Positions 1 to 64,000 of a stretch of 64,000 nucleotides of DNA are shown piece after piece. This stretch comes from Thysanoteuthis rhombus (lineage: Eukaryota > Mollusca > Cephalopoda > Oegopsida > Thysanoteuthidae): assembly GCA_963457665.1 (NCBI GenBank), contig OY735201.1, forward strand, positions 33,924,918 to 33,988,917. The letters run 5' to 3'. How positions within the stretch are numbered: the stretch's first letter is position 1; the number at the start of each line of letters is the position of its first letter. The notes beneath the pieces were generated by a model, which was not told the DNA's origin, made no database searches, and was given only the letters and a program-made list of their open reading frames with translations. Both the position numbers and the translations under genes were made by a program.

Positions 1-1549
1 CATACTTTTTCAGAATTTGTTGTCGACTACTCTGGGAAATTATTTTTCAAATTAGAAAAGAGTATCCTAATTTGGAAATGAAAATTTTCTTTCTGATTAT
101 TTAGGGTTCTTTTTCCTCAAAAGCTAGATAATATGTATGTTAGAATTTGAACATCAAATTTGAATTTGCTGCTTGGATTCCCATCACATATTAGAAGTTA
201 AAATTGTGTTTTTCTATTTTGGGGAGAAAAATAATCATATAAGTTGTAATTAAAGATTGATTCATCTGTTTTTTATACTTCACTACTTGTCTTCTACATG
301 GTTCTACAAATGCTGTGTAGCTTGTTACTGCAACTGTGTAGAAATTAGATATAGATCACATTTTAAAATATTTTCCTGATAATAATGACTATGATAGCAA
401 CTATATTCCCTACTAAACTGACAATTGACTGGAGACAGTCATGAAGAGCTTAATAACAATAACAATATATGATAACTCCCAGGGGGAGTTGCTAGCTTCT
501 AACAGCTAGGGTTCAGGCCTATTTTGGGAAGTATGTAGCATCCACCGACCTAGATATCTAGTTGAATATTACATGAAGTATATGGGACACTCTTTGAAAA
601 TACTTCATGTAGATGACCATTTCTTCATCCAGTGAAGCTAGCCTTTGATTAAAGAAATACTCGCTTGGTGTTGGGCAAATCTACAATTGGGATATCTAGA
701 GCTCTGTAACTGTAGTGAAAGCAGATCATTGAAAGTTAGTCTGATGTAGAACCTGCAGTTGTTAAAACAATTGATTATTCTCATTTGTTGCTAGCTATCC
801 AGGGAGTAGTTATGGTTTTGTGGGTGTCCTCATTTATCCATGATATTTTTCTTTGAAAGTCCATAAATGATATGAATAGTTTACAGATGAACACTAAATC
901 GATGAATCTTTCATAAAAAGTCTTGAGTGAGAGGATATTTGGAAGAATTGAGTCTAATGTAGTGTAGATTGTGGGACTGATCACACATTTATTTGAACTA
1001 AACTTGGGTTATGGATCAAACATAAATAGAGAATGACTAACATTAAGTTACGAACAGAATTTGTTACTAAGCTTAGAAATGCTGACATAACTATGTAAAG
1101 ATTTCTTTTGTATCAAAAAATGTTCATAATGGGAGTTCTATTAGGTTGGCATTGTCATATAATAGGCATTTCTGCTGAATCTGTTTTCAATCAAACTATG
1201 GCACTATCAGTTGGATATTCTTTGCCAGACAACTCCACGATTCAATCAAGGCCTTTCTCAACCTTATACTGTCAATCAACAGATATTTTAGACTAATGTT
1301 CAAAAACTGGGTTGTCCAGATAACATCTTCAGCATTTTCACAGAGGCATGTAAGTTTAGGCATTAGTATTTGGCTTTATTATCTAATTCAGTTTCATGGA
1401 GAACAATGTGAAGTAACAAACCCACATCCACTGTATTTTTCCATTATATTCACTTTTGTATTCTTGATTGTTTTTGGCAGAGGCAATGCTTTAATTGGTA
1501 CTCTCGTTTGATGCAGAATTTCAGAAAATCTGTTCAGTACATTCTATTT

Positions 1550-1910
1550 CAAAGACTAAATTAGTGTTGTCTCGGTCATATGCAACTTTCTGTATGCTGA
1601 TGACTGATGAACTTGTGAATCATACTCTGAAAGACATGTAGCTTGTGATGGATTCTTTCTCATTTGTATGTATTATGCTTGGGCTGATTGTAAACCTGAA
1701 GAAATCTTGTCTTTTATTACTCTGATCCAGAAAAAACTTTGAGAAATTCCCAATTTATGTATGAATAAAGATAAAGGCTGTTGTTAGTGATTCTATTTAT
1801 AAAACAGTAAACTATGCCAGATTGATACTCTTAAAGAAATCTTGCACAGAACCCGTGGAGCATCTGTAATATTTGGCACTTTTCAAAAAGCATTGATGGT
1901 CAAAGCATAG
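1550..1910 (+). mobile_element. DIRS-like (tyrosine-recombinase retrotransposon) fossil, reverse transcriptase part
   Basis: Translated pieces contain a DELVNHTLKD-like stretch, where DIRS reverse transcriptases have YLDDWL, followed by LGLIVNLKKSCL (consensus LGlxvNxeKS) and a KIKAVVSDSIYKT-like stretch further on. The order and spacing fit the palm and downstream region of a DIRS-type RT. The copy is old and clearly broken, with several breaks. Short frames upstream (about 1.1-1.5 kb) may belong to it. Termini were not identified. DIRS is preferred over Ty3 because of the LGLIVNLKKS wording. Confidence 0.5.
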
Positions 1911-2169
1911 AATAAAACTTTCAACAGAAGTAAATATTTATAATGCTTATTTTCTGTCTAGTCTCTTATAGTCATTTGAAACATAGATCACATACAGAAA
2001 GCACATTAAGTAGTTAGAGAGGTTTAACCAACTTTGTGATGTCATGATAACCAATAACAGGATTTGCCAGAACCTTGTAAATTGATGCCGCCACCCTCAG
2101 ATATTTGATCTGTGAAATTATTTCCACATCCATCATGTGAGTTTGTGTATTCAATCTTCCTGTCTGCAA

Positions 2170-2699
2170 ATAATATTAACATTGCAGAAAAATAAATTAT
2201 AGAATTTTTATTAAAAACAATTTCATTTTAGCCACTTTCCTAGTTTTTCATATTTATATCTAGTTAGCCAGATAAAAACCATTGAAAATAGATTCTGTTA
2301 TTTTAGATCAATTCAAAAAAAAAATTTTTTTTTAATAATATTGTCCAATCACTACTTGTCCAACAATATTTTCTGGGGGAACTGCATCAGAAAATTCCTC
2401 TGAGTATCTTGGCCATAGAAAACAGGGAAGTTCCTTTAGGGTGTTTTTTTGTTTCTACATTTCGTGCACATTTCTTTGACTTTCATTCCTTATTAAAACA
2501 TCTCTTGAAAATGATGCACTGCACATTTCTTTTCTTAATGTGTAGCATGGGAATATAGAATAAGTATTCATTCTCATTACAGTGGAATTCCAAATATTCA
2601 ACTCTATTTTTTGCCTAGGTTCTCAATTAGGAGATCCACCATAGTTTTCACTAAAACTTGAAATGTACGAAGACAGTTTTTTGGAAGATAAATGTAATT

Positions 2700-2778
<79 letters not shown>

Positions 2779-3960
2779 TCATTATAAATAGAAGAGATCC
2801 CCTAGGATTTTTTTCCTGGATAGAAGATTTGGAAAGAGAAATATATAATAACTTTTTTTGAAATTTGGTTTTATATTACAAAAAAAAAAAATATTTGTAG
2901 GATTTTTGATTTTTTCTAATAACCCCCCCCCCCAAAAAAAACACAGGTAATCATAGATTTTTAGTGCATCATTTCAGGAAAAATTATTTCTTGCAAAGAT
3001 AATTTTTGCTTACATATTTAAAATGCTCTCCTTATTCAAATAATTCAATAACAATGCTACAGTTTTGTATTCATGCACACTGATAATCAAATATCTAGTT
3101 TCTGCTTGATTTTTTTAACAGTTATTGAAATCGTATTTTTCAGCACATATTGATAATAGTTGTCTTTTTGCAAAATGTATTATCCTGTTCTTAGTTTCAT
3201 ATTTAATTAATATCAACCAAATTCTAGAAAAACAACAAACCCAGATATTTGAATATATTTTCCATTGCACTATAATTTATTACCCTGTAGTTACTGTCCG
3301 ATTCTCATTTATTTCATAAAATGTTTATTAATATTTTCATGCAGGAAAACATCTAAAAATCTTTGTTTTGAAATAATAATCTGCATGTCAATACTATACT
3401 TAGCTTTTCTATTTAAGGTTTTAATTTGTAATGTACGAATATCCAGATTTATCGGTTCTTAGGTGAAATATTTGTTTGATGGAATCTAGTTTCTTTGTGC
3501 GGATAGGAATGAATGGCCTTGGCTTTCCTTCACTTTGCTATGTATTTTACAGAGTATGCTGTCATCAGTGTGTGTCTGGCATGTGCCTTTACACCCATAC
3601 CAGGTGAATGGTCACTTTTTTAACCCTTCCTCAATTCTAATTTATTCAACCATAGTAAAAATCAATTTCAAAAAGTGGTCTTTTCATTTTCTTATAACAT
3701 TTCTTAGTGTTGATTTTCACAGATTTTTAGTTTTGTTTCTCCACATTCTTCCATATTAGATATCAACTGCATAATAATGAGAATAATATCACTAAAAATC
3801 AGCCTCCATAATTTCTTTTGACTGTTGCTTTCATAAATTCCAAATAATTATTTGTGTATTTTTTTAAAAAATTGTCTACTGTAGCAGAAGTGATTTTATC
3901 AATTATCAAACAAGCTTTTTCTGCATTAAATTCATTCTCTAGTTTTGTTTGATATATATA
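2170..3960. other. AT-rich stretch without recognised genes
   Basis: Contains homopolymer runs, the TA microsatellite at 2702-2778 and a C-run at 2922-2933. No frame has coding character or splice-bounded exons. Confidence 0.5.
2702..2778. repeat. (TA)n microsatellite
   Basis: About 75 bp of alternating TA with one interruption (GTAT). It creates an artificial Ile-Tyr open frame. Confidence 0.95.
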
Positions 3961-3971
3961 ACTCTTGAATC

Positions 3972-5253
3972 GTCGACATTTTAACTTTTTGCCCTGATAG
4001 TTCAGCTTGAGCATGTCTCACAAGGATATTTTTGCCGAAAATTTTTTCTACTCGACAATTTTGCCACATTTTGGTTTTAAAGATAAAAATTTCTAATTCG
4101 GTGGAATTTAAGATAATCTTATGTAAATCTACAATAAAAATAAATTAATATATGTTTGTTTAGGCCTATGTATCTTTGTTTAAACTTTTTATAGCTATTT
4201 TTTTCACCATTTTCTAGTTTTAAGCCTTTTGTTTCACACTGCTTTCCAAAATTTGTGAGTTCTCATGCGACTTTTATTTATGCTTTTTTGATTCAATTAA
4301 TAGGATCCTAGACGTAAAAATTTTTTGAGTTAAATATACATGATTGAAAAATTGAACAAAGTTGCAAATAAGGTGCACCATTGACTTTTTGACAACAATA
4401 AACAACATCTAAGAGTGGGAATTCTAACAATGAACAAAATCGACTACAGATACACAAAATGAACAAAAACAAATGCAGATAGTGAACAGAGTTGATTGCA
4501 AAATTGTTCTAAATACATTTTTAATTCAATTCAGAATGTATTATTTAAAATTTTTTTTTCATTTGTATTATCATTCATCAGTATTCATCATCAAAAAGAT
4601 TTGACGAAAAACGAACTCATGTAGATATATTTGTACACGATTAAAGTAAAGAGAGAACTTGAATCCTATATCATTTTTTAAACCGTTTTCTGTGGAAACT
4701 TTCATCTCATTGCAGTAATTTAATTTCTCTGAAAACTTTTGTCTCACAATACAAACTTGATTTCAAAATCTAGTCTTGTTCATATTGTGCATCCATAGTT
4801 GATTTTGTTCATCATTATAATTCCCACTCACTCACGTAGTTTATTGTTGTCAGCAAGTCAGAGGTGCACATCCTATTTGGAACCTTCCTCTATTTTTCCA
4901 TCAAATATCTGACTTGATAGGATCCTAAATGTAAAAACATTTAATCAAATCAAAAAAGCTCAATTAACAGCCGTACCACAATTCACAAATTTTCATAAGC
5001 TGAGCAAAGAACAATTCATAATACTGGAGAGAAAATAGTTATAAAAAATTTATAGTACTAAACAATCATGCATTAAATTATTTTTTATTGTAAATTTGGA
5101 TTTGATTAGAACATCTTAAACTCCATGTAGTTGATATTTTAGCTTTAAAAAAAAAAACGCAGCCAAATTATCCGGGCAGGAAAGTATTCATCTAAAATAT
5201 CCATGTGCAACTTGTCCAAGCTGAACCGTCCGGTCCAAAGCTAAAATGTTCGC
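3972..5253. mobile_element. large foldback element, arms of about 480 bp
   Basis: The left arm (3972-4464) and right arm (4778-5253) are inverted copies along almost their whole length, with a loop of about 310 bp. Matched landmarks, left versus reverse complement of right: CATTTTAACTTT/CATTTTAGCTTT, TAGTTCAGCTTG/CGGTTCAGCTTG, GGAATTTAAGAT/GGAGTTTAAGAT, GACAACAATAAACAAC/GACAACAATAAACTAC, GTGGGAATT/GTGGGAATT and ATGAACAAAATCGACTA/ATGAACAAAATCAACTA. No transposase is visible. It fits a non-autonomous foldback element or long-TIR MITE. The divergence between arms suggests some age. Confidence 0.8.
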
Positions 5254-5259
5254 CTTCTC

Positions 5260-6780
5260 TAATGCTTATGTTCTGTGCTAATACTTGTCAATCTTTAAGT
5301 TTTACAATAAATGTAGCAAACCCCATATAGTTCTTATCGATCTGGTTTATCAAAATTAGTATTGGTTGATCATCATAATAAAATTGGAACTGATACAGGA
5401 GTGGGGTCCAACAGCTAGGACAAAGTTATCCCCCTTGAATCATAATTTTCTAGGCAGATCATACTCGAAAATAATCCCTTATTATTTTGAAATCTTCCTC
5501 TTCATATGTGGAAGATGCCTATGAAAATATTGTGCTTGTTGCTGAAAAGTTCCCTACACCTTAATGTGTGTTCATTTCATTTTGAATCAATAAAAATAAT
5601 TAGATTGAGATAAAATGTAAACTCGATTATTTTCAGGTTTGAGCAACATCAGTGTCAAATAAAAAATATTTTTCATTTAGTTTTATTCAATGAAATAATA
5701 TAAATCATCATTATTAATTTTTATGACTACTGTTTACCTTTAGCTTGATTTTTTAGTTGCTCTTAACCTTTATTCTGGTCAGTTGAAAAATAATGATAAA
5801 ACTTTCTTTCCGTGGATTTGTTCACCTTTTCTGCAACCATCTATAGCTTTTGAAATCGAAAGGTTATGGTTTTATGCATGGGAGATTTTTTTTTCATTTT
5901 ATTTCCAAACAAACATTAGATGTCAATTTATTTTCCATGAAATTCATGGAACGGAAGTTTTATTGTAACTTCTATTCAGGCTGGTAAAAATAAAAAAAGA
6001 AAAGCAACCAAAAAAATCAAGCTGAAAGTAAAAAGTAGTCATGAAAAATGAATTATAATGATTTATAATACTTAATCAAATAAAATCAAGTGTAAGTTTT
6101 CTATATTTGAAACCTTGTTATGTCACTCAGACCCAGGAATAATAATACGGCTTTTATATTATTTTAATTCTATGTAATTTCAAAACAAAATGTGCATTAG
6201 GGTGTATCTGGATTTGGATTTCTGCAATATTTACCATTATTCCATTATTCCATGGATATGTTTCCTGTATCAGGAGAAAGATTTTAAAATAAAAATATCC
6301 TGAGCGATTATTTTCTTATATGACTGGCTTCAAAAAAAAAAAAAAAAATGATTCATGAGGAATAACTTCTTCGTCTTAATTGTTGGACCCCACTTCGTAA
6401 TGAAAGTTATTTTGATAAATATGGAAATATTCCTCTATGGTTATAAAAGTTATCTAAATATATTTTGGATATTTTCTAAAATAATTTTCATTTATGTTAT
6501 CAATGATTTTGAGACCAATTATTTCAATTTATTTAATCTCGTCATAGAACCATATGCCTGGTTCGTATTCAAGAGGAAGTCATTGCATCATGATAGGATT
6601 AATTTTAGAAATAAATCAGTTTCTATTGAATTCATGCGAATATAAGATGCTGAACATCTCTTATTTTTTCATATAGCCTTTTTCAAACAATTTAATCATA
6701 AATTTGCACTTGTAACTTTTCAAATGATACAAAAGAAATTTCTAAAATGATGTGGATCACATTCAGAATAGATTTTTGCC
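5260..6780. other. AT-rich stretch without recognised genes
   Basis: Only short AT-rich chance frames are present (for example 6355-6645, rich in Phe, Ile and Asn). No splice-bounded coding segment seen. Confidence 0.45.
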
Positions 6781-6794
6781 TGAATAAAGGCTAA

Positions 6795-6960
6795 TGAATG
6801 GAGTTGAATCGTAATCCAAAAAGACACAATCCCGACTGTGATCTTTTACAATTTCCACCTTGGGGATCATCCCCAAGGCTGAAATTCTGAAAGATCAGAA
6901 TCCCTAAAAGTTGATATTCCCATAACTTCAATCCCAAAGGTCAAAATCTTGATGATATAA
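6795..6960 (+). repeat. degenerate minisatellite, unit about TCCCnAAAGnTCAAAA
   Basis: Several imperfect units (AATCCCGACTGTGATCTT, CTGAAATTCTGAAAGATCAG, AATCCCTAAAAGTTGATATT, AATCCCAAAGGTCAAAATC) follow each other. A near-perfect palindrome lies inside (6858-6878). The opposite orientation of the same unit occurs at 7835-7915. Confidence 0.5.
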
Positions 6961-7834
6961 AATTATCTAATCACATTTAATGATTTAATCAATTTTCATA
7001 TATACCATATCTTTAAATTGGAGAATGGGGAAAAAATCTGTTGTAGAAATTATTTTTTTCCATTCTGTTGAAATCAAGTTGATTGTTTTTTAAATTTGTG
7101 TTTATGCCTGAAAAAAGTGAACACACTTAAATTTTAACTTGGAAGAAAATATTTCCCCCTTTGATTGCATGGATGACCATAAACAACAAAAAACAATAGT
7201 TCTTTACAAGCTGTCACTACCACTTAATAAACAAGATCATACGCTTAAGGAAACATACGACTGAAGAAAAAAAGTCTTCAATATATGTGAATTGCAAACA
7301 TGTAATTTTAAAAAAAAAATCTAATTCTTTAAAAAGCTACTATTTTTGGTCAATTCATGTATTTCTAGATTACTAAAACACCATTATCATATAAAAACTA
7401 TAGGGCATTAATTAACCCTATTCAGGTTGATTTTTTAATTTTTCTAAGTTTGATTGGTTTAAACTAAGGATGTTATAAATGGAATGCGGTTCTTACATTA
7501 AAATTTTTTTTTTTTTTACAAAGCAACCTTTTAATAAATAAATTCTGAAATAAATTGTGCAGGCTAGAGTGTTGTTCTACTGGTGTCCCGTGGGAAACTT
7601 TTATAGAAACATAAAGTATGGTTTACACATTATACACACTGGGACATAGAAATAATTGGCGACATACTCTTTTAAAGTATTTATATTAAAGATCCCTAAA
7701 AATTTTACATCATGCTTCTAATAAAAAAATTCCCACAGGGTTACAAATCGACCGACACTCAAATACCAAACAATTCAGGAATTGAAAAGAAAAAAAATTG
7801 TTGAGTTGTTCCCCCTTTGATAGAGTTATTTACC

Positions 7835-7915
7835 CTTGTTTTCGGGATTTCGATCTTCTGGGATTTCAGCCTTTATGGAGTCTGATCTTTCAGGATTTCA
7901 ACATTGTGTTTGGCA
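7835..7915 (-). repeat. degenerate minisatellite, inverted relative to 6795-6960
   Basis: Units such as TTTTCGGGATTTCGATCTTC, TGGGATTTCAGCC and TGATCTTTCAGGATTTCAAC are the reverse complement of the unit at 6795-6960. The two runs may mark the ends of one 1.1-kb element, but the DNA between them shows no inverted similarity. Confidence 0.45.
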
Positions 7916-8835
7916 TTGGGTCTTCAAAATTATGATCATCACCATAATGAATTTTGTTAGGTCTCTTCATTATTTTCTTTTAAAGAGAAAAAAATTTATT
8001 TTTGATATTCATCCTTTATATGGTTAGCAGTGCTGATTCTCTGTCCTATTATAATTTTTTTGAAATCAGCTCTTTTTAGAAAAAAAATATTCTGTTGGGG
8101 TTCATCCTAATGTGTTATTCATTTCATTATGTATCACATCCTGTAAAACAGTGTGAAAGAAAAAGATCATAAGAGACGTCAAGAGATGAATCAAAAATGA
8201 TTTTTTTATTAGCAAATGACCACTTCTTGCTGTGCTGACTCACCATTTGTGTTTATTTCCCTCGCAATTCATACTAACAGTAATCTCAATATGTAGTTTC
8301 TAAAACTTACCTAATTTTGGCTTCTTCCTCATATCACACATTGATAAACAATGCATGGGTTTTACACTTTGCAATTTTTTAGTTAATTCCTCACGTGCCC
8401 TTATTTGAGTAGTGATTGTTAGATTTTGATAATTTTTGTCACTAAAGAAGTATTTCTATGTATTCAATTTTTTTTCCATTAAAGCATTATCATTATGACA
8501 CTATCATAGAAAATGACTGTTGAATTGATTACTTTTTTTTAAATTTTCAGCTGGTTTGAATAGATTCAGTGTTCTTTGAAGCATTTGAGGCGTATTTCAA
8601 TATCATTCTTTGTTACTTTGGTTTTAATTGTTATTCATTTTTTTTTTCACTTTTTACACTTGAGCAAATACATAAACACAGGTAAATAGCACTTTTACAC
8701 AGTTACACGTTACTTTTGAGTGAATTTTGTCACAATTTTGCAAAAATCTCCAGAACACCAAGAAGATAACCCTCCTCCCACACTCGAACAATTGTAAAAA
8801 TCAAGTTTTGTAGTAATAGAACAACTAGACAGTCC

Positions 8836-9027
8836 TTATGTTGTCTCTAGGTCCTGCGACAATTTTCGAATGTAGTTTGAAACTTGCTCTAGTATGGCAT
8901 CTTTCCCATGGAACCCTTTTTCTTGGGGAAAAACATAGTTTTCTGGTAGGAGTTTAGATTCCACCACTAAGTCATATCTTACAGTAATGGGAAAATTAGC
9001 TTTTGTTTTAATATCCAAAGATAACAT
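8836..9027 (-). pseudogene. short protein-like minus-strand ORF, unrecognised
   Basis: A 63-codon frame starts at ATG 9027 (MLSLDIKTKANFPITVRYDL) and contains YVFPQEKGFHGKDAILEQVS and NYIRKLSQDLETT before its stop. An in-frame TAA lies 12 nt upstream, so it cannot continue that way without splicing. Residue composition is balanced, in contrast to surrounding chance frames. It may be a fragment of a retrocopy or a small real gene; no family was recognised and no poly(A) tail is evident next to it. Confidence 0.25.
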
Positions 9028-9986
9028 GACATGGCATTAGCCCTTTCAATGAAGAAAATAATGAAAATGAAAATTCTTGTGTAAATAGGTCAATTTATCC
9101 CTAGTACAAAATTCTAAAAATTGGATATTCATAGTAGAAAAAAATTGCTACTATTATAGATATTTGTAAATTACTCAGGGTTATGGAGGAACTTTATTCA
9201 GTCTGATGTTATGAAACAATATTATTTTTTTAAAAGTTTTTTTATTTTCATTTTTTTTAATTACTTTTTAATATTTTTGACCAAACAGTATTAAGTGTTT
9301 GTTTTTTAAAATATTATTTATTTATTCATTTATTTGTTCTATATGACAATATGGTTGTTGACAATTTTTCTTTTGTAAAAAATTTTGTCAGAGAAAATTC
9401 TGTTTATTAATTTATTTATCAGTCAATCATGTTGAGTATTAGTTGAGTGTATTAGGTAGAAAATGATATTGCTGTAGAAGATTTTAAAATGGGTTCTCAT
9501 GGAATTGGAACGCTGGAACTGATTTTATAGAATTTCTCCATTCGATTGATACAAAAAGAGAAATTTTTGTTTAAGAATTGTAAACTGGTGTGGGTAGTTA
9601 CTAATTAGAAACAGTCATGTAACTAACATCTTTCATCAGCATCCCATATTGGGGGTGATCAATTAGAAAAATGATTTCTCACACCTTTAGTTGGTTGATG
9701 ATCACAAAAAAAAGTCAGAATTTTCTAAAAACAAAAGTGACTGTTGCCAGACACAAACTAAGGGACAAATTTAGCATACACTAACTTTGTAAATTTAGTC
9801 CCCCCCCCCAACCTACTTTGGGAGGGATTTATAAAAAAAACAAAAAAAAAACCATATGTTTTTATTGATATATTAAGGAATAAATGTTTTAATTTTTGTC
9901 CATCCAGCTCCATTGGTGCAGCCTGTGCGCGTGACACATATATACATACATAGCCAGCCAGATTCTCTTGAAAACTGAAGAAACTA

Positions 9987-10080
9987 TGTTGACTGTTTTG
10001 GTGACAGCTTTTGTTGACTGTTTTGGTGACAGTTTTGGTTGACGGTCCCCAAAAACCTATTTTGACAATTCTGGTTGATG
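9987..10080 (+). repeat. short tandem repeat, GTTGACTGTTTTGGTGACA units
   Basis: Two near-identical units (TTGACTGTTTTGGTGACAG) are followed by two more degenerate ones (GGTTGACGGT..., GGTTGATGG). Unit length is about 23-36 bp. Confidence 0.6.
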
Positions 10081-12692
10081 GTTTTTTATAAAGATTGCAA
10101 CCCTCAAAATATTAAGTCTTATTTTCCAATGGAACTTTCTTTCACTTCCTCTCTTCTCTTTTTCATTACAAATAAATGGACACCAATCACTCATAAATTA
10201 TGAAGATCTTTGAATCTTCTAATCTTCAACTATAAGTCACTATTTTGTTGTGATATTTGCACAATTTTCTTAAAACTCATGAAATTCATATATCAATGGA
10301 TACTCGCATATTTTTGTTCTTTTCAATAGTTTAAAGATTAGTGGATTTTAAGCACTCAACAATAAAACCATATGCATAATTAAACAATGTTTTTTTAAAA
10401 ATTTTACTATAAGTTTTAAAAGTTTCTCCGTATTGGAAACTATTTGTCATATTGTCACTCTTCTTGTATAACAGCTTTCAACTGCAGAAATCAACATCAG
10501 ACATTTACCAATGAATAATAGGGTGTAAAATTTTATCTTTGTGATAAGGGTCTATTTCAATTAAATTTCTCCATCACATTGTTGGCAGAAATGGAAATAT
10601 TTTAACATAAGTATCTTAATTCCTTACTTAACCCTTTCTAGACAAACCTATTTATACCTTAATTTCAAAAAAGTATAGAAGAGACAGAAATATGTTGATC
10701 TTTATTTAATGGCTGAAGAAAACTATTCTTTTATTGAATAAAAAAATTTGCTATTTTGAAAAACCAAAATCTTGATAGAATACATTCGTCCGATTGGACA
10801 TTAGTCCCAGACCAGTTGAAAAACACAGAATTAGCTGATCACCTCACCTACACAGCTTTTCTGTTCAGTCTTGTAATGCAAACTTTCTTTCTATGATGAT
10901 GTCATTGTCTGCAATTGTAGAAGCCTGGAAAATCTCATTTTTCATGAGACATAAGTCCCTGCAGATTTCTAGACAGGATTGATGGGACATATATGTCCCA
11001 GCAGTCACAGAAACCTCAGGATTTATAAGTTGCCAGAGTCTTGAAAGGGTTAAGTGATCTGTTTTGTTTATTATTTGAATGGTTTTTTTCATAAGGAACT
11101 TTCATTTGAGTAAAGATTGCCTGATGTTTTTAATTATGTTCTGAATTATTTTCAGTTGATTATGTTGAAAAGCTAAGAGATTTCCTTGTTGATATTTTCT
11201 AATAAATATTACTACTTTTTTTTATAATTTGATCATTTCTATTATTTTCAGGTTATTTTAAATACACGCAAGCACCAATTTTAACATTTTTCGTTAGTTA
11301 TGGATTGCCAATATATTTCTTTTAATGCTATAATTGATCATTTCTTTATGCTTCTTTTCAAAATTCACAAAAAATGAACTGTTACCGATTTGACAGTTGA
11401 TTTCATTTCATTGAAGTGTTGCTGTGTTTTGACATCATAAAATTTAAACAAGTATTCCTGTTTAAGATTTTTTAGTTATTGATTTTTTTTTAAAACTTAG
11501 TCTTTTTACTTGGTCATCAGATTTGTAAGAACCTTAAATTCACCAACTGAAAGAATTCTAAACTCCATCATAGTTTCTAGTCAGCTTGCTTAGGAAATGG
11601 AAATAGTCGAATGTGAATTTATAGCAGCAGTTGAAATCAGAAAAGTTAATATCTCAGAAAATATACAGCAGTATACATTAGTATATTTTATCATAACTTG
11701 AAAATGAGTGAATAAAAACACATTTCTTCTACCTCTAGTGTATAACAGTTGATAATTTTTTTTATGATTGTAGCTTATTAAAGCCCAAGTATCAGCAAAT
11801 TTCTGATTAGAGACCTTCCATTCTTGTGACTGGTTTCAAGAGCTTTGATTGCCAGTCATTGTAAAATAACTTGAATACTTTTTATGATTACAATTAGTTT
11901 TAGGTTGTTTTTTTTTTTTGCTAGCTTTAGGGATTTTTACCTATATCTTTTCGTTACTTTGATTCATTTTATCTTTTAAAAATGAATTTATACTTTATAA
12001 CAAAGCTAGGTAGGGCCCATAAATTATACTTGTTTTTGAGTAAAATGATAAATTTCTTACAGATTGCTATTGTGGTTGTATTATAAATAATTAGGTGCTG
12101 AATCATTATTGGTGTTAATTGATAGAGGAATAAATGAAAATTTATATAAACGAAAATTGATGAGTATATTTTTGTTTGCTTACAATTCATTTGATTGTTG
12201 AAAGGCTATTTTGGTGCTGTCATTCTCAACTTGGCTGATATCATCAAGCTTCACTGCTATGTGCTTGCTATGTCAGCATTTTATGCTTTTTTCCAGAGTA
12301 TTTTTTGCAAAACTTATATCACAAGACTATTTTCAAATGTTTACAGTTTTTATTTAACCAAAGTACATGAAATTAAATGCTGTTAAAAATACATGATTCA
12401 GGAGAGGGAATAGTTCTTATTTACAATCTATTTCTATAAGGTCAGTGATTGTTTGCTTCTATACATCTTTTGGATGGACCCTGGGCACTGAAAATTGGTC
12501 TATAAAGATAACAACTGGAGGATGAAGATGGGAAAGGTGGCACTAACCTCCCAGGTCACTAGAGGTTGGCACAGGTCAATTTAGGGTCAAAACTGCCATT
12601 TCTTGTCATACTGCAAAAAAAAAACACAACTGGATGTGTCCCAATTGTAGGCATCAATGTAAACATTTATTCATATTGAAAAAAATAACTGT

Positions 12693-12815
12693 GAAGGTAC
12701 CAGTGGCCAACTGGTTAGCAACACAGACAATGGAATTGATGAGCCACGTTCAATTTCTGACTGAGATGATCTGCATTCACTTTGCACTTGGGAAAGGGAT
12801 GATTAGGAATAAATG
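12693..12815 (+). mobile_element. tRNA-headed SINE-like repeat (relic)
   Basis: A box-A-like TGGCCAACTGGTTAGCA and a box-B-like CGTTCAATTTCTGAC are spaced as in a tRNA. They are followed by a body containing CACTTTGCACTTGGGAAAGG. The arrangement fits a tRNA-derived SINE; the box B is mutated and no clean tail or duplication is visible. Confidence 0.45.
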
Positions 12816-13363
12816 ATTTGATTGACAATGAAAAAAAACTTCTTGTTTGAAAAGAATTCATATGAAGTAATTATGTAAATTAGTACAGTCCTATTTTTTT
12901 CTTTTTTTTTCCAAGATTTTTTCCCAGAAAATTTTTTTTTGAATTATAAACATTGAATTTTGTTTATATTAATGTTTCTGGATTTTCATGAAGCAAAAAA
13001 TGAATATTTTCTCATTTGCTTGGAAACAATAATTCTGATAGAAATAATTTTCCTGGACCGAGTGAAGGTTGTCAGCATCTTTTTAAAACAATCAACATAA
13101 TAGTGATAGTGAACGCATGTGATTATTTTCATTTTAGATATTTAGAAACCCAAGCAAGGCTGGGTAATTCAGCTAGTCTTATCTAAGATCATTATTTTTC
13201 TCTCATTTGAGACACATTGAAGATTTCCAGTCATATTTTCAAAAGGATGGAGGTAACTCTGAAAAACACGCTTGTAGGTAATCAATATCTGATTAATATA
13301 GTTGAGTTTTGGCTGATTTAGTTCATTTTTCTGTGTTTATTCACATCATCATTTGAACATTGT

Positions 13364-13400
13364 TCTAAGGATGATATCAGTTAACACTGAAACGTTGGAA
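13364..13400 (+). mobile_element. possible Penelope-like hammerhead core (relic)
   Basis: CTAAGGATGAT, then a short AGTTAAC spacer and CTGAAACGTTGG resemble the CTGAnGAnG...GAAACGTyGG core that precedes the end of many Penelope-like elements. The first box is mutated (CTAAGG). No reverse transcriptase of this class is seen nearby. Confidence 0.3.
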
Positions 13401-15102
13401 AAATCAGTCACAACATTTTTTCGGAATTGAATACAAGCATGTTTTTTATTCTTTATAACTTGTCCGATCGAAAGTTGTATTATATATATGGTATGTATGT
13501 AATTTGATTCGTATTATTTACTGGAAGCACATTTTATGTATATTTCTTTCCTATTGTACAATATGAAAGCTTAATCCAGTGCTTCTAGCAAGATCACTTT
13601 GTGCATCCTTCCAGTGCTGCTATATATTTAATTTTTTGTCTTCTTTGAATTCATTGTAAACTCAATGTGAATTGGTATTTTTATCTAATTCAAGAGTCAT
13701 ATTTTTTTCTTTTATTCAATAGTGAGTTGTTTTCTAACTTACTCTTCCTTTTTCAACTTTTTTGCCTTTATTCAGAATTACTAAACTATATTTGTTCTGT
13801 TGGTTTTTCATTCATTTCTTGTTGCTCACAGCTAGAGGGTTTGCATTACTGTGCTTAGTGTAGACATCAGCCTTCTCCTTAAAAGGAATAATGTGATCGT
13901 CACTGAAGGCTCTGTATATAATCCCTAGCTGCTGACAGTACCTGGTATTCTCAGATGGTGATCTATTCGGGAACTGTCCAGGCTCAATGTTGCTTAACCA
14001 CCAATTGTACAAGAACTGGTGTGTCCATCACAATTTGGCCATAACATTTTGTTTGCCAGATTATATCCACTTCAAGTTCTGTGTATCTATTTATCCTCAT
14101 TTGAAAATTTTTCTCCCTTTTAATTTTTGTTGGTCAAGTGGCAACAAACCTCAGAACCCTAATATTTTTATAAGTATACTTTAATGAGTAATAAGATGTT
14201 TTCAATCATAAGATATTTTTATAGTTGTCAGTTCCTTCTATTTGAATTTTGAAATATATGGTGCTATGTCTGATTTGTGAATGAAATTCATTCTTTAACA
14301 TACACATCTAACAGTTGTAAATGTTACTTTTTAGATTATGTATTAATGTGAGGATCATATGACACCAACTCAAATTATTTATAAAACAAGATGGAATTGT
14401 TTGCAGTTTAATGTTGAAATATTAATAGAATGAGAAAGGTTTTATTGCATTCCATTTACGATCATTCAAATTTGATTTCCAAATGTTTGAGGCGTTTTGT
14501 ATCTTGAACTGACACTTCTCTTACTGTCTATTTGATTATATTTGTCATTGAACTTTCACGTCAGTGGTTTTGTTATTCACATATAAAACTCACATTAAGC
14601 TGGACTCATCTCAGTTTTATTGTCACATATTTTTTCGTTGATCATTTCATCAATAATAGGAAAGGACTTCACAATCTCTTTGCCTTTCCATCTCCATTCC
14701 ATACTTTTTACTGTCTACTTTAGAATCAAAAGGTATTTTGACTGTATTGATTTTCAAAGTCAGACCACATGGGAATGTAAAGATTTAAAGTTTTTTGTCT
14801 TGGTAAGATTTTCTTAGTATGGATCACATACTATTTAAAAGTAAGCAAGGAAAAAAGAAAAAATCTGGATATTTGTGCAAATTTTAGTTCTATGTAAAGT
14901 TCGTAAATGGAACACCCTTGAAATATAATTGGATTTTTAGGTTAGTGAAATTATTCACTTAATTTTCCTTGCTTGCAGATAGTTTTTTCTTCTTTTTTTT
15001 TTTTCTTCTTTTTATCTTTCTCTCGTGAATTTCACTCCTCAAATATTGAATTCTTACACTATCCTCGTTGGTGTTCATTAGGTAGTTTGCCTTATATTTC
15101 AG

Positions 15103-15147
15103 GAAAAGGAATCAGCCAGGTTTCAACACTCATCAGAGGACAACGAA
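15103..15147 (+). CDS. MICAL: MICAL family gene, bMERB exon 1 visible in window
   Basis: A 45-nt internal exon lies between acceptor TTATATTTCAG and donor GTAAGA. In the frame that starts with a split codon xGA it reads KGISQVSTLIRGQR and ends with the first base of a lysine codon. It corresponds to the stretch at the end of helix 1 of the bMERB (DUF3585) domain, where MICAL proteins have (E/R)GVxxEKxLRG just before the LMQEWF motif. The 3' phase fits the next exon exactly (A|AA GCT). MICAL proteins are flavin monooxygenases that oxidise actin methionines; their C-terminal bMERB domain binds Rab8/10/35-type GTPases. Family identity and phase are read from sequence; function is family knowledge. 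The preceding exon, which must end in phase 1, was not securely found. Confidence 0.75.
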
Positions 15148-15458
15148 GTAAGATTTTTTTTTGTCTGGATCCAAATTTCAATCTTCCTGACCTGAAATAG
15201 TTCCATTTCTAGATTTGGTCTGTTTCTTGTTGTATTTCGTTCATTGTTCATTTGCTTTCCCACAGATATTAAGTGTTGTATTTGGTTAGTTTGTTTTTAG
15301 CATTCTCTATACTTTCTTCTTTGTACTATGTAGATGGTTTAAACAGTATTGTTACTTTTTAGTTTAAATGTATTCCCTAATTTGAATCCTTCATAATATT
15401 TTATAAGGCTTGAGCAGAGATGGTATGTTATTGATGAATAATATTGAATATTCGGCAG

Positions 15459-15470
15459 TATATATATATA

Positions 15471-15531
<61 letters not shown>
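15459..15531. repeat. (TA)n microsatellite
   Basis: About 70 bp of TA with TTTA interruptions, in the MICAL intron. Confidence 0.95.
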
Positions 15532-15534
<3 letters not shown>

Positions 15535-18347
15535 GTCTCAAAATTAATGTTAAACTTCAACAGGAAATTGCACATTTATATTAGATTGAAATAAAGTTAT
15601 TTCATTATAAATATCTGGAATGTATCAGGTCATCCTAAAAGTTGAACTGATTTGTAAAGATCTATTTCAGCTGAGATAAATATACTGTCAACCTTCCAAC
15701 TAATAAGGCTGGACAGGTATCCGTTAGTTCCAATTGTCACGTACTATGAGATTATGTATTTATAAAAGGAACAGTACTAGTGCGTACCCTGCTCAGTACA
15801 TAAGTATATATATATATATATATATATAACATTGTAAGAGAATATAAGATAATCATAATGAGGGGAATAAGACAAATTTTATTTACTGATAACATCAAAA
15901 ATATCTTGGCAATACCAATATTTTATTTAGAAGCCATTGTAAGTGATAATGTAAGAAACCACAATAAATCCAGGGATCATAAAGTGAGAAAATTATTATA
16001 AACATTGCCTCCATGGAGAGTGTAAATAGAGAAGGTTGAGTGAGAGGCATGAATAAGTGCCATATCAGCTGCTTACCAATCATTTTGTGATCTAATAGAC
16101 TAGGCCGGCTCTTAAGGGTTGTCAAGTAGGTCAGATCTCGGACATTGTGTTCATTTTCAACCTTGTATGTCCGATAGAAGTTGGAATCAATCAGACATCC
16201 AAAATTATCTAAATTTTTTCTGAATTAGTTGCACCACATGAATTTGTATGGATATTTTCAAAACCAAAACAAACAGCTCTGTATATAAACCATCTTTCTG
16301 TTATTATTCAATTATTAATCTTTATTTCAAGTTGAAAGATCGATACACTTGAATTACAATATATACTGCAATCTCAATGCTGGAACACCTTAGTCTGAAT
16401 TTTCTTTGAAAGTGCCTACATTGTTTAAGTCACAAAAAATAGAACAGATGACTGAGCTGGCTGTAGAGATCTGCAACCCTCTCAGAGAAGCAATTTGACT
16501 GTGATGCAGCCTGTGCAGATTGGTCATGCCCCTGGGTGAAAAAACATGCGTTCTTATTGAGTTTTAACTTGGTCTAAGTCCAGACTTCCTCTTCCTACCC
16601 ACCCTTTTAGAGTTGATGATAACCCCTCTCCCTCTAGTCTCTTTTTCTCTGCTTGATGGATTAGTTATCGAGTTCTGAAGGATTTCAATAGAAAAATTAA
16701 CTTTTCTGTAAAACTTTGTCTAGAGTTTCAAGTTTTCAAGATGATCTTTATATTTGGCATAAAATCGAAGATATGGACATTTTGCTAATTGACAAACAAT
16801 TCAGCTCCTCCAGAATAAGCTACAGTTTACTTTTATGATCAATCAATTGCCATAAAATGATTAAGTGGCAGATTTTGAAAGTTCATCTGCAGTATTTTAA
16901 AATGTTTTCCTTAAAAAAGAAACTTTTCTGCAACAAATACTTCTTAGAAAGAAGTTTTTTTTCTGATGTGAAATTTACATTTTGTTTTATTTCTCGGTTG
17001 TTAACATAGAATTATTAGTTTACGAAAAGCAAATTAGCAAAATCAGTCTCTTCGTTAGTTTGTCTTATTGCTATTACGAGGCCTTATTTCTGTTTCCAGG
17101 AAAGTTGGAATAACTAAGAAAATATTTCTTAAATTTTCAAACGTTCAATGTTCATATCTTTTTGTTTAAATTGTAGTCACTGATTATCTCTTTTGTAGAA
17201 CTTGTTGAAATTTCCAAGAAACATTCAGATTATTTGATTTATTTTCTTATGTTTCTTGACATCTTCAAGAGATGAAAATGTCAGTTTGATAGAATATTAA
17301 ATAACAAAGTTTTAGGATAGCTATTTCTAAACAAGCACAGTTTTTGCTATAGAAAAAAAACCTACATTGCTTTTAGTATGGCCTGATATACTAAGTATAT
17401 GCGTGTTTAGTAAATTTGATTTTAGAATAATTTTAGAATTAAACTATTTACTTTTTCAACAGTATATTCTTGTTTTATACTTATCCTTTAAATAAACATC
17501 TATTAGATCTTTATCTACAACTTGAATATTTTGTGGATGTTTTAATACATATTTGATGAACTACTTTCTATCTTGTTTAAAAATGCCATATCTTCAGATA
17601 AATTGAATAATTTCTGATGTGCACAATTTCATGGAAAGAATTCGCACCACTGATTTCCCCCCTTCTCATTGTTGCCCATTTTCTTAATGAATTTTCAGTT
17701 TGTTGTAAGCAAAAAACAGATAATTCATCTAAAATTTCTCTCATTTTTTCTCTTTTTTCAGGCATGTTATATGGATGTTTTGTTTTTAGAATCATTGCTT
17801 ACTTCTTTTCTATTATTGAAAATGTTTTCTGTCAGCTGTATTTAATATCTATTCGATTGCTTGTAGTAAGTTCATGTATTGAATGAATAGGATTCTTTAG
17901 GATCACTTCCGTGAAGTTAATATATCTGGACATTGAAACAATTACTACTGATACTTTTGTTTCAATAGTATTTTAAAGCCTCCCCTATGATACGTTTCAT
18001 GTAAATAGTATTTTAGTAGATACACAATTTAAATTCCAACTTAAATATCTCTTCAATCAATAAAATATACTAACTTCTGTTTTTATACTTTACTGAAACA
18101 GTAAGCAATCTCGTGAAACCATGAAGTTTTTCTATGATGGTTATAACTGTATCAATTTCCTATTTAATTTGTTATTTGCTTATGGCAATATTAAATTGTC
18201 AAAATTATGTATGCATGTCATCTTTTGTTGAACAAATATCAAAGGAATGCCTTGATTTAGGTAAATGTCAAAACATTCACAATCAGGCACATTGATTTGA
18301 AAACTCATTGCTCATTTTTTTAAATTTTAATCTGGCTTTAGTTGATG

Positions 18348-18545
18348 AAGTTATCTTGCTACTTCAATAGTTGTATATATATTTAGGATCTAATTCAAAT
18401 GATTACTAGAATTAGTTTCCTAAATATGTATGCAACTATTCTGCCATTCTATCGATATAAAACATTTTGCTTAGGAATTTTCTTAATGTACAACAATAAT
18501 TGACATCATTATTCAATTATGAATTTGAAATAGCAAGATAACTTT
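18348..18545. mobile_element. nested inverted-repeat (MITE-like) element in MICAL intron
   Basis: An inner hairpin (18366-18440) pairs AATAGTTGTATATATATTTA with the reverse complement of TAAATATGTATGCAACTATT, with arms of about 31 bp. An outer pair, AAGTTATCTTGCTACTTCAA (18348) and its inverted copy TTGAAATAGCAAGATAACTT (18525), encloses it. The combination suggests a small foldback element. Confidence 0.65.
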
Positions 18546-19527
18546 ATGGGAAATCAGGAAGAGACAAAATACATCTGACAACATTTTACCTCAAATAGAT
18601 AATAGAATTTGGACTAAAAATCCATCAGTTGATATGATTTGCTGAGGCAACGTCTCCCTTTGCATGAAAAAATTGTTATTTCTTCAAAACTTATTTTTTT
18701 CTCTCCTTACTGCAAGTCTGCATTAAATGTTCTTGAAACTTGACTAAAGAGAATGTAATTTGTCATGTTTAGTGCATTATTGAATTCTGACAAATTTAAT
18801 TATATATCTATCCCACCAAATAAGTTTTATTTGTTATTAATGATGCATCAAGAAAATAGTCAGTGTCTTTGTTTCAAGTAGAGGAGTTGTGAGGAATGGT
18901 AATATTTTAATCTGTCTTGATAAAACATATACAATCATTATATTTTAGATGGAATGTATAAATAAAGTTATATGAACCTGAGGTTAATGTAAAGAGAAAT
19001 ACTTTAAAAAGATAGAAACCATTTTATATGTAGTTAGAATGGAAACAGGAAATATGAAAAAATCCATTTTAAACGTGTTCTATGAACATTGTACTATATA
19101 CATGCAAACCACTTGGGCTATAATGTTATGATTACTGACAATTGATTTTTTTTTTAACATAATGTATTATTCATTGTTGTATTGTGAAACTTTTCATCTT
19201 TTATTGTTCTATCATTCTTTCTCATCTTTTGTTTTCTTTCTTTCAGTTTACATTTTGGTTTTGTTCCATTTATTTTTGTGATGAATTTAATTGAAACTGT
19301 ACAAGTCTTAATTTTGCTAATGAAAGTATTGTTGTATGTTAAATTTTTTTCTGTAACAAATTGATTTTTGAATAATTATTGCATCTCATAGATTTTTAAA
19401 TAGTTGATTGACTTTTTTCAATGATTTATTTGCTGTTTTTGTACATTAAATGATATTTACATGTAAATATTTTGACTTTTCTTTTCTCATTTTGTAATAA
19501 TCAATGATTTTGGTTGTATTTCAATAG

Positions 19528-19624
19528 AAGCTGGACGTAATGAGGGAGAACTCATGCAAGAATGGTTCAATTTGGTTCATGAAAAGAATGTTTTACTTCG
19601 TTATGAATCTGAGTTAATGGTGCA
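19528..19624 (+). CDS. MICAL: MICAL family gene, bMERB exon 2
   Basis: A 97-nt exon follows acceptor TTTCAATAG and precedes donor GTAAGT. After the split lysine codon it reads AGRNEGELMQEWFNLVHEKN and then VLLRYESELMV, ending on the first two bases of a glutamine codon. LMQEWFxLVxEKNxLxRYESELM is the diagnostic start of bMERB helix 2 in MICAL proteins. The RYESELM wording favours MICAL over EHBP1 (RRxxQLxLL) and MICAL-L (RQEAELMY). The intron upstream is 4.4 kb and the one downstream is 1.4 kb. Confidence 0.93.
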
Positions 19625-20985
19625 GTAAGTAATCCTTTAACAGTCTTTTCTTCAAATTTTTTTTTCACAGAACTTTAACTTTTGAATAAGGCAATGTGAG
19701 ATAGACCGTGGATGTCATTCAAGGTCACCAAAGGTATTCTCATCAATACATGGTTCTAAACATTGGAAACAATTTTTATAACAGAATTTCTACATCGAGC
19801 AAGTCATCAATAATTTGGCTATAAAATAATGATTTTTGTGCCCTCTAAAAGTTATCATATGAGGACAAGTTTGAGGATTATCTGATTATGTGGAGGAGCA
19901 AAAAGAAAATAATAATCCATCCAAGAAACCCAGAGTTCAATGTAGTGATATCTCTCATACACACCAGGAGGGAAAAAACCTGGTCTACAAGCTATCGTCT
20001 CTGATATTTAAAAAGAAACAAAAAAAAAAAAACCCACGCATCTTTTCATTAATGGGATTGGTTATTCCAAGTAGAGATGCAGATGTACTTCTCATACTAA
20101 AAATATGTGTTAATTTATCTGTTTGTTCAGTGATTAGTAGTCCTAATGTTGTGTTTGAAATATTTTGCTCAAAGAAAATGAATTCCCTTTAAAAAAAATT
20201 GGCTTTTAGGCTAGCTGGCAAAAATAGTTCCAGATTACGTCCAGATTCATCATGAGCAACATAACGATAGTCATGCTTACTATGGATTAAGTAACTGGAA
20301 ATGCAATGAAGATTGATACTAGGTATTATTTCAACATATCAGATTCATATCTAAATCTATTTAAAATTTAAACACTGTAGACCTGTTATAACATGGAATC
20401 ACATATAACACGGTTTTGAGCATGGACCCCAATTTTCAAAACGTTGAATTTGACTCTGAGATTGATAAGTAAATACAAAAATAGAAAGAAATGTTTAGCT
20501 AATTTTAAGGAGTAAATAGAATCATTTTAGCAGTCAATAAACAAAACTAATCGCCTCTGTTCCCTTCCATCTGTCGCTAAAAAGATTACTAATGTATTGT
20601 CACACTCTTACTCTAGAGGTGACTAAGTTTTTCTGTGTAATAACAATGACCCCCACCACCCTTAGTGCATGGGAAAGAAAAAAAATGAAGCGATAGAGAA
20701 ATGTATTCTTAGTAATATCAAATAATATTAATACTCCTTTCAAAAGAAAGTATATTTGAGCAATTAAGTTTGAAAATCTTTCATAAACAATATATACAAC
20801 TAATCTCTGAAGTCTAATTTCCCAATTATCAAGATTAAAGATAAGAATCAGTTATCTTTGTGTAGATTACAAAAACTTTCAGATCAAAATTCAGGAAACC
20901 GATTTCCTTTTCAACTTCTATTTATACAATGATCATGATTTTAATAAACATTTTATCTAGTTTTGATCATTTCTCTTTTTTCCAG

Positions 20986-21062
20986 GGCAAAAGAGTTGGA
21001 ATTGGAGGATAGACAAGCACGCCTTGAAACAGAACTTAGAAATAAAATGTCTTCTGATGATG
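20986..21062 (+). CDS. MICAL: MICAL family gene, bMERB exon 3
   Basis: A 77-nt exon lies between acceptor TTTTTTCCAG and donor GTAAGA. It completes the glutamine codon of the previous exon and reads AKELELEDRQARLETELRNK followed by MSSDD, then one base (G) of the next codon. This is the second half of bMERB helix 2; ARELELEDRQSRLQQELRxxM is the vertebrate MICAL wording. The charged SSDD end forms the turn between helices 2 and 3. The intron that follows is 8.8 kb and splits a codon after its first base, exactly at the turn. Confidence 0.93.
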
Positions 21063-21816
21063 GTAAGAGGAACAAAATATGACTAATGTGTTGATTGATT
21101 TTGTATTGAACAGGAGACTAAGATTAGGAAAATACATAAGTACTTGCTAAAAGTAACTTCTTTATTTTGGCCACTTTGTAGATGATATTTATTTGTCTAT
21201 GTTGTTCATCTTATTTAGATATCTTTGGAATGAATTTTGATTTAGAGTCAAATAATGGAATTTATTAAATTAAATGTTAAAATTTTGTGAATTTCATTGG
21301 ATTTTTCATGTTTTAAACTCTTATTTAGGAGCTGTTGAAAGTTATGCAACAGAAAATATTTTTTATAGTTTTCAACCAATACTCTTTCCTTTTATAAATA
21401 ATATCCAAAATATTTATTTTACCAAGTAGCATTTTCTTGGTATTTTATCTTTTCAATTAACATTTTGACTTATCATTATTAACTGCCAATATTTTCTCCG
21501 TCATATTGAGTTTCTTTCTTTGTACACATCTTTTCATCTCGAATTTCTTGTACATGTAATTCTATCATAATGGTGGTGATCTGGAGGTAATTTTAAATAA
21601 CGAATGAACTAAGTATCGAATATTCAAGTGAGATCTGCTTAGTAAACTATCCGAGTATGATTAGTTATAATGCTTCAGCCTTGGAGTAAATGGGGCAAAT
21701 TGTTTTATATTAGATCATTTAAAGTACCTGTAATCGTTTTTTTTAATTTGTTGAAGTAAATCATTTGATCCCCAGATTTTTTCACTGATTTTTTTTCCTT
21801 ATTGATAACTATTTAG

Positions 21817-21822
21817 ATAAAG
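21817..21822 (+). CDS. candidate 6-nt microexon A of the MICAL gene
   Basis: The hexamer ATAAAG sits between an AG (ATTTAG, with a T-rich run ending about 16 nt upstream) and a strong donor GTAAGG, in the large intron between bMERB exons 3 and 4. The intron phase (G|) would give GAT AAA G|AA, adding Asp-Lys without changing the frame at the SSDD-ETNK turn. Six bases can match by chance; only RNA evidence can settle it. The donor is good and the acceptor mediocre. Confidence 0.25.
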
Positions 21823-22971
21823 GTAAGGACTTTCCCCTTGTTGATTAAATTTCAGTTATCTCTCTTCTGATTATATGCTATGAGTGATTATGGAATAATG
21901 AGATATATTTCACTTGCATTTATACTCACAATAAAACACTACCACTAATCCAAAATCCCTCTTTCAGGTAGTCTTGTGCTACTTCAATCTTTTATTAGAA
22001 GATTTTAAAGAAAATATGAATATTTGTAGTATAGATTTGAACAGAAATTGTAGATTAGAATATTTAATTAATCATACAACTATCTGCTGTTGTTACATGC
22101 AGCCGACAGAAACATATCTCTATTGACTAATGAAATAATCTTCAGTATTTTGCTTAATATAACAAAAGCAGTATTGCATATTTCTATTTACTTCTTTTTC
22201 TGACTACTCTAAATAGCTTTGGTTTTATTATGATTTGAAAATGTCTTGCAGCTAGATTGGAATTCAAGTGAAGATCATAATTAAAGTTAAACCATGTATG
22301 TTTTTGAAACTATACTTTTTTAAAGTTTATAGATAAAACTTGTATTGTTTAAAAAAATTATTAATTAGAATTTGATTTGTACTCATTTTATGGGGAAAAT
22401 ACCTTATGGCAGTTTTTCAGAAAAATCTCTATTTTTTGATTATTGATCATACAAATATTAATACTGTAATAATGATTATGTACATTTTAAAATATTTCAT
22501 TACTTTGAGAGAATATAATTTTTGCATTTAATCAGTAATAATTAGTACTACTTATAGATTTTTCCTAATCTGTCTCTTTTTTAATCTTTTTATTTGTTTA
22601 TTTTGAAAATTTTATTTTCCATCTTGTTGGAGCTAATTTTGTTTTTGTGTGAATGCCAGTGATTTCATTTGCAATTAATATGCATGAAAACTAATTACTA
22701 ATTATTTACATTTCAAGAATAGCTAAATCACATAGTGTTTTTTTTTTTTTTTTTTTTTTCATATTAAGCATTATTAATATTGCTTATTGCTTTTTAAAAA
22801 ATTATGCTTACCTGATTTTAAAAGCAACAGTTTTTGCTATTATTAGTTATATAAACTAATCTTCAGCTACCTGCAATTATCTAACTAAATAATGATCATG
22901 GAATTGAAAAACTTTAATGAATTTCTGCTTATTCTATTTTGGAGTTTACAACAGAATTGAACACCATAAAA

Positions 22972-23211
22972 CAGGATTACCAGATCTGACCAGAGGGGAG
23001 ATAATCTAAGCTTTGTATCAGAGACTTACCCAAAGCAGCCACAATAATAGCATCGGATTTAGAAATCTAACGAGTCTGGAGGCTGGTATTGAATCTCTGC
23101 CTCTCAACTTGTTCAATTTTAAAATTCGATGCTTTTTCAATACCTTTGCTAGATAAGTCTCTGAGATAAAGTTAGGAATATCTTTTTCCCTGGCCAAATC
23201 TGGTAACCCAG
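22972..23211. mobile_element. hAT-like MITE, copy 1
   Basis: Ends are CAGGATTACCAGATC and GATCTGGTAACCCAG-type inverted repeats (right end AAATCTGGTAACCCAG). It is flanked by CCATAAAA and CCATAAAG, an 8-bp target duplication with one mismatch. The body shares AAGTCTCTGAGATAAAG and the AGTCTGGAGGCTGGTATTGAA motif with the other copies. 240 bp, no coding capacity. Confidence 0.75.
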
Positions 23212-23921
23212 CCATAAAGTCTGAAATTTATTATATATATATAACTCCTGAATCATTTTACTCAAATATGAAGTATAAGCTTAAATTTTTTTAAATAGTT
23301 TGAGTTGCATGTCAAATATATTTGAAGCTATTTTTGAGAATAAATATTGCTAATTATCTAACTTGGCATGTCATAATTTGATTTGATTGCATGGCCTGCG
23401 TTTATGGTTTCGTTTCAATTTTTAAAACTTCTTGGTCTGCATTAATGTATTCCTTCAAAAACTAATGATTGCATCAATAACTTGAGTCACTGACTTAGAA
23501 ACTGAATAGTTATGATGAATAGTTAAAAAAAAAACAATTAATTCTTGTTTTTTATTTATGAATATACGTTTGGAATTTGAACAATTAAAAAATTTATTTC
23601 CATGTAAATTGTAATTATTACTTCATAATTTCATTCAAATGGATTCTATCTTCCCTCATTGATGCTATCACTTTGCTATTGACATCTTTTTTTTTTATTT
23701 ACGGCCTATAGGATTTCTTTCATTTGCTTTCTGTATTTATAATATCCACATTCAGTTTTTTGTATCCTTATTTCTGTTCAGACTTTTAAGAATGAATTAC
23801 TAATTACTGTATTTCAAGTAATTTACTATAAGGAGTATAATTCATACTAATATAAGACTATAATTCTCAGCTCTCTAAAATTATAGATTTTAATATATAT
23901 ATAGATTGATAAGATATGTCA

Positions 23922-23986
23922 ATGGTATACTTTCATTTCATTTCATTCAGCTTCTAAGCTAAATAAAGTGAAATGAGAGTATACCA
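23922..23986. repeat. hairpin with arms of about 25 bp
   Basis: ATGGTATACTTTCATTTCA on the left pairs with TGAAATGAGAGTATACCAT on the right, around a loop containing AGCTTCTAAGCT, itself a small hairpin. It lies in the MICAL intron. Confidence 0.75.
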
Positions 23987-25244
23987 TGGTCATGGAAAAA
24001 ATTTATGTATTCAATTGATATAGTGTGTCTACTCAAAGTATTGAGCAGTGGGAATAAAGATTTTTTTTGAATAGTATAATTGACTTGTGGTATATATTTT
24101 ACACACACACACACATGTGTGTGTATGTGTAGCTAAATCAATTAGTCTGTGACCCAATGATGAAAAAAAGTATTCATTTTACACAAAACTTCAAAACAAT
24201 TTCTATAAAGCTATTATTTACCTGAAATCCCATAAAAACAAGATGTGACACAAGGTCAGTTCAATGTGGGGAACCTCACAGCTGGATGTGTGGGGCAAGA
24301 ACTTCCTCAAAATTTCTCTTCAGTCCTTGCAACCATTTTTAAGGCCCTTGACTTGATCACAAGGCAAACCCTGATCCCACTGTTCGAGACTACACTGAGC
24401 AATCACTGAGATTGAATCATGTACAATAGCAAAAAAAAGGTCCTTCATTATTAATTTTCATGGTTATAGTCACTTAATCAACTAACCACTATGCTATTTG
24501 AATAATCAAAGAATGAGTATTATAGAAGGTGAAATTATTGCTGATTTCTTTTTGAACTATTTATATTCATCCATGCCTTTTATAGTGGATAAGGCATAAA
24601 TAACTTGAGCCTTCTATAAAAGTAGATGATAAGGATATAAATATAACAAATGTATTTTCACACGGGATTAACATAACTATTAATCCAATGGATTTCATTT
24701 GATTCATTCTGTTTACTCATTTTCTGTTAAATCTCCATCATTGTATTTGCCTAACATAAAAAATGCTAATTTGAATGTAATAAAGTTTAACCAGTGAATT
24801 ATTTAGAATTATTTTCGTTTTAAGATTTTTATAGAGTAATGATCAAATTCTGTATCTGCTGGTTTTATGATTTTTTTTTACGGTTCTTGATATTGCATCT
24901 TTATTGCAGTGGGTACAATATGTATTTTTTTCCAAAAGGTTCAGTTATGTTCAGTTTCAGATTCTTGTATATTTAGAGAATTTATTTGACTAGAAATATG
25001 TTTATTAAAAAGGAATTCAGCTTCTCTAGAAAATGACTTTCATGACTACATATTCACATCAGGCATCTCTGTTAGTATTCTTATCTCCTGTCAACCTTTA
25101 TAACATGAAAGAAATAAACATGTGGTTCCTAATCATTCGACTGGTAAGAAAGTTTCTGAAAATTTTGTGTGGTTAGTAAGATTCCATCATTTCTCAAAAA
25201 AGAAACATAGGACAATCATCCAACCTAATAACCATTGTTTTTTT

Positions 25245-26270
25245 TTTTACTTTCTACCAATATGTAGACAAATCGTGGATTCCTTTACCATCGAATAATG
25301 TCTGTTTCTAATTGAAGAAGAATTGCCGTGCTGTTTTGACATCATTGTCATTTCAGAGAGGGCTGCCAGATTGAGTGGCAAAGGGAAATAACCCAAACTT
25401 TGTCTCAACACAGGCATTGGAATAGTATAGATTATGAAAATCAAGCAAGTCTGGAGGCAGGTTTGGTACAAAAACGCCTGGATTATCTCCCCTTGTAGCC
25501 TCATCTGGCAACCCCGATTCCAGAATCCCTGATCATTCAGAAAGTTCTGCAGGGAATAAAAAGATAATTTGAGAGAACCTTTTTTGGGCTGGTACATCAG
25601 AACTTCCCCAACTGCTATAGTATTCCATGGGTTATCCTTGCAATGTGTGGCTTGGCATTTTGTATTACTTGTAGGTTTTGTGCAATTACGAGTGTTTTAT
25701 TTTGAAGTTGCATCAGCCACACCCAATGGCTGCATGCTGTTAACTTTAATCTTGTTCAGATTGAGCAGCTCCATGTAAACAATGCTTCACACATCCTACC
25801 AAAATGCTTAACCTTCTTTTGATGTAACTCTGGCTTTGGTGACAGAACCCCTGTCTGTCTAGCTTTGTGTTTGTTTTGACGTACTGGTACCACTTTACAT
25901 AACCTGTGATGATGGTATCCCACCACACATTCTTGCACTTCAAATATGTATGCAACCAAACAGCAATTTCAGTTTTTGTCCATCAGTAAAGGTAGCACTC
26001 AGTTTAGAGACTGCTGATAGCAACCAAATGACTCAGGATAGTGGAGTGAGTGAAATTAAATTTCTTGGCTGGTCTTCCAAGACCTGATACAATTTTTTCA
26101 GATTTAGTTCCATTTCATTGCTCGTCCAGAGTCTTAAAGCTGCACTAGTCAAAAGCCATGGTATGGCCAATTTTTCTTTCTTCAAACTGGTTGAAATGAT
26201 GCATTGTGTCAGTTGAACTAAGAACTTCTTTGAAATACAGTAGACACATTCTTGACTGCTCACCAAAAAT
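25245..26270 (-). pseudogene. mariner transposase relic
   Basis: Minus-strand fragments in the right order match mariner transposase. LEDQPRN (about 26060) corresponds to the N-terminal LEDxPRSGRP. PKPELHQKKV (about 25840) fits KPELHPKKVML. AKPHIARITHGIL (about 25640) fits NARPHxxxxT. SLQNFLNDQGF (about 25540) is the motif following the third acidic residue. DVKTARQFFFN and GKGIHDLSTYW (about 25250-25340) form the C-terminus (DVKxxLxxFF...GIxKLxxRW). The frame is broken by shifts and stops, for example a TAG directly after QFFFN, and interrupted by a MITE at 25358-25516. It is dead and sits in the MICAL intron in reverse orientation. Confidence 0.8.
25358..25516. mobile_element. hAT-like MITE, copy 2, inserted in the mariner relic
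   Basis: The left end is GAGGGCTGCCAGATT and the right end CATCTGGCAACCCCG. The flanks ATTTCAGA and ATTCCAGA are an 8-bp duplication with one mismatch. The body has AAATAACCCAAACTTTGTCTC, CACAGGCATTGGAATAGTAT and AAGTCTGGAGGCAG, as in copy 43405. The mariner frame motifs lie on both sides, so this insertion is younger than the mariner. Confidence 0.8.
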
Positions 26271-26310
26271 CAATCTTTACTTTCATGTAAGTCAAATTCA
26301 CAGTGAAAGA

Positions 26311-26380
26311 GCTAGTCTATACATATACTCTGAATTGAAAAAAAAATGCTAGTCTATACATATACCCTGAATTGAAAAAG
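26311..26380. repeat. two tandem 37-bp units
   Basis: GCTAGTCTATACATATACTC and GCTAGTCTATACATATACCC each begin a unit that continues TGAATTGAAAAA. They lie near the upstream side of the mariner relic. Confidence 0.8.
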
Positions 26381-27514
26381 TTTATGGACAATTTACATCT
26401 TGAACCTCTACACTTTTCTCTACTGTTTGGTAATTTTCTCACCGACCTAATAGAGTCACTGCGCACATTCAGCTTCGTCATCACATTTTGATGTAGTTTT
26501 CTTTGCTTTTGTTCAAAAGAATTACTTTTTCTTGAAATTTCCTTCCAAATTCCACCAATTATAAATGTCTGAATGTGTGCACCTTTCAGGTATTGCATGT
26601 ATATTGATCTTTAGTCATTTGATCATCTTGTATGGCTTACACACACTCTATTTTAACAAATTAATTCTTTATTTTATTAATATCACTTTTCTTGTCTGCA
26701 CTTCTGAGATGAAGTATTGTCATTATTCTGTGACTTTGACAAATTTCATGTGTACAACAAATTTTTGCTTGTTGGATTTGTGGAATCAAAGTCCAGTTAG
26801 AATAGTAACAGTTACTGAAAAATAGATTAAAAATATCATTGTGAATGAGATAAGAGACTGGAAAAAGGCAGGAGTGTGTGCTGTCTCAAACATGGTGAAC
26901 TATCAAAACATGGGGATACTTGTCCAAATAATTCATTGAATAATAACATTACTTATATTATCAATATAACTACCAGACAGTTTAAGACATAATGGATATA
27001 TGTAATTCTAAAAATTAACTAGAGATGTGGTTGATATTGTTAATCAAATATTGATAATCTGTAAGTATATTGTCAGGGTTACATTTCTTGCAACAAAAAA
27101 GACACTTTTGTGTTGTATTTTATTGAGACTTTATTGAAAATATTATCTTGAAAATTAATTCAATTTCAACTTTGAAAACTTAATTCATAGCTTGTCTTAA
27201 TTAGCTGGAGCCTTTTTCAAAATTACATTTGTGCTTTAAATATTGTGTTTTTATCATCAAAATCAACAGTTAGAAGGTTATGGGTTAGTAAATACTGCTT
27301 GTTATATTATAGATAAATTGCTTAAAATGAACTAATTTGATAATTTATTGCATGCTTTTTTAATGAGTTGATATTACTGTTCAGCTTATAGGTAATTTAT
27401 CGAATCTTTTACCACAAAATATTTTTCTTTATCCTCAAGAGAAAGGAAAAATAGGAAAAATGATTGTTCCAATGTTTTATCTCTGTGTACAAATTTTTCT
27501 CATCCCAACTGCAG

Positions 27515-27520
27515 ATGAAG
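27515..27520 (+). CDS. candidate 6-nt microexon B of the MICAL gene
   Basis: The hexamer ATGAAG lies between acceptor TTTTTCTCATCCCAACTGCAG, a good polypyrimidine-AG, and donor GTAGTT. In the phase of the host intron it would add Asp-Glu (GAT GAA G|AA), frame-preserving, at the same turn as candidate A. Here the acceptor is the stronger of the two splice signals. A chance match is possible. Confidence 0.3.
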
Positions 27521-27585
27521 GTAGTTTTATTAACTTGGAAATTACAAATAACTAAATATAATGTATAGTTATGTTTTTATCGAGC

Positions 27586-27588
<3 letters not shown>

Positions 27589-27632
<44 letters not shown>
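27589..27632. repeat. (TA)n microsatellite
   Basis: About 44 bp of pure TA, just downstream of microexon candidate B. Confidence 0.95.
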
Positions 27633-27634
<2 letters not shown>

Positions 27635-29209
27635 GAGTTTCTATAGATGTCTTTGTTTTATATTCTAATTTTTGAAAAGTTTTTTATGAATCCATTAATA
27701 TGAAATAGTTTTTCGGATAATTTTTTTCATTGAAAGTATCTTTATTTTAGTATTTCATAATTTACCCTTTTTTTTATTTCAAAGAATCATAGTGTTTCTA
27801 CATCAAGTTGTCACATGAATTTTTCCTGGTCTTATTTTTCTGGAGAATATTTTAGTCAAAAATTAGATTTTCAATCATCTGACATAATAAAAGGTACAAA
27901 ATCTATTAACACTGCTGATAATTGAATATATTAAGTTAGGTTTGGAGCATCTTAACAAAGAGCTTGCTTTGGTTCAAATGCATGTCTAATCACTAATTCA
28001 CAATAACATTCACTAAATATGTGTCACTACTAAAAGTGGACTACCTTCATTTGATTTTGATTTTTTGCAAAATTGCATGATGACTAATCAACAATTCCTA
28101 ATCATCCTTTTTCTTGCTATAAAGTTTGATATTTTGCTTTAATGTCTGCTGCTATTAATGCATTTTAAATATTAAAAAAATTATTTCATAAATATTTTGC
28201 TATTCAGTTTTACAATTGATATAAGTGTGCAGTGTGTGATTCTTATAAAAGTTTTTTCTCCTTTTTTACTTGATATTTAAGGCATGTTGAAGTTCTGCTT
28301 ATCATTGTCTTTGGTCACAAAAAATGTTGCTTCCTTTGAGAATTCATTAAGCACTAGTTTACCCTTATGATAATCGAGTAGTTTTGCAATTTTATTGTAC
28401 TTATAAAATATCAAAAACATTATGCTGTGTAGCCTTTTATCGTTTATGTTCAATATTTCCTGAATATTGAACTTATCTATAGGTAAAATCAAGTAAAAAT
28501 ACAATTTATCAAGTTTAATGTAACACAAAATTCTATTTCTACCAAGTTATGTCACCAATAACATGTGCGTGACAGACAACAAATGCACATTGGTCATTTT
28601 GTATCACGTGTAGTTTACTCATTTGATCATAAACAGTATCTAAAACAAATTATTCTATTGAGTATTGGATAATCAATTATTACTGAAATATTTCAACTGC
28701 TACAAAACTTACTCTTAGGACAAAAAAGCATCAGTTATTTCTTGTGATCCAATGACTTATTTTGGTTTAACATTTCCATGTTTTTCAAAATGTTTCAATT
28801 ACACATTTAACAAGTTGACATTTGCCCATTTTAGCTCATTTAATTAGATTCTGATTATTTCATAAAGTTTCTTTGAATTTAAAAAAGAAAAAAGCATTTT
28901 AATCTGTTTTTAGATTTCTTTTGATAAACTGACAACTTTGTTTTTTTGGCTTTTTAAATTAGTAACTATTTTAATTTGAGAATCTTTCTATTCTCTCTGA
29001 TATTATGAAAACTTCATGTATATTTTAATGTCAATTATATATTTTTATCTAGTCACTTAAAGAACTCATGCACAAATGTTTAAATTCTGTTAGTGATTGA
29101 GCCATTTTTTTTATGAGAAAAGTCCAGCCATTACAAAATAATTGTATTTACTTTCTCATAATCTATCAGAAATATATAGGATCATGCAGTTTAGAAAGAT
29201 GAGAGAGGT

Positions 29210-29440
29210 TTGTTATTCAAAAAGGGTTGATGAAGTGAACATAATCTGAGCTTCATCTTAGACAGATAACCAACAGAGGTATTAGAATTGTTGAATTTGG
29301 GAATCTAGCAAGTCTAGAAATGAAGCCAGCCTCAGCAGGTGTACCTGCCTCAAGAGGCTAGTATCGAACCTCTGTCTTCATTGAGAAAGTCCGAGATAAA
29401 GCCCGGATTATCTCCCCTTCTGGTAACCTTGTATTCAAGA
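29210..29440. mobile_element. hAT-like MITE, diverged copy 3
   Basis: Shares GAATCTAGCAAGTCTAGA, AGAGGCTAGTATCGAACCTC and the end GATTATCTCCCCTTCTGGTAAC with the other copies. The left terminus is degraded and no duplication was found. It sits about 390 bp upstream of MICAL exon 4. Confidence 0.6.
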
Positions 29441-29826
29441 CTATAATTTACCAAATTAGCTTTTAATCAATGGCTGACTGCTTTGAAACTTGGATTTATT
29501 TATCCATACTATATTTAAATCTCACTTGGAGTAATTCTATTACCTAACTTATTCTGTTATGCAAAATTTTTATCAAGATAATCACATAAATCTCTTTTTA
29601 GTTAATTGCATTAAATAAATTAGATTTTGAAATAACACTTGTCTAATTCAGAAAAGAACAGAAAGTTTCTCAAATTTGAGATTTACTGTTTTGTTATTTT
29701 GTGGTTAATGACTCAACTTGTTTTCTCCTTGATGATTCTGATGCATTTTGCTGCCAGGCACCCTTTGCCAACCATAGCATGCCTGTCTGTTTGCTTGAAG
29801 GTTTGCCTATTTCGTGTGATTTTCAG

Positions 29827-29941
29827 AAACTAATAAAACCCAGGAACAGATTGATGCTGAGAAACGAATTCTTGCTGAACTGCTCGAGGTTGTAGAGGAA
29901 CGTGATGCATTGGTGTCAATGCTGGAGGAGGACCGGCTCAG
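29827..29941 (+). CDS. MICAL: MICAL family gene, bMERB exon 4 (helix 3)
   Basis: A 115-nt exon lies between acceptor GTGATTTTCAG and donor GTATTC. With the G from the previous exon it reads ETNKTQEQIDAEKRILAELL, then EVVEERDALVSMLEEDRLR, ending with two bases (AG) of that last arginine codon. This is helix 3 of bMERB; KTEEExxEEKxILxEMLEVVEqRDxLVxxLEExRLRE is the MICAL3-like equivalent. Its codon use (CTG, GAG, CGG) stands out from the flanking AT-rich intron. A run of five CTG triplets lies 24 nt beyond the donor. Confidence 0.95.
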
Positions 29942-32900
29942 GTATTCTCACTTCCTATGATGATACTGCTGCTGCTGCTGCTACTCCGGCCTCTTTACCT
30001 CTTCTACCCTCTTGAATATTGCTCCGTTTGTGAGTTTGTCGTCACATGTACAATCCCCATACTCCCACCAAGTCCCTCAGCCTGACATATTCAGCCTGTT
30101 ATGTGCATGGTGGTTGGCTTTTTTTCAAAAAAATCAATTTTCATTTCCTATATTTATTAGGGTGATTTGCAATTTACCCTGTTTTGGAATCCATCATTCA
30201 TTACTTATACTTTTAAAATGATTTACTATGGAAGCTGCCTTTTTAATGAAACTATTTGGAATTCACAGGATTATTTTATTTTGTATTTATTCTTTTAAAG
30301 GCTTTTCCAAGTTATAGAACTTCAAGAAATATCTTTACTACTTGATGATATATCAAATTTGAATTAAAAGTATAAATTTCAAATTATGATTTTTCTTTTC
30401 ATGAAAAATGTGAAATTGAAGATTTGGTATCAAGATATCAAAAAAATATTAGTTCATTATTGAAAAGTTACTTATATGTCTTAAGTCATTTTCATTATTT
30501 GTAAAAGATGTAAATCTAAAGTATTGAGTGCAAAACATTTTTGTCCAATTTTTCGATTTGTGATCATCTTAAATTCTTGATTATTATAAATTAAGATTGA
30601 GAAAAAGAAATGTCTATTTTACTGTTACATAAATTTTAACTGTTAAACAAAAATCTGTTAGGATATTTTTTGACCAAATTCATCAATAGATTCTGAAATA
30701 AAATCAAACCTTTCCATTTGGTAAATTTACAAAACTATGGTTTTATGGTTCTAATAATAGTTTTATTTTGGAAACAAATAGTAAAATTGAGAAAAATTTG
30801 GAAAATAAATGATATTCATCTATTGAAATGAAACAAAGTATCAGAAAAAACTTCAAAAAATTAAAATGGCTACAGTAACAGAAAAGGATTTAAAGCATCA
30901 ATATTTATTGAAACAGACATTTTACATTCAATTCATCACTGTGGGACTATCATTTATTTAATAACCTTATTTTTAACTAAATATAATTTTAAGGAAATAA
31001 TTATTATAGTTTTTTCAATCTTGAATTTCTCAGCCATTAAACAATGAAAATTATTGCAGAAACATATCTTAAATTTTATATCAGTTCAGACCAATAGCAG
31101 TGATTGTGGTATTATTTTAAAATATTCATTAATTACTGAGAATAGGATAAGAGCACTCAGAATTGTCCCAGAGTCCCTACCGTCTTGGGCAAGCTGAAAT
31201 TTGGTAGCCTTTAAAGTATAGTATCTTATATTAAAAAAAAAAAATCTGGATTCTCAAGGAATTTTCCGATCCTGACTGTTTTTAGTCCATTTAATTAATT
31301 AATTCTCAAATTTTTCAATTTTGTATTTGGAAAGTCCTACTGCCTCAGTCACATGACAGATGCCTTCTAGCATTTGGTACCCCGGGGGACTGCCTGTGTT
31401 GTTGGTCCTGAGAGCATTGGTTGAATAGATTGCATTTCATTTTTTTATTTGAAAGGTTCTTTGAACATTTAAATTTGAAATATGAGTGGAAGAAGAGAAA
31501 AAGTATTTACTCTGAATTCTTGGAAAAATTGCTGGATGATAGCATCTTTTGACCACTTTTATGAAGTTGGCCAGATATGAGATTCCTTGTCTTGACCTCT
31601 TTGATTCTCTTAATCATGAATTAAGTAATTTTTTTTTGTTTGCTATTATTATTAACAATTTCGTGCCAAGAGTTCTTTCATAAACATCTCTTTAGAATTT
31701 ACATTTCATTCTCTAATTATGCTATAGATTTATTTTTTTAACACAATGATATTTTTTAATTTCATATGATAACCAATTGAATAAAATGAACAAACTCTTG
31801 GTTTCCCTTAAATAAGTGACTTTAACCATAGCGGAGGAAAGTCAATAAAAAAGCAAATTTCTTAAATTTGGTAAAGCTGGGAAGATTACATATCAACCAT
31901 GAATCCAAGGCACACATTTAAAACAGTTTTTTTTTCAGTTTCAAGTTTATATGATATCTTATGTTATGCCTAAAAACTATTTCCATATCTCTACATGATG
32001 TTTTAAAATGTAATCGATAGATATTGTAACTACAAATAACTAAAATAAACTATCTAAATTATAACATAACATTAGGGAGTGAAGAAATTACAAATGAACT
32101 GCTTTAATTCTATGTAATTACTGTCCAAATATATATTAGTAGATTCAGTATTATAATTATTTTTGTATCTCTAAGTATATTATTGCCAGTGTCCATTCTT
32201 TTGTAATGCACAAAACATGTCACGCTATGTTAATGTTCATATATAGTGTAAACCAGATACACCTTTCATATTTAGCATACATAACCCAAATATAAGTTCG
32301 CATAAAATGTTATAATTCATATTTTGGTCATCTTGACTACATAGTTACAAGAAACATTACAAAACATAGCAGTGATCACAGACTTTTTTATAAAAATTTT
32401 ATAACTTACTGCAACAATCTAAATATCTTCTTTTAAAACTATAATTTTAGATTTAGTTGCAAGAAATTAGCATAGAGTTAGTTATAAAAAAATGAGATTT
32501 ATTTTTGCATACGTGAAGCAGGTTTTAGACTGTTTTAATATCAATTATTATCATCCAAAATAACTTTGAATACACCATGATTGATATCTACCAACAGAAA
32601 AATTTCGACTGTTATTAAAATTAACCAAAAATACAGTACCCATTATAGAGATATAGGATTTGATGAAAATTAGGTGATTTAATGATTATTCAACTGGATT
32701 TGAAAAAAAAGTTAGTTATCACTCAAAATAGTGAAAAATACACCTATTTATAGTGAGTGTCTGTTACTTGTCAACTCAGTTGAAAGGTGAAGTGGGTATT
32801 GAATCAGCTTTCCCTATCCAGGGTGCTGAGAACACTGTTCAATTCACCAGCATCTCATTGGACAGCTGAATAATGTAGAACCAAATATGACAAAACTTTA

Positions 32901-35900
32901 TATTGCCAACATTAAAACACTGTCATATGACAGGCAACACTCTGGTTTTATTATATTTCAAAACCTCTTGCTTATGTGAACTGGAGATTTGCTATTGTGA
33001 ACGCTTGCTTTTACTATTTATAATATCCATTAATTTACCTCACATAATACCTGAAAAGTCTTTGTCTATAAATTTATATTAAAGTGGAAAGTGAAAGTAT
33101 CATTTACCAATGGACAAACAGCAATTTAACTGCAGAAGTTAAGCTGCACAAAAATCCATTAAGGATTTCCAATTGCTAGTGAAAATGAAATATTGCCAGT
33201 AGGGAATTATTTATGTTGCTGTATTATAAAATTAAATATGATGACAAATTCAATGGAGAATGTCAACTGAAAGTAATCAATTTATTATCATGGCTTTATA
33301 TACCAATGGTTCACTACCAGCCTCGTGATGCTGACCAGCTTTGTCATTCCAGGATCAAGAGGCTGGTATCAAACCACCGACTCCAGTCTTGTTTGATTTG
33401 AAAATTTGATGCTATTCAAATGCCTGTGTGGTGTAAGTCTCTGAAATTGAATTCAAGTTATTTTTACTTGTAGCCCAATTCTGGCAACCCTGATCTCAAG
33501 TGGTAAAAAATACTCTGCAAATAAATCCGCTGTACACTTTTCTTCTTCAACCAGAACTCTATTTCTGACCAGGAACATTGTCTTAAAATTTGAATTTCAT
33601 TTACTCTTTGGACTAACTTGCTTATTTTTTTAATTATTTCCCCGACCTATCTTTTTAATTTCTGATTTTGTTTTATATTAAGCCCTGAACCCCTTAATAC
33701 AGTCTAAGACCAAGAACTCAATAGAACAAACAATTGTATACAATAGTTTTGAAAAGAATGGTCTTTCTTTTATTCATTTATTGACAATGCTGTCAAAATA
33801 TTTTCTGAATAATCAAAACCTAGCCTGTGCTAGAATTTGCTAGAAGAGAATTTACTTTGAGTGGAATAATTGACTGAATTTATTTTAGAACACAATAGAC
33901 ATTAGGGGCGGAGGTGAAAGAAAGTAAGTTTAGCCAATTTCTCTGCATGTTTCTAATGAAAGAAATTAATATATGTAGTTAATGACAGATTTTATCTATG
34001 AAATTTTTGCCACCAAAATTGATTTCTGCTTATTTTCCATCATTCTAGGAATATGGACTGCAATTTTTAAAAAATATGTTCGTTTTTTTTTCTGGAAAAG
34101 TGTTTTTTGAACACTCTCAAGTTCATCCTCTGGTGTAGATTAGTCTTGATTCTCGATTAGATCTGGAAACTTCACTTTGGGGAGATTTTTTTTCTATTCT
34201 ACTTCTTTCCTTGTTTTTATTTCCTTGTTCAAAATAGAAATAGTCTGAAAGATTAAAGATGAAACAATAAGAGAGCAATTTTTCAACGTACTATAGGAAA
34301 TAGTTCATAAGTGGTTGAATCATGAATTTCTTCCACTTTGAAAATCTTATTCTCATCAAAATTTCTGTTGACATTTCCGAAGTTATATATTGAAGATCAC
34401 AAAAGTCATTTTCACTCTAGTTATAAAATGTCACCCAGATTCTTGTTCAGGATTATTGATTTTAGATAGGTATTCAAACATTGGGTTAACATGGAAATAT
34501 CTAAATTTCTTTTGAATCAAATATATTTGTTTTTTGGTTATTGAATATGACTTGTTTTCCTGGTATATTGAGAGATATATTATGATTACATAACCAAAGG
34601 TTAGAAACAGTCAGGAACCAAAAAGAAATTGATAATATCCAGTTTCATACACTATAATCCTAAACTTATCTTGGATTAGATGTATGGGAAGGGATAGATT
34701 GATTAAATGTTGGATTATCAATTTTATTGTTATTTTCCTGTTATGAAAATAAATTTTGTCTGGTAATCCATAAGATTTGTATAAGAGTCAAAAAACCAAA
34801 GCTTCCATTGATAGATTCAAAATCAACTAGTATGAATGATCATCTTTCATTCATGGGGAATATTGACTTCTATAGTTTCAACTTGAGTTCAAATTCGCAT
34901 GATAGAAATATCAAGGGTGATAGTAGAATGAATCGGTTAATTCATACGGTCTAATTATGCATTTAGGCAAGGAAATACTAAATTCAAGGTCTCTTCAATA
35001 TGCCTGAAAAAAATAGGAGATAGCAAGAAAATCTTATATTTGGGATAAATAGAAATGAAGAAAATAGAAATCAAGTATTGATTCTTTACAATTATGTGAT
35101 TAAGCATTTTGTGTTGCAAACATTATCAATAATTAGCCTCTAGTATGTTGAAAAAAAATATATGTTTTATGATAGGAATTCTAGAAACTGGTCTCTTCTT
35201 AATCTTTTCGCTTATGCTGGAAATCTTATGAATAATTCAATGCCTAAACAATATCTTGTTTTTAGGGTTTGTATATTTGTATTTATCATGATGAAAGTAT
35301 ATTTGTGTTTTCTACTCAAGTAGTCCTTTCACTTAAGTTTTATATCGTTGTTTTAAGGAAGGAATTTTTTTTTTTTATAGCTCAGGTGATATTTTATCAC
35401 ACAATATCATTTCTGCAGATTGAATAATCTCTTTAGAAATTTGATGCTTTCATAAGCCTATTTTTTCCCCAAAGAGTAAAAGATGTCTTCAATTTTGAAA
35501 ATTCAGATTTCCCATTTCAATTTGAACTTTTTGTTGCATATATGAGGGTGGATCGATACATCCGAAGACTGGCACATAGTTTTTGAAGGAAACTATGCAC
35601 ATCAATGAGTCTGCAGCCTAGTTATGAAAAAAAGCATTTATTTTACTCTATGAGTATTTAGTTTTCAGTATGATCTTCTTGTCAATTCACTTGAGTAGTG
35701 AATATTAATCACATTATATGGTATAAATTTCAGATGAAAATTCAGCAAATAACTATCTGTCAGGCTATGGTATTTATTTAGTAGTTAGCATATTATTAAA
35801 GATAGATGACCATTAGATCTTCAAATATTTGAAGAATTATTCCTTTCATACAAATAAGCACTATTTTCTATGTATGAGCTGAATCTAAAATATTGAACTG

Positions 35901-36810
35901 AACAGCCTAGTCTGCAGTTCAACTATCCAATAGTTAGAGATTTATTATTTTGGGAGGAAATCCATCTTTGTGGAAGAGATATCTAACCCACAATAGGTAA
36001 GTTTTTTTTGCTACTACTACTATTTTATGACAGCATATGTCATGAAAATGAACGGCCTTTGATAGTTGATAAATACATGGTTTGTGAATAACGAAGTCCT
36101 CCAGAAGGTGTGTGCTATTCGTCATTTAAGATGGAAAAAAACATTTTTATTTTGTTCAGTTTATTTGAAAAGTGAAGAATTATTTTGTCTCTAATGCATT
36201 CCCTAACTTTATTTTGTTAAAGACCACCCCTACCTTCCAAAGAATTGGTTTGACTGAATGTTTGTGATTAATTATTTATACTTCTTCCTTTCAACAATCT
36301 TTTTCATCATGTGCTTATTGTTTTTTCTTTTAATTTATATTAATGACTTCATTTGTATGAACTGTGTAATTGAGGAGAGAGAGAGTGAATTATAAAATCA
36401 TCTGAATATAAGTTGATAATTTCAAGAAAAATGTCTTCGCTATAATATAATTTTGAATAGGGTCACATGTATGGTGTAATATATAAATTCAATATTCATA
36501 TTTTGTCATCTACATAATCTATCTTTATTTCTGGAATTGTAACTTTTGAGTGATTCTTCTTTTTTTTTTTAAATATAGTCTTTTAGTCTTTTTCTTTTTA
36601 ATTTATTTATCTATTTTTTCTCTAGAAATTTTCAAATTATCTCCTTCACAATCTACCTAAAACACAATATCAAAAATTTTTCTGTCCTTGGCATTGCTAG
36701 GTTACCTTACAAGAAAAAAAAATGAACGTGTGAGTGATATTTCAAATTAAATTGAAGTAAATAATTCTTGCTAAATTTTCCAATAATGTCATTTCTTTTC
36801 TGCATTTCAG
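29942..36810 (+). other. MICAL intron before the last exon
   Basis: A phase-2 intron of 6.9 kb, AT-rich, with one truncated MITE (33315-33490) and no exon candidate that fits the phase. Confidence 0.75.
33315..33490. mobile_element. hAT-like MITE, truncated copy 4
   Basis: Contains AGAGGCTGGTATCAAACCAC, CAAATGCCTGTGTGGTGTAA, GTCTCTGAAATTGA and the right terminus CAATTCTGGCAACCCTG. The left terminus is missing. Confidence 0.6.
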
Positions 36811-36928
36811 AGAGCAAGAAGAAGACAGAGATCTAGAAGGCATCATGCATACTAAGGGTTTCGAGCTTTCTGCGTTGAGCTGTATTCGTCCTCTCAAAGA
36901 TCCTTCGAGCGTCACCATTACATCTTGA
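36811..36928 (+). CDS. MICAL: MICAL family gene, last coding exon and stop
   Basis: Acceptor CTTTTCTGCATTTCAG is followed by A, which completes the split arginine codon, then EQEEDRDLEGIMHTKGFEL and SALSCIRPLKDPSSVTITS, then TGA. LREREEDKDLEaxMLSKGFsL is the usual C-terminus of vertebrate MICAL3-like proteins, which stop shortly afterwards (about NWS). This protein carries about 18 further residues of unknown role. With the four upstream exons about 150 residues of the C-terminus are visible. The 3' UTR follows. Confidence 0.93.
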
Positions 36929-37273
36929 TTTAATAGTTTTGTGTTCCTGTAAGACAAGAAAAACAAAGTAAAATTAGTTTAATTTTCATATAGAGAGAAT
37001 GAATCAGGTCCATAATAATCTGCTCTCGTTTCTATTTGCCATAAAATCTAATCATTTCATTGCCCAAGGAATCACACTCAGTTAACTGGCTCATAATATT
37101 TCTAACATTCATACAATAATGTTGGGGAAAAAACAATTTCAGAGACAATACAATTTGAAGAATTTTATACCTGATGTATGCCCCCATATTAAGCACCTCA
37201 ATTAAAAAGAATGAAATCCTTTTTGCTTGTATATTTAAGCTTCTTAGGCATCAGCATATCTTGTAAGCAATAT

Positions 37274-37279
37274 AATAAA
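37274..37279 (+). terminator. candidate poly(A) signal of the MICAL gene
   Basis: A canonical AATAAA lies about 345 nt after the MICAL stop codon and is the first clear one I saw. AATAAA is frequent by chance in DNA this AT-rich, so the true cleavage site could be elsewhere. Confidence 0.3.
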
Positions 37280-40200
37280 CAAATCTAAAGAAAAATTTTT
37301 AAGAAAAAAAATGAATCTTGGTTATCTTCCCTTATCTAACTGGGTATTCAGTGTGTCTTGCACAAACAATCTCACCCATCAAATACATGCCGCTGAAAAT
37401 TATGCAGAATAAAAGTGAAAAAAAAAGAAATACATTGCTGGCTTTGAGTCATGGCATCAATCACAAACTCTTCCAGAACAGCTCCCTGTGAATTCTGTTT
37501 AAAGTAATGCTTTGTTTTGTTGATGTATACAGCACCAGAGCCCGATTCTTTGGGAATTAAGGGCTGAAGATTTCCATTTGCTCTCTTTATGTCATAGCCA
37601 GTTTCCCTTTGTGAGCTCTTAACAAGTAATATTGGCTTTGTTTGTGTTGCGTATCCTTTCCAAATTTTGTTTTCCAAACACTGAAGTACCCATCTCCCAT
37701 TTTTTTTTTTCCTTAATAAATCATACTGCATTCCAAATGCCATTTTTCGTTTTATTTCTGATGCAATAATTATTTATTTTTGTTTCAGATGTTCTGACAA
37801 GGATTAACTAGTTATTATAATACAAATTATTTAAATCATATTGAATTTCAGAAGTTATTTTTTGTTATTTTACTTTCGTTAGTTTACTTCATTTATATGA
37901 TAACCAAATAATCTCCATTAAAATACCAAAACAAAAATAATCATTGCATTAGAAAATTAACGAAAAATAGCTTTTCACAATGCAATATTATTAATAATTA
38001 GGTAAAAAAAATGTAAGAGAGATGATTAAGTGTTTGGAATGCAAAATTTAAAAAGGATACTAAACATTCAAAAAAAGCCTGAATATCTTCCTGCCTTCGT
38101 GTAAAATGTATGGAATATCTCAAATTTATTTTCTGCAATTTTTTTGTTGGTTAATGAAATCCATTTGAAAATGAGATTTTTATGTGCTTTAAAAGAGAAA
38201 CACCAATTAGCCTTTTTATGATGAGGACAATTCTTTTTTTATGGTTGGTTGTTATTTACAATGGTTCAGTTCAGTCAGCTTCTTTTTATACCTTGTTTGA
38301 AATCTGATTTTTGGCCTCCATTATTTTTATTATAAAATGAATGAACAATTCATATCCAAAACGTATAAATTGCTTTTAGATGAAAATGTAGATTACTGTT
38401 TATACTCCTATAATGTTCAAACCCCCTCTTTTGCCATACAAATCATGGGTTTATCATATGCTCTGTATAATGTTTGAGTCTGGATTTTAAATTTACCCAT
38501 AATAGATTCAGCACATGTATTTTGAATTTTTGTAATTCAAAATTTTCCCTTTGTGTTAGTGTAAGGGAAAACTATCTGATAATTCGGGTTTCTAATTTGT
38601 TTTTGAAGGGTTTATTTATAATGATTGTTTTATCAAATGTTTTAAATAAGATACAGTATAACAGGTTTTTTTGTTTTTTTAACACCTTTCCCACAAATAG
38701 TGGTTCATTGTTGATAGGAAGCCAGAAGGAGGCAAGTCAGCTGAAGAAAGGTATACAATACCAATGTGGTGTGTAATGCAAATGGCCGCCACCATAGCCA
38801 ATGTTATTTTACAGGAAATGGAACTATTTATTGACTTCCTCTGTCTAAGTTGGACCTAAATGATATGCCTCTGAATTTACAGGCCTAGCCCCTAATTTTT
38901 ACTCTTTCAAAAGCATACCTTGCGTGAGTTTCGAACCCTGTATTATAGGTTTGAAAAATTGGTCTCAAAAAGTCGAACATTACATGAGTATATGCAGTAT
39001 GTTTGTTCATTTATTTTCATCTCAGCTTTTACTTCAAGTGCAGAGTAGTCATTTTACTATCAAGTGATAAAACTCCTTTGGAAATGAACTTCTACCATCA
39101 TTATTGGTTATTTCATGCTATACAGTTTTAATATTATCTAGTATTTAAGTTATATCAAATTGCTATGAAGATAAAATTGGCATCTATGATTTCCAGTCCA
39201 TAAAAGAATTTGACTGATGCTTATATTTGCAGATATTTTTTCTTGAAAAATGACCCTATTTAGAACACAGTTACTCATGTAAATGATATTTTCTGAGAGC
39301 AAATGTTTTGTTAGCGAAGATAATGCATTTATCTGTTTCTGTTTTGAAATTAATGAGATGGTAAATACATTTTTGAAAAAATACTAGCCGCAGATTTCAA
39401 TCATATCACAAATCTCCCTTGGAGTTTAAACCTATTGCTTAATTTTTATTTTGTGCTATTTTCCAGGGATCTTCTTCGGCCATTTCCTTATCATGTTTTG
39501 AAGGATTAGATTCTTTCTGATTTCTGCTGCTTGGATAATAGTCGTTTTATCTACCAGACATTCAGCCATTTTTATCTTGTGAATAGTAGACATTCATATC
39601 CATAAAAAACAGATTGTGTCAATATGTTATGTTGATATCAGAAATTAACTAACTAAAATTATATTATTAAAAAAAAAAGCTTCTTTCGATCTTTTGAATA
39701 TAAAATTCTGTTACCTTTTTTTCTTTTTCTTTTCGGTTGATAAGTTTAAATATTGCTACATGCTTTACTGCTCAGTTTTTGTTATTTTCACTCTGGATAA
39801 TCATTGAATTTTGACATTAGGGATTGATATATTAGCAATTTTCTAGGCTTTTCATTTTCTTGAAAACTTTTTCATATCAAATATTTTTTCATTCAATCTA
39901 TTTCATTTTCTCAATGTCAAATATTCTTCTCTTTTATCAAAACTAAAATATAAAAATATCAAATGCTAATATGCTTTTTCTATTCTCTTTTTCATATAAA
40001 GCCCAGCTTATATTTCAGAGACACCCCCATACTTCGGATTAAAATTTCACTATAAGTGATTCAGGTTAAGATATTAGTTTCTGCTCTTTTTTTAAAAATG
40101 TACTAATAACTATTGATATTTTAGAGTAAATGTTTTATGAGAGTAGGGTGTAATTAGCTTAAAGATTAAAACGTATCTATCTGAATATAAATGAATTTTT

Positions 40201-43200
40201 AAATATTTTGTACTTTCTACAACTATTTTAGCTCATATCAGCTAAAATATTTATATATTTAGACTATATGATTTATATTTGATTTTTAAATGCTAGATTC
40301 TTGTATATGTGCATGACTATAAGATTAGAAAATGTTTCCTTCAAAATCATGAAAAGAATTTTTCTTTGTTCATTTAATTTTTCATTTTCTCATCTCAACA
40401 AACACATTAGTTGCTAATATTCCATAGGACGTCCATTCTGTATGTTATATAGATGCCCAGAATATAACGGTGATATCTGATTCTAGCATATATTTATGAT
40501 TTTGTTTGTTTGAAGCAATTAGCTTCTAGATGTTCTATTTCACTTTACAATGTCTTAAAATGTATTTTCTGTACAAAATCACCATCATTTTGATCTGATA
40601 ATTTGTAATCTCAATATTTTGATATCATTTGAATCGGACATTATAAGCAATTCGACTTGGAGCAATAAATGTCTTTAAAATGCAAGAGTTCTATCGTACC
40701 TCAGATCTTCTAAACAAATTCAATAAACTCGATCATTTGTTGCATTTTTTAATATTTTTTTTAATTACAGAACTTGGAACCAAAAGTTTTGACCAGTGTT
40801 CAGTGCACTTTTAAAATGATTCACTCTAATTCTCCCATATTGATCTGATTACTCTTATAATTATGTACAGTGAATTCATTTTATTCCACTCTTTCATAAA
40901 ATTTTTTCAAAAGTTGCTTTTGAAATTTAAGTCATATTTCTGACTCCTAGATATCATCTTATTGAATAGAATATGTTCCCTAATATCAGCTGGACCATTT
41001 GTTTCCAAAAATTATTTATTCTTGACTACAGACTGCGAACAATGTTAATCATTTTCTCTACCAATGCTGGTAATTGGTTAATTCTATTGGCTACTTCACC
41101 AACCAGATTCATTGCTGTTAAGATGTAATTTTATTTTTCATATTTCTAAAACTATTTGCCTTTTGTTTTTCATATGCAAATTGGGAATTACTTTAAAATA
41201 CATATAATCACTAGTTCACAAAGTCAGATTTTTGTGAAAACCTTACTTACATTATATATGTAAAAAATTTACAATAAATTTGATGCTGGCATTAAAACTT
41301 GCTTTATTCTTCATAGGTAATTTCAATTTTGTAAAATTTAACTACTAACATTCATACTATAATATTTCAAATAATGAGGAAAAAATAGTTTATCAATTTT
41401 TAAATTATAGACAAATGAATTAAATTTTAGCATTTTGTAAAAATATCCATGTGCATAATTCTTTTCTTTTTTTAAAAAAGTTTATAATCCTTTTGGTTCA
41501 TTTTTTTATTTAAAGTTATTTATCATACATCGTCTTTCGAGGAAACTAGAGCAAAAAAATTATTTATTATAAATTAATGAATTCCCAGTTTTTTTTATTC
41601 ATTTAAGAAATATAAAAATTTTATTCCTTTCTATAATGGCTGAAATTGAAGTTTCAAATGATTTAATTTTTTTTCATCTTTTATGGCCAATCAAAGTTGT
41701 TTCTGAAAAAAAAAAAAACTAGAAAGTATAAGATATATTCTAGCATTTCTTCATCAAATACGTAACATGAAATTGAAAGCGATTTACTTTGATATCAGTT
41801 TTCAGTTTTACACACTGTGTTTCGTACAATCAAAAACATTAGAAAAATCTATTAAAACTTTACTTCTGACTTGAAATGTGATTAAATTATCCCAGCATCA
41901 AACTACATATCTTTTTTGTACAAATTTTGGTATAATTGATAATAAATTAAGTACGTAGTGTTCATCTTTCAAGAGGAAACCATGTAAACTGCATTATTAA
42001 AGAATGAAAAGGAAGTGTGAGTATTAATATTATTGATGAGTTGAATGAAATGTTTTAAGATTTGTAAAGGCTGCAAGAATCCTGTCTGCAAAATAAAGTA
42101 TCTCTTGAATAAGAAAGATTCTGATGAGCTTTTGTGATTTTTGTGGAAGTTTTGGGATAAGGCTATCTGAATCAATCAAATTTATGATTGGTTTTCATTG
42201 TATTGGCTTTTGAAGAGTACAACAACTAGCTTGTTTATTAGTCTCCAAATATAAACAGACTTATTGAAATTTGTACATTGAATTTTTGTATTTTGTTGAA
42301 GTGTTTTCTATAATGGTATTTTCCAGTAAGTTTGACTAATTTGAATTTTCTATTTTAAGAGCAGAAACAAATTGAGTTGATTCCCAAGTTCCATCCTGAA
42401 AAACATGCATTTCCTAACTAGTTTCACTTATTTCATTTCCATTCTAAAAATGAACCAGGCAATCCATTCAAAGAACACCTTCTAACCCTGTTGGAGAAAG
42501 GTTAATTTGTGAGTGTATAGCAAAGTAATCTTAATTGTATTCTGATAGTTGTAATAATTTACAAAATCTATTCCATGTTCATTGTTTTTGAAAAAAAAAT
42601 GCTGAGAATATGCTATATTAAATTTGAAATATGTAGAAAAGTACTGGTGTCAGTATTCTATGGCCAAGTCACTCAAATGTCTTATTTCTTGCCTGTTCAG
42701 TGTCAGCTTAAAACAAAGCAATAATTTAATCATCAACCAATAATAATCCATATCTTGAATACAGGATTTGAGCAATCTCTATTTTTTTAAGTAAATTGAA
42801 TTATTGTTTGCAATACTAGTTTCAAATCTCAGAATTTTCATATTAAGAACTACTATTCCTTCACCCCACAGAATCATCATTAGCTTTAGGTCACTATTCA
42901 GGGATATTATTGTACAAAATAATTCTATTTCACAAGTGTTTACAAAATCCTGCACGTATAGATGTTATGAATAACCAGCCACAAGTTTCTGTTGTCTGCA
43001 CAGCAAATTAACTTTCTGTCAGCCCCCAATTAGCAGCATCAGCTTGAAAGTAGGTGTCATTAGAACGTGTAACAGTTTGCTGAGGTCAATTTTCCCCATA
43101 GTATCCAAAGAATGTTTTAAAATCTTTTGAAGCAAGGTCACTGTCTCAAGATTTTTTTCTCTGTTGGACCACTTATCTTTCTAGACTGATTTGTCATCTC

Positions 43201-43396
43201 TAGAGAAATCAAGTTATCTTTGTATAAATCATATGCATGATTGTTTCAACAGAAACGCCCCCAATATGTCTTTTTCATGTGATGCAGGTGACCCATTGTG
43301 TATGGGTTTGATTGCCTACAAAATTCTTTTACGAAAGAACCAAGTTGTTTTGATTTCATTCTCCACTCACAGAATAAACACAAAAAAACTATAAAT
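37280..43396. other. AT-rich stretch beyond MICAL
   Basis: Apart from the minus-strand ORF at 37372-37743 and a possible alternative MICAL terminal exon at 39467-39509, I see only AT-rich DNA with short chance frames. Confidence 0.45.
37372..37743 (-). CDS. hypothetical ORF, 123 codons, convergent to MICAL
   Basis: The minus strand has an uninterrupted frame from a true ATG (37743) to a stop at 37372. It starts MAFGMQYDLLRKKKNGRWVL and contains GYDIKRANGNLQPLIPKESG and QGAVLEEFVIDAMTQSQQ. Composition is mixed and protein-like for most of its length, unlike the Ile/Phe/Tyr/Asn-rich chance frames around it. The last 20 or so codons (FFFTFILHNF) look like a pyrimidine tract ending in CAG, followed 17 nt later by GGTGAGA. 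The real exon may therefore end before that tract, with a tiny exon after it. No family was recognised. It could be a 3' exon of a minus-strand gene or a decayed retrocopy. It lies about 450 bp beyond the MICAL stop. Confidence 0.35.
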   Translation of the reverse strand: MAFGMQYDLLRKKKNGRWVLQCLENKIWKGYATQTKPILLVKSSQRETGYDIKRANGNLQPLIPKESGSGAVYINKTKHYFKQNSQGAVLEEFVIDAMTQSQQCISFFFTFILHNFQRHVFDG

Positions 43397-43404
43397 GCCA
43401 GATG

Positions 43405-43577
43405 CAGGGTTGCCAGATTAGGCTACAAAGAGAGATAACCCAAACTTTATCTCAAGAGACTTGCCCAACACAGGCATTGGGATAGCATCAAATTTGAAAA
43501 TCAGACAAGTCTGGAGGCAGCGGTTCAATACCAGCCTCAACTTAGCATATTCTCGGTAGCTCAATCTGGCAACCCTG
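43405..43577. mobile_element. hAT-like MITE, copy 5 (best preserved ends)
   Basis: Starts CAGGGTTGCCAGATTAGGC and ends CAATCTGGCAACCCTG. It is flanked on both sides by a perfect 8-bp duplication, GCCAGATG (43397-43404 and 43578-43585). 173 bp. The 8-bp duplication and CAGGG ends are typical of hAT elements; P-type elements also make 8-bp duplications. Confidence 0.85.
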
Positions 43578-43585
43578 GCCAGATG

Positions 43586-46500
43586 TTCAAGTAATGTATA
43601 TGGATAATGAAAATCTAGTCAAAGCTTTGCTAATGGCCTTTACTTTATGATCATTTATTTTTTGTTTACACTTTTTCCTCATCTTACACCTTAATAAACA
43701 ATGGATTTGTAAATAGCTTTTATGCTCTGTTTGTTGTTCCTTTTTTCTTATTCAGTATTTTGATTTTTGTATTATTTAAACTGTTGCAATTAAAAATATC
43801 TACAAATGAATTGCAAGTTTTAGAGATGCAGTGAATCTCGTTTAATATTTCAGTTATGCATTTCTTTAGTATAATGTTTATTTCGTACTTTTAAACAATT
43901 TCTGTTGAATACAAATGTGAAGTTTTTTTTAGCTTTCACTTATGATAATCAGTTTATCGTTCCTTCTTATAGAGTGAGGATTTTATCTTGTGAATCTCAA
44001 AAATGTCACTTCATTATAGGATGTATAGGCTAACATCATAGTGACTTAGAGGCAATTTATTCTAGTCTTATACATGCATTAAAAACTGTATTTCGAATCT
44101 CAAATCATGAAATGATATCAGTTTTTATATCCTGCATTCACCATATTATCAATATAATGATGAAGATTGGAAACTGTTGATTTAAACATACTTCATCATT
44201 GTACATATTCATATTGTATATATTAGATTTTACAAGTACGAGACTGATTGGTATGAAGAAGTGCACTTGATCTTCAACATGAGTATTTTCGTAATTAGAT
44301 ACTTGGAAGTTTTGCTCGCGCAAACACATCACATTCTAAACCTTATCTAATGGATACACATTTATTTTTAAGTTATTGAAAACAAATATCATTATTAAAG
44401 GAAGTAGCAAGTGAATTTAAAAATCACATGATCATTGTTCTCTTTTCTTTTCAAACCAAATAATGAAGTATTTAAGTTACAAAACACTATCTTTTCTCGC
44501 ATATAAATAGGATTTTTATTGTGCATAATAATGTAATTGCCATTGAATTACTGTTTTTCACTTTTACTTTTGGTATGACTATTAACATTCCTGAAATCTC
44601 ATGTACAAATACTTTTATTCAAAATTGGTCAAAAAAATTCACCATTGCCATTCTCATAATTCAATTTTTTTTTTTTTTCTAATAAAAACAACAAAAAAAA
44701 AAGTCTTAAAAGGAAAAATTTTTATTAGGAAACCTCTGAGGTTCAATTCTGGATCAAATATCTATGAGATGCAGTAATTTTAGTGAAATAAATTCAGTGT
44801 AAGATATTTTTTTTGAAATATAAAAGACATTTGTAGCAATAAGCAAGAACCACAAGTTCAACAATACATCCACCGTAGAAGGAGGAGGAAGAGGACAAGG
44901 AACAGCAAGTAGTCTTCCTTTGATTCAATTCTCCTACTTGTAAAATATGAAATATTCTGCAAGTATTATTTTTAATAAGAATTGTAAACGACCATTTTTT
45001 TTTTTTTTTTTTTTTCTTCTTCAGGCTTTTTCTATTATGACACCATTAGCAGCTGGAAATTTTTTTTTCATTTAGTGACATTATACCTTTTAATAACATT
45101 ATACCTTCCTTTTTATTTCCATTGTTTAACATAAGTGGGAATGACAGACCGACTGAATAACATCTAATATAAGTATGTGGACACCTAAAAATTGAAAATA
45201 AATAAAATTAGCTAAACCAAAAGTTTACCAATTTAGATCTTCAAAATAAATACCGAATATATTTGCCATCACAGTCAATAATTGAACAACCCTAGCATCA
45301 ACCTTCAAAGTTATGTAAAATAAAAATTCCATCAAAGAATAAATATGGTCAGAATAAATTCTATTTATGACGTCACTGATGTTTGCCAGTAGAAAGCATT
45401 TTAAATAGAGTGAAGAAACATCTTGATTTTCCAGAATCTAGCCATCAATAAACCTTTCAAAATGCCCCCCCCCCTTGCCGGTCCAAAAAGTTTTTTATTT
45501 TTTATCAAAACATTTTTAGAAGGCACTCAGTAGAGAACTGATGCCAATTTTCAAGTCTGTTGACAAAACAGCATGGCCAGGAGCACTGGAACACATGAAC
45601 ATGCACACATAAGAAAAAGGATAGAACACTTTGCCACCTTTGGTGGCTGCAGTTGTTCAATTAGTCACAAAAGGCTGAAATTCAGTTTATTTGATTCTTC
45701 CTATTTTTATCAGTATTAGCATCAATTATTGAGCCAACTAGTTTTGTTTATAAATGCTGGCATCCCCTGTTATAAAATAGTAGTTGGGGTCCAAAAAAAA
45801 ACCATCTCATTATAATTGATCTGTGACTACTGCAAGGTAGGTATGGGAAATATTCAAGGGCAGGCGATTGGTGAAAGACAACATCTATCATATAAAACCT
45901 GAGTTAGATTTGAACAAAAAAACTAAGAAATACTTTAATGTGTGTTTTTTTTAATTAAATATTGCGACCAAAATAACTACAATATACTATAAAGTATACC
46001 AAATTTAGGTATTTAAAAACAAATATTTGGATATCTATTTACATCTATGATGACCATCAGTCTCTGCTCTTTCACATACCCTTGTACCTGTGGGAAAAGT
46101 TCAATCTTTTAAAAAAAAAATTTTTTTAAGTTTTGTTCATGATTCTGTCATCAAATGAGCTTTAAAAATTATTCTTAAGCTGAAATATCAGGCTTATGGG
46201 TTCAAAGGAAAATTTTGTTCTCATGTTTTTTTGGACGAGTTGGGGGAGGGGGTAATATAGGTCAAAATGCAAGGGTTCACCTCCCACCTGCCTTATATTA
46301 CAAACCGTGACATACCCGGAGACGTCTGCAATACATTATCACTTCTTGTTGAAAATCAAAATTAAAAGATATTTCTTGTCTATATATAAGTAAATTCAAT
46401 AGTATTTTAAATCTCTTATGTGTAGTAAATAATTCTATGACCTATGAGGAATATTGGATATTATAAATAAAGGGGCTAAATCTATCTCAACCTATGATTT

Positions 46501-47677
46501 TAGTACTCTATACACACAAACTCCTTATGTAGATCAAAGAATTGAATAAAATAATATACTTGGCTTTTGCAGGAAGAAATAGTAAATAAATTGAGTTCTG
46601 GTATAAAACAAAAAAAGGCAAGACTTTGTGGGCTGTACCCTTAAGGCAATAGTTAGTCATCTTATTAGGGAATGTTAAATGTTTAAAATAGGTAAAATAT
46701 TTCCTTAGATCATAGGAGTCCCTATGGAAATCGATCCTGTGCTTTACTGGACAAATTTGTATTTACATTGGCATGAATACATATATTCATATTGTTTTTA
46801 ATCAGAACTGCTATGAAGTTAGCATGTTTATTTTCTAGGTTGTACCTGTGTTATTAATGACTCATGTACTCTTAATGATGGAAGAAAATTTGGAAAATCA
46901 TATAGTTATATGTACGCGAAGGACCTTGAACTAAAGTGTAAACATAACCCAAATGCAAGGTACATTACTAGATTTAAATATTAGAATCAAGATGGAATGT
47001 AGGTCTATAAATTGTTTGATGAACGGGACTCATTTCCATCCCATATCATATGTATACCATTTAGAACAATTAGTATTCCATCTTATATGTTTTATATAAC
47101 TATACTATCATGACATTTGAGAATAGCTAGAGCTACTCCTGGAGAATTGTTTCATTACTTGAAAGAATGGTCGATCAAGACAGTGAAATTAGTAAGACTT
47201 ATAGATAATTCAATAAGGCCACGACCAGACATCCTGATACCTTTAAAACTTATTAACTTGACCAAAATGAAATAATAGCAAAAATTCAAGAATATGATCA
47301 CAAGAGTATAAACAGAAAATAGATGAATAATGTATATTAAATGAATCAATTCAGGAAAATTAACTTGAAGGTGAGTGCAAGAAAATAATGAAATTCCTCA
47401 ATTAAATATGTTGGTAGAAAATTAATTCGGAGTTTTTCTGTGTAACCAGTTTTCTTGAAGATGATATCATAAGCTGGTTTGCATGCAGTCTCAGATTTAA
47501 CCCAACATAATGGATTGAATATTCACATAGGTGAACACTCAATAGAATTGACACAAACAGTGAGTCATATCTGTTGTTATATTACTAATCCCTCCTCACT
47601 GAATAAATATCAAATGAAATGATGTGTAGTATAGAATAACATCCATACACAATACATTTTGATAATATCCTAAACTG
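43586..47677. other. AT-rich stretch without recognised genes
   Basis: Contains homopolymer runs (T-run near 45000, C-run near 45467) and a purine-rich GGA patch near 44880. No coding or splice-bounded segment was recognised. Confidence 0.45.
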
Positions 47678-47901
47678 CTTCCCCGAGACTGGGCTAGGTA
47701 GATTTTGTGAGGGCCCAGACGAATCCTAGGCCCTATATGCTTAGCAATGCCTCAGTGACCCTTCATCGACAACAACATTGTACCAGCACCTAGGCTGATT
47801 GTTTTCTTAGCCTAAAGGCCGACAAAGCACAGATCAACTTCACAGCCCAAGGGAGTCAAAAAAAGATGCAACACTTCGATCTTGGCCAAAAGGCTGATCT
47901 T
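47678..47901 (-). mobile_element. U2 snRNA-headed repeat, unit B
   Basis: Read on the minus strand, the unit opens with GATCAGCCTTTTGGCCAAGATC and GAAGTGTTGCATCT, a mutated U2 5' end (CGGCCUUUUGGCUAAGAUCAAGUGUAGUAUCU). A non-U2 body follows with TCACTGAGGCATTGCTAAGC, CCTAGGATTCGTCTGGGCCC and ACAAAATCTACC. The body is shared with unit A, so this is an interspersed repeat rather than a functional U2 gene. Confidence 0.65.
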
Positions 47902-47917
47902 TTTATTTGTAATAGGA

Positions 47918-48137
47918 TGGTGCTGCACTGGGGTGGACAGCTTCCCCCAGACTGGCCAGGTAATTTTGTGAGGCCCAGGACGAATCCCAGGCTCCTGATG
48001 CTTAGCAATGCCTCAGTGACCCTTCATCAGCATTGCACCAGCACTTGGGCTGATCGAGTTCTCAGCCTAAAGGCTGACAAAGAGCATCAAAGAGTAGATA
48101 CTACACTTTGATCTTAGCCAAGAAAGGCTGAGGAGCT
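47918..48137 (-). mobile_element. U2 snRNA-headed repeat, unit A
   Basis: On the minus strand it starts CTCAGCCTTTCTTGGCTAAG and continues ATCAAAGTGTAGTATCT. This keeps the U2 stem-loop I region and the GTAGTA branch-site recognition sequence. Next come CAGCCTTTAGGCTGAGAA, GTGCTGGTGCAATGCTGATG, TCACTGAGGCATTGCTAAGC and GGGATTCGTCCTGGGC. It lies head-to-tail with unit B, separated by a few bases. The Sm-site and 3' half of U2 are absent. Confidence 0.7.
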
Positions 48138-48780
48138 CACAGTAGATTTTATTCATCTAAATAATACAAACTCACAAATATACAAATTATTTTTTACAGT
48201 GAAATTGAAAAAAGAATACATCGATTCAAAGAATATACGCAAGATGCAAGAGAAATGCACAATCTGGATGTGACATGAAGTCGCACAGTAGATGACTCTT
48301 TTCCCATCCCACCATATACACATCACTTTCTTCGGATCAAGACCAGCCTTTGGTATGATTAGTAGTAATTTATTTTACTTAACCTTTGATCTCTTTCATT
48401 CAACAATGTTTTAAAGTATACAATTTTCATCTCTCATCACAATTTAAGAATTGGAACATTTTTGTTATGTTCATGTCATACATAGAAATTTAGTATTGGG
48501 CATCGAAAACAAAGGGACAGATTTTGAATATTGAAAAAAATTTATGTCTTAAAAGTCAAAACAGAAGGGGGGAATCATAAAATAATATGAGGAGAAAATT
48601 AGGTCACCTTCCAAAAATCTCTGAGAATAATTGGGCATCTCACTTGATGCCTGGTGATATCACAGAGTAATAGTTCATTTCCTTTGTCTCAAATCTCAAT
48701 ATAAGCTGTCATTATTCGCTGGTCAGAGGAATTCATATCAGTTGTAAGTCATTGCTGCTGCTGCATTTAGAGAACGATCT
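48138..48780. other. stretch without recognised genes
   Basis: No exon or repeat was recognised. It lies just beyond the 3' side of the minus-strand gene's last exon seen here. Confidence 0.35.
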
Positions 48781-48787
48781 AACCAAA

Positions 48788-49016
48788 TCAACCTTCTAAA
48801 TTAGAGCATAAATTACATTGGCTATGAAATAAATAAAGAATGTTTGATGTGTCTCCTTGAGGAATTGTTTGACTTGCCATTACATCAAATATCAAGAACG
48901 TAAAACATAACACTCTTCTCGATGCATCAACTTCATTTTGAAGAAAATTGCCTGATATCCTGTTGACATTTACATCCACCAGCTCCAAGGGTAGTGAATT
49001 CTGCTCTGCAGTCGAT
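48788..49016 (-). CDS. downstream exon of the same minus-strand gene (3' border unsure)
   Basis: The acceptor is CCTCATTTTTTCCCAG on the minus strand. The frame fixed by the upstream 34-nt exon reads STAEQNSLPLELVDVNVNRI and then SGNFLQNEVDASRR, and remains open to a TGA at 48788. Either this is the terminal exon, or the exon ends earlier, for example at AGA|GTGTTA or GAT|GTAATG, since the last 30 codons (VLCFTFLIFDV...) look less coding. The family is unrecognised. Confidence 0.45.
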
Positions 49017-49560
49017 CTGGGAAAAAATGAGGCACTGCATCACAATATGGGAGGGGGGTATTTGTTTATTATTTGGAGCGCACAGTTTTAGGTAATGGGA
49101 GGACATTATATCTCAATCAACTATTTGATTGCCTGTATAGATAAGTTTGTGCAGCATTCCCAATCTGTTATGGTGAATCAACTTTCTATAGCGATAGGCT
49201 ATAACTATTCAATTGGGTCACTCTGAAAATCTATGGAGGACATCTGACTAAAAAAAAGTAGTATTATCTCTGATTACAAATGGCATAAGATAATGGAAGA
49301 AAATAATCGTTTTCAGAATGATAAAAGTAAACTCTGTAAATGAATAAATGAACATAAAATAATTTCTTATGTGTTTGTATTGTTCCTTGGTTACCAATTG
49401 TCATCTGCAATAAAAGGTATTTAGTGATCGACAGTCTTAGTCAAATAAAAAAAAATGTTGGTTCAAGTTTCCATCTAGTTTTATCTCTATCAGAAGGAAT
49501 ATAAACTAAATGCAAGAAGCCACCTGCTAATAAGAATTCCTGTGTTATTCTTCCACTTAC

Positions 49561-49594
49561 CTAATTGCTAAATGCAACTTTTCACGCACGTGCA
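49561..49594 (-). CDS. internal 34-nt exon of the same minus-strand gene (candidate)
   Basis: On the minus strand, acceptor CTTTTTTTCCTATATGCTCCTAG is followed by 34 nt and the strong donor GTAAGTGG. In the only fully open frame it reads xHVREKLHLAI plus AG of the next codon (phase 1 in, phase 2 out). The next exon (49016) starts with the single base needed to complete that codon (AG|A), giving HVREKLHLAIRSTAEQ. At least one exon between this and the first exon (phase 0 out to phase 1 in) is missing from my reading. Confidence 0.5.
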
Positions 49595-50710
49595 CTAGGA
49601 GCATATAGGAAAAAAAGGTCTTGAAATCTTTATTTATAAAATTGGTAAATTTGACTTTTCTTGAAAAGTTCAATTTGATATAAATACGTAATATATTTTT
49701 CTTGTTTAAAGTTGAAGCTACAAATTATGGTATTCAAATCTGTCTTAAAATTTAAACAATTCAAAATTTGTGCAGTAGGATTGAACACTTCATTGGTTTG
49801 CAATACTACATCATAGATTATTTGTCTTGGACAGTGAATCACAAAGTGGGTGCTGCCATCCCCTTGGCGGCACTAAAAGATTCAAAAGGGATCGCTTAAA
49901 GGCAAGAGGCAGTAGGGGCATTGAAAGACAAAGGGTGGTGATGACTGCAAAGGGCAAAGAATATAAATCAATACCTCCTACCTTTGCATAAAGTTATATG
50001 TCTGAAAAGCTGATTTTACTGTAAAGCTATTTCTGTTTGAAGTTGAGATATTTTCTTTTTTTTCTGATTCAAAGAACCCCTATTGAATTAATCAGAACTG
50101 GATTGACATAAATTCATTGTGAAAGAGAAACTCACCATTGAATGGACATGGAAAAATTGATCTCATCACATCGGACCAATCCTTCGGATAAATTATTTGT
50201 ACATTAATCAATCAAGTACACTATTAGATATTTTTATGCAATTATATTTTTGGTTATAAAATAAATGCTTTAATTTTAGAAAAATATCAGAATTCAATTT
50301 TCAATGTATCACTTTCGGCCAATTTACGGGGAGCATTACTGGAATATATGCTCTCAAAGGATGTGGCAGTCCAGAGAAATTGAGGGAATGATTGCCTAGC
50401 TTTCCAGGTGAATTTAAGAATCTTGGAATAAAAGTCACAAGAAGAAAAGTGATAGAACAAAAGTCACAATTTAGCATTACCCTGAACTACCTAAAAAAAC
50501 GATAAGACCCAACTTTGGAATGTGAAAAATGTAAAATAAAATGAGTAATATTTTAATTCACTTAGTAATGACATTAATGATCTTGTTAATAAAATGAGGC
50601 ATATTTCAATTTAGTTGATATGATTTAAATAAATTTTTGAAAATTTTGAATGATCAAGGGCTTTATGGGATATATTTTGGCACAATTTAGGGAAGATGGT
50701 CCTGATTGGA

Positions 50711-50840
50711 GAGGTTCACATATTCACTCACTCAATGTTAAAAAATGACGAACAATGTTTACTTCTGTTTATCTTTCATTAATTCTGTAATTTCTCCTGT
50801 ACCATTTTTAACAATGTGTGAGTGAATGTGTGAACCTTTA
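50711..50840. mobile_element. inverted-repeat element, arms of about 37 bp
   Basis: GAGGTTCACATATTCACTCA (50711) pairs with the reverse complement of TGAGTGAATGTGTGAACC near 50818. CAATGTTAAAAAATG pairs with CATTTTTAACAATG. Further out, GGTCCTGATTGG and CGATTGGACC are partly inverted, so the element may span 50697-50862. It is MITE-like and lies in an intron of the minus-strand gene. Confidence 0.65.
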
Positions 50841-50975
50841 CAATTTACGATTGGACCTAAACAACACAGATATTGGTAAATCAAAATCAATGTAAAAACT
50901 TTTATCATTCATATATTTTTTAAATTGAACTAATGTAGATGAAATATCTCACTCAGTAAATATTATTTACAAAGC

Positions 50976-51016
50976 AATTAAACTAGCACAGGCAAAATGC
51001 TTGTGCTAGTTTAATT
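50976..51016. repeat. perfect 15-bp-arm hairpin
   Basis: AATTAAACTAGCACA and its exact reverse complement TGTGCTAGTTTAATT are separated by an 11-base loop. Just to the right begins the large foldback at 51036. Confidence 0.9.
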
Positions 51017-51035
51017 TTTTGTTTACTAAAGAAAG

Positions 51036-51866
51036 GTTCATGTGCAGTTTGTCAACACCCAGATTGTCTAAACTATCATAAGTGCAAAATCTAACTTTGT
51101 CCATGATTTTGTGTTAAAACATTGGAAATTGCAGAAATAATAAAATATGTTTTTTAAACACTGAGATATCATTATTTTTTAATTCTCATGTATTATATTG
51201 TTAAGACACTGGATATTACATAATTTGTAATAATTTGATTTTTTTAAAAAAATACCCTGTGAAATTATTTTTTTAAAAGATTTTCATATTGTTAAAGCAC
51301 TGTTGATATATACAAATAATATTTTTCATAAAAGAAATTAACATAATTTTAATGTTTACAATTGGACAACTTTTCACGCTGTTAATTTTATGTATATCTT
51401 TGATTCTATAGATTTTTCTCACAGAAAGATTATATCAAGTTTTTTTCCGATCTGTCTCAATGATAACACAAATATTTTGACAACAAAATAATCTTTTATA
51501 TATATATATTATATCTTTTTTCTCAGGTATGAATTTCAAAAATTTTTATGAAAAATATTATTTTTTCTTATAATAACTACTTTAACAATGCAAAAATATA
51601 AAAATTAGAAAAAAAAATTCATTTGAAATTTAAAAAATCCTTTTCTTTTTTTGATTCTACAATTTCCAGTGTCTTAACAGAATAAAATATAAGAATTTAG
51701 AAGAGTATTATAATAATATTCTGGATATTTAAAAGAAAAAGTATTGACTGACTCTGCAATTTCCAATACTTCTTACTCAAAACTGGACAAAATTAGTTTT
51801 AACAGTTCTTGATATAATAGTTTAGACATTATGGTCAAAGACATTCTGGATGCAGACAAAGTGAAC
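51036..51866. mobile_element. second large foldback element, arms of about 300-330 bp
   Basis: The left arm (51036-51340) and the right arm (51541-51866, reverse complement) correspond in order: TGTCTAAACTATCATA/TGTCTAAACTATTATA, CTAACTTTGTCCA/CTAATTTTGTCCA, ATTGGAAATTGCAGA/ATTGGAAATTGCAGA, GTTAAGACACTGGATATT/GTTAAGACACTGGAAATT and AATAATATTTTTCATAAAA (identical). The loop is about 200 bp. No coding capacity. Confidence 0.75.
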
Positions 51867-52013
51867 AGTCACCCTAGAAAGCACTCAGAGATATGGACAG
51901 ACAGATAGATGGAATTACATATTCTTTTCCGACTTCATTGTCAGAGGTAATGAGAAGGAAACTGATTTAGATTAAGAGATTACTTATTTTTAAAGATATT
52001 GCTTACATCATTT

Positions 52014-52480
52014 ACCTCTGCAAATGAAGTTGGAGAAGTATATGTTTTTGACCATGTCTTTCCATCTGTATGTCTGTCTACAAGATCTCTATCTTGTAGA
52101 AGGTTGGGCAATGGGATAAGGAAGAGTTGCTTAAATTTGAGGGTGGATCCAGGAATTCTTTTTTTGATTGTGAGATATTTTCCTGTTTTTTTTTGTTCAT
52201 TTATGTACATGCTCATGACTGTTTACACAATATCTCCATAAGTCCTCAAAGAATTTTAATGAAATTTAGTGGATCCATGCACAATTATCTCCCCTATATC
52301 GTAGTTAGATGTCTAAACCACATTATATTGCTAAAATTTCATGTCTGTCTATATAATATCTCCAGAAGTCCTCTATGAATTTGGATGAAATTTTATGGAA
52401 AGGTGGGTTATAGGCCATCAAAAAAGTGAGTACATTTTGGGGCACAATTACTCTCCCTTCGCAATAGTGTTGGCAGAGAT
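52014..52480 (+). mobile_element. ACCTCTGCnAA...TTGGCAGAGGT element, copy 1
   Basis: The head ACCTCTGCAAATGAAGTTGG and tail TTGGCAGAGATATGCCCTCTC are short inverted termini. In between are internal repeats of the type ATATCTCCAtAAGTCCTCAA, AGAATTTTAATGAAATTT and GGGTGGATCCAGGAATTC. A head of a further copy in opposite orientation lies at about 51895-51950 (minus strand ACCTCTGACAATGAAGTC). I believe this repeat type is widespread in marine invertebrates, but its class is unclear to me. Confidence 0.55.
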
Positions 52481-52615
52481 ATGCCCTCTCTGGGTGCTTT
52501 TGAATTTGTAGTTACTGAATGAATTAAAATATTGCTCAATTTATTGAGAGAAAAAAAATTTATGACTTTTCTCCTACCCAGAAACCAAAGCTGTGGCTTT
52601 TCTTCCAATTATGCC

Positions 52616-52629
52616 GGGGGGGGGGGGGG
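52616..52629. repeat. G homopolymer run
   Basis: About 14 consecutive G. A similar run occurs at 58325-58337. Confidence 0.9.
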
Positions 52630-53147
52630 ATTCGCTACTTTTTTACTTTTGTTCCATGACTTTTATTCTCGTCACCGAATTTAAAAACCATTCCCCGATC
52701 TCACAATTAAAAGCTGATTTCGAAAAAGAGTATACTTGAAGAAAAATCAACCAAAAAAAACAACCAAAATTAGAAAAAGTCAACCAATCTTCGGTTTTTT
52801 TTTCAAAACTATATCAAAAATTTTTCAAGCTTCAAAATAATTATAAAACAAACTCTTTGTTGTTAATTTTATCCAGATACCCAGTGAGAAAAAAATTATT
52901 TCTAGTATTTGATTAACTATAAAAAATTTAAAAAAAATTTACTTCCCCAATACAAAATTAACTCTTCGAAATCCATGAATGAGAATCAGTAAAGTTGTTA
53001 CAAATTCCAAATATTTGTATTAATAGAAAATCTAACACAAATAAACTTTCCGCAAGAATTAAAAATTATGAATAACAACATAAGGTGAAGTTTATTTCCC
53101 ACTTTCAGATACTCGTGTCAATTGCATGACTATATATTTCGCAACGG

Positions 53148-53360
53148 ATGATTTCCTCCAGAATAACTTCCACAAACACACATTCATATACCCTATACCC
53201 GACAGATATCATTGTTAAAGCAAAGATGACTACTACACGTACACGAACATTTATTGTCCAACGGCCACAGACAGCTGCCTACACAACAGACAACATCGCA
53301 CTTGTTCATTCTCTACGACATTCCAGGCGTAACTTTGTTGAAAAATGTGAACGTCTTCTG
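53148..53360 (+). CDS. plus-strand ORF with donor-like end, inside the first intron of the minus-strand gene
   Basis: An ATG at 53148, with a second in-frame ATG at 53226 (MTTTRTRTFIVQRPQ), opens a frame reading TTDNIALVHSLRHSRRNFVE and KCERLL. Just after the CTG at 53360 comes GTAAAA, a plausible donor; the frame otherwise runs into a Lys/Arg tail from purine-rich DNA and stops at 53390. Codon use (CGT, CGA, CGG, GCC) is more protein-like than the neighbourhood. It could be a first exon antisense to the minus-strand gene, or a relic. Not recognised. Confidence 0.3.
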
Positions 53361-53718
53361 GTAAAAAAAAGGAAGAGGAAAAGGAAATGACAAGCTTACT
53401 TAGGTTTATTACGGAAATTATAGCTTAAGTTGTTGTTGTTCGTCTGTAGTGTGTCACAGGTATTTTTGTTTCTCCCACCTGAGAAGCACTTGTCCTTTCT
53501 ATCTATTGGTGGCCAACATTCGTTTGAAATAGATTCAGCCACTGCTCTACAAAATCATACATTTCTGGAAAAAATTACATTGTTGAACTTCTGAGGTAAA
53601 GTAATAATTATATCATTGGATCTTAAAGGGTAAGTTACACTGAATACATTTTATTAATCTCTTATCTTTTTTTCACCTGTTCCTCATCGGTTTATTTATC
53701 TATCATTTTTTTTTTTAC

Positions 53719-53835
53719 CTGTTTCCGATCGGTGGGACTGGGAGGGGTTGTTCCAACAACTTTGTCCAAGTTTTTTAGCGCGTCTTTATGGGTTCGTTCA
53801 TATTCGTTTAAAATATCTTTTAAGCCTTTAATCAT
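53719..53835 (-). CDS. first coding exon of an unidentified minus-strand gene
   Basis: On the minus strand an ATG at 53835 opens 39 codons starting MIKGLKDILNEYERTHKDAL, then KNLDKVVGTTPPSPTDRKQ. The exon ends exactly in phase 0 at donor CAG|GTAAAA. An in-frame TAG lies upstream, so this ATG is the first possible start. The first 25 residues look helical and charged; the end is Pro/Ser/Thr-rich. Codons such as ACG, GCG, CGA and CGG are unusual for this window. I do not recognise the family. Its upstream side (about 53.85-54.0 kb) is the likely promoter area. Confidence 0.6.
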
Positions 53836-54842
53836 CGTTTTTTCGGTCAGTTTAAAAAACTAGGCGTCAATTAGCAAAAATAAATACCTGAAACATACTT
53901 TCAAAACTTACAAAAGTTGATTAGTTCAATAGCCTGCGGACAGATAAGAGAACAGCTTTCCGATAACAAATATTTACTCACGAATTCATTTACAAAAAAG
54001 AAAAAAGTTTATCATAAACTTGAATTACGTTGTCGAATCGATAAGTAATTGAAGAAATTGTTTATCAGTTACACTGTGAACATTAAGCTTGACTTTGACT
54101 CAATTAAAAACAGATTCCTGTGCATGGGAAGACATAGACTGTTAGTGGAGAAATCACACTTGTTGCTTGCATTGTACTTTTATACGGGCTGTGTGGGCTA
54201 CTTACTTAGTTTAGGAATTTCTTCTCTATAATAGAAAAAAATCTCACTATTTTCGCTGTTGATGGATACATTGAATACTATGAGATTTTCATTTATAGGT
54301 ATATAGCTGAAAACAACACAAAAGTAAAAAAAAAAGATATATTTAAAAGTATTCGAATAATCCTACAAACGGCGAGAGAATCGTATTAATACATATACAT
54401 TTTTTCATAATATGCTTTCAATCAGTAAGGCTTTCGTTCGTTACTTGTTAAGTTTGAAAAAGAAAAGTATCTTTTATTTGAGGTGACTGGGTTGCAACCA
54501 ACTATGAAGCTGAATTTGAACTGGAGAAATCGCACTAATATAAGAAAAACACACTTTACCTTGATAGTGCTGTTTTGATTAGTGTGAATATATTTGATAT
54601 GTACACACACACACAGCACTTTGAATAGTGCTATTTTGATGTATATTATTTTTTGGATTAGGTATTCCTAAGCAAATGAATGAAACTAATCATAAGCTGT
54701 GGAAAAAAAAAAAAACCAATGAAATTCAAATTATCATAAGATTCTGATTAGTACAGACTTGTGTTGGAACCAATTAACCACATTATTCAAGGCATTTGTA
54801 CACAACGCGCATGCGCGAGCACACACACACATACACCCTTTT

Positions 54843-55110
54843 TCTGGCCTGTTCTTCAGGATCAAAGTGTAGTATCTGTTTCACGGCATAGACCAAGGAG
54901 TTGATACTGACACTTGCCTGTCGAATGGGCTGGAGAGGGAGTGTGTGTCAAAGACCGAATGTGCCGGTGCAAGTGTTAGCCAATGAGGTTTAACTGAGGC
55001 TGCGTTTGCTAAGCGCATTGGGGAGCCTTTAGACTCGTCCTTAGGCTCTCCTGCGGGGTCTCTGTTTCCCTGGAGCAGCACTGCTCCATTGCAGCTAAAG
55101 GAGCAGGTCC
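54843..55110 (+). mobile_element. U2 snRNA-headed repeat, diverged copy
   Basis: TTCTGGCCTGTTCTTCAGGA is followed by TCAAAGTGTAGTATCTGTTTC, matching the U2 5' region including GTAGTATCTGTT. The body has GTGCCGGTGCAAGTG, AACTGAGGCTGCGTTTGCTA, AGCGCATTGGGGAGCC and GACTCGTCCTTAGGC, which parallel GTGCTGGTGCAATG, CACTGAGGCATTGCTA, AGCATCAGGAGCC and GATTCGTCCTGGGC of unit A. It belongs to the same family but is older or another subfamily, and is GC-rich compared with its surroundings. Confidence 0.6.
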
Positions 55111-55295
55111 CCTGGTGGACGCTTTCGTGGCGGACGTTGTCTAGCCATTACGATGCGCTTTTCAACGGTAGCCGCGTCGGCTGGAGCCAATTTTGGAAGG
55201 GTTGTTCCTATTTCTTCCCATGTTAAGCCCGACCTTGTGTCAAATATTGCTGTGGTGGAACAGTGTTTGAATAGCACACACACACACTTGTACAA
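55095..55295 (-). other. GC-rich minus-strand ORF of unknown nature
   Basis: The frame reads FDTRSGLTWEEIGTTLPKLA, then PADAATVEKRIVMARQRPP. Base composition is well above background and continuous with the U2-headed repeat to its left, so it may be part of an element rather than a host exon. No family was recognised. The plus strand also has an open frame (55153-55344) in the same DNA. Confidence 0.25.
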
Positions 55296-55809
55296 TGGTC
55301 AACTTGAATGGTTTCGCTTTGAAAGTGCTAAAACTTTCATGTAAACACATAGAAAAGAGTACACTTCATTAATGTAATAAAAGGAGTAACTTGATTGAAA
55401 ATAAATTTTTGATGAATCAGTTTCATTGGATAATTAGGTTATTCAGTATTTTTTTTAGGATGACGAGCCATGTTTCCCAAATTTCTTTTCAAAGGAATGA
55501 ATTAAAACATTTAGTGATCAACGGTTGTAAGAAATAGCAGATCGTTTGAATTTCCTTTACTTCAAATAGTTATGAATAACATAACATTACCTGCAGTAAT
55601 TTATAGACTTCTCCTTTCATATAATCTATACAAAATTTTGTTCGGGCAATGGCATATTTTTAAATTCATGTTTTAAATATAAGGTTGTAGAAGAAATTTA
55701 AATTTTAATTTCAGGTTTTGTAGGCCAAGACTATTTTTTTTGTTTCATATGACATAAAATATTAGTAAATTACTTTGAAATCTCAATCTGTCTTAGTTAT
55801 TGATCTTTC

Positions 55810-56007
55810 TTGATGAGCTGTAAAATATACTATTTCTGTAAAATGCTGGAATATAACATGGATGGTGTGCAAGGCAAAGGTATTTGGAAGATTAATGCTC
55901 ACTACGATTCATCCGAGCCCCAGGGACCGCCCAACACCCAGAGTGTTAAATGCTATGAGAACCGTAGGGCTTTCCAAATACAAATGAATTTATCGGAAGA
56001 TGAATAA
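55810..56007 (+). other. protein-like plus-strand ORF, unassigned
   Basis: The later part (GIWKINAHYDSSEPQGPPNT, QSVKCYENRRAFQIQM) is GC-richer and more balanced than its surroundings. The flanks GTATTTGGAA and TTCCAAATAC form an inverted 10-bp pair around it. It could be a relic exon or part of a repeat. No family was recognised. Confidence 0.2.
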
Positions 56008-56440
56008 ATTAAACAGAATAGAAGTGATCAAAATGAGAAAAGTTCCTGGTGTGTAGTCATACATTTCAGGAATATCTGACAGTTAGATACTTTCTGATCT
56101 GGTGTAAGTGAGGGAAATTCTCTTGATCTACGACTAATTCAGTCAGACTTGAAGTGTGTCAAATTTCGGCTTGCACTGGGTGAAAAGAACCTTAGGGCTG
56201 GCACTGCAAAGCCCCATAAATCTTAATTCTTTACTTATTGAACTGATTAATTCAATGAAGTTTTATTCAATTTGATCCTAAGTGGAGAAGTCTTTTGAAT
56301 AAGCAAGTGATCTAGATGAGAGGTTGGACAAACAATAATGTCTCTGTCTATAACTGATTCAACTTGAGAAATGTCATTTTTTGCAATGTGAGATGAGGAA
56401 TTACCTTGCAACAAAATGACACTCCTTCTATTCACCATAC

Positions 56441-56751
56441 CAGTGGTGTGACTAGATATTCAGGGATGGGGGGGGGCTTGGCTTTTTAAGCTGTTACCCT
56501 CAACATTCAGTGAGATTTGATGAAAAAGAATAATTTGCAATAAATAGAATGCACTATCACTTAATTGGTGAAAACTACACCAAAGGCTGAATTATTATTT
56601 ATGCAATTCATGTATGTAAAAATAAATCCTTGTTGTTGTACAATATCAGTAGAAATGCAGTAGGTGAACTACTATTTATTAAGTTTGAGGTGGGGGTACT
56701 CTATTGGGGGCTTCAGCAAATAGACCCCTCTCTTCCCCAGCTATGCCTCTG
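56441..56751. mobile_element. hAT-type MITE with CAGTGGnGTnnCTAG ends (candidate)
   Basis: Starts CAGTGGTGTGACTAGATATT with a G-run and ends CCCCAGCTATGCCTCTG, an imperfect inverted copy of the common CAGTGGCGTAGCTAGG hAT terminus. I could not match an 8-bp duplication at the flanks. Confidence 0.5.
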
Positions 56752-56867
56752 CTGGGTAATGTTAGAGTTTTGCATATACTGTTTCAAGCTGAACTGGGTA
56801 TTTATATACATTGTATTAAACCACTCCTGTGTAATCAAATCCTCATAATCTTAAAGGGAAGATACAG

Positions 56868-57711
56868 ACCTGCCAAGGATAGTAAGATAAAATTATTGAG
56901 AGATATTTTCGTATTTTTTCAATATATTTCTGTATCCATTCCTGTCTTTCAACATGGTACCTGCAATAGTTCCCAATGACATTTTGTGAAAGGGTAGGTT
57001 ACGTATTATGTGAGATGTGATTAAATTTTGGGGTGAATCGAGGAATTCGTGAGATATTTTTCCATTTTTTGTTTCCTCCCTATGTTTCTGTATCTGCACC
57101 TGTCTATCAAAACAATATCTCCAAAAGTCCTCAAAGAATGTCAATGAAATTTTGTGATAAGGTAAACAACAGGGCTGAGGGAGAAGTAATCAAATTTAAG
57201 AATGGTTCTATGAACAATAACTTGGACACAGTTTGAAGAAATGTACATTCATAGTCATCCATTTTGAATTTCAAAATAGCCATCTTGAAGTTCATGGAAA
57301 AACTGGCAACAATTTCTTTCTTGATCTGGATGGTTTTTAGATATGATTGAACCTGGTTGCCAAAATTCTACTCCTACAGAACAATAACTTCTACTTTCCG
57401 ATAGACCAAGTGTTATTTTGAATTTTCTATTAAAAAGAAAATTACACAATGATGAATTTCAGTTAAATTTTATGGGAGAGTTGGCAGTAGGTTGAGGAAG
57501 AATTGGTTAAATTCTAAAGTGAATCCAGGTATGTTTTTTCAAATTAAAGATATTTTTCCATTGTTTTGCATACATTCAGCACTGTCCACACATTATCTCT
57601 AACAGCTCTCAAGAAATCTCAATGAAATGTTGTGAGAGTGGGGAGTAAGCTAAGGAAGAAGTGATTGAAATTTCGGGTGGATTCATGTAAATTATTTCTA
57701 TTAGCAGAGGT
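56868..57711 (+). mobile_element. ACCTCTGCnAA...TTGGCAGAGGT element, copy 2 (longer)
   Basis: The head ACCTGCCAAGGATAG and tail TTAGCAGAGGTATGTGCTCT enclose three degenerate internal units, each with ATATCTCCAAAAGTCCTCAA-like, AATGAAATTTTGTGA-like and GAAGTGATTGAAATT-like parts. It is about 840 bp, longer than copy 1 because of unit duplication. Confidence 0.5.
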
Positions 57712-58007
57712 ATGTGCTCTCTGAAGGCTTTCTAATTTTATATGGGGGTAGGTTTTATACGGAGTGATTACTATCATTAAGCTACAAGAAAGACAGATCT
57801 ATGATACCAAAATATAAACCAGAGACATGTAGGTAGACAAAAATACAAAAATTGTTTGGCCACCTTGGATGGTACAAAATCAAATCTGGTACCTGGATTA
57901 ATGTGAATATACTTAGATAGGAAATTTATAGCAAGGATACCATAGGGAAAAATTAAGTGCCAATATATACAAAAAAGTTTGTTGGTAAGTAAAATAAAAG
58001 TTTGTTC

Positions 58008-58280
58008 AGATAGTATAATGATTAGCATGTCTATCTCGCATACAGAAGGTCTAGGGTTCAATTCCCAGTATGAATGAAGAATGTGGAAAACTCTTTTTTA
58101 GGACAAATTTCCCCTGTGCAATCAGCAACTAATAGAGTACATTTTAAGCTATGTGATTTGGGTGGAAATATCTCTTCAGTGGACTTGCATCCTGCCAAGG
58201 GGGTGGTCATGAAAAATTGTAGGTATAAAGTCCTGGTCTCAACCAGACTTGAAACTTGCAAAGATCACTAAGCTGATGTA
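58008..58280 (+). mobile_element. tRNA-headed SINE-like element
   Basis: A tRNA-like head has box A TATAATGATTAGCATG, an anticodon-arm-like TCTATCTCGCATACAGA (CGC, alanine-like) and box B GGGTTCAATTCCCAG. A body of about 200 bp follows. It is too diverged in the acceptor stem and 3' side for a tRNA gene. Confidence 0.55.
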
Positions 58281-59807
58281 TGGAACAGAAACAAGGACTG
58301 TGTCACCAAATGTCATACTCCAATGGGGGGGGGGGGTGTCTCTGAGGAGACATGACGCTTAAAAAAAAAACAATGTAAAGTTCATGTATTATATTTATGT
58401 GAATATATAGATATTTTTCTAACACTGAAACTGAAAGCACTCACTGGGCAAGCAGGCTAAATGTGGGGTAGAGGTTCAAGCTATCCTGAATTTTTTTCTC
58501 AAATGAAAATGCAGGAAAAAACTGGTTTCAGCCAAAATCGTGGGGAAGAGTGAGAGACAAAGAATATTATGGGAGAACTATGCAAAATGTAGAGAGACTT
58601 GGTAGGTCTGATGATAGTGTTTTGATTGATTTTTAAAAAAATTCTTTTAATGATAGCATTGTTTTGATTGGTGCTCTTTTTATTCCTCCTCCAATTCTTT
58701 TATGAATCACTCTTAAATAATCTGAATGGTTTCACTCGATTCCTTCAAGTTAGTTTTAGGTTCTGTGGATGAGGTTTTTGGATCATTTTCCATTCCAGAC
58801 TACAAATCATCATTGATTGATGTTGTTGTCCAACCTCTCTTGGTTTTCTCAACTGATTTATCCCCTTTGCAAAATTTTTCAAATTGAAATCTTACTATTC
58901 GCACCGTAACATCATTTCCCTCAAATGCAGAATTCTTATTCCCCTCTACTTAAGCTCTTATATAAACGGCTTAAACACTAATGTGAGAATAGAAACAGGA
59001 AAATCATGCATTAAAAGCTTTCAATATTAGTCTAGAAATGTATCAAAATGAATAAGATTAATTTAAATTTCCATTACACAATCAACAAATATATTCAAAA
59101 ATAAAAAAAAACATGTTTACTGCAAAATTGACAATTATTTCTGAAGCTGTGATGAAGAAAAAGGTACCATTTTTAACACTGATGTATATCATTCCATTAT
59201 TTTCTGGTCCAAATGAGTATTAAAATGTGATCAGATTTTTCTTATTCTGTAGTTTCATCATTTATTGTCATTCATGTGAGAAAGAATTTTTGTTTTGCAC
59301 TTAATGAATGGAAGAAAAAAAGTAAAAATGTGCAAATGATGATGTTACTTTAAATATTACCTGTATAAGTACATGTAGATTTTTCTATTATAGAAAATTC
59401 AATAAGATAGCTAAAATAGAGAAAAAGGACGAAAAATTCATTTATTTTTTTATGTACCTAAAAATCAAAATCTATGGTTCAGTCTTCAATTGAATTCTAC
59501 TAACCAATATGCATTTCAAGAATGGCATTCTTCTGTGTTTTGCTTTCAAGAGTAATCTTTAAGATTAATCTTTATAGTTAAAATTGCTGGAAATCTTCTT
59601 ATAATTCTGCTCAACTCAAAGAATAGTTCTGAAGTATATTTTTAATGTAATAACCCTCCGATATAAGTCTATTCCGAAGTAGAATTCAGTTAATTTTTGG
59701 TAGCAAGGGAGATAACTTCCTTTATAGTCTTCTCAATTTTACATTATGTCCCTTGTTGGACCACTTGATCTCGGAATTGACAAGTTTGCTGCTTTCATTT
59801 GTCTTAT

Positions 59808-59880
59808 ATAACCATAATCCTAACCTTAAACCTAATATTAACTGACACAAACCCTAAATCTAACCTAAATACTAATCCTA
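59808..59880. repeat. degenerate CCTAA-rich tract
   Basis: Loose repeats of CCTAAc/t (ATCCTAACC, AAACCTAAT, AACCCTAAATC, AACCTAAATA, AATCCTAAC) resemble decayed telomere-type (TTAGGG) DNA or a simple minisatellite. Confidence 0.4.
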
Positions 59881-60375
59881 ACTCATATCCTTTGTAGTTA
59901 AATTTAATGAAATACATTTTCAAATGGTCAAGTTTCCTGTTTTCATTTGTCCTGTAATTGAATTGACTTATATCCTTTGTAAATGTATTGAAATGTATGT
60001 TTTATTTCAAAATAGTTTTAAATTGTCAAATTAGTTTACACTGCTTCAGTGTATAATTACCAAAATGAAGATCTACTGAATGTAAAAACATATACCTCAA
60101 AGAATCTGTTTTCTTATGTAGCAATGGCATGGTTTATTTCTGTTCTGATCTAATAAATTCAAACTTTTTTGGTCAGTGTTTTTTTCCAAATTTCTCATGA
60201 TAAAATCTTTCAAGTGAACAAATCTTAGCATAATCATATTTAGAATAGCATATTATCACAATTCATCCTAAATTTGAAAAGTTTTTTTACAAAAATCTAT
60301 TCTGGTTATACATATATATATCACAAAAATGAAAAAACTGAGGATACATCGAACAGATTTGATTGAGGTTAGCAT

Positions 60376-63330
60376 TTAAGGTGTGAGTATCATAGAAATT
60401 TCTACTCTTGTGCTGTAAGCTCGTTTCTTTTGATATGTTGTTTTTAAACGGAAATATTTGACTCTTTTATCTGAAAGGTAGTTCCAGAATGAATGGAAAT
60501 GGAATTTTGATATTATAAATCTGTCTCTAATACCACAGTGGTAGTGTATTTGGTATTTATGACTGTGACTTGTTTGTTGGTGTTTTTTGTAGCAAGAGTT
60601 GACTCTGTTTTCATATCTTACAGTATCTGTGTACATTTCCGACATGCTATCCTATTTTATAAATGTGTATCAGGTCACTTTTCTGTCTCCTGTATTTTGG
60701 GTGGAGTGGGCAGCTATAATATTCTCTGTCAGTCTTTTAGTTGTGGCACCAGTTTGGTAGCTCTCCTCTGTAAACCTTCTAATATTTTCTAGTATTTTTT
60801 GTTGTATGGAGACAAAATAATGCTTGTATATTCTATGTGTGGTCTGACTAGGGTTTTGTAAACCATTTTAAATATAGTGGTGTCTATGTACTGTGGATTT
60901 TGCCCAGTGTTTGATTTGCCTTATTAATCTTTTCTTTTATGTTTGTTAAAGCTTAGTGGCTCATCTGGTATCACCGCAAGTCCTTTACTTCAGAACTTGT
61001 ATCAAGTTGTAAAATATGTAGTTATGTGATTTGTAATTGTTTCTGAATTTTGTATTAGTTTGTTTAGGTATAATATATCAATGCTTTTTGCTATTTGATC
61101 CCAAATGTAGAGAATGACATTTATCTATGTTGAAGCCTGTTTGTATTCTCACTGACCATTGTACAACTATGGTAATGTCACTCTGAATTGAATCTGTGCT
61201 ATGTAGATTGTTGAACACTGCATCAGCTTCCAGTGGGTAGATCAATAGTTTTGTCATACAGATACACATAGATCTGTCACATGCTAGTGAGGTCACTGAT
61301 GTATATCATAAAGAGAAACGGCTCTAAAACTGATCCTTATCGTAATCCTGATGATACAGTGATTTCTTATGATGAGTAACATCCAACCTTGATTTACTAT
61401 TTTCTATTCCTGAGGAAATTTTCTATCCATTTTAAAATGCTACCTTGGATTAGTATATAGTGTGGGACTTGGTCAAAGACCTTTTCCAGATCTAAATAAA
61501 TAACATCCTATGATATATTGTGTGATAGTGCCTCTAATAGCTTTGTAATGGTGGATCTTTTCTTGGTTTTGAAGATGTTGAATTATGTGTTCAGATATTA
61601 TGCATTCCAGTATTTTGCAGAAAGTGGGTTTTAAGCACAAGCCTGGATTAAGCTTTAATAAGCCCTGTGCCACCCATAATTTTGGGGCCTACGATGTTAA
61701 TGCTATGTGAGATCTGAACAGTAAGTTTATATTGAAACATAAAAATAGTTAATGGATGAGGAATTCATATTGATGCATGATAATGATGAGACTTGTACAA
61801 ATATTTAAAATAAAGAATTTTGTCAGGACTTATTGTGAGAAAACAATGATGGTTTAAAACATCACTGCGGAAGTGATCTCATTTTCAAAAAAACATTTTA
61901 CCCATAAAATAGTGATCTTCTTCACCTGCTAAATGTATTAAATGATTATTTTATTCATGATTAATCTTTTTCTCAAGAGAATAGTGATGAAGTTCTATAT
62001 TGCTATTCATTTGTGGGCACCCAATGTCTTGGGCTCTACACTGTGGATTAATTTGCATATAGGCTAATCTGGGCTTGGTTAAGTGGATTGGACAGTAGTT
62101 AGAAAGTAGGTTTTAAACACATTTTTAGAACAAGGCAGTTATGTTTCCCATCTTCAAAATATAAAGTTGTTTCTGTTAGACTCAAGTTGAACAATATAGT
62201 AAGAGATTTCACTAAGGTGTTTGCTAGATTTTTTAGGATGTAAGGTTGTATATCATCTGGACCTGATGCTTTCTCTATTCTCAGTTGCTTGAAGTGTTTT
62301 AAAACTGTTTCTTCAGTGACGGTTATGGAGCTCAAGGCAGTGTTTGTTCTTGGATTGATGAATTCTGGTATGTTGATGATGTCTTCCTTGGAATATTGGT
62401 CATTCAACACCATTGCCAGTTCTTGGTTGTTTATTGTTAGAGAACCCTCTTTCTTCCTGAGATTTGATATTTCTCTTCCAATTTCCCTTCTGCTTGCTGC
62501 ATATTTCCAAAAGGCCTTATTATCATCTTTGACCTCTTTTCTTTTCAAAAATTTTCTGTGATTCACTGGTGAGTAAATCCATTTCTTGCATTTCTATATT
62601 CTTCCTTATTGTTTAGATGTTTGGTTTTGAGATATTCCTGCCCGGATGTTTCTTGCTTGTAGACAATGCTGTTTAGTGTTTCATCCAAATTGGTTCAATC
62701 AAGTTCTTATTTATTGTGTTCTTGTGTGTTAGTACACACACTCTCTCTCTCTTAGTTTTTAAACATTTATCCAAGAATGTTTGGTATGCATCCTCTATAT
62801 TTTTGAGTGAAAAGAGTCACTCAGTCAAGAAGACTTGGCATTTTGTTCATCTTATTTAGATCTGTTTTATTATATAGGTATTATTTTTGGTGATTGAAGT
62901 AGATTCCTAAAGGCAGAAGTTGGTGAAGTTTAAAGTGATGAGGTCAGATAGTACTAGATGGCTATTATAGTTTATATCTTGAATTAAATTTATTAGTGGT
63001 TAGTATCAGGTCATCCATGGTTGGTTGCTGTTTGATGCAGATGGGAGTCTCTGATGCATTTAACGAAGAGGAGGCTTGGATGGCCTGGAATGTGCTCATG
63101 TGTTATGAATGGTGCAGGATTCTATGAAATAGTTGGATGACTGGAGTCTCTGACCATCATTATTTCATCATAGTTTTTATTGATAGCTCTATTAATGTAA
63201 TGATCATCTGGTAAAGATGAACATCAAGTATTATTGGTTTGTTTGGACTCCCATTCCTTTAAATGCATCCAATGAGGAGATTACAATAGCAAGGACCTAG
63301 AATGTTCATCTAAATCAAGTCATCAAATCT
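60376..63330 (-). mobile_element. CR1-like (CR1/L2/Rex1 group) LINE, decayed
   Basis: In order on the minus strand: an endonuclease end with MDDLILTTNK (about 63.0 kb, compare LDLVLTN); a linker and RT start with KAFWKYAASRRE and ITVTEETVLKHFKQLRIEKA then SGPDDIQPYILKNLA (62.1-62.57 kb); NYCPIHLT (about 62.1 kb, compare NYRPISLT); CKILECIISEHIIQHLQNQ (about 61.6 kb); and QSDITIVVQWSV then TGFNIDKCHSLHLGS (about 61.1 kb, compare FNxxKCxxMHxG). A C-terminal part with FHSFWNYLSDKRV follows (about 60.5 kb). The RT is broken by several shifts and stops and by an insertion at 61638-62077. The longest open piece is 155 codons (62099-62566). Confidence 0.85.
61638..62077. mobile_element. TIR element inserted in the LINE
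   Basis: CAAGCCTGGATTA at the left and TAATCTGGGCTTG at the right are inverted copies. The insertion separates the RT motifs NYCPIHLT and CKILE, which are adjacent in intact LINEs. The flanks share TTAAG. About 440 bp, non-coding. A stretch resembling TTTAAAACCTACTTTCT occurs in the LINE on both sides (near 62103 and 61622). Confidence 0.55.
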
Positions 63331-63402
63331 GGTGGTGTTGTTTATGACTGATTCAGCACTTGAATCAGGTTTGGTGTAGATACATAAGCCACTTGTCTTG
63401 CA

Positions 63403-63428
63403 TTTTTTTTTTTTTTTTTTTTTTTTTT
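63403..63428. repeat. T homopolymer run
   Basis: About 26 T followed by GAAAAAAG. It could be the tail of a minus-strand retroposed copy lying to its right, but no body was recognised. Confidence 0.6.
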
Positions 63429-63976
63429 GAAAAAAGAAGGTTCATCAGTTTATTGAACCAAACTAGAGTTGAATGCTAGTTGTCACATGATACTTAATTA
63501 TCATTCATGACAACGTTCTTGCAATTGATGGATCAGAAATATCCAGTAATTGCAGTAGGGTTCCAGATATGTTTTTTGTCTTTTTTTTCATGAAAAATGA
63601 CCATGACTGAATTGACTGGGTGTAATTACATGGACGGCAACTCCACGGAATTCCATCTGAACTTTGGGCGTATTCAATAATCGGTGAACAACAAGATTTA
63701 CCACAACTTAGCCAACAATTTGCTGAGTTAAAAAGCAGCTGATAATTAGCAAGAAAATTATTAATGGTTTACAAGTGCTAACAGTAATAGTATAGTAATA
63801 ATATTAATAACATGAAATAAGTAGCTCCCAGCAATTTTTTTTTTATCCAAAAAGATTGTGGCATTTGTTCATCAACAATTATAGTAGATGTATGTGGTCA
63901 TCCAACCATCAGAATGTAATGGCACATTCAGGCATTTCTAAAAATCAAAATTGATTTTGTTTTTTTTTCTTTTCAG

Positions 63977-64000
63977 AATTTTATATGTTGAAGTTCGGAG
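63977..64000 (+). CDS. possible exon running off the window end
   Basis: A long T-rich tract ending TTTTTCTTTTCAG is followed by DNA that reads (x)ILYVEVR in one frame up to the last base. The acceptor is strong but the visible exon is only 24 nt, so coding status is a guess. Confidence 0.25.

Follow-up and report, generated by a model that had tools for sequence, protein, structure and literature searches.

A SINEU-like system of U2-headed SINEs in a mollusc genome, tied to the start of the U2 gene

The mollusc genome examined here contains a SINEU-like system of snRNA-headed SINEs that is tied to the start of the U2 gene. The units of these SINEs carry the 5' end of U2 snRNA in front of non-U2 bodies, and pairs of occupied and empty genes show that both SINEs and a LINE have inserted between the U2 promoter region and complete U2. 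The window, by which we mean the whole stretch of 64,000 nt of DNA that was analysed, holds an old, damaged two-unit copy of this SINE group.

The repeat in the window

Two head-to-tail units lie on the minus strand at window positions 47674-48147, and each has the U2 snRNA 5' end followed by a common non-U2 body. The original prediction had placed the repeat at 47678..48137; it is present there, with real ends that are slightly wider. The following features were delineated, in window coordinates:

48148..48283, minus strand: 3' UTR end (..GATGAATAAA) of a 5'-truncated APE-type LINE, immediately 5' of the unit 1 head
48147 to ~47898, minus strand: unit 1, type A, 83% against the A consensus over 254 columns
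48090..48147, minus strand: U2 head of unit 1, made up of ATC (48147-48145), an 8-nt insertion (48144-48137) and U2 nt 4-48 (48136-48090)
47908..48089, minus strand: body of unit 1, type A, consensus positions ~49-255
47898..47907, minus strand: tail remnant of unit 1 (AATAAAAAGA), left after an internal deletion of ~130 nt and abutting unit 2
47897 to 47674, minus strand: unit 2, type A, 84% against the A consensus over 225 columns
47858..47897, minus strand: U2 head of unit 2, U2 nt 9-48
47674..47857, minus strand: body of unit 2, type A, ending at consensus position 226, with the 3' part absent
54846..55270, plus strand: near full-length U2-headed SINE of an older type, W, a relative of A that lies outside the repeat reported before

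Both heads were compared with the genome's own U2 gene and are indeed U2 5' regions, that of unit 1 matching over nt 4-48 (87%, 47 columns, E 2e-10) and that of unit 2 over nt 9-48 (82%, 40 columns, E 5e-6). The GTAGTA branch-site recognition sequence that had been read in unit 1 is intact there (GTGTAGTATCT) and has decayed in unit 2 (GTGTTGCATCT). At the gathering level the Rfam scan found no U2 in the window; a permissive scan gave 29.8 bits (E 5e-4) for unit 1, against a gathering score of 46. The units share one non-U2 body; CACTGAGGCATTGCTAAGC is common to the two, and GATTCGTCCTGGGC is exact in unit 1 and one base short in unit 2. Both lack most of the 3' part. The sequence at their junction, AAATAAAAAGA, is also the joint between A units and following X units elsewhere, for example at loci L045, L054 and L087. 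The LINE fragment at 48283-48148 matches the 3' end of the LINE at L016 (75% over 143 nt, E 4e-21), and its position at the head of unit 1 is what is expected if the LINE inserted there.

Elsewhere in the window, a diverged 5S rRNA-like sequence occupies 13930-14046 on the minus strand (39.4 bits; gathering 38) and is either a pseudogene or the head of a 5S-derived SINE. A tRNA-like sequence with a good B box (9/10) at 58004-58076 on the plus strand (33 bits) is perhaps a tRNA-derived SINE or a pseudogene.

Unit types and their spread in the genome

The genome searched comprises 2.73 Gb in 514 contigs. Twenty loci found with the window copy as query, the window itself and 30 loci found with a headless A-type 3' probe gave 51 distinct loci, of which 41 were left after removal of duplicates. 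Consensus units of type A (397 nt) and type X (390 nt) were written by eye; a variant of 405-408 nt, X', is found beside U2 genes and also in some arrays. Intact units of ~390-408 nt consist of U2 nt 1-48, an A, X or X' body and a tail that ends near ..GGGGATGCAAATAAATA. Over U2 nt 1-48 the identity is 46/48 for A, 47/48 for X and 47/48 for X' (as taken from L017), and past nt 48 it falls to 11-14/48. Rfam scored U2 above the gathering score at the X' heads of L016 and L017 and at the X head of L054.

The tails of A and X are related (score 82, shuffle maximum 27), and a relation between the A and X bodies is unsupported, with 33 of 200 shuffles as good. A relation of the A, X and W bodies to U2 nt 49-194 found no support either, with 20, 46 and 196 of 200 shuffles, respectively, as good. 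Folding of the consensus units is much better than that of shuffled sequences (z -4.96 for X and -4.95 for A) and consists largely of chains of small hairpins.

The reading of the repeat as a dispersed SINE-like family with an snRNA head is borne out by the genome-wide occurrence of its body: the first look returned 576 candidates with the window copy as query, 1264 with the X unit and 399 with the A 3' part, 40 being scored for each. The units are short, non-coding and spread over many contigs, as judged for the X unit from the 40 scored of its 1264 candidates. With the X query, head included, the main matches at these 40 places all start within U2 nt 1-28, and at least 31 of them reach consensus position 387 or beyond.

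Copies with heads are also the rule where the probe had none. The A copies recovered with the tail-only probe, which have a median identity of 90% to the consensus, start at or before U2 nt 12 in 20 of 30 cases and at or before nt 30 in 25; one starts at nt 39 and four beyond nt 48, and among these four L073 retains a separate head piece. Of the 41 loci, 20 have a first array unit that starts within consensus positions 1-9 and 34 have one that starts within 1-30; in six the start lies past position 48. Since most tail-probe A copies and most first array units thus begin within U2 nt 30, the head is not a chance neighbour of the body. Neither result that had been named beforehand as refuting the SINE reading, a body confined to this locus or a majority of headless copies, was obtained. 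The expectation that full-length copies start at U2 +1 holds for a part of them, five first units beginning exactly there (L046, L054, L055, L069 and L087), and the start is not always exact.

The W copy in the window is identical to U2 nt 25-45 at 21/21 nt, in a head that is more diverged, and its body is related to that of A (score 107, shuffle maximum 41, 0/200), as is its tail. By first-look candidates, of which there were 5635, W is more abundant than the reported A, X and X' types. Besides the window copy, the other 39 of the 40 places scored match at 82-87% and are mostly full length; five short stretches confirm the W head in other copies, and W has tandem neighbours at several places.

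The host is an invertebrate, as had been supposed: the molluscan haemocyanin domain PF14830 has 52 matches in the genome, clustered on contigs C32 and C25, and the assignment to molluscs rests on these. The arthropod cuticle domain PF00379 had no match, a result on which the assignment does not draw. At C25:56607734-56625492, nine of these domains with identical profile scores follow one another ~2.18 kb apart, an expanded array of functional units.

U2 genes, the LINE and their junctions

Among the matches listed, at least 46 are Rfam U2 matches, all above the gathering score, with 37 on C36 and nine on C42, C35 and C44. In three of these nine, elements sit directly at U2 +1:

L017: U2 promoter region, ATCGC, 5'-truncated X' unit, full X' unit, complete U2
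L009: U2 promoter region, ATCGC(TT), 61-nt LINE 3' end, complete U2
L016: LINE, X' unit, complete U2

The upstream flank of the SINE-bearing gene L017 matches that of the empty gene L015 (96%, 390 nt) and that of L014 (96%, 388 nt), and the flank of the LINE-bearing gene L009 matches that of the empty gene L010 (93%, ~1.2 kb). A SINE tail runs straight into U2 sequence that extends beyond nt 48 at five of 40 scored places (C44, two on C35, C40 and C31), of which two were read as sequence and one, on C35, has a match that extends only to nt 63. At three of the 41 dispersed loci (L049, L075 and L080) the U2 sequence behind the tail begins at nt 7-9 and extends to nt 71-111. Diverged U2 copies stand beside the U2 genes at L017:158-339 (85 bits) and at L009:439-620 (95 bits), the latter behind a LINE-like tail. 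The U2 genes at C36:371045-601796 form an array in which many neighbours are ~2 kb apart and U2 is a slightly different variant; an insert at +1 was absent in the four copies inspected.

The LINE beside L016 encodes a reverse transcriptase (RVT_1, E 3e-29) with a weak zf-RVT match. Upstream of the reverse transcriptase is an APE-like domain, with the match to Exo_endo_phos in a 132-aa fragment (E 8e-5) at 22.9 bits, against a Pfam cut-off of 24.5. No restriction-like endonuclease was found in the 674 aa to the stop, for which Pfam gave RVT_1 and zf-RVT only. Its 3' UTR ends GGATAAATAAA. At 11 of 40 scored places the LINE 3' end is continuous with U2 sequence of 46 nt or more, and six of these 11 stop at U2 nt 46-49, so that they are more likely to be U2 heads than genes. 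The remaining 29 matches stop at or just past the LINE, with no U2 beyond ~10 nt; in four short stretches behind such ends we found ATC followed by sequence other than U2, which in one case is a piece of a W-like SINE.

LINE ends are joined to SINE heads in the window and at L040, L058, L079 and L016. The U2 sequence in the 3' flank begins at nt 1 at L009, L012 and L016 and at nt 8 at L040, L058 and L079. The joints in the window and at L040, L058 and L079 fit a LINE that lands on heads.

Some copies of the LINE carry the head themselves. At L012, the sequence behind a LINE tail is U2 nt 1-48 (48/48 identical). A 5' UTR comes next, and after it a reading frame, MAAKYNSYFKGNEILL.., which resembles the ORF1 of another copy of the LINE. 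With this head and 5' UTR as query, a U2 head was matched at 19 of 40 scored LINE 5'-end places, of which a single array on C46 accounts for ten, and was absent at the other 21. A part of the LINE copies thus share the SINE head together with its breakpoint at nt 48. No full-length LINE was seen in a U2 gene directly behind the promoter and U2 nt 1-48; L012 and L017 approach the arrangement of a full element in this position without showing it.

The array just mentioned, C46:36740846-36843891, has eleven LINE 5' UTR copies, mostly ~9.4 kb apart, ten with a U2 head just upstream, and is a tandem array of U2-headed, LINE-bearing units. Monomers of ~107 nt make up the 5' UTR at several LINE places, for instance behind a U2 head at C27:11133171-11133657; a monomeric 5' UTR is also the layout of mouse L1. 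Further LINE clusters lie at C43:17.40-17.78 Mb, C12:2.2-4.0 Mb and C47:22.4-23.8 Mb, many members having no detected U2 head or U2 3' flank, and in these clusters neighbouring 3'- and 5'-end matches are ~4.3-6.2 kb apart.

The 3' ends of LINE and SINEs have in common only a short stretch, GACYTCGTGTCA..AT, and AAATAAA. Against the X tail, the LINE ends of L016, L012, L079 and L040 were equalled by 0-1 of 300 shuffles, those of L058, the window and L009b by 16, 56 and 180; none of the seven was significant against the A tail. This weak match suggests that a different LINE may serve the SINEs, and the LINE described here is a candidate partner. A role as snRNA promoter motif was weighed for the tail octamer ATGCAAAT and discarded; the octamer looks like CpG decay, since the gene-resident X' tails read GATACGAAT or GATGCGAAT.

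Origin of the heads and arrays

The reading that we favour, and hold to be probable, is that the LINE and the SINEs reside at the U2 start and have a U2 head because they probably use the U2 promoter, and that the heads act as landing sites on which units stack. The APE-type LINE and the SINEs (X' and relatives) insert at the start of U2 sequence. Elements between the U2 promoter and U2 would be transcribed from U2 +1, giving an RNA that carries the U2 5' end, and the LINE machinery could copy this headed RNA by target-primed reverse transcription, thereby creating U2-headed elements elsewhere. Each new head would offer a U2-like landing site, upstream of older units, to further LINEs and SINEs, and some stacks, A-X above all, may afterwards have spread as ready-made dimers. 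Both the partnership of LINE and SINEs and transcription from the U2 promoter are our interpretation of how the elements are arranged.

The arrays bear on the last steps. Forty-seven unit-to-unit junctions were found in 29 of the 41 loci, 23 of them A-X, 14 X-A, six A-A and four X-X (X including X'). In 35 of the 47 the downstream head starts at U2 nt 8 or 9, single junction positions being uncertain by 1-2 bases from BLAST end trimming. Behind 18 terminal X tails, the next bases are ACTC in ten, and CTC occurs within four bases in 12, which recalls the U2 sequence CTT/CTCGG at nt 7/8.

Target site duplications (TSDs), which had been named as a feature to look for, were sought in the flanks. 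Both flanks were available for 40 loci and a complete 3' tail for 25, so that 25 of the 41 loci could be tested. A flank similarity score of at least 8 was reached by four of the 25 true pairs and by 2.3% of 600 mismatched pairs, and the true pairs score higher overall (Mann-Whitney p = 2e-4). The expected duplications are therefore supported as a signal in the set and are clear in a minority only, namely L078, L064, L047 and L087, three of which start with CTC. That most loci have no clear TSD is unsurprising given the median identity of 90% between A copies and their consensus, yet it remains a weak point.

At all four of these loci the duplications surround whole A-X or X-A arrays. This would also be seen if the arrays came from a few multimeric source copies, mainly A-X and also X'-A-X, that were transcribed whole and retroposed as dimers or trimers with no stepwise insertion, and the prevalence of A-X junctions with their near-constant joint speaks for such sources as well. 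The occurrence of all four orders argues against them, however, as do the LINE ends joined to the same heads and the separate insertions in U2 genes; moreover, they would account for the spread of dimers and not for their origin. We consider this explanation possible, though rather less probable than not.

Alternatively, the head could have been gained by template switching or RNA ligation from the element RNA to U2 snRNA, without targeting of U2 genes, a route that has been suggested for chimeras of LINE-1 and U6. Crocodilian SINEU are said to have acquired heads repeatedly, which would suit such a process. Such LINE-1/U6 chimeras are described in the accessible part of PMC13174262. A breakpoint at nt 48 that is identical across several bodies and the LINE speaks against template switching, as do insertions at the start of U2 genes, and we regard it as unlikely to explain the system, although it could still account for the first acquisition of a head.

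It had also been proposed that the head is a promoter. In none of the four unit types (A, X, X' and W) did a Pol III A box or B box exceed the shuffled controls. A TTTTT run within the A unit should stop Pol III, and U2 promoters are located outside the gene, so that the proposal of an internal promoter is not supported. SINE heads serve primarily as internal promoters, according to the part of PMC7245038 at hand; in the present case, given these box and terminator results, it is very improbable that the U2 head is the SINE's own promoter. The lack of a Pol III box above shuffles fits borrowed Pol II transcription. Finally, a satellite that derives from U2, or a tandem duplication of DNA, comparable to U2_sat in sea squirts, would agree with the head-to-tail units, with a local array of ~405-bp spacing (C35:48182547-48183481) and with the tandem W copies, and is hardly credible because of the dispersal over many contigs and the mixed unit order, besides the TSDs and the single units.

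Residence at the U2 start with stacking on dispersed heads is thus the reading retained. Counting against it are the two slightly different sites, gene insertions joining at U2 +1 and array junctions mostly at nt 8-9, and the proportions of convincing TSDs (4/25), headless LINE 5' ends (21/40) and LINE 3' ends with no U2 (29/40). We give about even weight to the more comprehensive statement that one LINE and at least two SINE lineages share the 48-nt U2 head through life at the U2 gene start and use of the U2 promoter, and that the dispersed heads act as mobile U2 targets.

SINEU, reportedly described by Kojima in 2015, are said to be crocodilian SINEs with U1 or U2 snRNA heads, and to our knowledge snRNA-headed SINEs are otherwise known from crocodilians only. 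The mollusc elements resemble SINEU, which are known here by description, in being dispersed short retroposons with a U2-derived 5' head and with repeated or stacked heads. They differ in their host, in a head of U2 nt 1-48 that is common to three unit types, in their mixed head-to-tail arrays and in having relatives inside U2 genes, whereas SINEU reportedly prefer a Mariner element and the Tx1-Mar LINE. An origin separate from that of crocodilian SINEU is likely, as far as SINEU can be set apart by description. Avian genomes are also named for snRNA-headed SINEs in the available portion of PMC8010984, and the titles and opening lines of abstracts in the open literature gave no other invertebrate snRNA-headed SINE, which is no proof of absence.

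According to the excerpted text of PMC4640811, no U2-targeting elements other than Keno and Utopia had been reported at the time; these two have common 3' flanks, and U2 behind Utopia begins at nt 39. In the terms of that text, the mollusc LINE is like Keno in being an APE-type LINE that adjoins U2 sequence, and like Utopia in targeting U2, in being tandem at times and in the looser specificity that Utopia has in some hosts. It differs from both in a 3' flank that starts from U2 nt 1 or 8 and not nt 39, from Keno in that some of its 5' ends bear a U2 head, and from Utopia, an RLE-type element, in its APE-like endonuclease as well as in the position of the junction (PMC4640811, in part). The same excerpts describe U2_sat and YURE of Ciona, where U2-derived repeats likewise serve as LINE landing sites; in the mollusc, by contrast, the U2 repeats are the heads of dispersed SINEs.

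The insertions at the U2 gene start thus mark a site unlike that reported for Keno and Utopia. If the proposed mechanism is true, snRNA heads would be a by-product of residence at a target site, and the U2 start would represent a third way, beside Keno and Utopia, of exploiting U2 genes. The mollusc case also illustrates a way in which target specificity could give rise to tandem arrays away from the original gene. The pertinent question is whether a SINE can acquire its head through residence in a gene and use of that gene's promoter. A single mollusc genome that has the head, occupied U2 genes and a candidate LINE partner makes this origin of SINE heads testable.
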